Assembly (NCBI RefSeq): GCF_021353235.1
Contig: NZ_JAJTWT010000005.1
Span: 124,001-188,000, forward strand
Length of the DNA: 64,000 bases
Reading direction: 5' to 3'
DNA from: Pelomonas caseinilytica
Lineage (GTDB): Bacteria > Pseudomonadota > Gammaproteobacteria > Burkholderiales > Burkholderiaceae_C
Shown here: piece by piece, positions 1 to 64,000 of the stretch
How positions within the stretch are numbered: the stretch's first letter is position 1
Layout: each line of letters opens with the position of its first letter
Translations under genes and position numbers: made by a program
Notes under the pieces: model-generated
Told to the model about the DNA's origin: nothing
The model's database searches: none
Seen by the model: the letters and a program-made list of their open reading frames with translations, nothing else

Positions 1-2
1 CC

Positions 3-1349
3 AACGCATTCGAGAACACGCTGGAACAGGCGGTGCGCCAGGCCGACGTCAAATCCCGTCGGCTGGCGCTTCTTCTGGTGAACATCGACGACTTCAAGTC
101 GATCAACAGTACGTTTGGCAGCCTCAAGGGCGATGAGGTCCTGCGCCAAGCCGCCAAACGCATGCGGCCGCTCGTGCAGCCCTTCATGGCCGCGCGGCTT
201 GCAGCGGACGAGTTCGCGCTGTTGATGAATGAAGATCCGCAGCCGGAAGATGCTGCAGTCCTGGCGACCAAGGTGTTGCGGGAGATGAGGCTGCCTATCG
301 GCGTCGGGCGAGGCCAATCCGTGACGCTGGCATGTTCGGTCGGCGTCGTGATGTATCCGGACTGCGGCGCTGTCGAGTCCATGATCCCGCGTGCAAGAGT
401 CGCGATGGCCAATGCCAAGGCGGCTGGCGGCGCGAGGTATGCCTTCTTTGACGCAAGCATGACGAAAGGACCGCCGGATCAGATCGAGCTGCTGCGGGAA
501 TTGCGCCTCGCGGTCGAACTCAACCAGCTCGAACTGCATTACCAGCCGAAGATTCATGCGCCCACGGGAGAGATCACCGGCGCCGAGGCGCTGCTGCGAT
601 GGAATCATCCGACCCGCGGCATGGTCAGTCCGGCCTCCTTCATCCCTCTTGCCGAGCGCAGCGGTCTGATCATCCCGATCGGACGCTGGGTCATCGAAGA
701 CGCCAGCCGCCAATTGCGCATCTGGCGCGATCAAGGCATCCGGATGCGCATCGCGATCAATCTGTCCGTGCACCAGCTGAGACAGCCGGACCTGGCTGAC
801 CGGATCGCCAGTGCGCTGCGCACGCACCAGATCAATCCCGAATTGCTGACGTGCGAAGTGACCGAGACATCGGCAATGGTCGACGTGGACGCCACGGTCC
901 GTGTACTGCAGAAACTGCACGCCATGGGCATCCAGCTGTCCATCGACGACTTTGGCACGGGGCATTCCAGCTTGGCGTACCTGCGCTCTCTGCCTGCCGA
1001 TGAACTCAAGATCGATCGCAGCTTTGTGCTCGACCTGGAGACCAATGAGGACGCCCGCAAAGTCGCACGCGCCGTCGTGAACCTCGCAAAGGCCCTGGAT
1101 CGCAAGGTCGTGGCCGAGGGTGTCGAGACTGAAGGACAGAACCGCATCCTGCGTGAATTCGGTTGCGACCAGCTTCAAGGGTACCTGTTCGCCAAGCCCA
1201 TGTCGGCCAAGGCGCTCGCACTATGGGCCACGGACAATGTGGGGCCGCGGACTATGAACTTTCGGGCCTCGATATTCAAAGACACGTCCACGATTGGCGA
1301 AACAGCGCCACTCGACGGAGGCGCGGTAAAAGGGCCGCTGGTGCTGTAA
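3..1349 (+). CDS. EAL-domain c-di-GMP phosphodiesterase with degenerate GGDEF domain (5' partial)
   Basis: The reading frame is open to the window edge, so the N-terminus (probably sensor domains) lies outside. The first ~145 visible residues are a GGDEF domain whose signature reads AADEF instead of GGDEF, so cyclase activity is unlikely. The remaining ~260 residues are an EAL domain with intact landmarks: EALLRW, the Asn of INLSVHQ, the Glu of CEVTET, DDFGTGHSS, KIDRSFV, AEGVET and QGYLFAKP. I infer an active c-di-GMP phosphodiesterase, with the GGDEF part acting at most as a GTP sensor or scaffold. It converges on the sensor kinase gene 24 bp away. The family is certain; the ligand is unknown. 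Confidence 0.93.
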   Translation, partial: NAFENTLEQAVRQADVKSRRLALLLVNIDDFKSINSTFGSLKGDEVLRQAAKRMRPLVQPFMAARLAADEFALLMNEDPQPEDAAVLATKVLREMRLPIGVGRGQSVTLACSVGVVMYPDCGAVESMIPRARVAMANAKAAGGARYAFFDASMTKGPPDQIELLRELRLAVELNQLELHYQPKIHAPTGEITGAEALLRWNHPTRGMVSPASFIPLAERSGLIIPIGRWVIEDASRQLRIWRDQGIRMRIAINLSVHQLRQPDLADRIASALRTHQINPELLTCEVTETSAMVDVDATVRVLQKLHAMGIQLSIDDFGTGHSSLAYLRSLPADELKIDRSFVLDLETNEDARKVARAVVNLAKALDRKVVAEGVETEGQNRILREFGCDQLQGYLFAKPMSAKALALWATDNVGPRTMNFRASIFKDTSTIGETAPLDGGAVKGPLVL

Positions 1350-1373
1350 GCAGACCGCCGGGCGCCGTCGGCG

Positions 1374-2735
1374 TTAGGCCCTGTCCGGGGACTTCAAGGG
1401 CGCCTCCAACGGCATGTGCAGGCACACGCCCAAGCCCCCGAGCGGCGAACTGACGAATTCGAGGGTCGCGCCGAGGCGCTCGGCCCGTTGACGCATGTGC
1501 AACAAGCCGCGACCGTCCGGAGACTGCTCGTCCGTGAGCCCCTGGCCATCGTCCTCGACGAGGACGACGACTCCGGTGGCTTGCCCATCGATACCGTCGT
1601 TTCGCACGACGGCTATCCGCAGTTTCCGACCACCCGCATGCTTGATGGCATTGGCGACGGCCTCCTGCACGATGCGCAGCACGTCCAAGGCCTCAGGCGC
1701 ATTGAGCCAGGGCAGCGGCGGTACGTCGCCGACCGACCATTCCAGCTCGATCCCGGCGCCATCTAGCCGGTGGTTGAGCCGGTATCGAAGGGTGGCCAGC
1801 AAGGCCACGAGGTCGTTGCCCATCGGGTCCAACGAGTCGATCACGAGGCGCAGTTCATCGAGGCAGTCGCGCAGGACCTTAGACGCTTCGTCCAGGTCGA
1901 GGCGCTTCTGTTCGATAGCCTTGATCGCGAAGATCAGCGAAGAGCCTATGCCGTCATGCATGTCACGCAGCAAGCGTTGGCGCTCTTCGGCGAGTGCCCG
2001 TTCCCGGCTCACTTGCTCTACCTTGGCTTGCTGCGCTTGCAACTCTTCGGACAGCGCCTGCAGCTGGCGGCGTTGGCGCACGACTTCGAGCATGTTGGCC
2101 TGCAGCACCCGGCCATGCTGAACGATGAGCACCAACACCAGCAGGCTGAGGCCGCCGGCGACCGGCAGGCCGGCATGCCAAGTCAGAGCCGAGGCCAACA
2201 CGACACCGGCCGGAACCAGAACCGCCAACAGCATGCCCACCGAGGTGCTGGCGCTGGAGACACCCAGAAGGAACATCACCGTGCCGAATGCCCCAAGCAG
2301 TTCAGCCGACCTTGACTCCGCCGGCATCCACCACACCAGAGAACCCCACAGCGCACCGACGCAGATCGTCAGGACCAGTGTGGCGGCGCACCATGGAGGC
2401 GGAGGACTGGCAGCTTGACACTGACGCTCCAAATTCAAGCACAGCAGCGCCTGAACCACATAGACCAGCCAGCCCAGCGCCGCCCACGTCCACAGAGAAG
2501 ATCCGGGGATGAGCGCATTGAAGGTTGCCGCCAGCGCAGCCGACAGAATTGCTGAGCCACTCAGCGAAATGCGCCACGTCCGCATGCTGCGGCGAAACAG
2601 CTCATTGCCAGCCGCGTCAGCCACGCCGAGCAGGCGGGCGGGCAATATCTCGAGCGCCGAGCCGACCGCCATGCCTACTCGAAGAAGAGGAAACCAGAGG
2701 CGGCCGGAATCGGCAGACTCGCGGCAAGCGGCCAC
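1374..2735 (-). CDS. NarL/DegS-type membrane sensor histidine kinase
   Basis: The 453-residue product has about six hydrophobic segments in its N-terminal half, then a coiled-coil-like linker rich in Gln and Glu, then a HisKA_3 dimerisation motif with the phospho-acceptor His in DMHDGIG. A HATPase_c domain follows, with an N-box (EAVANAIKHA) and a G-box (DDGQGL). It should autophosphorylate and signal to a NarL/LuxR-type response regulator, but no regulator gene is adjacent. The start used is a GTG. An ATG at 2672 would remove 21 residues before the first membrane segment and is possible. No periplasmic sensor domain of notable size is visible, so the stimulus may be sensed within the membrane. 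Confidence 0.9.
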   Translation of the reverse strand: MAACRESADSGRLWFPLLRVGMAVGSALEILPARLLGVADAAGNELFRRSMRTWRISLSGSAILSAALAATFNALIPGSSLWTWAALGWLVYVVQALLCLNLERQCQAASPPPPWCAATLVLTICVGALWGSLVWWMPAESRSAELLGAFGTVMFLLGVSSASTSVGMLLAVLVPAGVVLASALTWHAGLPVAGGLSLLVLVLIVQHGRVLQANMLEVVRQRRQLQALSEELQAQQAKVEQVSRERALAEERQRLLRDMHDGIGSSLIFAIKAIEQKRLDLDEASKVLRDCLDELRLVIDSLDPMGNDLVALLATLRYRLNHRLDGAGIELEWSVGDVPPLPWLNAPEALDVLRIVQEAVANAIKHAGGRKLRIAVVRNDGIDGQATGVVVLVEDDGQGLTDEQSPDGRGLLHMRQRAERLGATLEFVSSPLGGLGVCLHMPLEAPLKSPDRA

Positions 2736-3288
2736 TGACTTCTCAAGGCAGTTGACCCGTTATGCCTGGAGGCTGCTCCGAAGGGCTCATGCTGCCCATC
2801 TCCGAAGACGGCCCGACATCGTCACCCGTCGGCTGCCGCTCTGTGACGCGGTAGCGGCTATCGTGCTCGACACTGGCGACGGTGGGCTCCATGCGGATCA
2901 CTCTAGGCAGGCGAAACGTTGCCCTTGGTAAGGAGGCAACTGGAATGGAATCTCCAATTATGACCATCACCCCGGCTAGGCTCCGGCCCATGCACCGGTG
3001 ATCCAGAAAGGCTGGGCACCTTGCCGGAGAGCGGGGATCAGCCTTGCGAGGTCGAGACATCGGAGCGAGTAGGCTGGGAGGTTCACCACTTGCCCTCGCA
3101 AAACGCGACCTGAGCGTCAAGGCTTCATGATCCCACCCGAAGGCGTAACGCAGAGCACCACCAAGGCAGTTTCAGCGCGTCAGTACGACATCCCAATCCA
3201 CGAAATTGATGGCCGTCGCCAATCTGGTGGTCGCGCCCCGCCTTCAACGCCGTAGCAGGCATGGAGTCGACGCCTTCTGCCGGCGCCA
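2736..3288. other. intergenic region without a convincing gene
   Basis: About 550 bp between the sensor kinase and the next exported protein. Open frames exist on both strands, the longest about 125 codons on the minus strand, but their translations are Arg/Pro/Ser-rich and low in complexity, with no domain, signal peptide or good ribosome binding site. I see no RNA gene or repeat here. Confidence 0.5.
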
Positions 3289-3783
3289 TCATGGCAAGGT
3301 GACGTCGTGCCCGCTCAAACTGCAATGCATGTTGCGAGGTGATGCATTGCCAGAGTCATAGGCGATCACCGCCACCTGTTCGCCGCTGGCGTAGTAGGCC
3401 AGCAGCCGTTGGTTGGTGAAAAACGGCGACATTCCGGGCACGCTCTGCGCCGCCGGCAATCTTGCCCTGGACTTTCCGTAAGGAGACTGCGTGTTGAGCT
3501 CGACGAAGGTGATGACATCGGACGATGACGACGCCGAGAAGGTGCAGGCGACGTACTCGATGACTCGACGCGTCCCGGAGGGCACGGTCGCGAAAGTCAG
3601 GCTACAGCTGTTACCGATGCAGCTGCCAGCGTTCGACCGCAGATCCGCATCCTCCCAATACGCATGACGATCGGCCTGGTCCACATCCTGAACCAAGGCC
3701 GGACGGGTCTGGGCGGACACTTGCACATGAGCCGCCATTCCGAATAGGGCCGCGACTATCGTGAGGGGCTGGGCGATTCTCAT
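3289..3783 (-). CDS. exported protein of unknown function
   Basis: A 164-residue protein with a Sec signal peptide (short charged start, hydrophobic stretch, AxA-like cleavage site near VSA at about residue 24). The mature part is Ser/Thr-rich and has four Cys residues that could form two disulphides. The start is supported by GAGGAG seven bases upstream of the ATG. I do not recognise the family. The next gene upstream is a PEP-CTERM protein on the same strand, 215 bp away, so both could belong to the cell-surface inventory. Periplasmic or secreted location is inferred from the signal peptide only. Confidence 0.75.
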   Translation of the reverse strand: MRIAQPLTIVAALFGMAAHVQVSAQTRPALVQDVDQADRHAYWEDADLRSNAGSCIGNSCSLTFATVPSGTRRVIEYVACTFSASSSSDVITFVELNTQSPYGKSRARLPAAQSVPGMSPFFTNQRLLAYYASGEQVAVIAYDSGNASPRNMHCSLSGHDVTLP

Positions 3784-3998
3784 GGGTGTACTCCTCGTCG
3801 GTGTTGAGGGAAGGTGGTTGTATGCGGGCGATGTGGCCAGGCCTTCCGGCGTTCAGGCTGCCCATGCGGCCTGGCGATATGGCCGCAGCGGTAGCCTTGT
3901 CAGGCGGTGTGGCATCCAGCTGGCGGACTTGTATACGCGCCTCCGCCGCTCGGATTTCCGACCACGACGAGCACACCGTCGCCAGCCCGGCCCGATGC

Positions 3999-4802
3999 TC
4001 ACCCGCGTCTGCGCCTCAGGCTCACGAACCCGCACAGTGCGGCCAGCCCAGCCAGCATCAGCGACGCCAGGGTCGGTTCGGGCACGGGGGCGGCGAACGT
4101 CGTCGTGACTGCGAACCGGAGGTCGACCGACTCCAGCGTCGCCACGGCACGCGCGGCGGGCATGCACAGCACCGACGCGCAGGCCGGGTCGGACGACGGC
4201 ACTAGGTAATTCGCTCCGATGACGCCGCCGCCCAGGTAGTAAGTGGGTACCTCATCAAACGTGATGGTCGAACCCCGGCGCTTCAGCGAGTTGGCGACTT
4301 CACCGTCTGCCAGGATGCTGCCGAGTTTCCTTGTCCCATAAGCGACGCCCCCGAGGCTCGTCATCGCGACCAGGTAATTCTGGCCGTAGGACGTGGCAAG
4401 CTGGGCGTCGCGCGGCTTCGCATAGGAGGCCGTCGCGGTGATGACCGTCGCGGCGCCGTCCAGCGTTTCGGTGGCGATCCGTCCATCTTGGCTGAGACCC
4501 GTCTGCGGCCCTTTCAAGACCAGCATGAGATTGGCGATCCGCCAGTTGCCGCCACCAATGCTGATATCGATCTGGCCGACCTCGGTCGGGGTCAGGACCA
4601 GGTCGATGAACCCGCTGCCTTCGCTCAGCACCGTGGAAGTGCGCGTGGTGAGGGTCCATTCGTTGCTGTCGACGCCATAGACATCGAAGAATGGGCTGGC
4701 GCTGATGACACCGGCCCGCGCTCCGGACGCTGCGCCCAGCATCAGTGACAGGCCGATGGCGGAGAAGAGAAGCGCGGAACTGCGCCTGGCTGTGGACTTC
4801 AT
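3999..4802 (-). CDS. PEP-CTERM sorting domain protein
   Basis: A 267-residue exported protein. The N-terminus is a Sec signal peptide ending near ARA. The C-terminus is a PEP-CTERM tail: VPEP, a ~17-residue hydrophobic segment and a final RRRR cluster, which is the recognition signal for exosortase (EpsH/XrtA). The middle resembles a beta-sandwich secreted domain with no enzymatic motif I can name. I chose the ATG at 4802 because GGGAGGG lies just upstream and the signal peptide starts there; the frame stays open upstream but without signal-like sequence. No exosortase gene is in this window. The protein is presumably processed and displayed with exopolysaccharide. Confidence 0.88.
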   Translation of the reverse strand: MKSTARRSSALLFSAIGLSLMLGAASGARAGVISASPFFDVYGVDSNEWTLTTRTSTVLSEGSGFIDLVLTPTEVGQIDISIGGGNWRIANLMLVLKGPQTGLSQDGRIATETLDGAATVITATASYAKPRDAQLATSYGQNYLVAMTSLGGVAYGTRKLGSILADGEVANSLKRRGSTITFDEVPTYYLGGGVIGANYLVPSSDPACASVLCMPAARAVATLESVDLRFAVTTTFAAPVPEPTLASLMLAGLAALCGFVSLRRRRG

Positions 4803-5237
4803 GAACCCTCCCGAGACAGTGATGTGCGGGCCAACTGAGCATGGCCCTGGATCGACTGTCAGATGCGCAGCACGCAGGGTCCAGGGGCGGCTATACCGCC
4901 TTCCCGGTACAACCCCTCCATATCGGTGGCGTCCATCCCATCCGGACGCCAGAACGCAACGGGCACCGTTCGCAGATGAAGTCGGTGATGCCCGCAACTC
5001 GGCCAACGGCAGGCTCGAGCCGAGCGGATTCAATCGGCGCAGGGGGTGTGCTTCAACCGGGTGCTGCCGCGGACCCGACACCCCGAGACCGATTCGCGAG
5101 CGCGCACGCGCCGATGTCGACGTACGCCGGCAAGCTCTTGGCGCGGTCCTTCCGGCTAATGACCAGGCCGCCCAGGCGAGGCCGCACGGCAGCGAGGACC
5201 GCGACCAGCATGCAAGTCCGGCCCGGGCCCGTGGTAT
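4803..5237. other. intergenic region without a convincing gene
   Basis: About 435 bp between the PEP-CTERM gene and the H-NS-like gene. The overlapping open frames give low-complexity Arg/Pro/Ala translations and lack plausible starts. No repeat, tRNA-like fold or clear terminator was recognised. Confidence 0.5.
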
Positions 5238-5738
5238 TCACTCGGACGCCGATGTGGCGGCAGCAGCGGCGCGCGGCCTTGCCTTGGAAGATTTCCTTGC
5301 AGCGGCACGCTTGGTGGCCTTCGTCTTCCTGCCCACGGCGGGTTTGGCCGCCGAGGGGGCCTTGCGTGTCCGTTTTGACGCTGGCTTGCCAGCGTCGGTC
5401 GCCGCGACCGACTGCGAGCCCGCGCCGCCAACCAGAAAGTCTTCGAGGGCCTTGCCTGCGGCCAGAGCCTGCCGGAGCCACTCGGGGCGCTTGCCCACGC
5501 CGCCCCAGCTGTTTCCCGCCTGGTCCGCGTACTTGGCGACACGGGGCGTCGAGGACTTACGGGTCGGCTTGGCTCTCTTCGCGCCACTGCCTACAGCCGC
5601 GCCAAACAGCTGTTCGGGCGTCAGATGGTATTTGGCGATCTCCTTTCTGATGCGGTCGATGACTTCGGACTGGATCAACGAAGCCTCTTTCTGGAGGCGT
5701 TCGATTTGATTCAGGAGGGATGTAAGCGACTTGGCCAT
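5238..5738 (-). CDS. H-NS family nucleoid protein with histone H1-like tail
   Basis: 166 residues in three parts. Residues 1-45 form the helical oligomerisation region ending in the typical LTPEQLFG motif. Residues ~66-95 are the H-NS C-terminal DNA-binding motif (KYADQAGNSWGG, then RPEWL). Residues ~115-166 are a Lys/Ala/Arg-rich tail resembling histone H1 or AlgP. The AT-hook-like loop, usually WxGRGR in the family, reads WGGVGK, so the key minor-groove Arg is absent. The basic tail may supply affinity instead. H-NS proteins silence foreign AT-rich DNA; this one sits at the end of the conjugation-type operon in the same orientation, so it may travel with that element. No clear Shine-Dalgarno is seen. 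Confidence 0.88.
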   Translation of the reverse strand: MAKSLTSLLNQIERLQKEASLIQSEVIDRIRKEIAKYHLTPEQLFGAAVGSGAKRAKPTRKSSTPRVAKYADQAGNSWGGVGKRPEWLRQALAAGKALEDFLVGGAGSQSVAATDAGKPASKRTRKAPSAAKPAVGRKTKATKRAAARKSSKARPRAAAAATSASE

Positions 5739-5949
5739 TGCGAGGAGCCCTTATTGAGTTTTTGAAACTGCGAAACCGTTCTGCGAATCGGCAGGACGAC
5801 TTTAGTGCAATGCCATCTCACCGAGCTTACGGACCGCGTCTTCTCCCAAGAATCGAACCGGCAGGGCGTTACCCCAGTGACCGCGACGAGAATGGGACTC
5901 GCTCTCACAGACCGTGAGCCGTTGCGATGAGCGGCTCTGCGCCACGGTT

Positions 5950-7236
5950 TCACGCCGCAGTGCCTTCAATGCGCCGAACCTCAACTGCAGGCCCCGGTAG
6001 TCGAGGCAGTTGCTCCATCTCCGGACGCCATGTCCAACCTGTGGAACCGTCGCCTTGCGCCCGACTCGATGTGGCCCGCCCGCCTGTTTCGGGCTGATAG
6101 ATCAGACGCAACGTCACGGCATCGGCGCCGCAGTCGGACAGTACCGCGAAAGCCAACGGTTCCTTGGGGCGGAGGTTGTAGGGAAGGCTTCGCGTGAACA
6201 CGCGCTCCTCGGCGACCAGCTTGTCGATGAGCTGCTGTCCGAATCCGTCGCCTACCGGCAGCCACTGCATCGACACCGGCATCAAGCACAGTTCATGGAT
6301 CGACGCCACGCCGGCGCCGCTCAGGCCGAACGTGGCGATCATCACCATGCGGATGTCGGCCGAGCTGGCCCAGAGAGCCAGGTCAGGCTCGAAGCTGCGT
6401 CCGAGCCGCTTGTAGAGATGTTCGTCGAGCATCAGAGCGTGGTCCGGAAGATGCTTCACGACCGCCTTGTATCCGTAGCGAGACGGGACGATCTCCTTGA
6501 CTTCCGCGATGAGCAGCATCAGCGGTGAAGGCCCTTTAGGTTGTGCGACCGCCCGCGACCACTCGGCCAGGCGCCGCTCGTTGATGGCCTCACGCCGTTC
6601 GAGCGAGAACGGCTCCGGGATGTACAGGCGCAGCCTCAGCGGGTCACCGCCAACGCGCTTGTGTTCCGCCGCCGCGAGCAGGAGGCGGCGCACGGTCCCC
6701 CAGCTTCGCTTGCCGCAGAAGCCCGGATGCCAGCGGGTCAGCTCGGCTTCGTCCCACAGGTAGTGCAGGAGGCCGCGCAACGACAAGCGAATCCCCGTCG
6801 TGCTGACGCTGGACGTCACCGTGTCCGACGGGGTGGGGCTCGTGCGGCCGGCGATCTTGGAGAGCGCGAAGTCGAGCGCCAATGTGGTTTCCCCGGTGGT
6901 GGGGTCCTCCGCGATGGCACTGCCAAGCACCTGTCCGAGGCCGGAGAGCTCGGCCGGCGGCGCATAGGAGGGACAGGCTGGCGCGTGATGCCAGCCGGTG
7001 TCGGGCAGACGCTTGACGGCGTAGCCGCCGTGCGGTGGCGCCAGCCGGGCGACATACATCTCCACCCCGTCCGCCTGGCACAGGCAGCGCAGCCGCCGAT
7101 GGCAGGCATGGGCCTGGGCAACCGCGTCCGCGAACGCGGCGGCGGCCCCCGCCACCTCGAAGCGTTGACCATCGATCTCATAGACCGCGCCAGCGGCCGA
7201 GATGGCGAGGGCTGGAACGGGCGCCAGGTCACTCAT
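5950..7236 (-). CDS. DUF1173 family element-associated protein
   Basis: A 428-residue soluble protein that I recognise as DUF1173, a family found almost only beside type IV secretion and conjugation genes. A Cys/His cluster near the N-terminus (CHRRLRCLCQ at about 45-54, then HHAPACP at about 83-89) could bind zinc. The start ATG overlaps the stop of the LPD7 gene as ATGA, so translation is coupled. The biochemical role is not known; I infer a DNA-transfer accessory function from context alone. Confidence 0.8.
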   Translation of the reverse strand: MSDLAPVPALAISAAGAVYEIDGQRFEVAGAAAAFADAVAQAHACHRRLRCLCQADGVEMYVARLAPPHGGYAVKRLPDTGWHHAPACPSYAPPAELSGLGQVLGSAIAEDPTTGETTLALDFALSKIAGRTSPTPSDTVTSSVSTTGIRLSLRGLLHYLWDEAELTRWHPGFCGKRSWGTVRRLLLAAAEHKRVGGDPLRLRLYIPEPFSLERREAINERRLAEWSRAVAQPKGPSPLMLLIAEVKEIVPSRYGYKAVVKHLPDHALMLDEHLYKRLGRSFEPDLALWASSADIRMVMIATFGLSGAGVASIHELCLMPVSMQWLPVGDGFGQQLIDKLVAEERVFTRSLPYNLRPKEPLAFAVLSDCGADAVTLRLIYQPETGGRATSSRAQGDGSTGWTWRPEMEQLPRLPGPAVEVRRIEGTAA

Positions 7237-8366
7237 CGCTGCGGCGTGGGGTCCGACCGCTCGACCGCGCGCGTGGGCGCCGGCACCGCCGTGGCGCCCG
7301 CCAGCGGCGCCACGGCGTCCCTGTCATAGATCCTGACCCGCGGCTCGCGTCCTTCGCGGATGCGTTGTGCCAGGTTCTCTGCGACCGCCGCCATCAGCTC
7401 CTCACGTCGTTGCTCCGGCACGTTCTTGGCGACGAGCACGGCCTCGACGGCTGCCAGGACCGTCTTGCGCCTGCCGGGAGCCGGTGCCGAGGCTTCGGCT
7501 TGCGGGGGCGACGTGCCGCCGGGTTGCTGCACGCGCTCGACGCGATTCGCCTGCCTGGCGTCCTGCTCGCGCCTGAGCTGCTGCAAGTCGTCCGGCGAGG
7601 GCTCATAGCCCACGGACTTGAGTCCACGCAGGGTCGCTTCGAACCAGACCCTGCGCTTGAATTCCTCATGACCGGAGACCCGCAGCCCCTGCCAGCCGCG
7701 AGCCTCTGCCACATCGACCATCGAGCGAGCGACGGACGGAAGGTTGTTGTCGGTTGCCAGCCGAAACCTGGATTCGGTGAAGGCCACGCGAACGCCGTCC
7801 CCCCGAAACCGATATTCGATCCGTCCGATCATCGCGTCCCCCACGCTCACCGGGGCCCGGTGGATCGTGTAGCGCTCCCGCAAGGCGGCCTCGAGCCGGG
7901 CGACATGGGCGGCGCGCTCATGCTCGGCCTCGGAATGCCCGAGCGTCCCGGCACCTTGGCGCTGGGGCGCTTCCCGCCGAGATGACAGGGCGGGCGCCGG
8001 CCCCTGCGTCGGCACCGACGACGGATCCCGCGTTCCCGAAGGTGAGGCCGGGGAAACGGACGACGCCGGCCGCTGCGGACCGCGCCGCCACTGGCCGTCG
8101 ATTTTCTCGATCGACGTGCGCCTGCCATCGGCGGCCACGGCAACGAAGAGGTCACTGCCGAGTCCTTCCGCCTTCGCCGCCATCTCGGAGAAGGTGTTCG
8201 CGCGATGGACCTCTTTCGTGGTGCGGTCTCGCAACTCGTATCGCTCGCCGGCCGGTTCTTTGGGCGTCCGGGGTCGTTTGCTGGGTGCTGGCGTGCTCGG
8301 TACCGACTCGACGGTTCCACCGGGTGCTTCATTGCCGAATTGGCCACGCGGTCGTGATGTGTCCAT
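7233..8366 (-). CDS. LPD7 domain-containing conjugation-associated protein
   Basis: A 377-residue, highly charged protein. Residues ~175-285 match the large polyvalent protein-associated domain 7: a strand-rich start (RIEYRFRGDGVRVAFTES), VDVAEARGWQGLRVSG, then WFEATLRGLKSVGYEPS. In other elements LPD7 is fused to relaxases of the TraI/MobA type; here it stands alone, with disordered Pro/Arg-rich flanks and no relaxase motif (no HUH, no catalytic Tyr). It is coupled to DUF1173 by an ATGA overlap and lies 25 bp after the OmpA-like gene. It may assist a relaxase encoded elsewhere. Confidence 0.8.
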   Translation of the reverse strand: MDTSRPRGQFGNEAPGGTVESVPSTPAPSKRPRTPKEPAGERYELRDRTTKEVHRANTFSEMAAKAEGLGSDLFVAVAADGRRTSIEKIDGQWRRGPQRPASSVSPASPSGTRDPSSVPTQGPAPALSSRREAPQRQGAGTLGHSEAEHERAAHVARLEAALRERYTIHRAPVSVGDAMIGRIEYRFRGDGVRVAFTESRFRLATDNNLPSVARSMVDVAEARGWQGLRVSGHEEFKRRVWFEATLRGLKSVGYEPSPDDLQQLRREQDARQANRVERVQQPGGTSPPQAEASAPAPGRRKTVLAAVEAVLVAKNVPEQRREELMAAVAENLAQRIREGREPRVRIYDRDAVAPLAGATAVPAPTRAVERSDPTPQR

Positions 8367-8391
8367 GGTGTAGGTCTCGACGAGATGGAAT

Positions 8392-9048
8392 TCAGGGGCG
8401 GCGCGCTTGGCTCGGCCCCAGGGGGAGTGGCAGGGCAGGGTAGAGCTCGACTTCGACCCGACGGTTCACGGCTCGGCCTGCAGCACTTTCGTTGTCGGCG
8501 GCGTGGTCGCCCGTCGGTTGATAGGTCGTGCGGATGCGTTGCGGCGCGACACCGGCTGCGACCAGGTAGTCGCGCACGGCCACCGCTCTCGCCCGGGCCA
8601 TCCGCGTCTCGACCAGGCTGTCGCCGCTGCCGTCCGTCCGGCCCCGTAGCAGCACCAGCGCGGCGAGCCTTGCGGCTTCGACGAGCGCCTGGGCGTCGGG
8701 AGAGGGGATGGCGACGTCCGCGCTGCCGAAGGCGAACAGGACCGTGAACACGCGATTGCGCGGCTCGCGTTGGTGGGCAGCCGCCTCCTGGGCAGCCGCC
8801 AGCGATTGCTGGCGCTGGGAGAGTTGGGCCAGGATTTCCGCGTTGGCCTGGGCCAGTCGGTCCGACTTCGCCGCCAGCAGTCGGGCGTCGTGCAGGTCGT
8901 TCCGGCAGATCTGCAGCTCGACGATCGCTGGAACGTTCGCAGGTCGCTTGCTGGCTGGGTCGACCACCGGGGGCTTGGGCGGCGCGCTGCAGGACGCGAG
9001 CGCCAACGCGCAGATGAGGCCGTTGAAGGCCCGAGTTCGACTTTTCAT
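8392..9048 (-). CDS. OmpA-family lipoprotein of the type IV secretion operon
   Basis: 218 residues. A lipoprotein signal peptide ends in LASCS (lipobox Cys near residue 20), then an alpha-helical Gln/Ala-rich spacer, then an OmpA C-terminal peptidoglycan-binding domain (FAFGSADV, GRTDGSGD, ARAVAVRDYL, NRRVEVEL). It should sit in the outer membrane and hold peptidoglycan. I chose the ATG at 9048 over one at 9060 because GGAG lies seven bases ahead of it and it overlaps the virD4 stop as ATGA. With no VirB7 recognised, it may fill the role of the outer-membrane lipoprotein of the core complex; that is inference. Confidence 0.87.
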   Translation of the reverse strand: MKSRTRAFNGLICALALASCSAPPKPPVVDPASKRPANVPAIVELQICRNDLHDARLLAAKSDRLAQANAEILAQLSQRQQSLAAAQEAAAHQREPRNRVFTVLFAFGSADVAIPSPDAQALVEAARLAALVLLRGRTDGSGDSLVETRMARARAVAVRDYLVAAGVAPQRIRTTYQPTGDHAADNESAAGRAVNRRVEVELYPALPLPLGPSQARRP

Positions 9049-11057
9049 GAGAGGCTCCATTGCGCGTCGCCTTGGCGCGCGCGATCCAGGGGGGGCTCAC
9101 CGATCAGGACACCCTCGGCGTCGGCGACCGCATCGATCGCGCCGCCCGCCGATGGGCCGGTCTGGGTATCCGCAACAACGTCAATCAGCCCTTCCGCCGC
9201 CTCGCCTACCGGCGCCTTGATCAAGTCGGGCAATTTGTTGAGCTTGCTGGCCAGCTCTTCGATGTCGAGCTTCTTCTTGCCAGGCGGCAGCTCGGGATCG
9301 GCATGGCGCCAGCGCTGATGCACCTTGGCCAGGTGCAGAGCCATGTCCATGCGCGGCACCTCAGGTGCGGCCAGCAATCGCGCCTTGAAGGCGGGGTCGC
9401 GGTGATAGCGGACCTTCTCCGCGAGGATGGGTTTGCAGTTCTCCAGGATGATGACGAGCCGTTCGCTGCCGAGTTCCTTCATCTCTTGTGGCAGCAGCAG
9501 GTCCCGGCGCTGGTCGCTTTCATTGGTGCTGACGCTGGTGTCGCCCAGAACGCCGGAGGACCGGCTGCGGCCGTGCGAGGTGGCGCGCGCCGTGTAGTGG
9601 CCAAGCATGGCGCTGTATTCGTCCGCATCTCGCTGCTCGCGGGGGGCGAAGAGGATCTGCAGTCCGTGGTTGGTCGCAAAGGTCCGGGCTTGCCGGTCGC
9701 CATAGATTGCATCGAGCTGCGACATCGCCTGGATGACGGTGAGCAGGCGCAGGCCGTATCCGGCCAGGTAGGGAGCGGCATTGACGATGGCACGGACGCG
9801 GCCCAGCGCGGCGAACTCGTCGGCGACGATGAGGCACTGGAACGGGGCCGCGCTGTCTTGCGAGGGCAGGAACTGCGTGTTCAGGTTGACCAGTTGGGAA
9901 AAGAAGAGATCGAGCAGCGGGCGTGCGGCCGCCAGGCGGTTCGGCGGGATGCGCACATACACCGTCATCCGGCGCCGCCTCACGTTCTCGAGTCTGAAGT
10001 CATCCCAGCTGGTCGCCGCATCCACGATCGCGTCGGCGAACAGCGTCAGGGGGGCGACGAAGGTCGCCACGATGCTGGCCATCGTGTTGTCCGAGTTGGA
10101 CAGCAGCCGCTGCAGCGCGTCACGGCATTCGTCGGACAGCGCCTCGGAAGTCCCGGCGCGTGAAGAGATGCAGTCGGTCAGGTGATCGAGCAGCGGCCGG
10201 CCTTTCCCGGACGACTGGCGCAACATCTCGCCGATGGTTCGCGGCAGGTTCGGCGATTCGAGCAGCAGCAGTCCGAGTGCCAGGAAGAGATTGCGCGCCT
10301 GGTCATTGAAGAAGCCTTCGGACGCGGTGCCGCTGCCGTCGTTCGCATAGAACACCTGGCCGATCGTCAGCAGGTCGCCCACGCGGTGCAGCGGGCTGCT
10401 TCGAACCGCCGTCAGCGGGTTCCAGCGGTGGCTGCGCGCGTCGTGGTCGAACGGGGAGAAGGCATAGACCTCCTGGCCGCGCGCAGACCGACAGCCCGCG
10501 GTGATGTCGTAGTTCTCCCCCTTGATGTCCAGGACGACGGCCGAATCGGGCCAGTTCAGCAGGTTGGGGATGACCACGGACACGCCCTTGCCGCTGCGCG
10601 TCGGGGCCGACAGCATGACGGACAGCTGCCCGGGCAGGTGCAGGTCACGACCGCGGTAGCGACCGACAAATATGCCCGGCTCCGAGCTGTCGGTGAGCCC
10701 CGACGCCATCACCTCTGCCGCCGACGCGAAACGGGCATCGCCATGGAGACTTCGGCGCTGGCGAGCCGCCAGGACCATGGCCGAAGGCAGGGCCAGCTGC
10801 AGAGCGCCCGACACGGAGATGGCGGTGATGAGTCTCTTGCGAAGCCGGGGATCGTCGCCGTAGAGCTTCCAGTAGTGGACGATGCTGCCCCACCGGGCCT
10901 GTGCCGGGCTCGCCTTGTTGAGCAGCAGGAAGAGGACGCCGGCCAGGTAGAAGGCGGCGCCGGCTGACAGCACCAGAGCGCCCAGCGCAAAGAGGCCCGC
11001 CACGATCTTCCGGCCCGGCGACCACGTCGCGAACGTCCTGACTGCAGGCTCATCCAT
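9045..11057 (-). CDS. virD4: VirD4/TraG type IV coupling protein
   Basis: 670 residues: two N-terminal membrane segments (about 20-45 and 75-95), then the hexameric ATPase. Walker A is APTRSGKGVS at about residue 150, followed by VVLDIKGENYD; Walker B is LIVADEFAALG at about residue 408. It recruits the relaxosome or protein substrates to the secretion channel at the inner membrane. The ATG at 11057 is chosen because a GGGGGG tract precedes it and it overlaps the virB11 stop by 8 bp; the longer frame to 11144 would add an unlikely cytoplasmic stretch ahead of the first membrane segment. Confidence 0.96.
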   Translation of the reverse strand: MDEPAVRTFATWSPGRKIVAGLFALGALVLSAGAAFYLAGVLFLLLNKASPAQARWGSIVHYWKLYGDDPRLRKRLITAISVSGALQLALPSAMVLAARQRRSLHGDARFASAAEVMASGLTDSSEPGIFVGRYRGRDLHLPGQLSVMLSAPTRSGKGVSVVIPNLLNWPDSAVVLDIKGENYDITAGCRSARGQEVYAFSPFDHDARSHRWNPLTAVRSSPLHRVGDLLTIGQVFYANDGSGTASEGFFNDQARNLFLALGLLLLESPNLPRTIGEMLRQSSGKGRPLLDHLTDCISSRAGTSEALSDECRDALQRLLSNSDNTMASIVATFVAPLTLFADAIVDAATSWDDFRLENVRRRRMTVYVRIPPNRLAAARPLLDLFFSQLVNLNTQFLPSQDSAAPFQCLIVADEFAALGRVRAIVNAAPYLAGYGLRLLTVIQAMSQLDAIYGDRQARTFATNHGLQILFAPREQRDADEYSAMLGHYTARATSHGRSRSSGVLGDTSVSTNESDQRRDLLLPQEMKELGSERLVIILENCKPILAEKVRYHRDPAFKARLLAAPEVPRMDMALHLAKVHQRWRHADPELPPGKKKLDIEELASKLNKLPDLIKAPVGEAAEGLIDVVADTQTGPSAGGAIDAVADAEGVLIGEPPLDRARQGDAQWSLS

Positions 11058-12129
11058 GGTGCCCCCCGTCGGCGCGAGAGCGCGCCACGCGCCTGGACCT
11101 CGGTTCATACTGGATCTGTGCGATGTAGCGCCCGCCTTCGTCACGGTCCAGCTGGACGACGACGTCCACGACCAGATCGAGCAGGCGCCTGATCTCCTCC
11201 ATCGTCAGGCCGCCGCCTGCTCCGCTTTCTCGGATCATCAAGGCGAGCTGCTCGAAGGCCAGGGCACAGCTCCCCGCATGCACGCTGGTGAGGCTGCCTG
11301 GGTGCCCCGAGGCCGCCAGCCGCACGAAGTGGAAGCACTCGTCCCCCCTCACCTCCGCCAGAAAGATCCTGTCGGGTCGCATGCGCAGGCAGGCTTCCAG
11401 CAGCGACTTCGCCGTGACCTTGGCCGTGCCCTGCTGGTCCTTGCTGTAGAACAGATGGACCGCATTGGGGTGATGGGGGAGGGTCAGCTCGGCGGCGTCC
11501 TGGATCGTGATCAGGCGCTCGTCGCGCGGCACTTCTTCGACCAGGCCCTTCATGAAGGTGGTCTTGCCGGAGCCGGTACGGCCGCTGATCACCATCGTCT
11601 GGCGACGGCGGATAGCCTGCCTGAGGAACTGCGCAAATCGCCCTTGCCGGTGCAACTCCAGCAGCTCCTGCTCCGCCCGATCCGGCTCGTCATCGCCAGC
11701 CGTGACGGCTTGGGTGCGCGAGAACAGGCCTTCCTGCTCGAATTCGGCCAAACGCCTGATCGTCCGTGCCGGCTTTCTCAGCGTGATGGAGACGCACCCG
11801 CGGGAGACCGCCGGGGGAATCGCGAACTGCACGCGCTCATCGGTCGGCAGGGTGGCCGACAGCAGCGGCGTCTCCTGGTTGACGCGCTGATCGCAGAAGG
11901 TCGCCACGGCGGTGGCCAGGGACATGCATCGTTCGTAGGTCATCTCCGGTGCGATCACGACGCGCCAACCCATCGCCGTTTCGACATGCAGTTCACCGGG
12001 CCGGTTGACGCAGACCTCGGTCACGCCGGCTTCGTCCAGGTGCTCCCGCAGCGGCCGGATGAACTCCAACACCGAGGTGGCATCGCCCCGCCAACAGGCC
12101 GTCGAGCGCTCCTCCTGGTCGGCGCTCAC
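11050..12129 (-). CDS. virB11: VirB11 secretion ATPase
   Basis: 359 residues, typical for the family. Walker A is GRTGSGKTT at about residues 181-189, the Asp box is TIQDAAEL, Walker B is RPDRIFLAEVRG, and the His box is GHPGSLTSVHAG. It forms a hexameric traffic ATPase on the cytoplasmic face and acts with VirB4 and VirD4. Its ATG overlaps the virB10 stop (ATGA), and its stop overlaps virD4. A linker around residue 145 carries an acidic insert (DDEPDRAEQE). No missing catalytic residue is seen. Confidence 0.97.
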   Translation of the reverse strand: MSADQEERSTACWRGDATSVLEFIRPLREHLDEAGVTEVCVNRPGELHVETAMGWRVVIAPEMTYERCMSLATAVATFCDQRVNQETPLLSATLPTDERVQFAIPPAVSRGCVSITLRKPARTIRRLAEFEQEGLFSRTQAVTAGDDEPDRAEQELLELHRQGRFAQFLRQAIRRRQTMVISGRTGSGKTTFMKGLVEEVPRDERLITIQDAAELTLPHHPNAVHLFYSKDQQGTAKVTAKSLLEACLRMRPDRIFLAEVRGDECFHFVRLAASGHPGSLTSVHAGSCALAFEQLALMIRESGAGGGLTMEEIRRLLDLVVDVVVQLDRDEGGRYIAQIQYEPRSRRVARSRADGGHHG

Positions 12130-13547
12130 CGGGATTCCCCCGCGTCGGCATCCGTCTCCGGCACCAGCGCATAGATTCCGGAAAAGTCGATGTCGCGCGC
12201 GACGTAGATGCCGACGATGCCGCCTTGGTTCTGGTAGATCAACGGCGGTATGTTGATGGTGCTGTCCAGCACCTTCTCCGCCAGCTTGCTCGTGTTGGCC
12301 GTGGTCGATGGCAGGACGATGGTGTCGGCCTGCCGGTCGCGGGACTGGTTCTCGATGACGAGCTTGACCGAATCGTCGATGAGCGACAACAGCATCGCCG
12401 CGCCGATCCTCTCGGTCCAGCGGTTGTCGACATGGCCCTCGATGCCGGACTCGCCCAGCTTGCCGGTGGCCGGTGAATCGATGTCCACGGTCACGCCATG
12501 CGGTGTCCTGATGCGGGTCCAGAGAACGGGGATGCGAACGGACCCAGGACGCAGGCCGGTGACCCGGTACTCACCGTCGAGGTGGGAGCCGCGCTCGATC
12601 AGCAGCACCCGACCGTCGTCGCTGAACACATGGCGCTGAACCTGGCATCCCACCAGGCCCGAGGTCGCACTGATGACGCGCGTCTTCAGGGCACAGGTGA
12701 AAGCCGTGCCCTTGGCAAGGGTCAGGCTCCGGTTCCCCAGCAACCCTGCCACGACACGTGGCGTCGCCGAGGCCTTCAGCGGACCGACCGGGTTGTCGGC
12801 CGGTACGCCGTTCCGTCGCAGGCCGGCGTCCGCGGTCGACGACGGCACCTCGCCACCCAAGGGCCCGGCAAGCGGGGCAGACTGCGTCAACTTCTCCAGC
12901 AACCCTGCCAGCTGCCGCTGGTAGGCCTGAAGATTGCGCGTCGTCGCGGCCATCGGATCGGATGGGTCCGCATCGATGGGAGGCGTCCGCGCCTGTCCAA
13001 GCCCCGCATCCTGGGGCGTGATGGACGGATGGGGTGCAAGCCCCTGAGTGGGACGTGTGGCGACCAGCAGCACCGGCGCGTCCTCGGGCCGAGGTGCGGC
13101 CGGTCCGGTCGCCACGGACGAGCCGGTGCCGCTGCGCCGCACGCCAATGGGCTCCGCCTCGCCCTCGTCCATCATGCCGATGGCCGGCACCCGGGGCTCT
13201 CCGATGCCGGAGGCCGGCGGCGCTGCAGGGCGCGCCATGTCGAGCCTGTGGGGTTCCATGCTCGCGGCAAGCGGCCGGTTTCGGCCAAGAGGGGTTTCGT
13301 CGCTGCCGGAGCGGCTCCCGCGACCGAAGGCACCAAAGATCGCGTAAGTGCTGACCGGGATGGCAATGACCGCAGCGATGGACACGGTGAGCCATCGCTT
13401 CCCACACCATGAACATGCCGAGCGCCACAGCGCCGCGATGCTCGGAATACGCCGCTTGCCGCGAGTCGGCGAGGCCGCGGGGGCGGCTCCGCCGGAGTCT
13501 GTCCCTTCTGAGGGATCCCGCGTGTCGGGCTGCACTGTGTCCGTCAT
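12126..13547 (-). CDS. virB10: VirB10/TrbI core complex protein
   Basis: 473 residues. A cytoplasmic N-terminus of about 50 residues leads to one membrane helix near 53-75, then a long Pro/Ala-rich periplasmic linker, then the VirB10 beta-barrel domain (LAKGTAFTCALKTRV at about 285 onward, with the GSHLDGEY and RIPVLWTRI strands). It spans both membranes and senses energy from the ATPases. It is coupled at both ends: its ATG overlaps the virB9 stop, and its stop overlaps virB11. Length and domain order are normal. Confidence 0.95.
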   Translation of the reverse strand: MTDTVQPDTRDPSEGTDSGGAAPAASPTRGKRRIPSIAALWRSACSWCGKRWLTVSIAAVIAIPVSTYAIFGAFGRGSRSGSDETPLGRNRPLAASMEPHRLDMARPAAPPASGIGEPRVPAIGMMDEGEAEPIGVRRSGTGSSVATGPAAPRPEDAPVLLVATRPTQGLAPHPSITPQDAGLGQARTPPIDADPSDPMAATTRNLQAYQRQLAGLLEKLTQSAPLAGPLGGEVPSSTADAGLRRNGVPADNPVGPLKASATPRVVAGLLGNRSLTLAKGTAFTCALKTRVISATSGLVGCQVQRHVFSDDGRVLLIERGSHLDGEYRVTGLRPGSVRIPVLWTRIRTPHGVTVDIDSPATGKLGESGIEGHVDNRWTERIGAAMLLSLIDDSVKLVIENQSRDRQADTIVLPSTTANTSKLAEKVLDSTINIPPLIYQNQGGIVGIYVARDIDFSGIYALVPETDADAGESR

Positions 13548-14452
13548 GGGGTGTCCTCCTGCGAGCGGGCCGGTGCGGGTCGAGACGGCTTGATGACACG
13601 ACGCAGGCCTGGCACGGTCGTGCCCCGTTCGGGCGGCGCACCGTCCCCGTCGAAGGCGTCGTTCCAGAGACCCACGACCGCCGAGCCGGAGCGGAGCACC
13701 AGCCGGCGACTCACGCGATCGACGACCAGCAGCTCGTCCTCCATCCGGGTGTTGACCAGCGTCTCGCTGTCGTCTTCCAGCACCTGGAACACCGCCGGGA
13801 TCTCGCGGTTGCCGCGGAACTGCAGATAGGTGAAGCGGCCGTCATCGAAGACCAGACTTGGAACGATGTCCTCGGAACCTGCCCCCGTGGCCAGCGAGTA
13901 CCGGGTGTTCGAGACTCCCGGCTTGGCCTGCAGCCGCTCGGCCACGACCTGCTCGACAGTCGGAGGATGCGGAGCCGCCGGCAGCACGGGCAGCACGGGC
14001 ACGAGCCCGGGCGTTGGGGCGGGGGCAGAAGGTGGCGGCGCTGGTGGGCGCACGACCAATCGATACACCGGCGGGCGCGGGTCGCCGTCGTTCAGCACGA
14101 TGAACTGCAGGTTGTGGACGCGCCGGTCGGTGACGACCGCCAGGTTGTTGGCGGCGCTCGCCGTGCTCTTCGGCTTGACGAAAAGAGTGCGACCACCAGC
14201 CTGCGCTGCGACGCACCACGATGCCTCCGGCTTGGCGCAGTCACTGCCGAGACCGGCCGCCACCTCGGAAATCGCTTCGTCCGCTCCAAGCAATACCAGC
14301 GTGACCGCACCGCGCTTGACCGGCACGGTGATGATGGCGCCCGCGTCGTAGGGGACTTCGCGCAGTCGCGAGTCCGGGGCGGCAGGCAAGGTGGCCGGCA
14401 TCGTGAGCGCGAAGGCCACGCCGGTCCAGGGCATCCAGTGACCCGTCCTCAT
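13544..14452 (-). CDS. virB9: VirB9 outer core protein
   Basis: 302 residues with a signal peptide ending near TLPAAP. The N-terminal beta domain carries motifs usual for VirB9/TrbG (RLREVPYDAGAIITV, LFVKPKSTAS, NLAVVTDRR), then a Pro-rich linker at about 165-190, then the C-terminal domain that pairs with VirB7 and VirB10 (PSLVFDDGRFTYLQF, VVDRVSRRLVLRSG). A periplasmic/outer-membrane location is expected. It is coupled to virB8 and virB10 by ATGA overlaps. Confidence 0.95.
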   Translation of the reverse strand: MRTGHWMPWTGVAFALTMPATLPAAPDSRLREVPYDAGAIITVPVKRGAVTLVLLGADEAISEVAAGLGSDCAKPEASWCVAAQAGGRTLFVKPKSTASAANNLAVVTDRRVHNLQFIVLNDGDPRPPVYRLVVRPPAPPPSAPAPTPGLVPVLPVLPAAPHPPTVEQVVAERLQAKPGVSNTRYSLATGAGSEDIVPSLVFDDGRFTYLQFRGNREIPAVFQVLEDDSETLVNTRMEDELLVVDRVSRRLVLRSGSAVVGLWNDAFDGDGAPPERGTTVPGLRRVIKPSRPAPARSQEDTP

Positions 14453-15222
14453 GGCTTGGCCTCCACCGTGGCGGTATTGATCTCAGGGTCGGATCGATAG
14501 GCGGTCACGACGAACCCGAAAGGGTTGTCCAAGCGGTCGCTCTCTTTCGTCAGGGCCCTGGGCTGGTACTCGAAGATCAGCGTCGCGGTGTGGCGCGTCC
14601 GGGTCTCTGGGAGATTGCGATCCGTGAGGCGGACAAGCTTCTCGTAGGTGACGGTCGCTTCGCCGTGGTTGCCGGCCCGGCCGGTGGCGGGCAGGCGGAC
14701 GCTGATCACGTTGATGCGGCGCTCCTCCGTCGCCCCGATCTTCTTTTGCAAGGCATCCGGACCTTCGAACTGGCGGCTGTACGCGGCAAACACGGCGGGC
14801 ACCGCCATGCGTGCGACCTGGTCGAAGTCGCGTTGGAGGAAGGACCAGCTGTATCCCTCACGGGCCCGTACGAAGGTCGCTACGTTGTGCTTGTCCATCG
14901 AGTCCATGGCAGGGACGGTCTCGACGCTCAATCGCTGTTGGATCGTGGTCTCGCCGGTGACGCGGTCCACGACGATGGGAACTTCAACGATGCGTCGCAA
15001 GGGTCCCTGGACGAACACCGCCCCGACGCCAAGGAGCGCGGCGGCAAAGGCCGCCGCTGCGATCTGCCAGGCATGCCGCTCGGACCGCTGGAGCATCTCG
15101 GCTCGGTCCAGTTCCCAGGCGCGGTTTGCACCCAGCATCGCCGCGTCCTCTTCGGCGCCGGCGTCCTCGGACGGATGCGTAGGCAATGCGGCAGCTCTGC
15201 CTGTCTTCAGGACGGCATTCAT
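14449..15222 (-). CDS. virB8: VirB8 inner-membrane assembly factor
   Basis: 257 residues: a cytoplasmic N-terminus, one membrane helix at about 53-73 and a periplasmic VirB8 domain (VDRVTGETTIQQRLSVETV, YVKLR-like GYSWSFLQRDFDQVARM, RHTATLIFEYQP). It nucleates the channel with VirB9 and VirB10. GAGAGG lies six bases before the ATG. Its stop overlaps virB9 as ATGA; the upstream virB5 gene ends 35 bp away. Confidence 0.94.
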   Translation of the reverse strand: MNAVLKTGRAAALPTHPSEDAGAEEDAAMLGANRAWELDRAEMLQRSERHAWQIAAAAFAAALLGVGAVFVQGPLRRIVEVPIVVDRVTGETTIQQRLSVETVPAMDSMDKHNVATFVRAREGYSWSFLQRDFDQVARMAVPAVFAAYSRQFEGPDALQKKIGATEERRINVISVRLPATGRAGNHGEATVTYEKLVRLTDRNLPETRTRHTATLIFEYQPRALTKESDRLDNPFGFVVTAYRSDPEINTATVEAKP

Positions 15223-15257
15223 GGGATACCTCTCGAATCGTCTGTGGCCGGACGTCC

Positions 15258-15953
15258 TCAGTGCAGGTAGTCCGAAACCTTGCCCGTGCGATTGAGCATT
15301 TCGTACTGACGCTCGCGGTCCCGCGAGCGCGCGATGCGCTCATCGCTTTCCGCCACGCCCTGCAGCATCTGGATCTGGGACATCTCGTGGGCGAGCAGCG
15401 CGTTTTCCGCCCCGATGCGCGCCGTGATCTCCTGAATGGCCTTCTGATCCGTCGTTGCGTTGACCATGGCCATGAGAGAGTGAATCTGGCTCAGCCTGCC
15501 GGCAGCGGCCGTCATCGCGTCCTGCAGCATCGCCTTGTGCTGGTAGGGCCGGGCGAGACGCGCCTGGCAATCCAGGCGCGCGCCGCCGCCCATGTCCATG
15601 CAGTTGTAGACCATGCCGGCATTCCGCAAGGTCTTCGCCGTGGGGGTCAGGCCGGCGTACCCGCTCGAGTCGGGAGCGTTCAATAGGACGAACGCCTTGG
15701 GCGGCACGTAATTCAGCAGCGACGGGTCGTTGAAGACGTTGCCCAGGTTGCGCATGCCGTTCATGCTGTTCAGCTGCGCCTGCATCTGGGCGATCTGCTG
15801 GACCTGGTTGTTGATCTCGGTGATGCCGTTCACGACCTGCTGGACCGTCTGGACCAGGTTGGCGACGTCGATGACGGGAATGCCCTGAGCGGCGGCATTC
15901 CCGACGCCAGCGGCGGCGATCAGGACCGCACAGAGTCTTTGGAAGGTGGTCAT
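15258..15953 (-). CDS. virB5: VirB5/TraC-type minor pilus protein
   Basis: 231 residues with a signal peptide cut near NAAAQ, then a mostly helical protein with repeated Gln-rich heptads (VQQVVNGITEINNQVQQIAQMQAQL) as in VirB5/TrbJ-type pilus-tip proteins. Two ATGs six bases apart are possible. AAGGAG abuts the first (15959) and sits six bases ahead of the second (15953), so I take the second. Placing B5 after B6 differs from the classical virB order; the slot after virB4 is held by a 45-codon ORF instead. Confidence 0.85.
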   Translation of the reverse strand: MTTFQRLCAVLIAAAGVGNAAAQGIPVIDVANLVQTVQQVVNGITEINNQVQQIAQMQAQLNSMNGMRNLGNVFNDPSLLNYVPPKAFVLLNAPDSSGYAGLTPTAKTLRNAGMVYNCMDMGGGARLDCQARLARPYQHKAMLQDAMTAAAGRLSQIHSLMAMVNATTDQKAIQEITARIGAENALLAHEMSQIQMLQGVAESDERIARSRDRERQYEMLNRTGKVSDYLH

Positions 15954-15976
15954 GGACATCTCCTTGTACGAGTCCG

Positions 15977-17038
15977 TCAGGACCTGGCCCGCTGTGCCGC
16001 CTGCTTGTAGGCAGGTACCTTCGCCGGCTCGGTGCCCGGCCGAACGGCAGCGGCCCCCGCCGTCATGCCGGCCACGAGGCGACCCGCCGCATAGGGAAGG
16101 CCGGTACCGGCGCGGACCGTGCCACCCGGTGCCGCGGCTAGCGGGGGCTGGTGGCGTCCTGATGAGCGAAAGCGCGACGCCATCAGGACGTTCTGGACCA
16201 TCTGGACACCCTGCTGAATCGCCGTGCCGCCAGCGAGCGCCGAGGCGAGGCTGGGCGCCTGGAAGCACAGGATCGCCATCAAGATCATCACGACGCAGTA
16301 CTTGATGGACTCCGCCACCGCATTGAACGTCGGCCCCAGAAAGCCACCCTGGTCGTGGATGGCCTGCACCAGGGTGTCGCCCATGAAGCAACTCAGGCCG
16401 AGTGCGAAGAAGGCGAACCAGGTGAGGACGACGGCGTTGACGACCATGGACAGCCAGCTGTCGAAGAATCTTGCCGTCGGGCGCCAGGCGAGGCAGAAGA
16501 TGAACAGCGGCCCGACGGCTATCGAGAACGTCAGGAAGATCTTTGCCAGCGTGACGACGAACAGGGCGAGACACAGGAATACGACATTGCCAAACGCCGT
16601 CACGACCGCCGCAAAGACCAGGTCCAGCCGGGTGATGCCGGCATCCTTCAAGAGATCGACGACGAGCTGGCTCGCTTTGTCGTTGAATCCGTCCAGGACG
16701 CCATACGGGCTGTCAATCGTTGCCGGTGCGGAATTCGGAGCGAGGAAGGTCGTCGCCATGCCGGTTGCGAGCGAATTGGCCGCATCGGACACATTGCTGA
16801 TGTAGAAGCCGGACTGCAAGGAGAAGACGAGGACCAGGCCGATCTTGAAGGACTTCCAGATGAAGACGGGCAGCGTCTCCGGGGCCTCGTTCCGAAGAAC
16901 CGCCCAGCCGTAGAGCAGCATCCACAGCGTCGTCGCGGTCACCGCGACCGGAGCGATCGCGGCCGTCAGGGATTGAACGACACCGACGACGTAGAGGTTC
17001 AGCGCGGAGTCAAGCTGAGATCCGACCCAGGAGAACAT
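15977..17038 (-). CDS. virB6: VirB6/TrbL polytopic channel protein
   Basis: 353 residues with six to seven hydrophobic segments, including a long one rich in Val/Leu/Phe at about 145-175, and the Trp near the middle (CLAWRPTARFFDSWLSMVVNA) usual for VirB6/TrbL. The C-terminal ~70 residues are a charged cytoplasmic or periplasmic tail. AAGGAG precedes the ATG. It forms the inner-membrane part of the translocation route. It lies between the 45-codon ORF (12 bp away) and virB5 (23 bp away). Confidence 0.92.
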   Translation of the reverse strand: MFSWVGSQLDSALNLYVVGVVQSLTAAIAPVAVTATTLWMLLYGWAVLRNEAPETLPVFIWKSFKIGLVLVFSLQSGFYISNVSDAANSLATGMATTFLAPNSAPATIDSPYGVLDGFNDKASQLVVDLLKDAGITRLDLVFAAVVTAFGNVVFLCLALFVVTLAKIFLTFSIAVGPLFIFCLAWRPTARFFDSWLSMVVNAVVLTWFAFFALGLSCFMGDTLVQAIHDQGGFLGPTFNAVAESIKYCVVMILMAILCFQAPSLASALAGGTAIQQGVQMVQNVLMASRFRSSGRHQPPLAAAPGGTVRAGTGLPYAAGRLVAGMTAGAAAVRPGTEPAKVPAYKQAAQRARS

Positions 17039-17050
17039 GGCGGGCTCCTT

Positions 17051-17188
17051 CTAATGAGCGGTGCTGTCGGGGCTCACGATGCCGTCGGCCAGCCGGGCGA
17101 CCGCGTCGTTTCCCTGGACAAGGCGGCCGCGGCCCATCGATGCCCGGACCGCCAACGTATGAGCCGTCGTGTTTGCCGTCGAAGTCAT
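17051..17188 (-). CDS. 45-residue protein between virB4 and virB6, unknown
   Basis: A 45-codon ORF with AAGGAG eight bases before its ATG; the ATG overlaps the virB4 stop as ATGA, the same coupling used across the operon. The product has no signal peptide, membrane segment or Cys. It is Ala/Thr-rich at the N-terminus with a basic middle (RASMGRGR) and is probably cytoplasmic. It occupies the place where virB5 stands in classical operons. I do not recognise it. The start signals and coupling argue that it is translated. Confidence 0.6.
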   Translation of the reverse strand: MTSTANTTAHTLAVRASMGRGRLVQGNDAVARLADGIVSPDSTAH

Positions 17189-19671
17189 GCGCTTCTCCTT
17201 TGACTGCTGAGCCGGCGATCGCGGACCGCCTTCTGAAGTTCGGGGAGCCACCGCCGCGGCTCGTCGCCGAGCCGTTGACGTAGGGAATCCAGCAGCGCGA
17301 CGTTGTCGGCCGTGCCGGAGAGCACCGTGACGTAGTCGTCGAGACCGGCCAGGTCGAGCTCGCAGATCGCGCTGCCGTGCCCCTGCTTCACCAGGAAGCG
17401 TCGGCCACCCTGCGAACCCAGGCTTCTGACAATGTCGAACTCCGCCTCGCTGAGGCCGAAGCCCTCGACATACTCCTCCCGCACCGCTTCCGGGTTGGCA
17501 AGAAAGATCTTGGTGACGCTTTGCTCGACCATGGTGCGGCCGATGGGATGCCTGAGGACGTCGGACGGGCTCTGGGTATCGAAGATCCCCAGGCCGTTGT
17601 GCTTGCGGATCGTCTTTTGCCTTTGCTTGGAGAAATCGCTGAAGACCTCGTGATCCAGGGCCTTCCAGAACTCGGAGATGACGTAGATGAGGCGGCTGCC
17701 GTCGACCAGCTCTTCCATCACCTGCAAGAGGTACATCATGACGGGCGTGCGAACCTCAGGGAGTTCGAGGAACTCGGTGGTGTCGAAGGCGATCACCGGC
17801 GCCGAGTCCAGCTCGCGCAGCCGGTCATCCCCCTCGTCGAAAACCCAGCCGAGCGCACCTCCTTCGCACCAGCGGCCCAAGCGGTCGTGCAGGCTGTTCT
17901 GTCCCGACTTCGGCAGGTTCTGGCGAACGGTGGACAGTCGGCGCAACGGGGCAGGCAGGCTGGCGACGGCCTTGAGGGCGTCGGCGATGGCTCGTTCGTC
18001 TGCGGGCAACAGGGGCATGGCCGGCGTCGCGACGCAGGTGCGTACCCATTGCTCCCAGAACTGAATCCTGGCGGGCGTTGGCTCCCACTGCAGTGGGTTG
18101 CAGCCGGTGGGCTGGCCGGCCTCCATCGTGAAGTAGACCCCACCAAGCGCTCGCATCGCGATCTCGCACCCGCGGTCGAGGTCGAAGAGCACGAGGCGGG
18201 GTGCCGGGTCCCACTTCCGTGTCAGCGTCAACAGGAACATTTCCAGGGTCGTCTTGCCGACGCCCGTCGATCCGATGATCAAGGTGTTGCCCGGCAGCTT
18301 CTTGTCTTCCGAGTTCTCGTCGACCGGGCTGCTGTGCAGGTTCAGATAGAACGGCTGGCCGGAAGGCGTGCGCATCAGGGCCAGGGCCTGGCCCCAGGGA
18401 TTGCCGTCCCGCTTGCCGCGCGGAAAGTTGTGGGCGCTGGCTAGCGCGGCAAAGGCCCGGGAGGACAGCTTGGCCTCCCGGGGGCGCCAGCGCCAGTTGC
18501 CTGGCATCTGCGCGAACCATGCGGCATCCGCGACCAGATCCACGGGGGCAAGTTGGAGACTCGAGGTCTCGCTGATGGCGCCGATGGCCCTCGCGGCCCG
18601 GGACCCGGCGTCGCCTGCATCCCTGCCGAAGACGATGAGCGAATAGTGGTATTCGCCCATGCAGAACTGCCCATCCCCGAGGTCGTTCAGGGCCGCGTCC
18701 ATGTCGGCGATCTGGGTGGCGACCACATCGTCGCTGGCGATCAGTTGATCGCGTTGGAGCTCCAGCGCCCGCATCGCGTCGCGTCGGGGAAGGATGGACA
18801 GGCTTTGGGTCTCGATGAACTCGGTCTCCTCGTAGAGCAGCGAGTCCAGGACGCCCGGCTCGACCGCGTCGGCATACTCCTTGATGTCGACCAGGGCCGC
18901 GTAGCGGCGGTGGTCTCCCGACCTCAACTCGAGCTTGTCGCCGCTGAAGCCCAGTCGAACGGACGGCAGCGTCCGGTACAGCGGGCCGGCCGCCATCGGT
19001 ACCGGACGCCAGGACCCGTTCACGAGGTAGCCGAGGAACTCCGCCACCTCTGAATAGCGCCGCTGGTCCTGCGTACGGCTGCCGAGCAACCGCGGTCCGA
19101 AGCTGCGCAGGACGCGAGCGACCAGGGCTGAACGCTCCTCCATCACCCGGATGGCATCGGCCTGCGCATCGGCGATCGCCTCCCGTGTACGCGGCCTTGT
19201 CCCGAGTACCCCATGGACCGCGGATGCTCTGGGGCGGTAGACCAGGGTGAGGTAGATCTCGTTGCTCATCATCCGCCGCTCGCCGAGCTTGGCCTGATAC
19301 GCCTCGGAAAGGTCCCGCGCGAAGCCCGCCTGGGGAGGGTGGTCCAGCGCATCTTCGACCAAACGGTGCAGGCGGTGAGTCCAGACCGCCCATTGCCCGC
19401 CGGAGAGGTTGCGCAGCAGGCTGCACAGCGATTCGTGCCGCTCGACGATCAGCCGCTCGTCAGCGCTCTCGAAGCTGACGCCGTCCAGGGCCCACACCCT
19501 CAGATAGTCCCCGCCGCGTGTGATGACGTCGTGTGCGCTCACCATCGAAGAGAAGGGAACGAAGGCTCCCAAGGGGTTCTCGTTCATGGCGAGCGACCAG
19601 AAGCGAGGCATGGGCCCTGAGCCCGTGGACCGACATCCGGGGCGGCCCTTCTTGCTAGACATGCCGAGCAT
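17185..19671 (-). CDS. virB4: VirB4/TraC secretion ATPase
   Basis: 828 residues, usual for VirB4. The N-terminal CagE/VirB4 domain runs to about residue 400. The ATPase follows: Walker A GSTGVGKTT near residue 467, LVLFDLDRGCE, and a Walker B region VIAFDTTEFLEL, with later RRxR-type QKTIRKHNG and SQGGRRFLVK motifs. It powers pilus assembly at the inner membrane. I chose the ATG at 19671, which overlaps virB3 by 17 bp, because GGAAAGG lies ahead of it; an ATG nine bases downstream and the upstream open frame are alternatives. Its stop is coupled to the 45-codon ORF. Confidence 0.95.
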   Translation of the reverse strand: MLGMSSKKGRPGCRSTGSGPMPRFWSLAMNENPLGAFVPFSSMVSAHDVITRGGDYLRVWALDGVSFESADERLIVERHESLCSLLRNLSGGQWAVWTHRLHRLVEDALDHPPQAGFARDLSEAYQAKLGERRMMSNEIYLTLVYRPRASAVHGVLGTRPRTREAIADAQADAIRVMEERSALVARVLRSFGPRLLGSRTQDQRRYSEVAEFLGYLVNGSWRPVPMAAGPLYRTLPSVRLGFSGDKLELRSGDHRRYAALVDIKEYADAVEPGVLDSLLYEETEFIETQSLSILPRRDAMRALELQRDQLIASDDVVATQIADMDAALNDLGDGQFCMGEYHYSLIVFGRDAGDAGSRAARAIGAISETSSLQLAPVDLVADAAWFAQMPGNWRWRPREAKLSSRAFAALASAHNFPRGKRDGNPWGQALALMRTPSGQPFYLNLHSSPVDENSEDKKLPGNTLIIGSTGVGKTTLEMFLLTLTRKWDPAPRLVLFDLDRGCEIAMRALGGVYFTMEAGQPTGCNPLQWEPTPARIQFWEQWVRTCVATPAMPLLPADERAIADALKAVASLPAPLRRLSTVRQNLPKSGQNSLHDRLGRWCEGGALGWVFDEGDDRLRELDSAPVIAFDTTEFLELPEVRTPVMMYLLQVMEELVDGSRLIYVISEFWKALDHEVFSDFSKQRQKTIRKHNGLGIFDTQSPSDVLRHPIGRTMVEQSVTKIFLANPEAVREEYVEGFGLSEAEFDIVRSLGSQGGRRFLVKQGHGSAICELDLAGLDDYVTVLSGTADNVALLDSLRQRLGDEPRRWLPELQKAVRDRRLSSQRRSA

Positions 19672-19987
19672 CGCGAGCCTTTCCGAACGTGTTGGGCGAA
19701 TAGCTGCGGCACTGCCAGAGTTCGTGATTGCGATCGCGCAGTCGCAACCGCAGGGCGAGGAACATCTGCCGCAAGCGCTGGTCATCCGAGGCGGTGACCA
19801 CCCGCATCCATAGCAGCACCGGTCCGATCCCGCCGATGGCGGCCACGGCGACCGACCAGCTCAGGAACACGCCGCCCCAGATGGCCAGCAGCATCCCGGC
19901 GCCGACGAGGAGGACGAGCGGCACCAGCGGCACTCCCAGCTTCATGGCCGGCCGGGTCGCGCCCTTGTAGATCGCCTCTGCAAGCAT
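19655..19987 (-). CDS. virB3: VirB3 inner-membrane protein
   Basis: 110 residues with a short N-terminus that begins like VirB3/TrbD (YKGATRPAMKLGVPL), two adjacent hydrophobic segments at about 20-60, and a charged C-terminus that runs to DARHV. It binds VirB4 and helps pilus biogenesis. GGGGAC lies just before the ATG. The 3' end overlaps virB4. Confidence 0.92.
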   Translation of the reverse strand: MLAEAIYKGATRPAMKLGVPLVPLVLLVGAGMLLAIWGGVFLSWSVAVAAIGGIGPVLLWMRVVTASDDQRLRQMFLALRLRLRDRNHELWQCRSYSPNTFGKARDARHV

Positions 19988-19999
19988 GGTCCCCGTCCC

Positions 20000-20290
20000 T
20001 CAGGAGACGATGTAGGCAGCGAACCCGCTGGCACCGCCGATCAGCGTGCCGCCGAACAGGATGTTGGCGACGTCAGCCAGGCGCGCGGCCTGGAAGATCA
20101 TCTTGAAGCCGGCCCACATGATCGCGGCCGTGACGACCGCGACCGCGATCGTGACCAGGATCGCCACGACGTTGTTCGTCGTCTGGTTGATCTTGTCAAA
20201 GTTCTGAGCGATCGCCATCTGGCAGCCCAGTCCGACCAAGAGCGGTCGCAACGGGAACACCAGACTCTTGATTTGCGCAATGCGGTTCAT
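20000..20290 (-). CDS. virB2: VirB2 major pilin
   Basis: 96 residues: a signal region ending near AIAQ, then two hydrophobic helices separated by a short basic loop (AGFKMIFQAARLAD), the standard VirB2/TrbC pilin plan. It should be processed and polymerised into the conjugative pilus. AAGGAG lies six bases before the ATG. It sits 1 bp after the virB1 stop. Confidence 0.94.
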   Translation of the reverse strand: MNRIAQIKSLVFPLRPLLVGLGCQMAIAQNFDKINQTTNNVVAILVTIAVAVVTAAIMWAGFKMIFQAARLADVANILFGGTLIGGASGFAAYIVS

Positions 20291-20291
20291 G

Positions 20292-20780
20292 TCAGCTCCT
20301 TGATGACGTGGTGGAAACTCGGCCTGCGGAGGCGGTCATCGCGACCCTCAGCACATAGCCGTGACGGAAACCGGTTTCGAAGTCGCCGCTGTAGTAGCAG
20401 GAGAGCGCCGCGCCGAGCGCGCGTCGCGACGTGAGCCCGGTGGCGGTGGCGCGTTGGAAGCATTCGTCCAAGATGGCCTGCATCGCACCGAGATTGGTGC
20501 AAGGCTCGAATGCCGTCTCCAGCGTCAGACCCAGCCGGTGGAGGTTGAGCAAGTTGATCTGTGCAAGGCCCACGCTGAAGTTCCACCCCCCGGTTCGCAA
20601 GGCGCGTGCTGTCGCGAGTGCCTCAGCCTGCGTTCTTGGCTGCCGAAGCAGGCGCCCTCCGACGACGCCGATGGCCCAGGGATTGAATCCACTCTCGACC
20701 TGAACCAGGGCCCGCGCGGTTTGGGTATGAATCGCCGGCGCGCACTTCAAGGCGAGGGCGAGGAATGCCGATGCGTCCAT
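20292..20780 (-). CDS. virB1: VirB1 lytic transglycosylase
   Basis: 162 residues of SLT fold with the catalytic Glu in VQVESGFNPWAIG at about residue 29, the GLAQINLLN motif at about 88 and the SCYYSGDF motif at about 127. It cuts peptidoglycan for channel assembly. No signal peptide is visible at the N-terminus, so export may use another route or a different start. It is spaced 7 bp from the TrbM-like gene before it. Confidence 0.93.
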   Translation of the reverse strand: MDASAFLALALKCAPAIHTQTARALVQVESGFNPWAIGVVGGRLLRQPRTQAEALATARALRTGGWNFSVGLAQINLLNLHRLGLTLETAFEPCTNLGAMQAILDECFQRATATGLTSRRALGAALSCYYSGDFETGFRHGYVLRVAMTASAGRVSTTSSRS

Positions 20781-20787
20781 GGCGCGC

Positions 20788-21288
20788 TCAGTCCGGAATC
20801 GTCCCGGCCGCCTGCCTGGCGAGCCAGTCGGTGTATTCGTCGTCGAATCTCGTATCCCACCGGCCGAGGGTCGCCTTCGCCGACTCGGTGAACTGGGTCA
20901 CCGAGTCTCCGGAATCACCCCACCAAGTCTTCGTGAAGAGCCGGCCGTTCACCGTGACCGAGATCGAGCCGCTGTAGTCGCATCGATAGATGGGGCCGCT
21001 CGGCCCGTCGATCGTCCTCGTGTACTGCGGTGGGCAATTGGTCGGCGCGGCCGACCATTGATGCTCGGCGGAGTTGCCGGTGCCGCCCATGGCACAAGTC
21101 GGGAAGGGCCTTCCCTTGGCCAGGTCGCGCAGCAGCTGCCTGACGGGCGGCACGCATTGCGGAATGGCTCGCCAGCTCGGGGCCGCGAGGCAGAGCAGAA
21201 CCAGACATCCGTCAGCGCTATGGGCAAGGGGTGAACCCAGGATCCCTACGGTGGCCGCGAATGCGCCAGCGAGGCGGAGTCTGCGCAT
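20788..21288 (-). CDS. TrbM/KikA-like periplasmic protein
   Basis: 166 residues from the chosen start. A clear Sec signal peptide ends near AHSA. The mature protein begins with DGCLVLLCLA and continues with spaced Cys residues (PQCVPPVRQLL, FPTC, TNCPP, YRCDY), the pattern of TrbM/KikA mating-pair proteins. The ATG at 21288 starts directly at the signal peptide; in-frame ATG at 21354 and GTG at 21390 would add a charged N-terminal stretch. None has a strong ribosome site. First gene of the transfer operon as seen here. Confidence 0.75.
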   Translation of the reverse strand: MRRLRLAGAFAATVGILGSPLAHSADGCLVLLCLAAPSWRAIPQCVPPVRQLLRDLAKGRPFPTCAMGGTGNSAEHQWSAAPTNCPPQYTRTIDGPSGPIYRCDYSGSISVTVNGRLFTKTWWGDSGDSVTQFTESAKATLGRWDTRFDDEYTDWLARQAAGTIPD

Positions 21289-21726
21289 GCCTGGATCGGC
21301 GCGTACTGCCGCGGCTTCATGCGTTGCCGGGTCCGGTGTCCTGTTTGGCTTCATGGCGTATGACCTCATCACGGTCGGCTCGGCTGGCACTGTTCTTTCA
21401 GGGCCAGCCGGGCCTTCATGAGGTCAATTTAGAAGCCGTCAGGCCTGGATCACGTGCTGATTTCCTGCAGAAATTCAGCGTCAGGCAGGCCCGTCGAGTG
21501 GGCCGCGTGTCGTGGCCATTAGGTCGCTACGCTGAAGTGGGCGCCGGACCGGTCATCTCGTCTGCGATGGCTTCCAGAATGCAAACGACAACGACGCGGA
21601 CATCCCTCTAGATGGCCATCGCCGCCATCGAAGTCAAGCTCGCCAGGCGCACGCTGCTGAAACAGGCCGTTCGCATGAGCACCGTGGTTCCTAATGCCTC
21701 ACGGGTTGCACACGTCCCCCACCTGT
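21289..21726. other. intergenic region upstream of the transfer operon
   Basis: Between the TrbM-like gene and the 3' end of the kinase gene, both minus strand. It should hold the promoter of the long operon. I see no convincing -35/-10 pair, operator or gene. A short plus-strand frame near 21612 lacks support. Confidence 0.45.
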
Positions 21727-24630
21727 TCAGGTTGCGCCGCCGCGCTTGTCCTGGCCTGTGCTGCGGCTGACGTCGGGCGAGGCGTCGGAGCGGCTCAGCG
21801 CGCCGAGTCGGCGGGCGAGTGCCAACCGCGGGCTGAGTGGATCCTGGGCTCGCAGGGTGGGCAGCACTTCACGGGCAATGGCCGCAGCTTCCTCAGCGCG
21901 GCCCAGCAGGCGCAGCGCCTCGGCGCGCCGAAGTTCCGTGTCGGCTCGCTCCGCCGCAGACGGAAACGGCGGCCGTGGCAAGGGCGCAATGACGGCGAGC
22001 GCCTGGCTCGCGGCTTTCGAATCGCCGGCCTGTGCAGCGGCCAGTGCCACGACGGACAGCGCGGCCCTGTAGCTCGGACTCGCGGTGCCGTGAGCGGTTT
22101 CGATCATGGTGGCCAGCACTTGAGCCGTCCGTTGTGCGTCGGCAGGCGCGCCAGCGGCCAGCTGAGCTTCGGCCATCACCTGTTCCATGCGCAGGCGCGT
22201 GCGCTTGGGCGTATGCCCGTCGGGCCAATGCGTCAGCAGGAGTTCCAGTGGCCGCTGCGCCGCCTGGGCCCTCCCATCCTGCACGGCGGCCTGGGCCGCC
22301 AGCAGGATCAGCGCCTCGTTCTCGCGCACCGCGGCGGGCGACTTGAGCGCCGACTCATCTGGCAGGGCAAATGAGTGCGACTTCTTCACATCGCCGCTCA
22401 GCCAGGCGGCTTCGAATTCTCGCGCCCGCAACAGGCCGTCGGACTGGACGGACAGCGCGCCCGACTGCCGGACAAGCGCCTCACGCTCCTCCGCAATCAG
22501 CGTTTCGGCGCGGGCAGGGTCCAGCCGTGCGGTGACTGCAACGCTGCGTCCGAACGCCCGAACGGCGCTGCGACTCTCTCGCCCGTAGGCGCGACGATAG
22601 CTGGCCAGCGACGCCTGCATTGCCGCTTCGGCCTCGGACGTCAGGCCGTTCGCAAGCAGCGCATCGCCGAGCTGCCACTCCATCTGTGCGACGGTGTCCT
22701 CATCTGCAGCACCGTTGGCGCGCAGCTCGACGCGGGCCTGCCGAAGCAGCTGCAGTGCCCGTGTGTCGTCGAAGCCGAGATAGAACATCCCGAGTCGCAT
22801 CAGCGACTCGTAGCGCAGGTGCTGGGCACCGCCGTACTTCGTTGCCAACTGGTCCGCCTGAGTGAGGACTGACAGTGCCTCCTCGCGCCGGCCGCGGTTG
22901 GTCAGCAGGCCGCCGAGGTCGGCGGCGATGGTCATGCGCAGCAATTCAGTCTCACGGTCGTGCGCGTCTGGCATCCATGCGAGGCCGGCGCGGCGCATCG
23001 CCTCGCTCTCGTCGAGCCGCCCCAACTGGAACAGCGTGCGCCCCAGCGAGGCAAAGGCGTTGATGACCTGCGAGGGCGGCGCGCCATGCTCCTTCAGCAG
23101 GGCCAGGTACTCCTGGCCGACGGCAAGCGACTCTTTGAAGCGGTGGTCGTAGTTCAGTTGCACCATCACCGCTTCAAGCTGCGCACCGCGGGCGTCGGGA
23201 CGGTCGGCGACGCTCGGTGCCAACGCGTGCAGCTTTTCCAGCAGTACCGACGTCACTGCGCCAGGCCGTGTCAGCGCCTGGGGTTCCTCGGCTGCCAACA
23301 CCGAGAGCCGCGACAGCGTCTCGATGTACAGATCCTGCGTCGCCCGCTGCCGTAGCACCTCGGCTGACGCCCGTTGCTCCTGCTCGCGGGCCTGGTGCGC
23401 CTGCCAGGCGGTCAGCACGCCACCCGCGAGCAGCGACAGCGTCGCCGCAGATCCCAGCGCCACGGCCAACCGGTGGCGGCCGACGAATTTGGCGAGGCGG
23501 TAGGCCCGGCTGTCGGGCCGGGCCAGCACGGGCTCACCACGGAGGTGGCGCTGCAAATCCTGCGCGAAAGCATCCACGCTCGGATACCGGTCGGCCACTT
23601 CCTTCTTGAGCGCTCGCGAGAGGATGGCATCCAAGTCGCCGCGCAAGGCCTTCTTCAGGAGCGGCGTGGCCGCGGCGTCGCTGGCGCGAGGCGGGTCGGC
23701 CGTGGTGATCGCCTCTTCGAGCTCAGCCGCCGTACCGCGCGTCAACCGGTACGGTTTGGTACCGGCTAGCAATTCATAGGCCAGTACGCCCAGGCTGTAG
23801 ACATCGCTCGCGGTGCCGAGCGGCTCGCCGCGGATCTGCTCCGGGCTGGCGTAATCCGGCGTCAGCGCGCGCCCGGAAAGCTGAGTCAGCGCCGTTGAGC
23901 CGGCGAGCCCGTCGTCCAGGAGCTTCGCGACGCCGAAGTCCAGCAGCGTCACGCGCCGCTGGTCGTCCACCAGAACATTGCCCGGCTTCAGATCGCGGTG
24001 CACCACCAACCGGCCATGGGCGTGAGCCACCGCGGACATGGCTTGCAGCAAGAGCCCGATGCGCTCGGCAGGTGAAAGCGCATGGCGCCGGCAATAGGCG
24101 TCGATCGGTTCCCCCTCGACGTACTGCATCGAGATGAAAGGTCGCCCCTGCGAGTCCGTGCCGGCGTCGTACAGCCTCGCGATGTGCTCGTGCTCCAGTC
24201 CGGCCAGGATCTCCCGCTCTCTTGCCAGTCGCTCGGAAAACGCCTGTCCCCAGGCCAGGCGCGGGAGCTTGAGCGCGACACGCCGCGCCGCCACGCCGTC
24301 GTTGCGTTCCGCCAGCCAGACCAGCGCCATGCCTCCACGACCCAATTCCCTGATCAGCCGGTAAGGGCCGATCTGCTCACCCGCACGAGGCTCAAGTCCA
24401 GAGGCGCCGAGAATCGCCGCGCCGCCCGGCGGCAGCGTCTCAAGGAAATCGTCGGTGTCCAGCCCCGCCTGCGTCTTGAGCAGCGCCATCAGCGTTTCGC
24501 GATGCTGGCGGGCGTCGCCTTCCAAGGCGTCGAGCCACGCAGCGCGTGCCTCCGCAGGAAGGGCCAATGCCTCGTCAAGCAGTCGGCTGACGATGGCCCA
24601 GTGCTGGGCCAGACCAGGCAGGCGTGACAT
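21727..24630 (-). CDS. Ser/Thr protein kinase with C-terminal helical-repeat domain
   Basis: 967 residues. A ~80-residue helical N-terminus precedes a Hanks-type kinase: glycine loop LGRGGMA at ~96-102, ATP Lys in VALKLP at ~121, HRDLKPGN at 211-218, DFG at 231-233, and YASPEQI. One membrane helix follows at ~386-408, then ~550 residues of TPR-like helical repeats outside or across the membrane. All kinase catalytic residues are present. I use the ATG at 24630; the frame also opens from a TTG at 24663, and neither has a strong ribosome site. Two small unknown genes lie upstream on the same strand and may be its partners. The substrate is unknown. Confidence 0.9.
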   Translation of the reverse strand: MSRLPGLAQHWAIVSRLLDEALALPAEARAAWLDALEGDARQHRETLMALLKTQAGLDTDDFLETLPPGGAAILGASGLEPRAGEQIGPYRLIRELGRGGMALVWLAERNDGVAARRVALKLPRLAWGQAFSERLAREREILAGLEHEHIARLYDAGTDSQGRPFISMQYVEGEPIDAYCRRHALSPAERIGLLLQAMSAVAHAHGRLVVHRDLKPGNVLVDDQRRVTLLDFGVAKLLDDGLAGSTALTQLSGRALTPDYASPEQIRGEPLGTASDVYSLGVLAYELLAGTKPYRLTRGTAAELEEAITTADPPRASDAAATPLLKKALRGDLDAILSRALKKEVADRYPSVDAFAQDLQRHLRGEPVLARPDSRAYRLAKFVGRHRLAVALGSAATLSLLAGGVLTAWQAHQAREQEQRASAEVLRQRATQDLYIETLSRLSVLAAEEPQALTRPGAVTSVLLEKLHALAPSVADRPDARGAQLEAVMVQLNYDHRFKESLAVGQEYLALLKEHGAPPSQVINAFASLGRTLFQLGRLDESEAMRRAGLAWMPDAHDRETELLRMTIAADLGGLLTNRGRREEALSVLTQADQLATKYGGAQHLRYESLMRLGMFYLGFDDTRALQLLRQARVELRANGAADEDTVAQMEWQLGDALLANGLTSEAEAAMQASLASYRRAYGRESRSAVRAFGRSVAVTARLDPARAETLIAEEREALVRQSGALSVQSDGLLRAREFEAAWLSGDVKKSHSFALPDESALKSPAAVRENEALILLAAQAAVQDGRAQAAQRPLELLLTHWPDGHTPKRTRLRMEQVMAEAQLAAGAPADAQRTAQVLATMIETAHGTASPSYRAALSVVALAAAQAGDSKAASQALAVIAPLPRPPFPSAAERADTELRRAEALRLLGRAEEAAAIAREVLPTLRAQDPLSPRLALARRLGALSRSDASPDVSRSTGQDKRGGAT

Positions 24631-24804
24631 CGTGAGGGAAGTGTAGACGGCGATTCCATGCAAGGGCAGACGTGACTATGCACAGCATAGTTAGGGGGTT
24701 ATTGAACGAGGGTCACGCCGTGGGGGCCCGGTGTCACGGGCCACAAGAGTCGTCTGCCTTGCCGCCCTGCTTTTCCTTGGTGGGGCAGGTCGCCGCGGCG
24801 GCGC

Positions 24805-25305
24805 TCAGCCCTTGTCGTCCCGCAGCTCCTTCGCGAGTTGGGCGATCTCCTTCGCATATTTCGTGTACATCGCCGGGATGTCGTGGGAGGCGGCCTTGAG
24901 CTTTTGCGAGTCGCTGGCCAGCACCTTCGCGTCGCCCAGCGCCTTTGACAGACCTTGCGCGAGCTTCTCATCGGCCCGAAGCACCGCCTGGATCTCGTCG
25001 GCCACCTTCTTGAGCTTCTTGTCGTCCTTCATCAGCTTGTAGGCCGCCTCACAACTGGCACGGCTGTTCTTGGTCTCAACCGTCTTCAGCGCCTGCAGCA
25101 CGGTCTTGTCGGCGCCCAAGGTCTCACAGGACTTCAGCCAACCCTTCTTCTTCAGGTCAGGGCCGGCGAGCTTGTAGCCGTCAATGCTCTTCTTGAGTGT
25201 CTGCAGCTCGGCCAGAACCTTCTTGCCGTTCTTGTGAAATTCGGTCGATTTGGCCAGAGCACTCTGGAAATCGACCACGATTGCATTGATGTCATCGGCA
25301 GCCAT
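24805..25305 (-). CDS. small helical Lys/Asp-rich protein, unknown
   Basis: 166 residues, nearly all predicted helix with heptad-like Leu spacing, rich in Lys, Asp and Ala. It has two well-spaced Cys (KSCETLGADK, ASCEAAYK) and no signal peptide or membrane segment. The ATG follows a G-rich stretch, and the upstream small membrane protein stops 3 bp before it, so the pair is one unit. I do not recognise the family. Codon use looks like that of a real gene. It lies 174 bp before the kinase start on the same strand. Confidence 0.7.
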   Translation of the reverse strand: MAADDINAIVVDFQSALAKSTEFHKNGKKVLAELQTLKKSIDGYKLAGPDLKKKGWLKSCETLGADKTVLQALKTVETKNSRASCEAAYKLMKDDKKLKKVADEIQAVLRADEKLAQGLSKALGDAKVLASDSQKLKAASHDIPAMYTKYAKEIAQLAKELRDDKG

Positions 25306-25308
25306 GGC

Positions 25309-25647
25309 TTAGACCCCCACCAGTTGTCGCGCGCCGCCCGCGATGGCCTGCAGGACGCCCAGGCCCTTGGCCAGCAGCAGGCCCTTGCCGCGCTCCAGCG
25401 CCAGGAGGCGCTCGAAAAGCGCCTTCACTTCGCCGCTCATGGTGGCCATGCGCCGGCGCCTTCCCATGTCGGCCCGTCCCGCATCGCCGCCGCCGCGCAA
25501 CTGCGCGATGACCAACTGCAGCATCTGAATCAGCCGCAGTGACAGCGGCCCCAGCCAATCGCTGTTCAGCACGATCAGCACCAGGATGCTGGAGCCGAAC
25601 ATCTCGAGAATCTGCTTGATGACCTTCACGGTCAGCCAGTCGTCCAT
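25309..25647 (-). CDS. small membrane-associated protein, unknown
   Basis: 112 residues. A long hydrophobic stretch at about 13-50 is consistent with one or two membrane segments, then a basic linker (GRRRRMAT), then an amphipathic helical C-terminus. I chose the ATG at 25647 because GAGAGGAAAC precedes it; the frame is open further upstream but that translation is Arg/Pro-rich and unconvincing. It stops 3 bp before the helical Lys-rich gene. Function unknown; proximity suggests a membrane partner of that protein or of the kinase. Confidence 0.65.
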   Translation of the reverse strand: MDDWLTVKVIKQILEMFGSSILVLIVLNSDWLGPLSLRLIQMLQLVIAQLRGGGDAGRADMGRRRRMATMSGEVKALFERLLALERGKGLLLAKGLGVLQAIAGGARQLVGV

Positions 25648-25901
25648 GTTTCCTCTCCCGTGCAGGCGGATAGCGAGTGGCTCGGCGCCCGCCGCCTGCC
25701 AGCTGGCCCAAGCACGCGGTGAGTGGCCTCTCGTGCCCGGCCGGTTCCTGCCATGATTACCGCGAATGCATGTCGGGAAACGGGGCGCAAATCCGTTGTC
25801 GATCGGGAGCCTGATGCGTATTGGGCGTGGGCGTCCTGGCATCGCATCCAGTGTGCTGAGCGGCGAGAGGCGCGCCAGGACATCTCCGGCCCCGGTGAGC
25901 G

Positions 25902-26681
25902 TCAGAGCAGTCCATACAGCCGTGCGATTCGCGCTGCAGTTCGCCGGTCAGGCGCCCCGAGCTTGGCGCGCAGACGCTGGAATCGGCAGTTGATGGTCGA
26001 AGCCTCCATGTTCAGTCGTGCGCATATCACCTTGGTGCTGTGACCCGCTTCTTCGTGCCGCAGCAGGTCCACGTCATCGGGGGTCAGCCCGGAGAGCGTC
26101 AGCAATTCCCGACGAGCGGCCTGAAAGAGCCACCGGTGCAGTTCCATGGAGAGCGCCCGGGCAATAACCCGGACCGACCGGTAGGCGTCGCATTCAAAGA
26201 AGCCTGGCTGATGCGATCCCAGGCAGAGAACGCCCACCCGGGCATCTCCAGCAGATGTTGGGGCGGGAGCGACGACGGCGGACGCGAAGCCCAGCTTCGC
26301 TGAGGCCCTGATGAACGGCTCGTCGTCTGGACGGAGCCTCAACTCGCTGATGCGGACCGGCTCGGTGTGATTCATGGCATGCCGGAGCCACGGGTCGCGC
26401 TCCTCCCAGTCGCCCTTCGTGTACTCGATGGCCCACAAGGGGTCGCAGGCGAGAAGTGATCGAAACGTGGTGCGGCCCGGCCCGTCTCGAACGACGCTCA
26501 GAAAGACGCCGGCGTCGGCCCCCATCAGCCGGAAGGCGCTTCGGAACCGAACCACCGCGACCGCGGCGTTATCCGAGTCCTCGATGCTGTTCAAGGCTGC
26601 AAGCGTGCGCTCCGCATAGTCTGCGGCGGATGTGAACGCGGCCAGGCTGAACAGGTCATCCTGGTTCACCGAATGCTTCAT
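25902..26681 (-). CDS. LuxR-type quorum-sensing receptor (solo)
   Basis: 259 residues. The N-terminal domain fits the autoinducer-binding fold: Trp83, Tyr87, Asp96 and Pro97 match the invariant W-Y-D-P residues of TraR/LuxR with identical spacing. The C-terminal ~60 residues are a GerE-type helix-turn-helix (LTPDDVDLLRHEEAGHSTKV, then STINCRFQRLRAKL), though several usual positions differ. It probably binds an acyl-homoserine lactone or similar ligand. No luxI synthase is seen nearby. The ATG lies inside the 3' end of the preceding gene, with GAGAAGG just ahead, so translation is coupled. Confidence 0.85.
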   Translation of the reverse strand: MKHSVNQDDLFSLAAFTSAADYAERTLAALNSIEDSDNAAVAVVRFRSAFRLMGADAGVFLSVVRDGPGRTTFRSLLACDPLWAIEYTKGDWEERDPWLRHAMNHTEPVRISELRLRPDDEPFIRASAKLGFASAVVAPAPTSAGDARVGVLCLGSHQPGFFECDAYRSVRVIARALSMELHRWLFQAARRELLTLSGLTPDDVDLLRHEEAGHSTKVICARLNMEASTINCRFQRLRAKLGAPDRRTAARIARLYGLL

Positions 26682-27090
26682 GGCCTTCTCGGCGCAGCGC
26701 GTCGTAGAGGATCGGATCGTCGAACCTCAGAGGCTCGGCCGCACACCACTTGTCAAAGGTCGCCGGGCTTTCGAATATCAGCGTGTGCGCGGTGCGCGGC
26801 CCGCTCAAGGGGCAATGGCGCCGCTCGACCCACAGTCCGACCGGTGTCGGCCGAATCGCGATGGCCAGCGTCCCGTCGCGTGAGGTGAGGAGATGCCCTC
26901 CCGGACCCCCGGCCTTCAGCGACAAGCCGGCGCGCCATGCCGACGTCAGATGCGGGAACCTGCGCGCATGCAATTTGGCTCGCTTCGTCGGTAGCGCAGC
27001 GTCCACCTTGGATGGCGGAGTGCTGTGTTCCGCTTGGGATCCAGGCTGGGTGAACAGATCGATGTCGGCCGAACCGAACTTCTCGTCCAT
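26656..27090 (-). CDS. protein of unknown function coupled to the LuxR gene
   Basis: 144 residues, no signal peptide or membrane segment. The C-terminal ~70 residues look like a compact alpha/beta domain (GTLAIAIRPTPVGLWVERR, HTLIFESPATFDKWCAAE). GGAG six bases ahead supports the ATG at 27090 rather than the one at 27102. Its last 26 bp overlap the LuxR gene, so the two are probably made together. I do not recognise the family. Confidence 0.65.
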   Translation of the reverse strand: MDEKFGSADIDLFTQPGSQAEHSTPPSKVDAALPTKRAKLHARRFPHLTSAWRAGLSLKAGGPGGHLLTSRDGTLAIAIRPTPVGLWVERRHCPLSGPRTAHTLIFESPATFDKWCAAEPLRFDDPILYDALRREGHEAFGEPG

Positions 27091-27597
27091 CACCGGCTCC
27101 ATCCCGTGAGCGCGTGCCGGCGCAACGACGGGTGTCTGAGCCTCTCCTGGGGCACGGCCCCGGCTGCTGCGCCAAGCCGCCCGTCGGACGACCCTACCGA
27201 AACGAGCCGCGTGGCCGCACGCCGAAGGTGAACCTCAGGCGGCGTCTGACCATGCCAACGGCTGGTGCCAGTCATTGTTTCCATTCCCTGCTCCCACGCT
27301 CAATGCGGGTGCCGCCGGCTCATCGAAGCCGTCGAACCCGAAGGCCATTGCATTGCAGATCGCGACGGGCGGTTCTGTCTACAGGCCGACCGAATGCCGT
27401 AATGGGGACTCGACGCGCGTTCTTCGGGAAGAGACTTCATTGACGGGAACGTCGACCGAACGAATGGTGAGTTGCTAGGACCTGTTTCACGAATGAACTG
27501 GTGACGTCTACGCGTTCGGTGACGGTGATTTCCGCGGTCTCACCCGTCCAGCGATTTCCATCGTCGGCCGGGCAAAGATGCTTTTACCAATTGTTTC
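27091..27597. other. intergenic region, no gene recognised
   Basis: About 500 bp separating the LuxR unit from the pseudogene cluster. Open frames are short, on several frames, with no domain or ribosome site. The divergent promoter of the LuxR unit probably lies at its left end. Confidence 0.45.
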
Positions 27598-27786
27598 ATT
27601 CGAGATCTGCGCGAAGGCCCGGTCGACGGCGGCAGCGAAGAGCCGCTGCGTGCCGAGCTGGTGCAGCGTTATGGCAAGCAGATGCTCTTCCGCCCCCGGC
27701 CGCATGCCGCCACCGCGCCGCTGTGGCTCGGGCCGCTGGCGCTGCCTGGGCGGGCTCATCTACTGGCGCCAGGCCGCCGCCGCAAG
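27598..27786 (+). pseudogene. ccmH C-terminal remnant
   Basis: Translation in the frame of base 27598 gives IRDLREGP, then AELVQRYGKQMLFRPRP and LWLGPLAL, matching the C-terminal part of cytochrome c maturation protein CcmH (LR..., RYG, VLxRPP, membrane helix). After LAL the frame goes out; reading one base shifted restores LGGLIYWRQ, so one extra C near 27750 disrupts the membrane helix. The N-terminal half with the CxxC haem/apocytochrome motif is missing. Confidence 0.6.
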
Positions 27787-27794
27787 GACTCCGC

Positions 27795-27962
27795 ATGACG
27801 GCCTTTGTGCTGGCCGCCGCCGCGCTCGCCCTGGCATCGCTGCTGCCCCTGTCCCGCCCCCTGCTCGCCGCTGGCCCTGCGCCGCGCGCCTGGCGCACGA
27901 GCGGCGCGCTCGCCCTCGGCCTGCCGCGGCGGCTACGGCGCTCCAGGCCCACCTCGGCGTAG
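27795..27962 (+). pseudogene. ccmI N-terminal remnant
   Basis: An ATG just after the ccmH remnant opens a frame starting MTAFVLAAAALALASL, a membrane helix like the N-terminus of CcmI, which normally follows ccmH. The frame stops after 55 codons, whereas CcmI is several hundred residues with TPRs. Supported mainly by order and the N-terminal helix, so the call is tentative. Confidence 0.4.
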
Positions 27963-28203
27963 TCGCGGCTGGCGCCGCAGGGCTTGGGGGCGCTCGCCGG
28001 CAGGACGAAGGAAGCTGTAACCATGGGGACCGCATGCCTTGCTTACGGTGGACCGGTCCTCCATCGGTAAAGGCCTCGCCCGTGCGACGCCTCGGTATCG
28101 CAACCTTCCGCCCCCTTGCGATCGGCACGCCCGTATGTACACCCGCGTGCGCGTGGCTCTGCAACCCCCACACCTTCAACCTGCCCGCGCACCACGGCAA
28201 GCC

Positions 28204-29049
28204 ATGACCCCGATTCAGCCGGGGCATGCCACCCGTCGCCTGCGCCTGCTGCTGCAGACGCTGCGCGACATGATGGTCTCGATGGGCCCGCTGCTGCTGC
28301 TCGGCGGCGGCCTGCTGGTCGCAACGTATGCGTGGCTGGACCCGCAGCCCCCGCGCCAGGTGAGGCTGGCCACCGGCCCGGCGGGAGGCGCCTGCGCCGC
28401 CTTCGGCGAGGGCTATGCCAAGGCGTAGGCGCGCGAACGCATCCAGGTGCAGCTCAGGGCCACCGAAGGTGCGCAGGACGACCTGGCCCTGCTGCGCGCA
28501 GGCGAGGCCGACGTGGGTTCGTGCGCGGTGGCATGGCCGACCCCGCGGCCGATACCGAGGCGGGCATCGTTTCGCTGGGCAGCCTACGAGCCGATCTGGA
28601 TCTTCTACCGCCGCGACCTCGCCATCGCACGCCGCCAGCCCGGCGGCGAACTGCAGCGCCTGGCGCAGCTGCGCGGCCTGCGTGTCAACGTCGATCAGGA
28701 CGGCAGCGGTGTGCCGCAGATCATGGAGAAGCTGCTGGCCCTGAACCAGCTGAAGCCGACCGACCTGCAGCTGTCCAACCTCGCCCCTGACGCCGCCGGC
28801 ACCGCCCTGCGGCAGGGTCAGCTGGACGCCGCCATGCTAATTTCGGCGCCTCAAGCAGGCCTCATCCGCACGCTACTGCGTGACCCGGCGATCGCGCTGA
28901 TGGCCATCGGGCAGGGCGAGGCCTACTCGCGCCACCTGCCTTTCCTGTCTACCGTGCGGCTGCCACGCGGCGTGGTCGACCTGGCGGCCGACGTGCCGCC
29001 ACCAGACGTGCCGCCGCTGGCCACCACGACCGCGCTTTTGACCGGTTGA
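28204..29049 (+). pseudogene. TAXI-type TRAP transporter solute receptor, broken
   Basis: The frame begins MTPIQPGHATRRL, has a membrane helix, then VRLATGPAGGACAAFGEGYAKA, the N-terminal ligand-binding strand of TAXI solute receptors. An in-frame TAG at 28426-28428 stops it. The same frame continues with RIQVQLRATEGAQDDLALL and GEADVG. The next conserved stretch, FVRGGMADPAADTEAGIVSL, is read in a different frame, and the first frame resumes at AYEPIWIFYRR. This implies a 1-base loss near 28519 and a further ~5-base loss near 28583. The 3' end stops short of the normal C-terminus. A clear decaying gene, not sequencing noise at one site. Confidence 0.82.
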
Positions 29050-29204
29050 ATCAGCCGTCGGAAACGGTCGATGACCTGCGGCCAAGCAAACCATCTGCAC
29101 ACCGCGGAGCCTGAACGGCACACGGAGAACGCGGCCGCGTCTCTCGCTCAGATCGGCCCCGGATAATCAGGCCCCCCGCCGGTTCGATGCACCCACCTTT
29201 CATC

Positions 29205-29687
29205 ATGGACAAATTCTTGCTGCAGCAGCAGGTGCTGGAACGGCTGGCCGAAGACTTGCTGCAAACCGAGCGGGCCGCGCGGACGGCGCATGAAACGGCG
29301 ACGCACGAAGAAAACATCGCCGAGAACAAGTACGACACCTTGGGCCTCGAAGCCGCCTACCTGGCGACCGGACAGGCGCGCCGCGCCGAGGAGATCCGCC
29401 AGGCGATGGCCAACTGGCGCCAGTTCCGCCCGGGCGCCTACGACGCCGGCAAGGGGATTCAACTCGGCGCGCTGGTGTGCTTGGCAGGTGCCGACGGCAA
29501 CGAGCAGCAGCTCTTTCTGGGGCCGGCTGGGGGCAGCATGAAGCTGGTCTGCGGCGCCGAGGCGGTGCAGGTCATCAGCAGCGACGCCCCGTTGGGCAGG
29601 GCCTTGCTGGGCAAGTGCGAGGGCGATGAGGTGTCGCTGCAGGGCGCTCCCGTCCGACAGCGGTTTGAGGTGCTGCGAGTGTATTGA
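29205..29687 (+). CDS. GreA/GreB-like transcription factor domain protein
   Basis: 160 residues. The N-terminal ~75 residues form a helical, coiled-coil-like arm (QQQVLERLAEDLLQTE), and the C-terminal half is the FKBP-like GreA/GreB domain (QLGALVCLA, VISSDAPLGRALLGKCEGDEVSL). Gre factors enter the RNA polymerase secondary channel to rescue stalled complexes; here the acidic tip residues of the coiled coil are not clearly in place, so it may be an anti-Gre or Rnk-like relative. An ATG at 29187 would add six residues; neither has a strong ribosome site. Its stop is followed immediately by the prc gene. Confidence 0.82.
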   Translation: MDKFLLQQQVLERLAEDLLQTERAARTAHETATHEENIAENKYDTLGLEAAYLATGQARRAEEIRQAMANWRQFRPGAYDAGKGIQLGALVCLAGADGNEQQLFLGPAGGSMKLVCGAEAVQVISSDAPLGRALLGKCEGDEVSLQGAPVRQRFEVLRVY

Positions 29688-29746
29688 AGCGTCGCCGTCG
29701 GGGGATCATGGTCTTGGAATGCGACTTGCCACGTTCTGGAGCGAGA

Positions 29747-31927
29747 TTGAAACAACAGCTGATCGGGTTCTTGTTGACCCTGGCGGTCGCGGCGCAGGGC
29801 GCCGCGGCGGATTCGCAGCTTGCTTACCCACCGCCGCTGAAGCCGGCGGTGCAGGAAGCCAAGGCGGCCCACTTGGCGGCGGAGCTGCTTTCGCGCTACC
29901 ACTACAAGGCCGTGCCGCTGGACGATGCCTTGTCGAGCAAGGTGTTCGACCAATACCTGAAGGCGCTCGACCCCGAGAAGGTCTATTTCCTGCAGGCTGA
30001 CGTCGACCGCCTGACCGCCGAACGCACCCGGCTTGACGACGCGATCCTGACCGAGGATCTGCGCGCGCCGTTCGAGTTCTTCAACCTCTACGAACGCCGG
30101 GCCGTCGAGCGATTGACCTATGCCCGCAGCCTGCTGCGCAAGGGGTTCAGTTTCGATAGCGACGAGACGCTGATGATCGACCGCAAGGACCAGGCCTGGC
30201 CTGCGACCGAGGCAGAGACCCTCGACCTGTGGCGCAAGCGCGTGAAGAACGACTGGCTGCGGCTCAAGCTCGCGGGCCAGGATGACGCGGCAATCGCGAA
30301 AGTCCTCGACAACCGCTACGACAACACTGCCAAGCGCCTGGGCAAGATCACCGGCGCCGATGCGTTCGAGGCGTTCATGAATGCCTACACGATGGCGATC
30401 GAGCCCCATACCAACTACCTGGGACCGCGCGCCGCCGCCAACTTCGACATCGCGATGCGGCTGTCGCTCGCGGGCATTGGCGCCGTTTTGACCGACATCG
30501 ACGGCTACGCCACCATCCGCGAGCTGGTCGCGGGCGGGCCGGCGGCCGTCTCCGGGCAACTGCACGTGGGCGACCGCATCGTGGGCGTTGCGCAAGGTGC
30601 GAACCGCCCGGTGGACGACGTCGTGGGCTGGCGGCTGGACGACACGGTAGCGCTGATTCGCGGCGCGGTGGGTTCGACGGTACGGCTGGACGTGCTGCCC
30701 GCCGACAAGGGCGCCGACGCGCCGAGCAAGACGGTGGTGCTGGTGCGCGACACGATCAAGATCGAGAACAGCGCGGCCAAGGCCAAGGTCTATTCGGTGG
30801 CGACCGGCGAAGGCAAGCGCTTGATCGGCGTGATCACCTTGCCATCGTTCTACGAGGATATCGATGCCCTTCGCAAGGGGAACAAGGATTACCGCAGCGC
30901 CGGCGGCGACGTGGCCAGGCTGCTGGCGGACCTAAAGGCCCAGAAGGTCGATGCCGTCTTGATGGACCTGCGCAACAACGGCGGGGGTTCGCTGCGGGAG
31001 GCCGTCGGTCTGACCGGCCTGTTCGTTGGGAGGGCGCCGGTGGTTCAGACGCGCAACGCCAAGGGCGACGTCACCGTGGAAAAAAACGTGAACACCCCCG
31101 TGTCCTGGGACGGGCCGATGGGCGTGCTGATCAACCGGGCCTCCGCCTCTGCGTCCGAAATCTTCGCGGCAGCGATTCAAGACTATGGCCGCGGCCTGAT
31201 CATGGGCGAGCCCAGCTTCGGCAAGGGGACGGTCCAGACCGTGGCCAGCCTTGACCAGGTTGCCCGCAATGCCAGCCCGGTCTATGGCGAATTGAAGATG
31301 ACCATCGCGCAGTTCTTCCGGGTGGACGGTGGCACCACGCAGCTGCGTGGCGTGACACCGGACATCGGCTATCTGCAAAGCGACAACGACGCCTTGTTCG
31401 GCGAGTCGACCTTTGACAACGCCTTGCCTTGGACCCGCATCAAGGCGGCCGACTACGTGCCCGTGGGCGACATCAAGGCGCAGCTGCCGCGCTTGCTGGC
31501 GTGGCACGAAAGCCGCGTCCAGCGCGACCGCGATTACCAGGGCCTGCTGGACGACCTGGCCAAGGCACGGGAGCGGCGCAAGAACAACGTGATCTCACTC
31601 AACGAAGCGGTGCGGCGCAAGGAGCGCGCCGCATTGGAGGCCCGCCTGACCGCCATGTTGGGCGCGGAGGGGGCGGCCGAGAGCGGCGCCCTGGCAGACG
31701 ATGGCTTGCAATTCAATGAACGTAAGTTGAGCAAGGACCTCGCCCTGGAGAAGACCCGGAAATCCGTCAACGACGTCGTTTTGAACGAGGCGGTCAGCAT
31801 CCTGTCCGACAGCGCGGCGTTGAAAGAGGGCAAGTCCCAGATGGCCGCGAGCGCCTTGTCGACCCGTCCTGTCGTGGTGACGCCCGTTACGGCAGCGACA
31901 TCGAAACCTGTGGAGCCTGAGCGCTGA
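29747..31927 (+). CDS. prc: Prc/Tsp carboxy-terminal processing protease
   Basis: 726 residues. A signal peptide (KQQLIGFLLTLAVAAQGAAA) leads to the Tsp N-terminal domain, a PDZ domain at about 230-320, the S41 protease core and the C-terminal DUF3340-like helical region. The catalytic pair is Ser468 (middle Ser of ASASASE) and Lys493 (GEPSFGKGT). It degrades tagged or misfolded periplasmic proteins. I favour a TTG at 29747: GGAG lies six bases ahead and the signal peptide begins at once. An ATG at 29708 and a TTG at 29684 overlapping the gre-like stop are in frame but place extra residues before the signal. Confidence 0.94.
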   Translation: MKQQLIGFLLTLAVAAQGAAADSQLAYPPPLKPAVQEAKAAHLAAELLSRYHYKAVPLDDALSSKVFDQYLKALDPEKVYFLQADVDRLTAERTRLDDAILTEDLRAPFEFFNLYERRAVERLTYARSLLRKGFSFDSDETLMIDRKDQAWPATEAETLDLWRKRVKNDWLRLKLAGQDDAAIAKVLDNRYDNTAKRLGKITGADAFEAFMNAYTMAIEPHTNYLGPRAAANFDIAMRLSLAGIGAVLTDIDGYATIRELVAGGPAAVSGQLHVGDRIVGVAQGANRPVDDVVGWRLDDTVALIRGAVGSTVRLDVLPADKGADAPSKTVVLVRDTIKIENSAAKAKVYSVATGEGKRLIGVITLPSFYEDIDALRKGNKDYRSAGGDVARLLADLKAQKVDAVLMDLRNNGGGSLREAVGLTGLFVGRAPVVQTRNAKGDVTVEKNVNTPVSWDGPMGVLINRASASASEIFAAAIQDYGRGLIMGEPSFGKGTVQTVASLDQVARNASPVYGELKMTIAQFFRVDGGTTQLRGVTPDIGYLQSDNDALFGESTFDNALPWTRIKAADYVPVGDIKAQLPRLLAWHESRVQRDRDYQGLLDDLAKARERRKNNVISLNEAVRRKERAALEARLTAMLGAEGAAESGALADDGLQFNERKLSKDLALEKTRKSVNDVVLNEAVSILSDSAALKEGKSQMAASALSTRPVVVTPVTAATSKPVEPER

Positions 31928-31994
31928 GTCGCAGCAGCAACGCGCCTGAGGCGGCCCCCAGGGCCGGGCAAAATCTGCTCTCCAGGTCGAGCCA

Positions 31995-32074
31995 GCGGGC
32001 TCGCCATTCTTTGCGTTGATCTCCTTGAGGACCTCGATGTCCAGATCACGCTCGGCCAACGAATCCTTCGCCAT
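31995..32074 (-). mobile_element. IS3-family orfA remnant
   Basis: On the minus strand this stretch translates as KDSLAERDLDIEVLKEINAKNG, very like the end of IS3-group OrfA (LAERDLEIEVMKEIAAKN). Only ~80 bp are left, with no flanking orfB or inverted repeats. It abuts the TPM-domain gene exactly where that gene's start would be expected. Confidence 0.55.
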
Positions 32075-32122
32075 CTATTCACGACCCAGCATGCCGTCCG
32101 GGCCGCCTTCTCGTCCGAGACC

Positions 32123-32548
32123 TTGGCCGCCGTGGAGCAAGCCATCCGTGACGGCGAGCAGGCCCATGGTGGCCAGTTGCGGTTCGTGGTGGAAGGCGGT
32201 CTCGACGGCCCGCCGGTCTGGCAGGGGCAGCCTGCGCGCGAGCGGGCCGTCGATCTGTTCTCGCAGTTGCGGATCTGGGACACTGAGCACAACTGCGGGG
32301 TGTTGATCTACGTGCTTTTCGCAGATCGCGCCGTCGAGATCGTGGCGGACCGCGGGATCCATGCTTGCTGCGGCGACCAAGCCTGGCGCGAGGTCTGCGT
32401 CGAGATGCAGAGCCAGTTCACCGAGGGGCGTCTTGCCGAAGGCTCCTTGGCAGGCGTCAGGGCCGTCGGGGAGCTGCTGGTGCGGCATTTTCCCCGGCGC
32501 CTTCCGGAAGAAACAAACGAGCTGCCTGATCGCCCGCTCTTAGTGTGA
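32123..32548 (+). CDS. TPM-domain protein, 5' end damaged
   Basis: 141 residues from a TTG. It matches the TPM (TLP18.3/Psb32/MOLO-1) domain: QLRFVVEGGL, ARERAVDLFSQLRIWDT, GVLIYVLFADRAVEIVADRGI, and a C-terminal helix ending RHFPR. Family-like sequence continues upstream in the same frame without an ATG, GTG or TTG (RHLFTTQHAVRAAFSSET from about 32069), so the normal start has been lost, right where the IS3 scrap begins. The gene may be expressed from the TTG with a shortened N-terminus, or may be a pseudogene. TPM proteins of this soluble type usually sit by lemA; that is not the case here. Confidence 0.65.
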   Translation: MAAVEQAIRDGEQAHGGQLRFVVEGGLDGPPVWQGQPARERAVDLFSQLRIWDTEHNCGVLIYVLFADRAVEIVADRGIHACCGDQAWREVCVEMQSQFTEGRLAEGSLAGVRAVGELLVRHFPRRLPEETNELPDRPLLV

Positions 32549-32713
32549 CCACGACCAGGTGGCAGGAGACGTAATGGGTGCAGACTCGCCGACTTTGATC
32601 AGCGTTGCGAGTGATCTACTCATCGGGATCGCTGACACCGTGGTGGTCACGCTACCGTGCCCTGTCGCGATGCAACACCGTGATCCAGAGAAGTATTTCG
32701 CGAAGTGAGCTCG

Positions 32714-32959
32714 TTAGCGATTCAATTCCAATGGCGCAAGTAGATCGCTAATGTCGACGCCCAAGGCAGCGGCTAGCGCTTCAACGTTGTCCAAGGAGAC
32801 GTTCCTTTCGCAGCGCTCAATGGATCCCACGTAGGTCCGATGGAGCTCCGACTTCTCGGCCAAAGACTCTTGCGAAAGCCCTTGCTCGGCGCGCAGGGTT
32901 CGGAGGTGACGAGCTACTCGTTCTCTTGCGGTTCCCCCAGTGATCCGGCGCATTGTCAT
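32714..32959 (-). CDS. XRE-family helix-turn-helix regulator
   Basis: 81 residues, essentially one Cro/CI helix-turn-helix: ARHLRTLRAEQGLSQESLAEKSELHRTYVGSIERCERNVSLDNVEALAAALGV. No extra ligand domain, so it probably acts as a dimeric repressor. It is divergent from the IS256-derived gene that leads the lasso sensing operon; the 278-bp gap contains two related 16-bp elements that are candidate operators. Confidence 0.88.
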   Translation of the reverse strand: MTMRRITGGTARERVARHLRTLRAEQGLSQESLAEKSELHRTYVGSIERCERNVSLDNVEALAAALGVDISDLLAPLELNR

Positions 32960-32994
32960 GCATCGGAGGTTGGTCTGAGGACGATTATTGGTCT

Positions 32995-33010
32995 ACAGAC
33001 TCAGAGTAGC
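32995..33010. repeat. 16-bp element, copy A (candidate operator)
   Basis: ACAGACTCAGAGTAGC, 36-51 bp upstream of the XRE start. It matches copy B at 13 of 16 positions and includes part of a small inverted repeat GTCT-AC-AGAC. Confidence 0.35.
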
Positions 33011-33218
33011 ATCTCGGGGCCGCCAGGGCGACTGATGAGGCCAGGTTTACAGCGGATTTCGACGGTTCGGCGTCGCCTGTGCACGATCGTCTCTGGGGTC
33101 GGAGCGGCCGGTACGGCGCCGTACTATGCAGAGCCGGGCGGTGAGCCATGTCGTGGCACCGAACGTCGGTCCATCCTTCGCCATATAGAGAGGCTTCTGA
33201 CTTGATGACTTTGAGTAT

Positions 33219-33234
33219 GCAGACTTAAAGTAGC
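33219..33234. repeat. 16-bp element, copy B (candidate operator)
   Basis: GCAGACTTAAAGTAGC, ending 3 bp before the ATG of the IS256-derived gene, so a protein bound here would block its translation start region. It matches copy A at 13 of 16 positions. Confidence 0.35.
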
Positions 33235-33237
33235 GAA

Positions 33238-34071
33238 ATGGCTGACCCCGTTCCCTTAAGCTGGTCTGGTGGGTGGCGCCCTGTCGCGGCGCATCAGCGA
33301 CCGCTCTGTCGCAGGTACGCTGCCGTAGTCCTGCGCAGAACAGCAGTGCCTGTTGAGGCGCCAGAAGGGGTGATCCTTCAGGCGCTCCGGTGGGCCGTTG
33401 GATGCCTAAGCAACGGCGAACTTGAGTTGCTCGGTGTTTGGATCGTCCCGCATGGCTCCGTGACGGTACCCATCCTTCCGGTGGCCGACTTGAACGTCCG
33501 TGGGGTGGTGGAGATCGGAATTGGAGTCGGGACAGCTGGCGAAATAGGACAAACACCAGCGAACTCGTTCCCTCGCGTCCGCAACGTCGCGTCTGTTGAG
33601 CAGATTCTCGAATCAGTCCTGGCCAGCGTCCCGCCGCGATACCGCCTAGAGGTGTCGCGCCACCTGCGAGCAGCGGCGGACGCCGCAACTCAGGAAGCCG
33701 GGCTGTCGCAACTGGCGGAATTTCAAGGATCCAGACTCGGTGAAAGATACCCGGAAGTCGTGCGGCACTGGAGCGACGCCCTGGCAGGATTTGAGCCGAT
33801 CTACAGGCTGCATCCGCGGTTGCGCGGGCTGGTTCGTTCGGCCGACCGGACCGCCGCGGACATGCGTGAGCGGCTGACGCGAGCAATTCTCCGGCATGGG
33901 CCTTTCGTGGACTCCGACGCGGCGCTCGCATTCGTTGCCGATACGCTGTTGCGTACCGAGCAAAGGCTGGACCGCGCGCGCGCCGCGGCGCTGGCTGCCC
34001 GACAAGCCGCGCAGGCCTCCGTTGCCGCTGGCCCGGCCCCCCATAGCCTCGCCGTACCGACGTTGGCGTAG
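33238..34071 (+). CDS. IS256/Mutator transposase-derived protein, catalytically dead
   Basis: 277 residues. Order and motifs follow the core and C-terminal part of IS256-type transposases: ALRWAVGCLSNGELELLGVWI (usual: vyLALGVdldGxkevLGLWi), LNVRGVVEIGIGV, then ASVPPRYRLEVSRHLRAA, GERYPEVVRHWSDA and HPRLRGLVRSADRT. All three acidic catalytic positions appear lost: the first D reads A, VDGL is replaced by GTAGE, and the E of NAIES reads A. The N-terminal DNA-binding half is absent. Yet the frame is open with good codon use, which suggests domestication rather than decay. The gene ends 11 bp before the sigma factor of the lasso operon. Confidence 0.6.
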   Translation: MADPVPLSWSGGWRPVAAHQRPLCRRYAAVVLRRTAVPVEAPEGVILQALRWAVGCLSNGELELLGVWIVPHGSVTVPILPVADLNVRGVVEIGIGVGTAGEIGQTPANSFPRVRNVASVEQILESVLASVPPRYRLEVSRHLRAAADAATQEAGLSQLAEFQGSRLGERYPEVVRHWSDALAGFEPIYRLHPRLRGLVRSADRTAADMRERLTRAILRHGPFVDSDAALAFVADTLLRTEQRLDRARAAALAARQAAQASVAAGPAPHSLAVPTLA

Positions 34072-34082
34072 CTGATATTGCG

Positions 34083-34562
34083 ATGCTGATTGATTGGCAA
34101 AGCGTATTCTTGCGGGTGCGGTCCGCGTTGATGCGTCGCGGCCGCTCGGAGCAGGATGCCGATGATCTGGTGCACGAGGCCTGGATCCGGCTCACCAAGT
34201 TCGCGCTCGAGCAGCCCGTGGATCAGCCGGAGGCCTTCTTGATGAAGGCGGCTCTGAACTTGTCGATCGACGCCCATCGCGCCCGGACGGTTCGAGGAGA
34301 AGAGGTCTTGCTGGAGGATGTGGTCATCGTGGACGGCAGTCCCAGCGCCGACGAGGTGGTGCTGGCGCGCGAGCGCGTGGCCCGCCTGAGCGAATGTCTT
34401 TCGCGCATGAACGAGAAGACGCGTGCCATCTTCCTCGCGCACAAGGTCGACGGGCTGAGCTACAAGGAGATTGCCCAGCAGTACGGCATCACGAAGAGTG
34501 CGGTCGAGAAGCACATCTCCAAAGGCGTGATGCTGACCGCCACGTGGATGGAGGGCTGGTAG
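34083..34562 (+). CDS. FecI-like ECF sigma factor
   Basis: 159 residues. Region 2 (QDADDLVHEAWIRLTKF) and region 4 (RMNEKTRAIFLAHKVDGLSYKEIAQQYGITKSAVEKHISKG) of an ECF sigma-70 factor are plain. It should direct RNA polymerase to the receptor and perhaps the lasso genes when released by FecR. It leads the chain sigma - fecR - TonB receptor - isopeptidase, with 2 bp between its stop and the fecR ATG. Confidence 0.93.
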   Translation: MLIDWQSVFLRVRSALMRRGRSEQDADDLVHEAWIRLTKFALEQPVDQPEAFLMKAALNLSIDAHRARTVRGEEVLLEDVVIVDGSPSADEVVLARERVARLSECLSRMNEKTRAIFLAHKVDGLSYKEIAQQYGITKSAVEKHISKGVMLTATWMEGW

Positions 34563-34564
34563 CC

Positions 34565-35620
34565 ATGACCCGGCCCCGCGCCGGTACTCCCGAGAGTGCA
34601 GAATTGAAGCCCAAGGTGACGCGCGAGATCGCCGCCGAGGCGGCGGTGTGGGTGACGCGTCTGCATGGTCCCGACCGGTCGCCGCAGATGGAGCGGGAGT
34701 TCCGCGCCTGGCAGGCGCAGTCTGCCGTCCATCGGGAGGCTTTCGAACGCTGCACCGACGTCTGGATCGACGTGGGCAAGATCAAGCTTGCCACGGCCTA
34801 TGAGACGGTGTCGCCTTCGAGCTGGCGGAAACGACCGCGCCACGGCGCGCGATGGTGGGCGGCAGGCGCTGCGACAGCGGGTATGTTGGCCGTCATGCTG
34901 CTGCTCGGCCGCCAGTGGTGGGAGCAGGGCAACTTCACCACCGACATCGGAGAGCAGCGCGCGGTGATGCTGGACGACGGCTCGCGCATGCTGATGAACA
35001 CCGACACGCAGCTGCGGATGGCCTTCGACGACCGGCAGCGGACCATCGAGGTGCGTCGCGGCGAAGCGTTCTTCGAGGTGGCGAAGGATCCGCATCGGCC
35101 GTTCGTGGTGCGCGTCTCCGGCAGCGAGGTGGTCGCCGTGGGCACGGCCTTTGCGGTGCGCTACGGAGCGGCGCAGGCCAGTTCGCCCAGCGAGCTCACG
35201 GTGACGCTCGTCGAAGGGCTGGTCAACGTCCGGCCGGCGACCGACGCCGGTGCCGATGCGGTCGCACCCGCCCAGGCCATCTCGATGAAGGCGGGCGAGC
35301 GGCTGCGACTGGACCGCAGCGCTGGATCTGCAGCGACCGAGCCGCCGAAGGTGGATCGGCCCAACGTGGACCAGGTCACCGCCTGGAAGCGCAGCGAGGC
35401 GGTCTTCGACGCCACGGCCTTGCGGGACGCCGTGGACGAGATGAACCGCTACAGCCGAACGCCGATCGTGTTGGTCGACGGGCTGAGTCGCTCGGCGCTG
35501 CGCGTCAGCGGCCTCTATCGCACCGGCGACAACCTTGGATTCGCCCGTGCAGTAGCCCACTTGCATGGCCTGCGGCTCAAGACGGAGGGCGGACGGTTGG
35601 AGCTCGGAAAAGCTCAGTAG
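34565..35620 (+). CDS. FecR-like anti-sigma / transmembrane signal relay
   Basis: 351 residues. A cytoplasmic N-terminal domain of the FecR/DUF4880 type (AAVWVTRLHGPDRS, FRAWQAQSAVHREAFER) is followed by one membrane helix at ~96-117, the periplasmic FecR beta domain (TDIGEQRAVMLDDGSRMLMNTDTQL, RRGEAFFEVAKDPHRPFVV) and a C-terminal STN-like region (DAVDEMNRYSRTPIVLVD) that meets the receptor signalling domain. It transmits ligand binding at the outer membrane to the sigma factor. The ATG at 34565 follows directly on the sigma stop. Confidence 0.93.
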   Translation: MTRPRAGTPESAELKPKVTREIAAEAAVWVTRLHGPDRSPQMEREFRAWQAQSAVHREAFERCTDVWIDVGKIKLATAYETVSPSSWRKRPRHGARWWAAGAATAGMLAVMLLLGRQWWEQGNFTTDIGEQRAVMLDDGSRMLMNTDTQLRMAFDDRQRTIEVRRGEAFFEVAKDPHRPFVVRVSGSEVVAVGTAFAVRYGAAQASSPSELTVTLVEGLVNVRPATDAGADAVAPAQAISMKAGERLRLDRSAGSAATEPPKVDRPNVDQVTAWKRSEAVFDATALRDAVDEMNRYSRTPIVLVDGLSRSALRVSGLYRTGDNLGFARAVAHLHGLRLKTEGGRLELGKAQ

Positions 35621-35697
35621 GGAGAAGCACTGGCCACGTGGCACTCGACTGAAACGTCATCTTGTTGTTCCCCTCTCAAACACAACAAGGACATCAG

Positions 35698-38600
35698 ATG
35701 AGACACACGCCCTTTCGCCGAGTCACCGAACGCCAGAACCTCCTGCCGCACGGTACCTGGCTTTCTCTCCTCCTCGCCTTCGGCTCTGCGTTCGCCGCCG
35801 ATCCGGTGCCCGTGTCACGCTACGCCATCGAGCAACCGTCGCAGGGCATGGCCGAAGCACTGCGCGCTATCGCGCGGCAGACCCGTACGTCGGTGCTCTT
35901 CGAACCGGAGGCCGTCGCGGGACGTGTGGCCCGCCCGGTTTCGGGCAGGCTGTCCGCCATCGAGGCCATCAGGCAGGCGCTGCAGGGAAGCGGGATGACG
36001 GCCGAATTGATGGCGGACGGCGCCGTCGTGGTGAAGGCATCGACTTCGGCCGCCCCTGCCGGGGCTGCCAGCCACCCGCCCGCGATGTTGCCGGCGAGTG
36101 ATCGCGATGGCCGGTTCAACGGCGGCGAGGAACGGGGCGTCCAGGGCTCGGCGCAGGACACGTCGACGGCAGCTGCCGGTGCCGCCCAGGAAAGGCAGCC
36201 GTACGAACTCATCCGCGTCGAGGTGACCGGATCACGGCTGAGGCGGCTGGATGCCGAAGGACCGGCGCCGGTGAACGTCTACAGCCGGGACGAAATCGAC
36301 CGGAGCGGGCAACCCAACCTCCAGCGCTTTCTGGCATCGCTCACGGAGGTCTCGGCCTCGTCCGGCGAGGGCGGCTTCGGCACGACGCTTGGACAGGGGA
36401 CGGTCCAGCTCCGTGGTCTGCCGCTCGGATCGACGCTGGTGCTGGTCAATGGCCGCAAGGTCCAGGGCGTGGGGTCGTTCACCGGCAGCGTGTTCAACCT
36501 CAATCTCATCCCGATGGCGGCGATCGAGCGCGTCGAGGTCGTGCCGTTGGGTTCGTCGGCCGTGTATGGCGGCGACGCGCTGGCCGGCGTGGTCAACGTG
36601 ATCCTGAAGAAGGCCATCAACGGCCAGTCGTTCACCGGCCGCGTTGGTTCGGGACGCGGCTTCAGCGACGGCAGTCTGTCTCTGGCCACCGGTGGGCGCA
36701 GCGCCGAGGGCGAGTTCCTGTTGATGGGCTCGTACAGCCGGTCTTCGCCACTGACGATGCAGCAACGCGAGTTCTTTCGGGATGCGGACTACCGCCGGTT
36801 CGGCAGCACCGACGAGCGAATGAGCTATTGCGTGCCCGGGACGGTGCGGAGCGTGACGGGCAACCTGCCGGGCCTGAACGGGAACGTCGCGGCGATCCCG
36901 GACGTTGCCGCGGGGCAGCCGTTGAAGGTTTCCGACTTCGTGGCAACGGCAGGCGCGCAGAACCTTTGCAATGTGTGGACCACCGGCGGGGGCGTCGCCC
37001 TGTTTCATGGCTACGAGACCCTCGCATTGCACGCGCTCGGCGAGCACAAGATTCTGGGCAGCTGGTCGGCATTCACCGAACTGACCTACACCCGCGATCG
37101 CATGCACGCGCCTGACGTCGGCCTTCGTCTGGGCAACGTCACCGTGCCCGCAGGCAATCCCTTCAACCCCTTCGGCGTCGACGTCAGGGTCACGGCGGCC
37201 CTCAGCCCGGACAATGGCACGGAGGGGCTCTCGCGCCAGACCCACTTCACCCGGGCCCTCGTCGGCGTTCGAGGTGAGCTGGGCCTTGGTTGGGACGCCG
37301 AGGTCTCCGCGTCGACGACAAGCGATCGCGGCGGTTCCCAGACCTGGAACGAGGCGGTCAACTCCGCGGCGTTGACCGCCGCGTTGGCCTCGACGACGCC
37401 GGCCACGGCCCTCAACCCGTTCACGTCCGGCCGCGTGGCCAGCGATACGGTGCTGCGCGGCATCTGGTCCGACAACCGGCGGCACAGTGTGGGACGCAAG
37501 GACCAGGTGTCCGGACAGGCGCGCGGAACGCTGATCGATCTGCCGGCCGGTGCGGTAGATGCGGTCGTCGGCGCAGAGGCGGCCCGGGACGCCTATGACG
37601 TCTCCAGCTCGACCGAGACCCATGGCTCCCGCACCAGCTCGGCCGCCTATGGCGAACTGCGGGCACCGCTGCTGAGGGCCGGTGGCGAGGCTGGCGGGGG
37701 CTGGAGCCTGGCCGCGCTGACGCTCGCCGGCCGTCGTGACCACTACAGCGACTTCGGCTCGGCCAATACCTTCCAAGGTGGGCTCGAATTGCGGCCGACC
37801 CGCAGCCTGCTGATTCGGGGCTCGGCGGCCAGTTCCTTCAAGCCGCCGACGATCCTGCAAACCCACGTCAACGACATCGTCTATCAGGCATCCATCTTTC
37901 GCCTCGTCGATCCGGCGCGAGGCGGCGAGCCGATCACTTCGGGCACCGTGGTGCGGACAACCAACCACGACCTGGTGCCTGAGCATGGGCAGGCCAGGGG
38001 CCTGGGCGTCGTGTGGGAGCCGGAGGGAGGGCAGGGCACGCGCTTCAGCCTCACGCACTGGCAGATGCGCATCCGCGACATGATCGCGGTGCTTCCAACG
38101 CAGTCGGCCCTCGACTATGAGAACCTGTTTCCGGGTCTGGTGACGCGGGAGCCGGCTGTGAACGGCCAGCCGGGCGCGGTCACGAGCGTGAAGTCGACCG
38201 AGGTCAACTTCGGCCGACTGGACACCTCCGGGACGGACGTCGACGTGGCGTATGTGTGGAAGACCGCCATGGGCAAGCTGACGGCGGCGGGCGGCGCGAG
38301 CCGCACCGATGAGTACCGGGTCGTGCTGGCCCCCGGCGCCGCGGCCGTGGACCGGCTCGGTCGTCGGTTCAGGGACTTTTGGGCGCCACGCTGGAAGGGG
38401 CGCCTCTCTTTCGGGCTGGACCAGGGCAGCTGGAATCTCGGCCTGACCGGCCGCTATCTGGGGCGCTACAAGGACATCGGTACGAGCGAGCGGCGCCTTG
38501 GCGACTACTGGATGCACGACCTCGCCGGCTCGCTGGATCTGAAGAAGCTGTGGCCTGACCTGCTGCCGGGCTTCCGAACGGCGTCGCTCGGTGCCAGCGT

Positions 38601-38715
38601 CGCGAACCTGACGGATCGCGAGCCGCAGTTCGCCCAGGGCGCCCCCTACTACGACGTCACGCAGGCCGACTGGCGCGGGCGCTACGTCAGCGTCCGCCTG
38701 TCGCTGGATTGGTAG
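35698..38715 (+). CDS. FecA-like TonB-dependent receptor with N-terminal signalling domain
   Basis: 1005 residues. After the signal peptide come an STN signalling domain (residues ~45-120, YAIEQPSQGMAEALRAIARQ), a Ser/Ala-rich linker, the plug (VTGSRLRRLDAEGPAPVNVYSRDEIDRSG, GSSAVYGGDALAGVVNV) and a 22-strand barrel ending in RLSLDW, the usual C-terminal aromatic signature. AAGGAC lies ahead of the chosen ATG; the frame opens earlier from a TTG without signal-like sequence. With the sigma and FecR genes it forms a cell-surface signalling triad. By position beside an isopeptidase its ligand is most likely the lasso peptide. Confidence 0.94.
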   Translation: MRHTPFRRVTERQNLLPHGTWLSLLLAFGSAFAADPVPVSRYAIEQPSQGMAEALRAIARQTRTSVLFEPEAVAGRVARPVSGRLSAIEAIRQALQGSGMTAELMADGAVVVKASTSAAPAGAASHPPAMLPASDRDGRFNGGEERGVQGSAQDTSTAAAGAAQERQPYELIRVEVTGSRLRRLDAEGPAPVNVYSRDEIDRSGQPNLQRFLASLTEVSASSGEGGFGTTLGQGTVQLRGLPLGSTLVLVNGRKVQGVGSFTGSVFNLNLIPMAAIERVEVVPLGSSAVYGGDALAGVVNVILKKAINGQSFTGRVGSGRGFSDGSLSLATGGRSAEGEFLLMGSYSRSSPLTMQQREFFRDADYRRFGSTDERMSYCVPGTVRSVTGNLPGLNGNVAAIPDVAAGQPLKVSDFVATAGAQNLCNVWTTGGGVALFHGYETLALHALGEHKILGSWSAFTELTYTRDRMHAPDVGLRLGNVTVPAGNPFNPFGVDVRVTAALSPDNGTEGLSRQTHFTRALVGVRGELGLGWDAEVSASTTSDRGGSQTWNEAVNSAALTAALASTTPATALNPFTSGRVASDTVLRGIWSDNRRHSVGRKDQVSGQARGTLIDLPAGAVDAVVGAEAARDAYDVSSSTETHGSRTSSAAYGELRAPLLRAGGEAGGGWSLAALTLAGRRDHYSDFGSANTFQGGLELRPTRSLLIRGSAASSFKPPTILQTHVNDIVYQASIFRLVDPARGGEPITSGTVVRTTNHDLVPEHGQARGLGVVWEPEGGQGTRFSLTHWQMRIRDMIAVLPTQSALDYENLFPGLVTREPAVNGQPGAVTSVKSTEVNFGRLDTSGTDVDVAYVWKTAMGKLTAAGGASRTDEYRVVLAPGAAAVDRLGRRFRDFWAPRWKGRLSFGLDQGSWNLGLTGRYLGRYKDIGTSERRLGDYWMHDLAGSLDLKKLWPDLLPGFRTASLGASVANLTDREPQFAQGAPYYDVTQADWRGRYVSVRLSLDW

Positions 38716-38769
38716 CCATCGCAGCGGCCCTTCCCCGTCCTTCCTCCTTCTTCCTCCTCCCGGTTCGCG

Positions 38770-38799
38770 GCCTGCCTGCCTGAGCGCAGGAGGGCGGGC
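38770..38799 (+). promoter_or_regulatory. intercistronic hairpin between receptor and isopeptidase genes
   Basis: Inverted repeat with tetraloop AGCG: inner stem CCTG/CAGG, one G-A mismatch, then eight more pairs including two G-T. It is preceded by a ~35-base C/T-rich, G-poor tract. It lies 27 bases before the isopeptidase ATG, which lacks a Shine-Dalgarno. It could trim expression of the isopeptidase relative to the receptor, by termination or RNA processing. There is no U-tract. Confidence 0.4.
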
Positions 38800-38826
38800 T
38801 GCGCCTTTGCCTACCACCTGCCCACC

Positions 38827-41145
38827 ATGCGCTTCTCGCTGTTCGTCACCTTGCCGTGGCTCGTCGTCGCGGCATCTTCTTCCTGGGCTCAGCCTTCGAC
38901 CGGACCTTCCGTTCGCGACGTCGTCGAGTTCAAGTCCGTCATCCTTCCGCGGGCGCACGACCTCGAAGGGTTCCGGCAGCAGACGTCACCGTCCGGCGCG
39001 CGCGCCTTCATCGTCACCCGCAAGGCCGACGTCGCGGCCGACATGAATCACTATGAGATCCTGATGCTCAACCTCGCGCCGCAGCGGCTGGCGGAGCGCC
39101 GCCCGGCCGCGCCCGAGGTCGTGTTCGCATTCGATGCCAGGTACGACAACGAATCGGGATATCCGGCCCTGGCCCAGGTGCAGTGGGCCGACGAGCGCAC
39201 CCTGGTCTTTCGGGCAAAGATCCGCGACGCGGTGTATCAGGTGTACAGCCTTGACTTGCCGACCCGCAAGCTGGTGCAACTGACCAACGCTCCGACGCCG
39301 GTCGAGTCGTTTGCCGCCTCGGTCGACCTCAAGCGGGTGGTCTACGCGGTACAGGTTCCCAATCCGCCCATGAAGGAGGGGGCCCGCAGCATCGTGGTGG
39401 GCAACCAGTGGTTTCGTGGCGTCCTGTACGGACAGCGGGCGCTGAAGGAACAGGTCCGGGCCTTCCGCTTCTACGTGGCAGACGTCGGCTCCGGCAAGCC
39501 GGCGCGGCCGCTCGGAGACGCCTTCGTCCAGGCCAATCTGGGCTGGCCCCAGGCCAACATCTCGCCTGATGGACGCTGGGCGATCCTGCCCCGGTTCGAG
39601 CGCGGCCGTACGCGAGCCTGGAGTCTGCAATACCCCTTGCTCGAAGCGGCGGCAAAGGAATACGGCCCGGCGATACGCCGCGATCCGCTGGGCTATTTCA
39701 GTGGTCCCATGTCCTTCGCGGCCCGGCGCATGGTGGCCTGGCGCCTGGACGATGCGCACGAGCAGACCATCCTCGATGCGCCCGACGATTCGATCATGGG
39801 CGGCCGCCAATCCCGACGAGACAAGGTCTGGCAGGCCACGGGATCTTCCGTCGTGCTTGCCGGCACGCATCTTCCGCTGATCGACGGCCGCCAGGTATCC
39901 GCCGCCTCGCATGTCATCGAGTACTGGCCGGACAGCGGACGCTGGATCGTCGTCGCCAAACTGAACGGCCGCCTGGAGGAGGCGCTGCCGGCGGGCGACG
40001 GTGTGGTGGTCATGGACAGCGGCAAGAGGCGGCAGTTCCAGCGCCTTGACGCAGGGGGCTGGCAGGAGGTGGCGCCGGTGCCGCGAGCGTCCGGATCGGG
40101 TTGGCGCCTGCAGTTGCAGGAGGGACCCAACGAACCGCCGGATGTCTTCGCCGTCGGGCCAGCCGGCCAATCGGTACGTCTGACGACGTTGAATCCGCAA
40201 TTCGACCCCAAGACCTGGGGCACCATGTCGTCCTTTCAATGGCGCGACGCCAAGGGACGGCAGTGGCAGGGTGGCCTCATGGCGCCGGTCGAGGACCGCG
40301 GCAAGCGACTACCCCTGGTCATCCAGAGCTACAACTACTTCCCGGACACCTTCTACCTGGACGGCCCCAACTTTGCCGACCGCACCGGCACCAGCGCCTT
40401 CCCGGGACGCGCCTTCGTCCGCGAAGGGGTGCTGGTCCTTGCCATGCGCGCACAGCCCGGCACGGCGCCCCATCGCGATGACGCGAACCAGAATCGCCTG
40501 TTCAACGAGGGCGTCAGAGGGGCCGTGGACGCGCTCGTCAGGGCAGGGCGCGTCGACCCGGCGCGCGTCGGCATCATCGGCTGGAGCGGTACGGGGGAGA
40601 AGGTTCTCAACGCCATCACGTTCTCCGACCTGCCGATCCGAGCGGCGACCATCGCCGACGGCGACGCCAACACACTGTTCTCGTACGCGGTGACCTATGG
40701 GTTTTCGGACTACACCTGGGGCCACAAGGAGACCGTGAACCGAGGCCTTCCTATCCGGCCGAACCTCGGGGCCTGGATCGAAACCGACCCTTCGATGAAC
40801 ACGGACTGCGTCAAGGCGGCACTACGCATCGAGACCTACGGCATCCCGGTGCACAACTATTGGGACATCTACGCGCTGATGCGCCGCCAATACAAGCCGG
40901 CCGACATGATCCTCATTCCGGGGGGCTCGCACGGATTGGCAACGCCCAGCGAGCGCATGATCTCCTTGCAGGGCAATGTCGACTGGTTCAATTTCTGGCT
41001 GAATAACGAGAAGCGCAGTGTGCCGCTGCTTGCAGCCGAGACCGCCGCCACGCTGCAGGCCCAGTACGAGGCCTGGGACCAGATGGCCGCGATGAAGCGA
41101 ACCCACGACAGACGTCCGCGCTGCCCGCTGGCCAGCGTCGGCTAA
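38827..41145 (+). CDS. lasso peptide isopeptidase (prolyl-oligopeptidase family)
   Basis: 772 residues: signal peptide ending near SWAQ, a seven-bladed propeller-like region at about 50-480, then an alpha/beta-hydrolase domain with Ser587 in GWSGTG and His702 in GGSHGL; the acid is probably the Asp/Glu-rich loop between them. This is the AtxE type, which opens the Gly-Asp/Glu isopeptide bond of the cognate lasso peptide in the periplasm. Its position behind a TonB receptor and facing lasso genes supports that reading over a general peptidase. It converges on the exporter gene with 6 bp between the two stops. Confidence 0.9.
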   Translation: MRFSLFVTLPWLVVAASSSWAQPSTGPSVRDVVEFKSVILPRAHDLEGFRQQTSPSGARAFIVTRKADVAADMNHYEILMLNLAPQRLAERRPAAPEVVFAFDARYDNESGYPALAQVQWADERTLVFRAKIRDAVYQVYSLDLPTRKLVQLTNAPTPVESFAASVDLKRVVYAVQVPNPPMKEGARSIVVGNQWFRGVLYGQRALKEQVRAFRFYVADVGSGKPARPLGDAFVQANLGWPQANISPDGRWAILPRFERGRTRAWSLQYPLLEAAAKEYGPAIRRDPLGYFSGPMSFAARRMVAWRLDDAHEQTILDAPDDSIMGGRQSRRDKVWQATGSSVVLAGTHLPLIDGRQVSAASHVIEYWPDSGRWIVVAKLNGRLEEALPAGDGVVVMDSGKRRQFQRLDAGGWQEVAPVPRASGSGWRLQLQEGPNEPPDVFAVGPAGQSVRLTTLNPQFDPKTWGTMSSFQWRDAKGRQWQGGLMAPVEDRGKRLPLVIQSYNYFPDTFYLDGPNFADRTGTSAFPGRAFVREGVLVLAMRAQPGTAPHRDDANQNRLFNEGVRGAVDALVRAGRVDPARVGIIGWSGTGEKVLNAITFSDLPIRAATIADGDANTLFSYAVTYGFSDYTWGHKETVNRGLPIRPNLGAWIETDPSMNTDCVKAALRIETYGIPVHNYWDIYALMRRQYKPADMILIPGGSHGLATPSERMISLQGNVDWFNFWLNNEKRSVPLLAAETAATLQAQYEAWDQMAAMKRTHDRRPRCPLASVG

Positions 41146-41156
41146 GCGCGCTCAGC
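41141..41156. terminator. inverted repeat over both stop codons of convergent operons
   Basis: GCTAAGCGCGCTCAGC is a near-perfect palindrome (7 of 8 arm positions) and contains the TAA of the isopeptidase and the complement of the exporter TGA. It lacks a loop and U-tract, so any terminator activity would be weak. Confidence 0.25.
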
Positions 41157-42945
41157 TTGCGCCGTCGATCTGTTGCCGCCACATCCGCGCGTACCGTCCG
41201 TCCCGGGCCAGCAGATCGGCATGCAGCCCACGCTCGTGGATTCGCCCGTCAACCAGGACAATGATCTCGTCGGCTCGCATCACCGTCGAAAGTCGGTGAG
41301 CCACGACCAGCGTCGTGCAGCCGGCCGCGGCCTGCCGGAGCTCGACGAGGACTTCGGCCTCCGTCTTGCTGTCCAGCATCGAGGTCGGCTCGTCGAGCAG
41401 GAGGACGGTGGGCCTGCGCAGCAACGCGCGCGCGATGGCCAGGCGCTGGCGCTCGCCTCCAGAAAGCTTGAGGCCGCGCTCCCCGACCATCGTCCCGTAG
41501 CCGTCAGGCCATGACTCGATAGCCTCGTGAAGTCTGGCGGCTTTCGCTGCACTGACAATGCTGTCCATGCCGGCCCCCGGGCGCCCCAGTGCGATGTTGC
41601 TGCCGATGGAGGCATGCAGTAGCGGTGTGTCTTGAGGCACCAGTGCCATCTGCCTGCGCAGCGCGCCGAGCGCCAGCATGTCGATCGGATTCCCGTCCAG
41701 CAGGATGCGCCCCGCTTGCGGCGAGTACAACCGCAGTAGCAGGCGGATCAACGATGACTTCCCAGAGCCGCTGGGACCGACGACAGCGATGGTGCGCCCC
41801 GCCTCGACATGGAGGTCCAGTCCACGGATCACTGGCCGCTCGGGGTCGTAGCCAAAGGTCACCCCTTCGAATCGGATCGTGGACGGTTGCCGCGACGGCC
41901 TGCCCGATGGCTGTCCGGGGGAGACGGTCGCTGTCAGGATCGCGGCACCCTCAATCTCTTCACGGAGGATCTCAAGCAGCGGTTGAGAGAGCCTGAGCGA
42001 ACGCGATAGATCTCGCATGGCGGACCCGAGCACCTCGAGTGGTCTCACCATCTGCAGCAAATAGATGCCGGTCAGGATGAAGCCGCCGACGCTCAGGGAT
42101 CCACTGGCCACGCCGTTCGCAGCGATTCCCAGGCTGGTGGCCAGCGATACCGCAAAGACGGCCGTCGCTGCGACTCCCGTGCCAGCGCTGGCCCGGTAGT
42201 AGCCCTGCCAACGGTCGACCAGCGATGATGAGGCCACCGCGAGCGCTTGCTCGGCCTCGTCTTCCGCGCACAGACAGCGCAGCGTTTCGACATTGGCCAA
42301 TCCGTCGGCGAGCTGCCCGTGTACGGCCAGGCTCGACGTCGTGACGGCATCGGCATGACGCGTCAACCGCCGCGCGCCCTGTGCGAAGACAGCCAGGTAC
42401 AGGGTTGCGGTGGCACCGAACAACATCATCAGCGCCGGCTGCTGCAGCCGGGTCAAGATCCAGGCCATCACCGAGAGTTCCACGGCGACCGGCGCGAGGC
42501 TGTGGACCAGATGAGTCACGAGCAGTTGGATGCCCGCGCAGGACAGGTCGAGGCTGTGCAGAAGCTCGCCGCTTCGCCGATTGAGCAGACGGGAGAGTGG
42601 CAGGCGCAGGACGTGCCCGTAGAAGCGTCGTCTCAAGGCCGCCACGAGACGCTGGTCAGCAGCTCCAGTGCACAGTGGCCGCAGGTCACCCAACAAACGA
42701 GCACCGCACAGGGCTGCGATGTAGAGCGCGACGGCTGCCAGGATGGACGACGGCGACGCGGCTCGGGCCCCCGGGGCAGCGGCCACCGCATCGACCAGAT
42801 GTTGCAGTGCCAGCGGGGAAAGCGCCGACAAGGCGCCCCCGAGGACGACGAGCAGGGTCGCCGCAGCCATCTCGCGCCATATGACGGGGTCGGCGACCTC
42901 CCTGATCAGGCGCAGAACGGCTCGGAGCCCACTGCCGCGACGCAT
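41152..42945 (-). CDS. lasso peptide ABC exporter (D protein)
   Basis: 597 residues, a half-transporter: six membrane helices in the first ~310 residues, then the nucleotide-binding domain with Walker A GPSGSGKSS, Q-loop ALVPQDTPLLHAS, signature LSGGERQRLAIARALL, Walker B TVLLLDEPTSML and H-loop VVAHRLSTV. No C39 peptidase domain, as expected, because the leader is removed by the B protein. It exports the matured peptide and gives self-protection. It lies 12 bp after the cyclase gene. Confidence 0.92.
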   Translation of the reverse strand: MRRGSGLRAVLRLIREVADPVIWREMAAATLLVVLGGALSALSPLALQHLVDAVAAAPGARAASPSSILAAVALYIAALCGARLLGDLRPLCTGAADQRLVAALRRRFYGHVLRLPLSRLLNRRSGELLHSLDLSCAGIQLLVTHLVHSLAPVAVELSVMAWILTRLQQPALMMLFGATATLYLAVFAQGARRLTRHADAVTTSSLAVHGQLADGLANVETLRCLCAEDEAEQALAVASSSLVDRWQGYYRASAGTGVAATAVFAVSLATSLGIAANGVASGSLSVGGFILTGIYLLQMVRPLEVLGSAMRDLSRSLRLSQPLLEILREEIEGAAILTATVSPGQPSGRPSRQPSTIRFEGVTFGYDPERPVIRGLDLHVEAGRTIAVVGPSGSGKSSLIRLLLRLYSPQAGRILLDGNPIDMLALGALRRQMALVPQDTPLLHASIGSNIALGRPGAGMDSIVSAAKAARLHEAIESWPDGYGTMVGERGLKLSGGERQRLAIARALLRRPTVLLLDEPTSMLDSKTEAEVLVELRQAAAGCTTLVVAHRLSTVMRADEIIVLVDGRIHERGLHADLLARDGRYARMWRQQIDGAS

Positions 42946-42957
42946 CGCGAGTCGAAC

Positions 42958-44781
42958 TCAGCCCGTTACGGGGCGAGACCTGACGTTTGCGGCGCGCTGC
43001 AGCCAGGTCTCGACGGCGATGCAGGTATGGACTTCGGTCACGTAGGCGTCGCTCGTCGATGGGCGCCCAGCCAGCGTCGCTTCGACGCGGGGCCGGTCCA
43101 GCAAGGCCCTTCGTGCCAACTCTCCATCCAGCAACAGATGCCGGGCGAGGGGCAGGCTGCGCTGGAGGACCGATGTGACATGCTCTTCCGTGCCGCCTTT
43201 GGAACGGCGGACGGCGATTTCGGGCGGCAGGCGATCCGCAAACGATTCGCGGGCCAGCCCTCGGCCGCGCCCCCCGCAGGTGAGGAGGTAAGTGGGCAGG
43301 GCAAGGCTCAGCTCCAGCAGCGGCTGCGACATGAGCGGGTGGACGAGCTCGGGCGATGTCGCGGCGGCGAAGGGGTTGTAGTAGTCGAACGGAGAGATCA
43401 ATGCGCGCAGCTGGGCAAGTTTTCCGATGGGCAGATCGAATGCCTCCAGCAGGCCCGGATGGATGAAGCGCTGCGCACGCTCAAGGGTCGCCTCGATCAC
43501 GCTGCGAGGCACCAGGGTCACGTATTGGCCGGCGCCCGCCATCGGATCGTGTGTCGCGAATCGGTCCCGGAACGCGAGGCACAGGCTTTTCCAGAAAGAC
43601 ACCTCGCCCAACCGAGCGGCGTCGAGCACGGCTGCCGGGAAACCTCGATCGACCCCGCGCAGCTGCAGGTAGTCGGCGGCGGTCCAGGTGCAGCGGACTT
43701 CTTCGAAAAGCTGATCTCCACCGGCCCCGGTAAAGATGACTGGCGCCTCATGAGCGCGCGCCACTTCCGCATCCATCCGGTCCGAGCCCATGCGGCCGAT
43801 ATAGCTGCCCGGCGCCGGTGTGAGCGCGGGATTCATCACCTCACCGAGGTGGAAGCCAATGTCTCTCTGTCTCTCGACCAAGGGACATCCGACGCGTGTG
43901 GCAGCCAGTCGAGCGTAGCGACGCTCGTCGCTGTCCGATCCGGGCGAGAAGTAGTTGAGACACAGGACGCTGGCCGTGGGCGCAGGACTGAATAGGCAGC
44001 CGAGCAGGATGGCGGAATCGACGCCTCCGGAGAGGCGGAGCACGATGTTGTCGTAGCAGGCCATCCATGACCGTATGCACTGCGTCGTGACGTCGCGCTG
44101 CATCCGAGCTGCAAGGTCAAGGTCTGGATCCACAGGGCGGCGGGCGACATCGATGGCCCGCCAAAGCGGCCGCGCCGGCGTCGGGCCTGTCGAAAGCACG
44201 GTCAGCTCACCGGGCAGCACCTGGCTCACTCCGTCCAGGGCCGTCTCCCGCCCACCAAGGCGGCCGAAGACGAGCACTGCGGCGACCGCGTCCCAGTTGA
44301 TCGCTGGCCGCGCGATCCCCATCAGGTCGATCAGATCCTCCAGCCAAGAGAAGGCGATGGAGAGGCCTTCCAGCTCCAGGCGATAGCAGGGAAGAGTTCC
44401 CGTGGGATCCCTGAGCACCCGAGCTTCGCCGGTCCAGGATGGGAGGAAGGCGATCCACCGACCCCAGAAGTGATCGATCAGGGCTTGGCCGTCCGACCGG
44501 ACGATGCGATCGGCCTCCTGATCGGTCAGCTCGATGTCGCAGGAATGTGGTGTGGAGGTCTCGTGCCGACGGAACAGCCGTCCGAGAACCAAGCCACCGC
44601 CGGACGGCAGCAAGTAGCTGTCATTCACGCCTCGGCGGTTGCCAGTGATGTAGACCTTGAGCCCGGCCGAAGAAAAGGCCCCGCGCCAACCGGCGGCCTT
44701 GAGCCGGTCGGCCAATCGTGAAGCCAGTTCGGTGGGCACTTCGCATGAAGGTGCCCAGCTGAAGCCGATGTAGCGGAACAT
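42958..44781 (-). CDS. lasso peptide cyclase (asparagine synthetase-like C protein)
   Basis: 607 residues. An N-terminal glutaminase-like domain without the catalytic Cys is followed by the synthetase domain with the ATP pyrophosphatase loop RLSGGVDSA at about 250-258 and TGAGGDQLFEEV further on. It adenylates the ring Glu side chain of the core and joins it to the Gly1 amine. It lies 6 bp after the B gene. The length is usual for proteobacterial C proteins (about 550-620). Confidence 0.93.
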   Translation of the reverse strand: MFRYIGFSWAPSCEVPTELASRLADRLKAAGWRGAFSSAGLKVYITGNRRGVNDSYLLPSGGGLVLGRLFRRHETSTPHSCDIELTDQEADRIVRSDGQALIDHFWGRWIAFLPSWTGEARVLRDPTGTLPCYRLELEGLSIAFSWLEDLIDLMGIARPAINWDAVAAVLVFGRLGGRETALDGVSQVLPGELTVLSTGPTPARPLWRAIDVARRPVDPDLDLAARMQRDVTTQCIRSWMACYDNIVLRLSGGVDSAILLGCLFSPAPTASVLCLNYFSPGSDSDERRYARLAATRVGCPLVERQRDIGFHLGEVMNPALTPAPGSYIGRMGSDRMDAEVARAHEAPVIFTGAGGDQLFEEVRCTWTAADYLQLRGVDRGFPAAVLDAARLGEVSFWKSLCLAFRDRFATHDPMAGAGQYVTLVPRSVIEATLERAQRFIHPGLLEAFDLPIGKLAQLRALISPFDYYNPFAAATSPELVHPLMSQPLLELSLALPTYLLTCGGRGRGLARESFADRLPPEIAVRRSKGGTEEHVTSVLQRSLPLARHLLLDGELARRALLDRPRVEATLAGRPSTSDAYVTEVHTCIAVETWLQRAANVRSRPVTG

Positions 44782-44787
44782 CGCCGG

Positions 44788-45519
44788 CTAGACGACGAGT
44801 ATGGGCGTGAAGCCCCGCACGTGCTCGTGCATGTCATTGAGCACCAGGGTGCCGGCCTGCACCCAGGAGTGCGCGGCAAATGGCCGCATCCTCACGCCGA
44901 TCACCCATTGCGGATGCAGTTGTTCGGCAGCCAGAAACCGCACCAGGGTTAATGAGTCGTGCAGGCACTCGTCTCGCGAGCTCATCACCAGGGGCCTCGT
45001 CCGCAGGTACCAACGGGCGGCATCGCGAAGCGCCTCCGCGGGGAGTCGGTCGTCATCCCTGTGGCGGAGGGGGCGCATGGAGGCGACGGTTTGGGTGATC
45101 GTCGCCAAGCTGCGGTGCTTGAGCCAGCCTGACGCGATGAACGACGAACGGGCCAGGTTGGCAATGCGGCGCCATTGAAGCGCCGACGAGATCGAGGCGC
45201 TGGCGTCGTAGACGCTCGCATCAGGCAGCATGTAGGCTGCGTTCACTGACGCTGGTGTCGCTGCGCAAGCCAGCAGACCCTGACGGCGCAGGTCATCGAC
45301 CCGTCGTTCGACCTCGGAGTCTGGGTCGCTGGGAAGGCCGGTCGACGGTCTGGCGGGCCAGCCGCCAACCGCGCGGGACAGTGCGCAGACCAAGGGCCCG
45401 CCTACCCCGATGTAGCGGCCCCGCTCCAGATCCAGCAGGACCACCACTCCATCGACGAGGCAAGCGCGGACATGATCGGCGAGGCGATATTCCGGGAGGG
45501 GCGATGCTTGCGTCGGCAT
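44788..45519 (-). CDS. lasso peptide leader peptidase, fused RRE and transglutaminase-like (B protein)
   Basis: 243 residues. Residues ~8-85 form a PqqD-like RiPP recognition element that binds the leader; residues ~105-243 are a transglutaminase-like Cys protease with Cys185 (SRDECLHDSLT), His217 (FAAHSWVQ) and Asp229 (LVLNDMHEH). It binds the precursor and removes the leader. Fused B1-B2 is the proteobacterial form. I chose the ATG at 45519, which has AGGA seven bases ahead; the frame opens at 45558 but without such a site. Confidence 0.93.
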   Translation of the reverse strand: MPTQASPLPEYRLADHVRACLVDGVVVLLDLERGRYIGVGGPLVCALSRAVGGWPARPSTGLPSDPDSEVERRVDDLRRQGLLACAATPASVNAAYMLPDASVYDASASISSALQWRRIANLARSSFIASGWLKHRSLATITQTVASMRPLRHRDDDRLPAEALRDAARWYLRTRPLVMSSRDECLHDSLTLVRFLAAEQLHPQWVIGVRMRPFAAHSWVQAGTLVLNDMHEHVRGFTPILVV

Positions 45520-45573
45520 GGTGATCCTGATGGGCGTGCGCCATAGAGGCGCACGCAAAGTCGCGTCAAGAAA

Positions 45574-45693
45574 TCAGATCTCCTTGAAGAGCGCGACTTG
45601 GTTCTCTTCGGGCTTGGGCAGGTCGGGCCGACCCTTGGTCTCTTCCTTGGCGTCGCCCAGGTCGACCAGCTCCAGTTGCGGTGCTTCGTTCAT
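45574..45693 (-). CDS. lasso peptide precursor (A)
   Basis: 39 residues from an ATG with AAGGAG seven bases ahead. The leader is 20 residues (ends EETK) with the required Thr at position -2. The core is then GRPDLPKPEENQVALFKEI: Gly1, and Glu9 as the only acid at ring position 7-9, giving a nine-residue macrolactam. Calculated monoisotopic mass of the lasso form is about 2161.15 Da (my sum). The longer frame from 45768 would add 25 residues that are not leader-like. It lies 54 bp before the B gene. Core assignment is inferred from the family rule; the sequence itself is unambiguous. Confidence 0.92.
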   Translation of the reverse strand: MNEAPQLELVDLGDAKEETKGRPDLPKPEENQVALFKEI

Positions 45694-45724
45694 GACGTTC
45701 TCCTTCAGGTTGCGTGCTTGTGAA

Positions 45725-45737
45725 ATGCCTTCGGCAT
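45725..45737 (-). promoter_or_regulatory. small hairpin in the precursor leader mRNA
   Basis: ATGCC-TTC-GGCAT, a perfect 5-bp stem with a 3-base loop, 32-44 bases upstream of the precursor ATG. It may stabilise the abundant precursor message or be incidental. Confidence 0.25.
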
Positions 45738-46106
45738 CGGCTTCAGGCAACGAAAAGATAGACGGCACTCTGAGGGCCGAACAAACTCAAAGGCCGCTGA
45801 AACGCGGCGTTCGGCCACGGGCCATCCCCTGCTGGAGAGTGCCGCCGGCACGTCTGCGCGCCACGACTCAGGTGGCCGCATCGCCGCGTACGTTCGGCGG
45901 ACCGGTCGGCTGAAGCCCCGGCATCTGCTGACGCGGCATGCGAGCTGGTCGATCCGCTGTCGAGCAGCCGCTGTCGGCAGGTACGCACGCGCCTACGCAG
46001 ATGCGCACGCGCGCGTGGACCTGTGGCAACGAGGCGGCCACCGAACGATTGGGGAGGTGGTCAGTCGAGGCGCTGAGGTTTTTCCGTCCAGAAACGTCAT
46101 GGAGTT
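45738..46106. other. intergenic region between precursor and RAYT-like gene
   Basis: About 370 bp between divergent genes. It should hold the lasso biosynthetic promoter on the minus strand. I could not fix a -35/-10 or ECF-type promoter by eye. No gene or repeat is evident. Confidence 0.4.
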
Positions 46107-47084
46107 ATGGAGTACTCCATTCCAAGAAGTGCATCGACATGGCACATCTGCTGGCAGGCCGCGACGGGGCGCGACCTCGTTGCGGATTCCAGACTGGTCG
46201 GGCGCGTCCGTGAGCGGCTGCTGAACGCGCATCGCGCCGAAGGGCGGCAGTTGCTGCACTACTTGATGATGCCGACTGAGATCCATCTCCTGTCGTGCCT
46301 GCCGGTCGGACAGAGTCCGCCGGCCATCGTCCGGGCTATCGCCGCCGTCGTGTCCCGCTGGGTGCGGGAGACGCAGCCCGTGAGGGGACCCGTCTTCGCC
46401 GCGCGCTACCGCGCGCACGAGATCCGGTCCGATTCAGAGCTCGAGCGTGAGATTCGAATGCTGGCCTGGAGGCCGGTGCAAATCGGGCTATGCGTGACGC
46501 CCGTCCACTACACGCACGCCTCCCTGCGGACGACGCTGGGCCTCAACCGCGCGCAGGGATTCGACTCGAGGGCACTGCTCGGGCTGTTTGGCGCAACGGT
46601 GCCCGAGGCACGCAAGGGCCTGCGCGGGGTGGTACGGCGCCGGCCCGGCGAGGCGGAGTGGCGAGAGTGGGAGTTGAACCACGGATTGACGCTCGCCGTG
46701 GGGTCCATAGGACCGAGCTTCGGTATGGCACGCGAGGTGAAGGGCGATGCAGCCATTCTGGTGGCAGCGGCAGATTCAAGAGACATCGACGGTGGCTTGA
46801 AGTTGTTGGAACGATGGGTCGCCGTAAGGCTCGGTTTGGATGCCGACCAAGATCTGTCATCACTGGCCGGCCCGCAAGGTGCCCGAGCCAGGGCGTTGGT
46901 GGGTGGGCTCGCCGTGCGTATGGACTTATGTCCTGCGGCGGCGGTCGCCCGGCACTTCAAGCGCGCGAAGGCGACGTTGTGCGAACAAATGACGGCGTCT
47001 CGCCTGAGGGAAGACGATCGCCGGCTGATCGCGACGCCAATTCAACTGGTCTTGGACGAGCTCGCGGCATTGAACCGGTTCTGA
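46107..47084 (+). CDS. RAYT/Y1 transposase-derived protein, catalytically dead
   Basis: 325 residues. The N-terminal ~150 residues follow the REP-associated tyrosine transposase plan: a long helix (VRERLLNAHRAEGRQLL), then HYLMMPTEIHLL where active enzymes have LMPNHVHL, then FAARYRAHEIRSDSELEREIRML and RPVQIGLCV where they have YxxxNPVRAGLV. The first His of the HUH pair reads Glu and the catalytic Tyr is missing. The C-terminal ~140 residues end in a helix-turn-helix (ARALVGGLAVRM, VARHFKRAKATLCEQMTASR). The frame is intact. It lies divergent from the lasso precursor, so a DNA-binding regulator is plausible. Function is not known. Confidence 0.62.
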   Translation: MEYSIPRSASTWHICWQAATGRDLVADSRLVGRVRERLLNAHRAEGRQLLHYLMMPTEIHLLSCLPVGQSPPAIVRAIAAVVSRWVRETQPVRGPVFAARYRAHEIRSDSELEREIRMLAWRPVQIGLCVTPVHYTHASLRTTLGLNRAQGFDSRALLGLFGATVPEARKGLRGVVRRRPGEAEWREWELNHGLTLAVGSIGPSFGMAREVKGDAAILVAAADSRDIDGGLKLLERWVAVRLGLDADQDLSSLAGPQGARARALVGGLAVRMDLCPAAAVARHFKRAKATLCEQMTASRLREDDRRLIATPIQLVLDELAALNRF

Positions 47085-47200
47085 GAATCCGGTCGCAGCG
47101 TGGAGGGGGCGCCGGCATAGGGACTCACGGCGATGGCAGGGGGTCGGCTCAGCCAGGTCCTGGGCAACGCAGGCCGAGGAAGCTGACCTCCTGCTGGTCG

Positions 47201-49534
47201 TCAAGCCGCCGCGCCGGTTGACGCACCGGCCTGACGCCGCCGCATGCCGTGGATGAGCGGCAGCAGGCCCACGAGCCAGAGTGCCGGCGTTGCAGGCTCC
47301 GGCACGGCACTGATGCTCAGCTCTCCGCTCGAATACAGCTTCGACGTGTCCCACTTCAATCCGGCGGCCAGCGGCGCGCCAGACAGGTCGATCTGTGAAA
47401 AGCTGCCTTCGCTGCGGCCCCAGTCGAACAGGTCGAAGCGCTGGCCCGCCTGCCCCGCGAAGTGGTTCCACCACACCACCTTGAGCACGCCACCGAAGCC
47501 GAGCGTGCCGGCGACCTCGTACTTGTCGAAGCCGGAACCCGGAGCCAGGCCGCCGATCTCGGCGAGATACACGTTGCCGCTGCCGAAGGCCACGTCGCCG
47601 CTGTCCACGCCGAGGCCGGGCGAAGCGCCCACCGACAGGCCGCCCTCGTAGAACTTGGACCCGGTGCCGGAGAAGATGGCGCCCGTGCGTTGAAGCACCT
47701 GGCCGAAGAAGACGGCGGTGCTGCCGCTGGACACGCGCAGTTCCCCGCCGGACCTGACATCCACGGTGTCGTAGAACGTCGTGTCGCTGTTGCCCGACAG
47801 GGCGATGCGCCCACCGGAGACCGTCGTGACTGCCCCGTGCACGTCCGAGGTTCCGAAGGTCACATCGATCTGGCCTGCGTTGTTCGCACCGCCGGACAAG
47901 CGAAGCTGCCCGTTCTTCAGGAAGATCCGGCCGCTGGCGGCGTTGTCGAGCTGACCGCCGAACTCCAGCACGCCGCCATCGGCGGCTTCCATCGTGCCGG
48001 CGTTGCGATGCGAGGCGCCGGTGATCTGCAGCGCCTGGCCCGCGCCGCTGCGCACCATCCCGCTGGCGGTGTTGTCCAGGCTGGCGTTGAGATGGCCGTC
48101 GCCCTCGACCAGCCCGGCGTTGGAGAAGCTGCCGGTGACGCTGAGGTTATCGGCGCGCACCGTGCCCCGGTTGACCAGGTCGCCGCGGATCGTGCCGTCG
48201 CCGGCAAGCGTGCCTGTGGCCTGCACGGTGACGCCGCCGGTGGCTGTCAATTGCGCGCCGTACTGCAGGAGCAGTTGCGGCCGGCCGCTGCCACCGGCGG
48301 CGCTGCCCAGGCTCAGACTCTTGACCGCTGTGTCGGTGCTGGCCTGGATGGTCTGGCGCCCTGCCGGTGCGACCACCGCATCGAGGAAGCGGCTCGGCGC
48401 GAAGCCCTGTTCCCAGTTCGCCCCATCGGCAAAGCTGCCGCCCGCGCCGCCCGTCAGCCAGGCGATCGAGCCGGTCGGGGTCAGCAGCACGGCGTGGGCC
48501 TGGCCCGTCGTCATGCGCGCCGTGGCGGCGATCTGGCCGGCGTCGTTGATGCCGTTGGCCCGGGTGACCGTGGCGCCGCTGCCTGCAGGCAGCAGGGCGT
48601 TGAGGTCGGTGATGCCGCCTTGGGCGGTGGCCAGGAAGCCGCGGCTCTCGCCACTGACCGTGCTGGAAGTGCCGACCACCTGCCCGGCCGCATTGATTCC
48701 GTAGCCCTGGCTGGAGGCGCCGCCGAGGGTGCCCAGGTCCTGAATGGCGCCGGAGCGCCACAGGACGGCGTGGAGATTGCCATTGGCGGCATACGAGGAG
48801 CCCGCCACCAGCCCCGTGGCGTTGATCGCATAGCCGACGCTGCCGTTGCCCGCCAGGCTGCCCAGGTCCTGCATGGCGCCGGTCTGCCACAGGAAGGCAT
48901 GAGTGGTGTTGGCGCTGGTGTCGGAATCACCCACCACCTGGCCGGCAGCGTTGATGGCGCGGGCGGTGCTGTAGATGCCGCCCAGCGAGCCCAGGTCCTG
49001 CATGTTGCCTGTCTGCCATAGGAAAGGATGCTGCCGGGCGTCGCCGCGGATGTCGGAGTAGCCCACGACCTGGCCGTTGGCATTGATGCCGAAGGCGGAG
49101 CTGTAGGTGCCTCCCACGGTGCCCAGGTCCTGCAGGTTGCCGGCCTGCCACAGGAAGGCGTGTCCGGCATTGCCGCCCGTGTCGGAATAACCCACCACCT
49201 GCCCGGCGTCGTTGATGCCGTTCGCGTAGCTGAGACTGCCGCCCAGCGTGCCCAGGTCCCGCATGCCACCGGCCTGCCACAGCACGGCATGTCGAGCGGC
49301 ATCTCCTCGGGTCGTGGACGAGCCCACGACGTCTCCGGCCGCGTTGATGCCAGCAGCGCCGCTGTTCGAGCCGCCCAGCGTGCCCAGGTCGGTGACGGTG
49401 AACCGCACCGCCGCACCGGCTGGCAAGGAGCCTAGGAGCGCCGGGAGGGCGAGCAGCGGGCCGCACAGCGTGCGCAGCAAGGCCTGTGGGTGGCGTGCGC
49501 GCAGGCGGCGCGCGAAGGAGGGTTTGCGTTTCAT
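47201..49534 (-). CDS. HAF-repeat PEP-CTERM surface protein
   Basis: 777 residues. After a signal peptide ending AGAA come about seven HAF repeats of ~42-44 residues from residue 49 to ~340, each with DLGxLGG, GINAxGQVVG and HAFLWQxG. A beta-helix-like region of Gly/Ala/Asn-rich sequence follows (~370-620), then a jelly-roll-like domain, then a PEP-CTERM tail (VPEPATPALWLVG, GMRRRQ). Probably a secreted, exosortase-processed matrix protein. DNA repeats here mirror the protein repeats. No adhesin or enzyme motif is seen. Confidence 0.88.
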   Translation of the reverse strand: MKRKPSFARRLRARHPQALLRTLCGPLLALPALLGSLPAGAAVRFTVTDLGTLGGSNSGAAGINAAGDVVGSSTTRGDAARHAVLWQAGGMRDLGTLGGSLSYANGINDAGQVVGYSDTGGNAGHAFLWQAGNLQDLGTVGGTYSSAFGINANGQVVGYSDIRGDARQHPFLWQTGNMQDLGSLGGIYSTARAINAAGQVVGDSDTSANTTHAFLWQTGAMQDLGSLAGNGSVGYAINATGLVAGSSYAANGNLHAVLWRSGAIQDLGTLGGASSQGYGINAAGQVVGTSSTVSGESRGFLATAQGGITDLNALLPAGSGATVTRANGINDAGQIAATARMTTGQAHAVLLTPTGSIAWLTGGAGGSFADGANWEQGFAPSRFLDAVVAPAGRQTIQASTDTAVKSLSLGSAAGGSGRPQLLLQYGAQLTATGGVTVQATGTLAGDGTIRGDLVNRGTVRADNLSVTGSFSNAGLVEGDGHLNASLDNTASGMVRSGAGQALQITGASHRNAGTMEAADGGVLEFGGQLDNAASGRIFLKNGQLRLSGGANNAGQIDVTFGTSDVHGAVTTVSGGRIALSGNSDTTFYDTVDVRSGGELRVSSGSTAVFFGQVLQRTGAIFSGTGSKFYEGGLSVGASPGLGVDSGDVAFGSGNVYLAEIGGLAPGSGFDKYEVAGTLGFGGVLKVVWWNHFAGQAGQRFDLFDWGRSEGSFSQIDLSGAPLAAGLKWDTSKLYSSGELSISAVPEPATPALWLVGLLPLIHGMRRRQAGASTGAAA

Positions 49535-49771
49535 GAGGGTCCTCTGCGGCGGTGGTTGATTCGCAAGAGGAGGTACGAGAAGCCGTGCTGCGGCCGGACA
49601 CGAAAAATCCCGACGGTCACCGCATCCCTAGGTCGAAGCCCACCCCCCTGTCCCTGCGCCGCACGTTCCGTCGTTCAAGCCAGCGTGAATGCCGCCGTCG
49701 CACCTTCGGGTTCCCCAATCTGGCGCCCGGGCATCCCCGGCACCTGCCAATCTTGAAAGCCAAGGACTTGA

Positions 49772-50308
49772 ATGGACTCCACGCTGGTCTCAGGGCTCAC
49801 CGGTTTCGCCACCGCGGTGGTGGGCACCTTCCTCAGCCATCGGTTCGTGCAGCAGCGGGCCTTCAAGGAATTCGCGGAGCGCTACCGCAACAGGCTGTTC
49901 GACAAGCAGCTCGCCGCCTATGAGGCGTTGTGGGTCAGCCTGCGCAGGTCGTCGATCTATTTCAGCGACGAGACCGTCTTCGTCCGCCAGCGCGGCGAAG
50001 TGTTCTTCAGCGGCCAGAACGCGACGAAGATGGCGATCGAGCTGACCGACGTCTTCTTCACGGAGCATGGCCTGTACCTGTCCAAGAGCACGCGCAAGGC
50101 GCTCTTCGACGCAAGAAGGGCGCTGCAGAAGGCATCCTCACAATATGAAGGGGGCGATCCGCTGGTTCGGATTCCCAGGGAGCAGTTCAACGAAGTCAGC
50201 GCAGCGCTCAAGGAACTGGTTCAAGCCACCCGGCGCGATGTCGGCCTGCGCGCACTGCGATTCAACGCTGCGGAAATCGGGATTCCAGAGGAGCAGGCCG
50301 AGAAGTGA
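49772..50308 (+). CDS. membrane-anchored protein of unknown function
   Basis: 178 residues. One N-terminal membrane helix (about 4-22, LVSGLTGFATAVVGTFLSH), then a charged, helical cytoplasmic or periplasmic domain with many Arg/Lys/Glu. AAGGAC lies seven bases ahead of the ATG. I do not recognise the family. Flanked by a PEP-CTERM gene and, in convergence, the SLAC1-type gene 63 bp away. Confidence 0.75.
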   Translation: MDSTLVSGLTGFATAVVGTFLSHRFVQQRAFKEFAERYRNRLFDKQLAAYEALWVSLRRSSIYFSDETVFVRQRGEVFFSGQNATKMAIELTDVFFTEHGLYLSKSTRKALFDARRALQKASSQYEGGDPLVRIPREQFNEVSAALKELVQATRRDVGLRALRFNAAEIGIPEEQAEK

Positions 50309-50371
50309 GGTTCCGCCCGCGGCCTTGCCGGCCAAAGTTGCGGCTGACTTCCCGGGCGTGCCGGGAACTCC

Positions 50372-51373
50372 TCAAGGCGCCACGCCGTCCTCACGTACGT
50401 CGATGGCCAGCGACGGCGAGACCGCGGCCTTGGGCAGCAGCTTTCCCTTGAGCGCCGCCACCACGGTGAAGGCGAAGATCCCCAGCACCACCGCGTTCGC
50501 CATCACGAACAGCACCGGCGCCAGCGCCGCGAAGACGCGGTCGTCGCCCCGGGCGGCGAAGCGCAGGGTCGCCGAGGCGATGGCCGTGGCGCCAAAGGTG
50601 AAGGCCCAGTAGCCCGGCGTGAAGGGCTGGCGCAGCCAGGGCATGAGGCGCAGCACGATGAGGCCCTGGACGATGGCATAGCCGAGCAGCATGTGGGCGA
50701 CCAGGTCCGGCGGTCCGGTGGTGATGCTGCTGTAGGCCAGCAGGGCGACGGCGGGCGGTGCGGGCTGGATGCCGAGCGTGGCGCGCAGCGGCAGCGGCAT
50801 CTCCTCGCCGTTGAACAGGCGGCCCACGATGACCGATTCCAGCGCCAGCCAGGCGAGCACGCCTGCGCCGAAGAACAGCTGGCCCAGCTCCGGCAGTCCC
50901 AAGGCGCCCGCGGCCATGGCCGACACGAGGTTGGCGGCGACGGTCGGCAGGTAGAGCACCGGCGTGGTCGCGCCCACCGGGCGGGTGCCCCGCCACAGGC
51001 CGCCATGACGCCAGGCGCCGAACACCAGCGACACGGCCGAGCCCAGCACGCACAGCGCCACGGCCAGGGGCCTGGCATGCGGCAGCACCGCGAGACCCAC
51101 CAGCATGGCCGTGACCGGCACCAGCGCGACGAAACAGCACTGGATGGGATGGGCCACCTCGGCCCGGGCTTGCGAGCCGTGGCTCAACCACTTGTTCGCA
51201 TACAGCGCCGCCAGGAGCAGCCACACGCCGCCCGCCACGGCCATGACGGCCTCGCCCACCCACGCCGGGGCGCCCCACAGCGCATGGGCCGCGCGCCAGT
51301 CGGTGCCGAGGCCGCACAGGCCCAGCACCATGCTGAAGAAGGAGGCCGGGACGACCCAGCGGCTGGCGTTCAT
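50372..51373 (-). CDS. SLAC1/TehA-family anion transporter
   Basis: 333 residues with about ten hydrophobic helices and the SLAC1/TehA-like pattern (VPASFFSMVLGLCGLGTDWR, then SITTGPPDLVAHMLLGY, FTPGYWAFTFGATAIA). TehA relatives are anion channels linked to tellurite resistance or C4-dicarboxylate export. The ATG at 51373 overlaps the GDPD stop as ATGA and has AGGAGG about ten bases ahead, so it is coupled to that gene. Substrate not determinable. Confidence 0.87.
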   Translation of the reverse strand: MNASRWVVPASFFSMVLGLCGLGTDWRAAHALWGAPAWVGEAVMAVAGGVWLLLAALYANKWLSHGSQARAEVAHPIQCCFVALVPVTAMLVGLAVLPHARPLAVALCVLGSAVSLVFGAWRHGGLWRGTRPVGATTPVLYLPTVAANLVSAMAAGALGLPELGQLFFGAGVLAWLALESVIVGRLFNGEEMPLPLRATLGIQPAPPAVALLAYSSITTGPPDLVAHMLLGYAIVQGLIVLRLMPWLRQPFTPGYWAFTFGATAIASATLRFAARGDDRVFAALAPVLFVMANAVVLGIFAFTVVAALKGKLLPKAAVSPSLAIDVREDGVAP

Positions 51374-52116
51374 GGGCGACGACCCTCCTGCGGCCCGAGG
51401 CGGTCGACCGCGTCGGTGATGATGCCGTCGATACCGTCGGCGACCAGCCGCTCGGCCACGTCCGCGTCGTTGACCGTGTAGACCAGCGCCCGCCAGCCGC
51501 GGCCGTGCAGCCGCTCGATCAGGGCGCGGTCCATCAGCCGCCAGTTCGTGACGATGGCGACGACGCCCAGCGATTCGGCCACCTCCGGCCAGTCGTCCCA
51601 CAGTTCGTCGAGCAGCAGGGCGCGGGGCAGGGCGGGTTCGGCGTCGCGCGCGGCGGCCAGGGCCTCCGGCTTGAAGCTGCTCAGGAGGGGCGGCAGGGTG
51701 CCGGCCCACAGCCGTGCGGCCTCGCGGGCGACGGCAGCGCCCGTGCGGGCTTCTTCGCCGGGGCAGGGCTTGATCTCGACGTTGAGCGCGCAGCCGTTGG
51801 CCTGGCAGAAGGCGGCGATCTGGGCGAAGCGGGGCAGGGGTTCGGCGGCGTAGGCCGGGCTGTGCCAGCCGCCGGCGTCGAGCCTGGCCAGTTCCGACCA
51901 ATCCTGGGAATCCGGGGAGCCGCTGCCGCTGGTGGTGCGCTCGAGCGTGTCGTCATGCAGCAAAAAGGCTTCGCCGTCTCGGCTCAGCTTGACGTCACAT
52001 TCGAAGGCTCGGAAGCCAAAACCGGCTCCCAGCCGGAAGGCGGCGAGCGTGTTCTCCGGGGCGAGCTTGCCCGCGCCGCGGTGCGCGAGCCACAGGGGAT
52101 AGGGCCAGGGCTTCAT
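51370..52116 (-). CDS. ugpQ: glycerophosphodiester phosphodiesterase
   Basis: 248 residues of the GDPD TIM barrel: [14 protein letters not shown] (catalytic His and metal Glu), [24 protein letters not shown] (metal Glu/Asp and second His), LNVEIKP and the C-terminal [24 protein letters not shown]. It hydrolyses glycerophosphodiesters to sn-glycerol-3-phosphate. No signal peptide, so it is the cytoplasmic UgpQ type. It is divergent from the large oxidoreductase gene 49 bp away. The downstream SLAC1-type gene is coupled to it. Confidence 0.92.
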
Positions 52117-52165
52117 CCGTCGGATTCTGAAGGGAAAACCCCCTGCGATACGATCCTTTCCCTCT

Positions 52166-55100
52166 ATGAACGCCCCGCATCCCCTGATGCCGGCCGCCGC
52201 TGACGCGGCCGACACGCCCGCCGCCGGTGATCTGCCTCGCCTGCGTGAGATTCCCTACAACTACACCTCGTTCTCCGACCGCGAGATCGTGATCCGGCTG
52301 CTGGGCGCGCGCGCCTGGCAACTGCTGGACCAGTTGCGGCTGGAGCGTCGCACGGGCCGATCCGCGCGCATGCTCTATGAGGTGCTGGGCGACATCTGGG
52401 TGGTGCAACGCAACCCCTACCTGCAGGACGACCTGCTGGACAACCCCAAGCGCCGGGCGCTGCTGATCGAAGCCCTGCACCACCGCCTGGCCGAAGTGCA
52501 GAAGCGCCGCGACCCGGCGGCTGACGCGCAGCGCGACGCCGCGGTGGGCGAGCTGCTGACCGCCGCACGCGCCGCCGTGTCCGAGTTCGCGGACATGTTC
52601 GAGCGCGTCGGTGCGCTGCGCAGGCGCGCCTCCCGCGCGCTGGCCCGCCACACGGCCAAGGACAACATCAAGTTCGACGGCCTGTCGCGCGTCTCCCACG
52701 TCACCGATGCCACCGACTGGCGGGTCGAATACCCCTTCGTCGTCCTGACCCCGGACACCGAGGCGGAGATGGCCGGTCTCGTGGGCGCCTGCTTCGAGCT
52801 GGGCCTGACCGTCATCCCGCGTGGCGGCGGCACCGGCTACACCGGCGGCGCGGTCCCGCTGGTGTGGAACAGCGCCGTCATCAACACCGAGAAGCTCGAG
52901 GCCCTGCGCGGCGTCGAGATGATGAAGCTGCCTGGCCTGGACCGCGAGGTGCCGACCATCTTCAGCGAGGCCGGTGTCGTCACCCAGCGCGTGGCCGACC
53001 TCGCGGAGCAGCACGGCTTCGTCTTCGCCGTCGACCCGACCTCGGCCGAGGCCAGCTGCATCGGCGGCAACGTGGCCATGAACGCCGGCGGCAAGAAGGC
53101 GGTGCTCTGGGGCACGGCGCTCGACAACCTCGCCAGCTGGCGCATGGTGACGCCCGAGGCCAAGTGGCTGGAGGTCGTGCGCCTGAACCACAACCTCGGC
53201 AAGATCCACGACGTGGAGGTCGCGAGCTTCGAGCTGCGCCACTTCGACGCCAGCGGCAAGACGCTGGAGCGCACCGAACGGCTGGACATCCCGGGTCGCG
53301 TCTTCCGCAAGGAGGGCCTGGGCAAGGACGTGACGGACAAGTTCCTCGCCGGCCTCCCGGGCATCCAGAAGGAAGGCTGCGACGGCCTCATCACCAGCGC
53401 CCGCTGGATCGTGCACCGCATGCCGGCGCACATCCGCACCGTCTGCCTGGAGTTCTTCGGCAACCCGCGCGACTGCGTGCCCAGCATCGTCGACATCAAG
53501 GACTACATGTTTGGGGTCGCCTCGACGGGCGTGCTGCTGGCGGGCCTCGAGCACCTGGACGACCGCTACCTCAAGGCGGTGGGCTATGCCACCAAGAGCA
53601 AGCGTGGCGGCCTGCCCAAGATGGTGCTGGTGGGCGACATCGTCGGCGACGACCCCGATGCGGTGGCGCGCGCCACCAGCGAGGTGGTGCGCCTGGCCAA
53701 TGGCCGCTCCGGCGAGGGCTTCATCGCCGTCAGCGCCGATGCGCGCAAGAAGTTCTGGCTCGACCGCAAGCGCACGGCGGCCATCAGCAAGCACACCAAC
53801 GCGTTCAAGGTGAACGAGGACGTGGTGATCCCGCTGCCGCGCATGGGCGAGTACACCCTGGGCATTGAGCGCATCAACATCGAGCTCTCCTTGCGCAACA
53901 AGCTGGAGCTGGTGGCCGCGCTGGAAGGCCTGTTCTCCGCCGGTCGCCTGCCCCTGGGCAAGACCGACGATGCCGGCGAGATCCCGAGCGCCGAGTTGCT
54001 CGAAGACCGCGTGCAGCAGGCCCTCGCCCTGCTGCGCGAGGTCGGCACCCTCTGGCAGCAATGGCTCGACGGGCTGGACAGCCAGGGTTTCTTCGAGCGG
54101 TTGCAGACCCATGAGCTGCGGGCCTCCTGGAAGACACAGATCCTCAAGCCCCTGCAGGGCATCTTCAGCGGCGCGGCTTTCGAACCGCTGCTGGCCGAGT
54201 GCCGCCGCATCCACAAGGAGGTGTTGCGCGGCCGGGTCTGGGTGGCCCTGCACATGCATGCCGGCGACGGCAACGTGCACACCAACATCCCCGTCAACAG
54301 CGACAACTACGCCATGCTGCAGACGGCCCACGAGGCCGTGGGCCGCATCATGGCGCTGGCGCGCTCGCTGGACGGCGTGATCTCGGGCGAGCACGGCATC
54401 GGCATCACCAAGATCGAGTTCCTCAGCGACGAGGAACTGGCCAACTTCACGGCCTACAAGGCCAAGGTCGACCCCGAAGGGCGCTTCAACAAGGGCAAGC
54501 TGCTGCGCAACGCCGCCACGCCCTCTGACCTGCGCAACGCCTACACGCCGTCCTTCGGCCTGATGGGGCACGAGTCGCTGATCATGCAGCAGAGCGACAT
54601 CGGTGCCATCAGCGACTCCATCAAGGACTGCCTGCGCTGCGGCAAGTGCAAGCCCGTGTGCGCCACCCACGTGCCGCGAGCCAACCTGCTCTACAGCCCG
54701 CGCAACAAGATCCTCGCCACCTCGCTGCTCGTCGAGGCCTTCCTGTACGAGGAGCAGACCCGCCGCGGCGTGTCGATCAAGCACTGGCAGGAGTTCGAGG
54801 ACGTGGCCGACCACTGCACGGTCTGCCACAAGTGCCTCACGCCCTGCCCGGTCAAGATCGACTTCGGCGACGTGACCATGAACATGCGCAACCTGCTGCG
54901 CAAGATGGGCCAGAAGAGCTGGCGGCCCGGCAACGCCGCGGCCATGTTCATGCTGAACGCCACCAGCCCCGAGACCATCAAGCTCATGCGCACGGCCATG
55001 GTGGGCATCGGGTTCAAGGCGCAGCGCTTTGCGGTGGACCTGTTCAAGCCGGCCGGCCGCCGGCAGTCGAGCGCGCCGCCGGCCACCGTCGGCCCGGCAC

Positions 55101-56038
55101 CGGTCAAGGAACAGGTCATCCACTTCATCAACAAGAAGCTGCCCGGCGGCCTGCCCAAGAAGACCGCGCGGGCGCTGCTGGACATCGAGGACAAGAACTA
55201 CGTGCCCATCATCCGGCCGCCCGCCACGGCGAGCGAGACGGAGGCGGTGTTCTATTTCCCCGGCTGCGGCTCCGAGCGGCTGTTCAGCCAGGTCGGCCTG
55301 GCCACCCAGGCCATGCTCTGGCACGCCGGCGTGCAGACCGTGCTACCGCCCGGTTATCTCTGCTGCGGCTACCCCCAGCGCGGCTCGGGCCAGTTCGACA
55401 AGGCCGAGAAGATGATCACCGACAACCGGGTGCTCTTCCACCGCGTCGCCAACACGCTGAACTACCTCGACATCAAGACGGTGGTGGTCAGCTGCGGCAC
55501 CTGCTACGACCAGCTGCAGGGCTACAAGTTCGAGGACATCTTCCCCGGCTGCCGCATCGTCGACATCCACGAGTACCTGCTCGAGAAGGGCATCACCCTC
55601 GGCTCCACGCAGAGCTACCTCTATCACGACCCCTGCCATTCGCCGATGAAGCAGCAGGAGCCGATGAAGACGGTCAAGGCCCTGGTGGGTGAAGGCGTCG
55701 TCAAGAGCGATCGCTGCTGCGGCGAGAGTGGCACCCTGGGCGTGACGCGGCCGGACATCTCGACGCAGGTGCGCTTCCGCAAGGAAGAAGAGTTGCGCAA
55801 GACCGAGGCCGCGCTGCGCGGCTCCGGCAAGGTGGGGGCGCAGGAGAACCTGAAGATCCTGACCTCCTGCCCGAGCTGCCTGCAGGGCCTGAACCGCTAC
55901 CAGGACGACCTGCAGAACGGCCTGCTGGAGGCCGACTACATCGTCGTCGAGATGGCCAACCAGATCCTCGGGCCCAACTGGATGCCCGACTACGTCGCCA
56001 AGGCCAACAACGGCGGCATCGAGCGGGTGCTGGTGTGA
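52166..56038 (+). CDS. large FAD- and 4Fe-4S-binding oxidoreductase (DUF3683/GlcD type)
   Basis: 1290 residues. The N-terminal ~170 residues are the DUF3683-type extension, then a PCMH FAD-binding domain ([16 protein letters not shown] at about 215), a FAD-oxidase C domain ([25 protein letters not shown]), two 4Fe-4S clusters ([11 protein letters not shown] at about 823; [15 protein letters not shown] at about 877) and two CCG domains ([39 protein letters not shown]). It should oxidise a 2-hydroxyacid such as D-lactate and pass electrons on, but the substrate is not proven. Overlaps the HIT gene. Confidence 0.9.
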
Positions 56039-56472
56039 GGCGCCAGGGCTGCCCGCTGTGCGAAGGCGACGGCGGCCTCGTCGTCGCCCGCACGCCGCGG
56101 TTTCGCGTCGTCAGGGTGGTGGAGGGCGAGGAAGCGTTGCGTTTTCCCGCCTTCTACCGGCTCATCTGGAACGACCATGTCGCCGAGTTCAGCGACCTGC
56201 TGGTTACGGATCGACACGCCTGCATGGACGCTGTCACCGAGATCGAGCGCTCCCTGAGGTCTTTGCTGGCGCCGGCCAAGGTCAATCTCGCCAGCCTGGG
56301 CAATGTCGTGCCTCACCTGCACTGGCACGTCATCGCGCGCTTCGAGGCGGACAGCCACTTCCCGGCGCCGGTATGGGCGCCGCCGCAGCGCGAGGCTGCG
56401 CCTCTTCGGCTCGACCTCGCGGCGGTGGACGCCGCCATCGCTCAACGGCTGGGCGACAAGGCGAGCACGTAG
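56035..56472 (+). CDS. HIT-family hydrolase
   Basis: 145 residues with the histidine triad in [12 protein letters not shown] at about residues 91-102 and an N-terminal CPLC zinc-like pair. HIT proteins hydrolyse nucleotide phosphoramidates or dinucleotides. The start is a GTG that overlaps the oxidoreductase stop as GTGA, so translation is coupled. Its 3' end overlaps the converging exported-protein gene by 31 bp. Confidence 0.9.
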
Positions 56473-56942
56473 GGCTTGCCGGGGCCGGCCGCGACGGCGG
56501 TGCCGGCGCTCGGCGCGTTGGGGTCGACGAACACGACCTGCATCCGGTAGATGCTGGTGCCGGGCTGGGCGCCGGTGCACTGCAGCTGCCTCACCGCACG
56601 GCGCACTTGCAGGGCCGTGTTGAAGGACACGCCGCGGGCGTTCACGCCCTGGACCTCGCCGTCCGTCACGACGAAATTCACGTCCACCGTGCCGTACAGG
56701 CGCTCGCGGAACCACGTGGACAGCAGCGCCTGCTGAAGCTGGTCGTCGGCCTGCTTGCAGCTCTCCAGCACGTCGTAGCGCGCTGGGGCCTCGAAGACAC
56801 GGCCGTTGATCTCGACCCGGTCGAGCGCCGACTGCGCGAAGGCCGGGCCGGCGGTGAGGGCCAGCGTGATGGCGCAGGCGAGGCCGGCGAACAGGCCATT
56901 GAGGGCGGGCGTGCGGCGTGCGAGGGAGTAGCGGGTGGGCAT
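56442..56942 (-). CDS. exported protein of unknown function
   Basis: 166 residues with a Sec signal peptide ending at AFAQ. The mature part has two Cys (LESCKQADDQ and LQCTGAQ) and strand-rich segments (YGTVDVNFVVTDGEVQGVNARG, RMQVVFVDPN) that recall energy-transducer/TonB-like C-terminal folds, but I cannot name the family. AAGGAG lies seven bases ahead of the ATG. Confidence 0.72.
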   Translation of the reverse strand: MPTRYSLARRTPALNGLFAGLACAITLALTAGPAFAQSALDRVEINGRVFEAPARYDVLESCKQADDQLQQALLSTWFRERLYGTVDVNFVVTDGEVQGVNARGVSFNTALQVRRAVRQLQCTGAQPGTSIYRMQVVFVDPNAPSAGTAVAAGPGKPYVLALSPSR

Positions 56943-57378
56943 GACGGGCTCCTTGAAGTGGCGTCGGGGCGGGGACGTGAAATGCGTCGACCTGTGCTCA
57001 GGCTAGGCGTCCGGGCCGCACGCCCCAAGGCGCAAGCGATGAGCTGCGTCCGCCGTGCGACGGTCCGCAGAAATCCGACGCTGAACTGCGAACGGCACGA
57101 TCGAGCGGCTTGCGGAGCCTGCGTGCCATTCGTCATGCGGTCTGTCATCGGTAGATCCCCGCTAGGGTGACCTCCGTCACTCCCTGCGGCGACTTTCTCG
57201 GATGGCATCGGCGGCACACACTGCGCGCCGCTTCGGAAGGCGCCGGGCCGGCGCGGACGTGGAGTTGTCGGGACAGGAGTCGAGCCGGCCAGCCGCAACA
57301 CGGCGGCGCCCCTCGTGGCGATCCCACGGGCCGGGCCGGTGCACCGTCCGCCACGGTGACCTTGATGGAACTACGACG
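56943..57378. other. intergenic region upstream of the subtilase gene
   Basis: About 435 bp between divergent genes. Plus-strand frames here are Arg/Gly/Pro-rich without a domain. It should hold both promoters; none is clear by eye. No repeat or RNA gene recognised. Confidence 0.45.
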
Positions 57379-59208
57379 ATGAGCTTTGCTATTGCCAAGA
57401 AGAGAACCTGGATCGCCGCTGCCTGCGGCCTGCTGGCGGTTGCCGCGGTCCAGGCCGGCGTGTCCACGGGCCAGGCCGACCAGGGCCGGTTCAGCGCTGC
57501 ACTGCGTGCCGCGCCCTCGACCGACCGGCTGATCATCGGCTACCGCGACGCGGCCCAGGCCGACGCCGCCGACGCCCGCGTGCTGCATGCCCGCAGCGTC
57601 GACGCGCAATCGATGGCCACCCGCCTGGGGGCCGTGAATTCGGCCCTCGCCTTGCGTGGGGCGCAGGCGCGGCTGCTGCGCCAGACGGGCACGGGCGCCC
57701 ACGTCTTCAAGCTCGACAAGGCGCTCTCGCATGCCGAGCTGCGCCAGCTCGCGGCGAACCTGAAGGCGGCCGATCCCAACATCGCCTACGCCGAGCCCGA
57801 CCGCAAGATGTACCCGATGATGACGCCCAACGACTCGAGCTACAGCGCCCAGTGGGACCTGTACGAGACGACCGGCGGCATCCGCGCGCCGGCGGCCTGG
57901 GACCTGGCGACCGGTTCGGGCGTCGTGGTGGCCGTCATCGACACCGGCATCCGTCCGCATGCCGACCTCTCGGGCCAGACCGTGGCCGGCTACGACATGA
58001 TTGCGGACACGACGGTGTCCAACGACGGCAACGGCCGCGACAGCGATCCGAGCGACCCGGGCGACTGGGTCGCGGCGGGCGAATGCGGGACGGGTTCGCC
58101 GGCGGAGAACTCCAGCTGGCACGGCACCCACGTGGCCGGCACCATCGCCGCCAAGACCAACAATTCGACGGGCGTGGCGGGCATTGCCTTCAACGCCAAG
58201 GTGCAGCCGGTGCGCGTGCTCGGCAAATGCGGCGGCTACACCTCCGACATCGCCGACGGCATGGTCTGGGCCTCGGGCGGCACCGTCTCCGGCCTGCCGG
58301 CCAACGCCACGCCGGCGCGCGTCATCAACATGTCGCTGGGTGGTGGCGGCGCCTGCGACACCACCTCCCAGAACGCCATCAACAGCGCACGCTCGCGCGG
58401 CACCGTCGTCATCGTCGCGGCGGGCAACGAGAGCCAGGACGCCAGCAATTCCAGCCCGGCGAACTGCTCGGGCGTGGTGGTCGTGGCCGCGACGGACCGC
58501 TACGGCAGCCGTGCCTTCTATTCGAACTACGGCTCCATCGTGACGCTGGCTGCGCCGGGCGGCGACCTGAGCTCGTCCAGCAGCAATGGCATCCTGTCGA
58601 CGCTGAACAGCGGCACGACCTCGCCTGGTTCCGACAGCTATGCCTACTACCAGGGCACCTCCATGGCCACGCCCCATGTGGCCGGCGTGGCGGCGTTGAT
58701 GCTGAGCGCCAAGCCGGGTGCGACGCCGGACCAGATCAAGGCGGCCCTGCAGAGCAGCGCGCGGCCCTTCCCGGGCAGTTGCTCGCAATGCGGCGCCGGC
58801 CTGCTGGACGCCGCCGCAGCCATCGCGGCCATCACGGGCTCGGGTGGCGGCGGCCTGCCGACCGTCAACGAGACGGAGTCCAACGGTTCGCTGTCGACGG
58901 CCAACGTGGTGTCGCAGCCGTCCATCGTCAACGGCAGCATCTCGTCCAGCACTGACACGGACTACTTCAAGGTGACGCTGCCGGCCGGCAAGACGCTGAC
59001 GGCCACGCTGAGCATGGCCAGCAGCAGCAACGACTTCGACCTCTACCTGAAGAACAGCGCCGGCACGACGGTGGCGATGAGCGAGAACCCGGCGGGCCAA
59101 GCGGACACTGCCAGCTATACCAACTCGGGCAGCGGGTCGGTGACCATGTATGTGCGGGTCTATCGGTACAGCGGCACGGGGGCCTACACGCTGAAGCTGC
59201 AGTGGTGA
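57379..59208 (+). CDS. S8 subtilisin-like secreted protease with PPC domain
   Basis: 609 residues: a signal peptide, an I9-type propeptide at about 45-135, the S8 domain with Asp188 (VAVIDTGI), His248 (WHGTHVAGT) and Ser428 (GTSMATPHVAG), then after a Gly linker a C-terminal pre-peptidase (PPC) domain (ETESNGSLSTAN, DTDYFKVTLPAGKTL). Exported and self-processed; the PPC domain is often cut off at maturation. The ATG at 57379 starts the signal peptide; the frame opens upstream but lacks gene-like sequence. Confidence 0.94.
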   Translation: MSFAIAKKRTWIAAACGLLAVAAVQAGVSTGQADQGRFSAALRAAPSTDRLIIGYRDAAQADAADARVLHARSVDAQSMATRLGAVNSALALRGAQARLLRQTGTGAHVFKLDKALSHAELRQLAANLKAADPNIAYAEPDRKMYPMMTPNDSSYSAQWDLYETTGGIRAPAAWDLATGSGVVVAVIDTGIRPHADLSGQTVAGYDMIADTTVSNDGNGRDSDPSDPGDWVAAGECGTGSPAENSSWHGTHVAGTIAAKTNNSTGVAGIAFNAKVQPVRVLGKCGGYTSDIADGMVWASGGTVSGLPANATPARVINMSLGGGGACDTTSQNAINSARSRGTVVIVAAGNESQDASNSSPANCSGVVVVAATDRYGSRAFYSNYGSIVTLAAPGGDLSSSSSNGILSTLNSGTTSPGSDSYAYYQGTSMATPHVAGVAALMLSAKPGATPDQIKAALQSSARPFPGSCSQCGAGLLDAAAAIAAITGSGGGGLPTVNETESNGSLSTANVVSQPSIVNGSISSSTDTDYFKVTLPAGKTLTATLSMASSSNDFDLYLKNSAGTTVAMSENPAGQADTASYTNSGSGSVTMYVRVYRYSGTGAYTLKLQW

Positions 59209-59235
59209 TGGCGGATTGACCTGAAGGTCGATCAA

Positions 59236-59257
59236 GGACGGGGCTTCGGCCCCGTCC
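59236..59257. terminator. hairpin between convergent protease genes
   Basis: GGACGGGGC-TTCG-GCCCCGTCC: a perfect 9-bp stem with a UUCG tetraloop, 27 bp after the subtilase stop and 12 bp before the M13 stop. No long U-run follows on either strand, but it is well placed as a bidirectional terminator. Confidence 0.8.
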
Positions 59258-59269
59258 GACCAAACAGGG

Positions 59270-61303
59270 CTACCACACCGTGACCGGGTCCGTCGCCACC
59301 ATCGCGCTCCCCGCCTTGCACGAGAACGCCTGCGCGAAATAGGGCGAATTGCTCATGGGCACCAGCACCCGGTACCTGGCCGGCGAGTGCGTATCGGTGC
59401 GGACCTGGTTGATCAGGAATTCCGGCCTCACCTTGGTCCGCCAGACCAGTGCATTGCTGATGAAGAAGCGCTGCGCCGGCGTGTAGCCGTCGACGAGCTT
59501 GTTGCCGGCCATGCCCGAGCGCTTGAGCGCACGCTGCAGGCCCTCGTAGGCGATGGGCAGGCCCGACATGTCGGAGATGTTCTCGCCCAGGGTCAGGCGG
59601 CCATCGATGTGATAGCCGGGCAGCGGCGAGATGGCGCTGTAGCGCTCGGCCACCTTGTCCGCTCGCGCCTTGTAGCCCGCGGCATCGGCCGGCGTCCACC
59701 AGTCTGCGAGAGAGCCGCCGGCGTCGAAGTTGCGCCCGCTGTCATCGAAGTGGTGGGTGATCTCGTGGCCGATGACCATGCCGATGCCGCCGTAGTTGGT
59801 CGCGTCGTCCGCCTTGGCGTCGAAGAAGGGCGGCTGCAGGATGCCGGCCGGGAAATAGATCTGGTTCAGGCCGCCCGCGAAGGCGTTGACGATGTGCGGG
59901 CTGACGCGCCAGCGTCCGCGGTCCACGGGGGCGTCCAGGTCCTTCATCTGCTGCGCGCTGAACCACAGCGCGGCACGCAGCCAGTTGCCCGCGTAGTCGT
60001 TGCCGTTCATCTGCAGGCCCTCGAACTGCGGCCACTTGTCCGGCGCGCCGATCATGGGCTGCATCTGTGCGAGCTTGTCCAGAGCCTTGGCCTTGGTGGG
60101 CGGCGTCATCCAGTCGAGCTTCTCGATGCGCTCCTTCAAGCTGGCACGGATGTCCTCCACCAGCAGTCGCGATCGGCGCTGGGCCTCAGGCGAGAAGGCA
60201 CGGGCGACGAACAGCTCGCCGAGGGCCAGGGCGACCGGCTCGCTGCCGGTGCGGCCACCGATCTGCAGGATGACGTCTTCGGTACGGGGCGGCCGGGCCT
60301 GCAGCCCGGTGAGGGTCTTGCCGCGGTAGTCGAAGGAGGCGTTCGCGAAGGCCTGGGGCAGGCGAGGCGCGGCCGCGTCGAGCACGCGCAGGGCCAGGTA
60401 CTGGCGCCATGTCGCCAGCGGCGTGTCGGCCGCCAACTGGGCGGTGCGGGCGGCGAACTCCGGCTGGCCGACGAGCAGGCGTTGCGGCAGCTTGGCGCCG
60501 GCCGTCAGCACGGCGAGGTAGGCCGTCCAGTCCAGCCCCGGCGCGGCGGCGGCCAGTTCGGTCGGGCTCATCGGGTTGTAGCTGGCGTTGGGGTCGCGCA
60601 GCTTGGCGCGCTCGCGCGAGGCCTCGGCGAGCTGGGTCTCGAAGGCCATGAGGGCGTCGAGGTCCTGCTCGCTCGCGGTGCGGCCCGAGGCACCGAGCAC
60701 CGTGGCGGCGAAGCTGCGATAGGCGGCCTTGACGGTCCGGGTGCGCTCGTCGTCGCGGAAGTAGTCGTCACGGTCGGGCAGGCCGAGGCCGGCCTGGGAC
60801 AGGCTGAGCACGTTGCGGCGGGTGTCCTTGCGATCGGGCTGCACGGCATGGGCCAGCGGCGCGGCGATGCCGCTGCGCGCCAGCAGGGCGAGCAAGGCGG
60901 GCAGGTCCTCGCGGCGCTGCAGGCCGTCGATGCGGTTGAGCAGCGGCGTGATCGAGCTGAGGCCGCGCGCCTCGATCGCGGCTTCATCCATGCCGCTTGC
61001 GAAGTAGGCGGCGATGAGCTTGAGACCCGGGGTCGTCTGCAGGGCCGGCTTGTCGGCCAGCTCCAGCAGGGCCCGCGTCAGCAGCTCGTCGTTGGCCTGG
61101 CGCAGCTGCTCGGCGCTGCTGACGCGGGCGCGGTTGGGCGGCAATTCGGTGGCGGCCTCCCAGTTGCCGTTGACGAAGGCGTAGAAGTCGTCGCAGGGCT
61201 TGACCTCCTTGGACAGGCCCGCGAGGTCGAGGGCGGGGGCGCTGGCGGCCAGGCCGAGCAGGGCGCTGGCCAAGGCCAGGCGGTGGCGGGCGAAACGGGG
61301 CAT
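59270..61303 (-). CDS. M13-family (neprilysin-like) metallopeptidase
   Basis: 677 residues: signal peptide, M13 N-terminal domain from about residue 30 (CDDFYAFVNGNWE), then the zinc site HEITH at 513-517, the third ligand Glu574 in GENISDMSG, and NAFAGGLNQIYFPAGILQPPFF ahead of it. The protein ends with a Trp, as the family does. Secreted or periplasmic oligopeptidase. The ATG at 61303 starts the signal peptide; upstream frame is not signal-like. Confidence 0.94.
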   Translation of the reverse strand: MPRFARHRLALASALLGLAASAPALDLAGLSKEVKPCDDFYAFVNGNWEAATELPPNRARVSSAEQLRQANDELLTRALLELADKPALQTTPGLKLIAAYFASGMDEAAIEARGLSSITPLLNRIDGLQRREDLPALLALLARSGIAAPLAHAVQPDRKDTRRNVLSLSQAGLGLPDRDDYFRDDERTRTVKAAYRSFAATVLGASGRTASEQDLDALMAFETQLAEASRERAKLRDPNASYNPMSPTELAAAAPGLDWTAYLAVLTAGAKLPQRLLVGQPEFAARTAQLAADTPLATWRQYLALRVLDAAAPRLPQAFANASFDYRGKTLTGLQARPPRTEDVILQIGGRTGSEPVALALGELFVARAFSPEAQRRSRLLVEDIRASLKERIEKLDWMTPPTKAKALDKLAQMQPMIGAPDKWPQFEGLQMNGNDYAGNWLRAALWFSAQQMKDLDAPVDRGRWRVSPHIVNAFAGGLNQIYFPAGILQPPFFDAKADDATNYGGIGMVIGHEITHHFDDSGRNFDAGGSLADWWTPADAAGYKARADKVAERYSAISPLPGYHIDGRLTLGENISDMSGLPIAYEGLQRALKRSGMAGNKLVDGYTPAQRFFISNALVWRTKVRPEFLINQVRTDTHSPARYRVLVPMSNSPYFAQAFSCKAGSAMVATDPVTVW

Positions 61304-61413
61304 GGGGGGCGGGGAGCGGTGTCGAAACAGACGATTAGAGCCCCCGCGCCGCCGGACCGTCGGAAGACACAGGGCATGATTGCGGGTTTTTACCAAGGCT
61401 CCTCTTCCGGTCC

Positions 61414-62481
61414 ATGTTCCTGCCGTCCGTCGCCAAGCGCCTGGCTCTCGCCCTCCTGGCCCCGCTGCTGCTCTGCGCCGCCGCCGCCCCCGCCCAACCC
61501 CAGCCGGCCGTGCATGGCCGTGGGGCCACCTTTCCCTCCAAGGTCTACGAGACCTGGGCGCGGGCCTTCGAGAAGGCGGGCGGTTCGGCCGTGGCCTACC
61601 AGGGCACCGGCTCGGGCGACGGCATCAAGCAGGCGGCCGCCCGCACGGTGGATTTCGGCGGCACGGACGCGCCGCTGACGCCGGCCGAGCTGGCGCGCCA
61701 GCACCTGGTGCAGATCCCCATGCTGGTGGGCGGCGTCGTGCCCGTGGTCAACCTGCCGGGCCTGGCGGCGCCATTGCAGCTGGACGGCGAGGTGCTGGCC
61801 GAGATCTTCCTGGGCCGCATCAAGGCCTGGAACGACGGCCGCATCGCCGCGCTGAACCCGGGCGCCGCCCTGCCGGCCCTGCCGATCCGGCGCGTCGTGC
61901 GCGCGGAGAAGTCCGGCACCACCGACGGCTTCACGCGCTACCTGGCCGGGGCGTCGGCGGCCTTCAAGGCCGAGGTCGGCGCGGGCCAGGCGCCGGCGTG
62001 GCCGGGCCAGCCGCTCAAGGCGGAGGGCAACGACGGCATGGTGCAGGCGCTGCGGGCCACGCCGGGGGCGATCGCCTACGTGTCCCATGACCGCGTGCTG
62101 CGCGACCGGCTGGCGGCCGTCAGGTTGCGCAACGCCGCCGGCCGCTTCGTGCTGCCCGGCGAGGCGGGCTTTCGCGCGGCCATCCTGGACAGCGACATGC
62201 ACCGCCAGGGCGACGACCTGGCGACGCTGCTGGACCGCCCGGGCAACGATGCCTGGCCCATCACGCTCACCAGCTTCGTCCTCGTCGACGCCGAGCCGCC
62301 CACGGCGGACCAGGCCCTCGGCGCCCTGAAGTTCCTGTATTGGTGCTTCATGCACGGCGATGACCTGACCCGGGGCACCGGTTTTGCGCCCCTGCCCATC
62401 AGCGTGCAGTCGCGCCTGGCCGCGCGCTTCACCCAGGTACGCCCCAAGGACGGCCGGCTGCCGGCCTACCAGGCGTTCTGA
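61414..62481 (+). CDS. PstS-like phosphate-binding protein
   Basis: 355 residues, signal peptide ending near AAPAQ, then the PstS pattern: GRGATFPSKVYETW, YQGTGSGDGI, DFGGTDAPL, RIKAWND, RAEKSGTTDGFTRYL and GAIAYVSHD. These include the phosphate-contacting Ser/Thr and Asp. No pstC, pstA or pstB follows, so it is an orphan here. It is divergent from the M13 gene. Confidence 0.9.
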   Translation: MFLPSVAKRLALALLAPLLLCAAAAPAQPQPAVHGRGATFPSKVYETWARAFEKAGGSAVAYQGTGSGDGIKQAAARTVDFGGTDAPLTPAELARQHLVQIPMLVGGVVPVVNLPGLAAPLQLDGEVLAEIFLGRIKAWNDGRIAALNPGAALPALPIRRVVRAEKSGTTDGFTRYLAGASAAFKAEVGAGQAPAWPGQPLKAEGNDGMVQALRATPGAIAYVSHDRVLRDRLAAVRLRNAAGRFVLPGEAGFRAAILDSDMHRQGDDLATLLDRPGNDAWPITLTSFVLVDAEPPTADQALGALKFLYWCFMHGDDLTRGTGFAPLPISVQSRLAARFTQVRPKDGRLPAYQAF

Positions 62482-62495
62482 GGGACACTCCCGCC

Positions 62496-62888
62496 ATGGC
62501 GCTGCCCACTGAAATCACCGTCCACCAGCAGTCCCGCGTGCTGGAAGTCGCCTTCGACGACGGCGCGCGTTTCCGCATCCCCTTCGAGCTGATGCGCGTC
62601 TACAGCCCCTCGGCCGAGGTCATGGGCCACGGCCCGGGCCAGGAAGTGCTGCAGACGGGCAAGCGCGACGTCCTCATCACCGGCCTGGAGCCGGTCGGCC
62701 ACTACGCCGTGCGCCCGGAGTTCTCGGACGGCCACGCCAGCGGCCTGTTCACCTGGGACTACCTCTACAAGCTCGGCAGCCAGCAGGACGCCCTCTGGCG
62801 CGACTACGAGGCGCGCCTGGCCGCGGCCGGCAAGGGCCGCGACGATCCCATGCCCGTCAAGGCGGGCGGCTCCTGCCACTCACACTAG
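62496..62888 (+). CDS. DUF971 family protein
   Basis: 130 residues, the whole length of DUF971 (gamma-butyrobetaine hydroxylase N-terminal-like): LEVAFDDGARFRIPFELMRVYSPSAEV, then LEPVGHYAVRPEFSDGHASGLFTWDYLYKL. The family often precedes ubiE in betaproteobacteria, as here (9 bp). A C-terminal CHSH could bind metal. The role is not established; an Fe-S or regulatory function is sometimes proposed. Confidence 0.9.
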   Translation: MALPTEITVHQQSRVLEVAFDDGARFRIPFELMRVYSPSAEVMGHGPGQEVLQTGKRDVLITGLEPVGHYAVRPEFSDGHASGLFTWDYLYKLGSQQDALWRDYEARLAAAGKGRDDPMPVKAGGSCHSH

Positions 62889-62897
62889 ATGCCTTCC

Positions 62898-63629
62898 ATG
62901 AGCCAAACGCACTTCGGTTTCCAGCAGGTCGACGAGAACGAGAAGGCGAGCAAGGTCCGCGGCGTCTTCGACTCGGTCGCGTCCAAGTACGACCTGATGA
63001 ACGACCTGATGTCGGCCGGCCTGCATCGGGCCTGGAAGGCCTACACCGTGCAGGTGGCCAACCTCAAGGCCGGAGAGCGTGTGCTCGACATCGCCGGCGG
63101 CACCGGTGACCTGGCCCGGGCCTTCGCCCGCAAGGTGGGCGACACGGGCGTCGTGGTGCACACCGACATCAACGAGGCCATGCTGCGCCAGGGGCGCGAC
63201 CGCCTGCTGGACGAAGGGCTGATCCTCCCCACCAGCCTGGCCGACGCCGAGAAGCTGCCGTTCAAGAGCGAGAGCTTCGACCTCGTGAGCGTCGCCTTCG
63301 GCCTGCGCAACATGACGCACAAGGACCTGGCGCTGGCCGAGATGTGCCGGGTGCTCAAGCCGGGCGGCCGGCTGCTGGTGCTGGAGTTCTCCCGCATCGC
63401 CGAGCCGCTGAGGAAGCCCTACGACTGGTACTCCTTCAACATCCTGCCTCGCCTGGGTTCGCTCTTCGCGGGTGACGCCGACAGCTACCGCTACCTGGCC
63501 GAGTCCATCCGCATGCATCCCGACCAGGCCACCTTGAAGGCCATGATGAAGTCGGCCGGGTTCGGACACGTCGACGTGCACAACCTCAGTGCCGGCATCG
63601 TCGCCTTGCACGCCGGCATCAAGTGCTGA
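62898..63629 (+). CDS. ubiE: ubiquinone/menaquinone C-methyltransferase
   Basis: 243 residues. SAM-binding motif [10 protein letters not shown], then [34 protein letters not shown] and the [24 protein letters not shown] region of UbiE/COQ5. It methylates the demethyl-quinone ring in quinone synthesis. An ATG at 62889 would add three residues; neither has a strong ribosome site. Confidence 0.96.
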
Positions 63630-63668
63630 CTCGCTGACCCGCCGCGCTTCCTTCGCCGGTGCCTGAGA

Positions 63669-63688
63669 CCCCCCAAGAATGTGGGGGG
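63669..63688. terminator. C6/G6 hairpin after ubiE
   Basis: CCCCCC-AAGAATGT-GGGGGG, 6-bp stem with an 8-base loop, about 40 bp after the ubiE stop. A T-run follows only some 27 bp later after a GC-rich stretch, so this may be a weak terminator or an element of the next gene's leader. Confidence 0.4.
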
Positions 63689-63840
63689 CGCGGAACTTTG
63701 CGCGAGTTTTTGCTCTAACCGCGGGCGTGTCACGAACCCAGTAATGGGGGCTTGGGGCCCACGGAAGCGACATATGCCGCCGGTACACTGGCCCGCTTCG
63801 ATCGGCGGCCCCCTCCACTGCTAACCAGGAATTCCAACAA

Positions 63841-64000
63841 ATGGCAATGCGAATGATCAAATCCAGGGCACCTCTGCTGGCGGTGCTCGCCGCGGCGGCA
63901 CTGTTGGCGGCCTGCGGAGGCGACAAGGGCGACAAGGCGTCGCAGACGGCCGCCAAGGTCAACAAGGAAGAGATCACCGTCCACCAGATCAACTTCGTGC
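63841..64000 (+). CDS. EpsD-type lipoprotein peptidyl-prolyl isomerase (3' partial)
   Basis: Only the first 53 residues are in the window. They show a lipoprotein signal with lipobox LLAAC (Cys near residue 25), a charged Lys/Asp/Gly spacer, then [17 protein letters not shown], the start of the SurA/PrsA-type N-terminal domain in EpsD proteins of exopolysaccharide loci. AGGAAT lies ahead of the ATG. Fits the PEP-CTERM proteins seen elsewhere in the window; the call rests on the N-terminus only. Confidence 0.7.

Follow-up and report, generated by a model that had tools for sequence, protein, structure and literature searches.

The window, a stretch of 64,000 nucleotides on contig NZ_JAJTWT010000005.1 of Pelomonas caseinilytica (genome assembly of 5.98 Mb in 40 contigs), carries a lasso peptide cluster in which an A-B-C-D operon runs convergent to genes for a FecI-type sigma factor, a FecR-type protein, a TonB-dependent receptor, and an isopeptidase. 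Divergent from the precursor gene A lies a further gene, termed X here, which an earlier note on this DNA did not report. Direct computation underlies the open reading frames, the synteny, the missing catalytic residues, the joint occurrence across sampled genomes, and the boxes in register with the −10 element. The features, in window coordinates, are as follows.

34083..34562, plus strand: FecI-type sigma factor, named from sequence and position only
34565..35620, plus strand: FecR-type anti-sigma factor (PF04773)
35662..38715, plus strand: TonB-dependent receptor (Plug PF07715, 64.9 bits)
38827..41145, plus strand: divergent lasso isopeptidase (NF033523, 138.2 bits, below the cut-off of 400)
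41152..42945, minus strand: D, ABC transporter (PF00664 and PF00005)
42958..44781, minus strand: C, asparagine synthase-like macrolactam synthetase (PF00733; homologues adjoin A in relatives)
44788..45558, minus strand: B protein, leader peptidase (NF033537, 74.6 bits, cut-off 33; Transglut_core3, 65.5 bits)
45574..45693, minus strand: lasso precursor A, 39 residues (leader 45634–45693, core 45577–45633)
45727..45748, minus strand: conserved hairpin at the putative 5′ end of the lasso mRNA
45755..45760, minus strand: −10 element TATCTT of the A promoter, with a predicted start at about 45748
45776..45783, minus strand: additional inverted box TGTTCGGC, which in this genome overlaps the −35 region
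45808..45815, plus strand: box 1, CGTTCGGC, 54 nt upstream of the −10 element
45891..45898, plus strand: box 2, CGTTCGGC, 83 nt past box 1
46040..46047, minus strand: inverted box closer to X
46107..47084, plus strand: X, cleavage-dead RAYT-like protein with a DnaA domain IV-like tail, proposed regulator (fold search and alignment)

Minus-strand translation of 45574–45693 gives the leader MNEAPQLELVDLGDAKEETK, then the core GRPDLPKPEENQVALFKEI, then a stop. The precursor scores 35.3 bits against NCBIfam NF033522 (benenodin family), above the cut-off of 33, and matches Pfam DUF5974 and Subterisin below both of their cut-offs. Because of the NF033522 match, because B, C, and the ABC transporter gene follow directly, and because similar leaders precede many different cores in related genomes, we regard the precursor as more than a chance reading frame. 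The translation confirms what the earlier note had read from the 39-residue precursor, namely Thr at −2, Gly1, and Glu9 as the sole acidic residue among ring positions 7 to 9. Threonine at −2, a small residue at position 1, Asp or Glu at positions 7 to 9, and adjoining B and C genes are the hallmarks of a class II lasso peptide, and the locus shows all of them. Our recomputed mass of the predicted lasso (2161.153 neutral; [M+2H]2+ 1081.584) agrees with the value given in that note.

Relatives were collected in two ways. The B family model, run against 399 genomes of the family, hit 29 B places spread over 24 carriers; 26 of the 28 loci outside this genome were fetched (L008, on a 3.3-kb contig, and L026, below the cut-off, were left out), with the locus described here as the 27th. 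A search with X gave 37 named loci, some from the same genomes, and together with the B loci these yielded 34 distinct cores, including the one in the window. Glycine occupies position 1 in 34 of 34 cores, and position 9 is acidic in all of them (Glu in 31; Asp, preceded by Glu8, in 3). An acid also occurs at position 8 in 7 of 34 and at position 7 in 3 of 34; Glu9 is the only acid within positions 7 to 9 in 24 of 34, the present core among them. The Gly1-Glu9 macrolactam ring that had been proposed thus gains good comparative support and is the predicted topology of GRPDLPKPEENQVALFKEI. Pro3 is common in the group (13 of 34), and Pro6 (3 of 34) and Pro8 (2 of 34) are rare, so the proline pattern of this core is unusual for the group. 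The view that the core was unfamiliar also holds up: it differs from the 33 other cores of the group, and the core and leader strings tried are absent from the open-licence PMC papers searched, which makes the peptide a new representative of an already known type. The ORF at 45574–45693 is a real gene, whose product is very probably a new but ordinary lasso peptide. In Roseateles cellulosilyticus, a tandem pair of different precursors (L084:9462 and 9652) precedes a single B-C-D set.

The start codon of B is probably the ATG at 45519; the B2 part of the protein was detected directly, and a B1-like N-terminal part is suggested by its length. The STN domain of the receptor (PF07660) scores 25.6 bits, under its cut-off of 28.4. 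Homologues of FecI are present in L033, L036, L064, L074, and L081, and the FecI-like ORF and FecR (34083–35620) are counted as cluster members. A single-protein search of genome contigs with C returned no match. Among 21 fetched clusters of this type, including the one in the window, the ABC transporter and the isopeptidase occur together in 12, the isopeptidase occurs without a transporter beside C in 4, the transporter occurs without an isopeptidase in 4 (3 of these at contig ends), and neither is found in 1. For proteobacterial clusters, the isopeptidase has been described as replacing the ABC transporter, in the text available from PMC5067487. The second cluster of Pelomonas aquatica, retrieved twice (L033:8715-11229 and L081), has only the first part of C between B and D and retains isopeptidase, receptor, and X; a full-length C is found in the sister cluster L032 of the same genome. 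As C is only partly matched there, this second cluster looks unable to close a ring. A contig labelled Nostoc sp. CHAB 5836 (L089, NZ_JAIVFV010000131.1) carries a lasso cluster closely resembling that of Paucibacter sp. PLA-PC-4, with X 98% identical, and probably derives from a contaminating bacterium.

The isopeptidase belongs to a divergent branch. In the alignment, Ser587 falls on AtxE2 Ser527 and His702 on AtxE2 His638, and both are invariant in 10 of 10 aligned sequences; the Ser587 column is the residue that distinguishes the AtxE2 PDB sequences 5txc and 5txe. We take AtxE2 Ser527, His638, and Glu610 to be the catalytic positions. At the place of Glu610 (residue 674 of the isopeptidase in the window) there is Pro here, and relatives carry Glu, Pro, Trp, Leu, or Val. 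The earlier note had called all partner genes intact, and every one of these ORFs is indeed open; because the Glu610 position is not kept, the activity of the isopeptidase is less certain than that word implies. If this branch is functional, its catalytic acid would have to lie elsewhere, perhaps at the invariant Glu669 or Asp680. At E 1e-20, the isopeptidase was found only in this genome among 399 order-level genomes, a sparse draw, and family-level sampling found relatives.

X has the fold of a REP-associated (Y1/HuH) transposase, with a fold-search match to 4er8, and its tail resembles DnaA domain IV by the same search, in a helical region of the kind for which the fold tool warns. A sequence profile search of the PDB with X had found nothing relevant. 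Against the RAYT model NF047646, X scores 41.1 bits, below the curated cut-off of 80. The first HuH histidine is replaced by Glu (E-x-H) in 36 of 36 X sequences, the catalytic tyrosine position holds Tyr in 0 of 36, and X also lacks the NP asparagine (LAWRPV). The matched part is free of stops in 36 of 36, and dN/dS is 0.07 to 0.25. The tail has no paralogue in the P. caseinilytica genome at E < 0.1. On the best reading of these sequences, X is a domesticated RAYT, a relative of IS200-like transposases that would no longer cut DNA. Beside X, on the minus strand at 47201–49534 of the window, lies a long ORF with DLGTLGG-type motif repeats and an end that is PEP-CTERM-like by eye.

The distribution of X follows that of the lasso cluster. 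A query with the X alignment hits 37 of the 399 family genomes at E 1e-5, in a draw that appears identical to the one used for B (the genome handles are the same). Full-length X (421 to 529 bits) occupies 19 places in 17 of the 399 genomes and is absent from the other 382; the remaining matches are two fragments at 128 and 99 bits and others of at most 43 bits. All 17 genomes are among the 24 B carriers, and 17 of 17 hold a C homologue of the present type; of the seven B carriers without X, five were fetched, and none has such a C at E 1e-5. In a class-level draw, X matches 1 of 369 genomes at 1e-20, the genome studied here. Of 34 near-full-length X in named records, 32 are accompanied by a precursor on the other strand, 305 to 510 nt from the X match, and the two exceptions are L069, where the locus edge is a contig end, and an orphan (L068). 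Three clusters (L039, L045, and L051) have no X in the fetched stretch and keep box 1, with box 2 kept in two of the three; each of their genomes carries X elsewhere. In one of these, Aquabacterium humicola, the orphan X (L068/L126) is on a different contig from the lasso cluster (L045), about 750 nt from an ORF resembling an IS transposase by eye. The X of A. humicola has likely relocated and would act in trans.

The gap between A and X carries repeated asymmetric CGTTCGGY boxes. Across 29 of the 33 A-X regions with a precursor (the present one included; L085–L087 and L089 left out), GTTCGG occurs 78 times on both strands, compared with 7.9 ± 2.5 in 200 shuffles (maximum 15), a count for a word picked from the very regions in which it was counted; relative to the window it is 7.6-fold enriched in A-X regions. 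An exact CCGAAC stands at −115 to −141 from the called A start codon in 33 of 35 promoters; for L073 and L090 the called A start codon may be too far downstream. A sigma-70 consensus scan of 45400–46200 found no promoter; −10 and −35 elements emerged only when loci were anchored on the box. In the resulting 33-promoter profile, T stands at +31 (82%) and G at +33 (67%), TANCTT follows at +54 to +59 from the box with its fixed letters at 70 to 82%, a GCC element comes next, and the columns flanking the box are little informative. Box 1 would therefore lie about 63 nt ahead of the predicted transcript start, which fits a class I activator site near −61 of a sigma-70 promoter.

The next box upstream, mapped in 30 promoters, lies at 82 to 87 nt in 15, 91 to 96 nt in 14, and 104 nt in 1, where the spacing of L050 and L071 relies on one mismatch, that of L088 relies on a box 1 set by hand and on one of four one-mismatch candidates, and the candidate nearest a class was taken where there were several (L082 has a further exact box at 72). 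Exact boxes alone (n = 27) give 12, 14, and 1 in the same classes. On the X tree, spacing class requires six changes, at least three of them forced by well-supported branches. Classes about 10 bp apart suggest sites facing the same side of the helix; a circular test of spacing was nearly flat over 9.5 to 11 nt (0.68–0.72) and did not single out 10.5 nt.

Searched genome-wide, the box with the −10 element in register occurs once in P. caseinilytica, at 45755–45814, which is the lasso promoter. The 17 X genomes contain 16 matches, of which 12 fall at lasso promoters, in 10 genomes, and 17 genomes picked from those listed without X contain 4; the lasso promoters of seven X genomes depart from the exact pattern. 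A reversed control gave 27 matches in X genomes and 55 in the others, exceeding the real pattern, so that the pattern shows no excess in number and it is the location of the matches that counts. The two-box pattern alone is unspecific in P. caseinilytica (13 matches versus 23 in the reversed control). Boxes are also present upstream of fecI, at positions that vary across the three loci examined. Outside the cluster, at 27455–27520 of the window, is a divergent CGTTCGGT pair 58 nt apart. The L088/L089 lineage has TCAAAC in the exact −10 register (placed by eye) and TCGAAC 83 nt above it, replacing CCGAAC, and its X reads CSKGTLSVQM in the HTH segment where others have RAKATLSEQM. This single case is suggestive of protein and site having changed together.

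For the hairpin at the presumed transcript start, 92% of cells pair across 28 of the 35 promoters. Cells with both-sided changes number 16, whereas shuffles give 5.4 and reach 16 in 0 of 500 cases and slid structures give at most 8, in a test whose structure was derived from the same alignment and whose counts relatedness inflates. Counted as pairs, the signal is less clear (4 versus 2.2, a level reached by 6 of 500 shuffles and by one slide). The hairpin may serve to stabilise the message or as a binding site for the RAYT-like half of X.

We propose that the locus is a class II Gly1-Glu9 lasso cluster with a cleavage-dead RAYT, X, as its dedicated regulator, probably an activator. The B protein would cut off the leader, C would shut the ring, and D would export the peptide; the TonB receptor, FecI/FecR, and isopeptidase would presumably re-import, sense, and linearise it. 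The DnaA-domain-IV-like tail of X probably binds the CGTTCGGY boxes in the A-X gap, and box 2, about eight or nine helical turns above box 1, would share the same DNA face. Since box 1 is at a class I site (about −63) with box 2 on that face, X would switch on the lasso operon, and it probably controls its own gene too. We infer the binding of boxes by X, activation over repression, helical phasing, and the ring from these comparisons. A more elaborate, speculative form of the proposal, which we think improbable though worth stating, is that X is two-handed: its tail would read phased duplex boxes while the dead RAYT domain grips the hairpin at the transcript start, as a DNA strand or as RNA. 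If true, this would couple promoter choice to the type of structure once cut by the ancestors of X and would allow action in trans on sister clusters.

Alternatively, X would be a repressor, occupying the boxes and looping the promoter shut until a signal frees it. The extra box at 45776–45783, which overlaps the −35 region, and the pair of spaced boxes, which fits looping, speak for this reading; however, the inverted −35 box is unique to this genome among the mapped loci, and box 1, the conserved one, sits at about −63 rather than over the promoter. We consider repression unlikely, if a serious contender. It is somewhat more doubtful still that another host regulator reads the boxes and X performs a different cluster task, for example as a binder of single-stranded DNA or of the hairpin in the lasso mRNA. 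The accessible text of PMC8266576 has TnpA-REP proteins acting on structured single-stranded REPs, and compensatory changes accompany the conservation of the 5′ hairpin. Yet X is the gene found tracking these promoters, in trans too, its tail resembles a duplex-DNA-binding fold, and the sole lineage with altered boxes, one event, also has an altered X HTH.

That X is a decaying mobile-element passenger hitch-hiking with the lasso cluster is already largely refuted and would now be very surprising. X belongs by fold to a family of transposases, and the A. humicola orphan lies near the transposase-like ORF described above, but X has no stops in 36 of 36 sequences, dN/dS of 0.07 to 0.25, and the same residues replaced throughout; its position and orientation are fixed in 32 of 34 records, and no full-length copy exists in the 382 other genomes. 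For the peptide itself, ring closure at Glu10 or another residue, or an ORF not processed as a lasso peptide, is highly unlikely: Glu10 is acidic in the present core, but position 10 is acidic in 19 of 34 cores compared with 34 of 34 for position 9.

Of the known lasso systems, rubrivinodin from Rubrivivax gelatinosus resembles this one in its related betaproteobacterial host and its undivided B protein. Its core presumably has Gly1, an acid at position 9, and then E/D-N, resembling the present core. The letters of the two cores differ, and the cluster in the window has both an ABC transporter and an isopeptidase. The portions available of PMC7549694 and PMC5067487 describe rubrivinodin as produced in E. 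coli and list it as not heat-stable. Benenodin/AtxE2-type clusters share the isopeptidase, TonB receptor, and FecR, as well as a leader scoring above the NF033522 cut-off; unlike theirs, this isopeptidase reaches 138.2 bits against a cut-off of 400 and does not keep the Glu610 position.

TldR proteins are nuclease-dead repressors derived from RNA-guided TnpB. They are, like X, IS200/IS605-family proteins stripped of catalysis and reused for gene control, but of TnpB origin, whereas X comes from the TnpA/RAYT side. We know of no earlier case in which a transcription factor of TnpA/RAYT descent is devoted to a natural-product operon, as X would be. The combination of a RAYT with a DnaA-like C-terminal domain is itself already known as TnpA-REP subclass 2.1 in the available text of PMC6006769, and X, with 4er8 and its DnaA-IV-like tail, would have the same two-part architecture by fold. 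In that text all subclass 2.1 sequences are said to keep the HuH and Y motifs, whereas X has neither the first His nor the Tyr, and its NP asparagine is missing too; subclass 2.1 repeats read GGGG[AT][CG]A[CG], in contrast to the CGTTCGGY boxes at the lasso promoters of X. The literature searched yielded neither the loss of catalysis in X, nor its association with lasso clusters, nor the operator array, and no paper there joins lasso peptide regulation with FecI and a TonB-dependent receptor. The wording "transposase" occurs nowhere in the available text of PMC5067487, PMC12670498, and PMC13352647 and once in that of PMC11006600, for a mutagenesis vector. The regulation of such lasso operons seems little described.

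The peptide adds a further natural lasso scaffold with a rare ring proline pattern, which is useful but incremental. More surprising than the peptide are X and its box array, and X very likely regulates lasso operons. If X is an activator, expressing it would offer a simple way of waking silent clusters in Roseateles, Pelomonas, Paucibacter, and Rubrivivax. Such a role for X would further provide an example of the fate of a RAYT after loss of catalysis and a one-case answer to the question, raised in the available text of PMC6006769, of which targets the DnaA-like tails in subclass 2.1 recognise.
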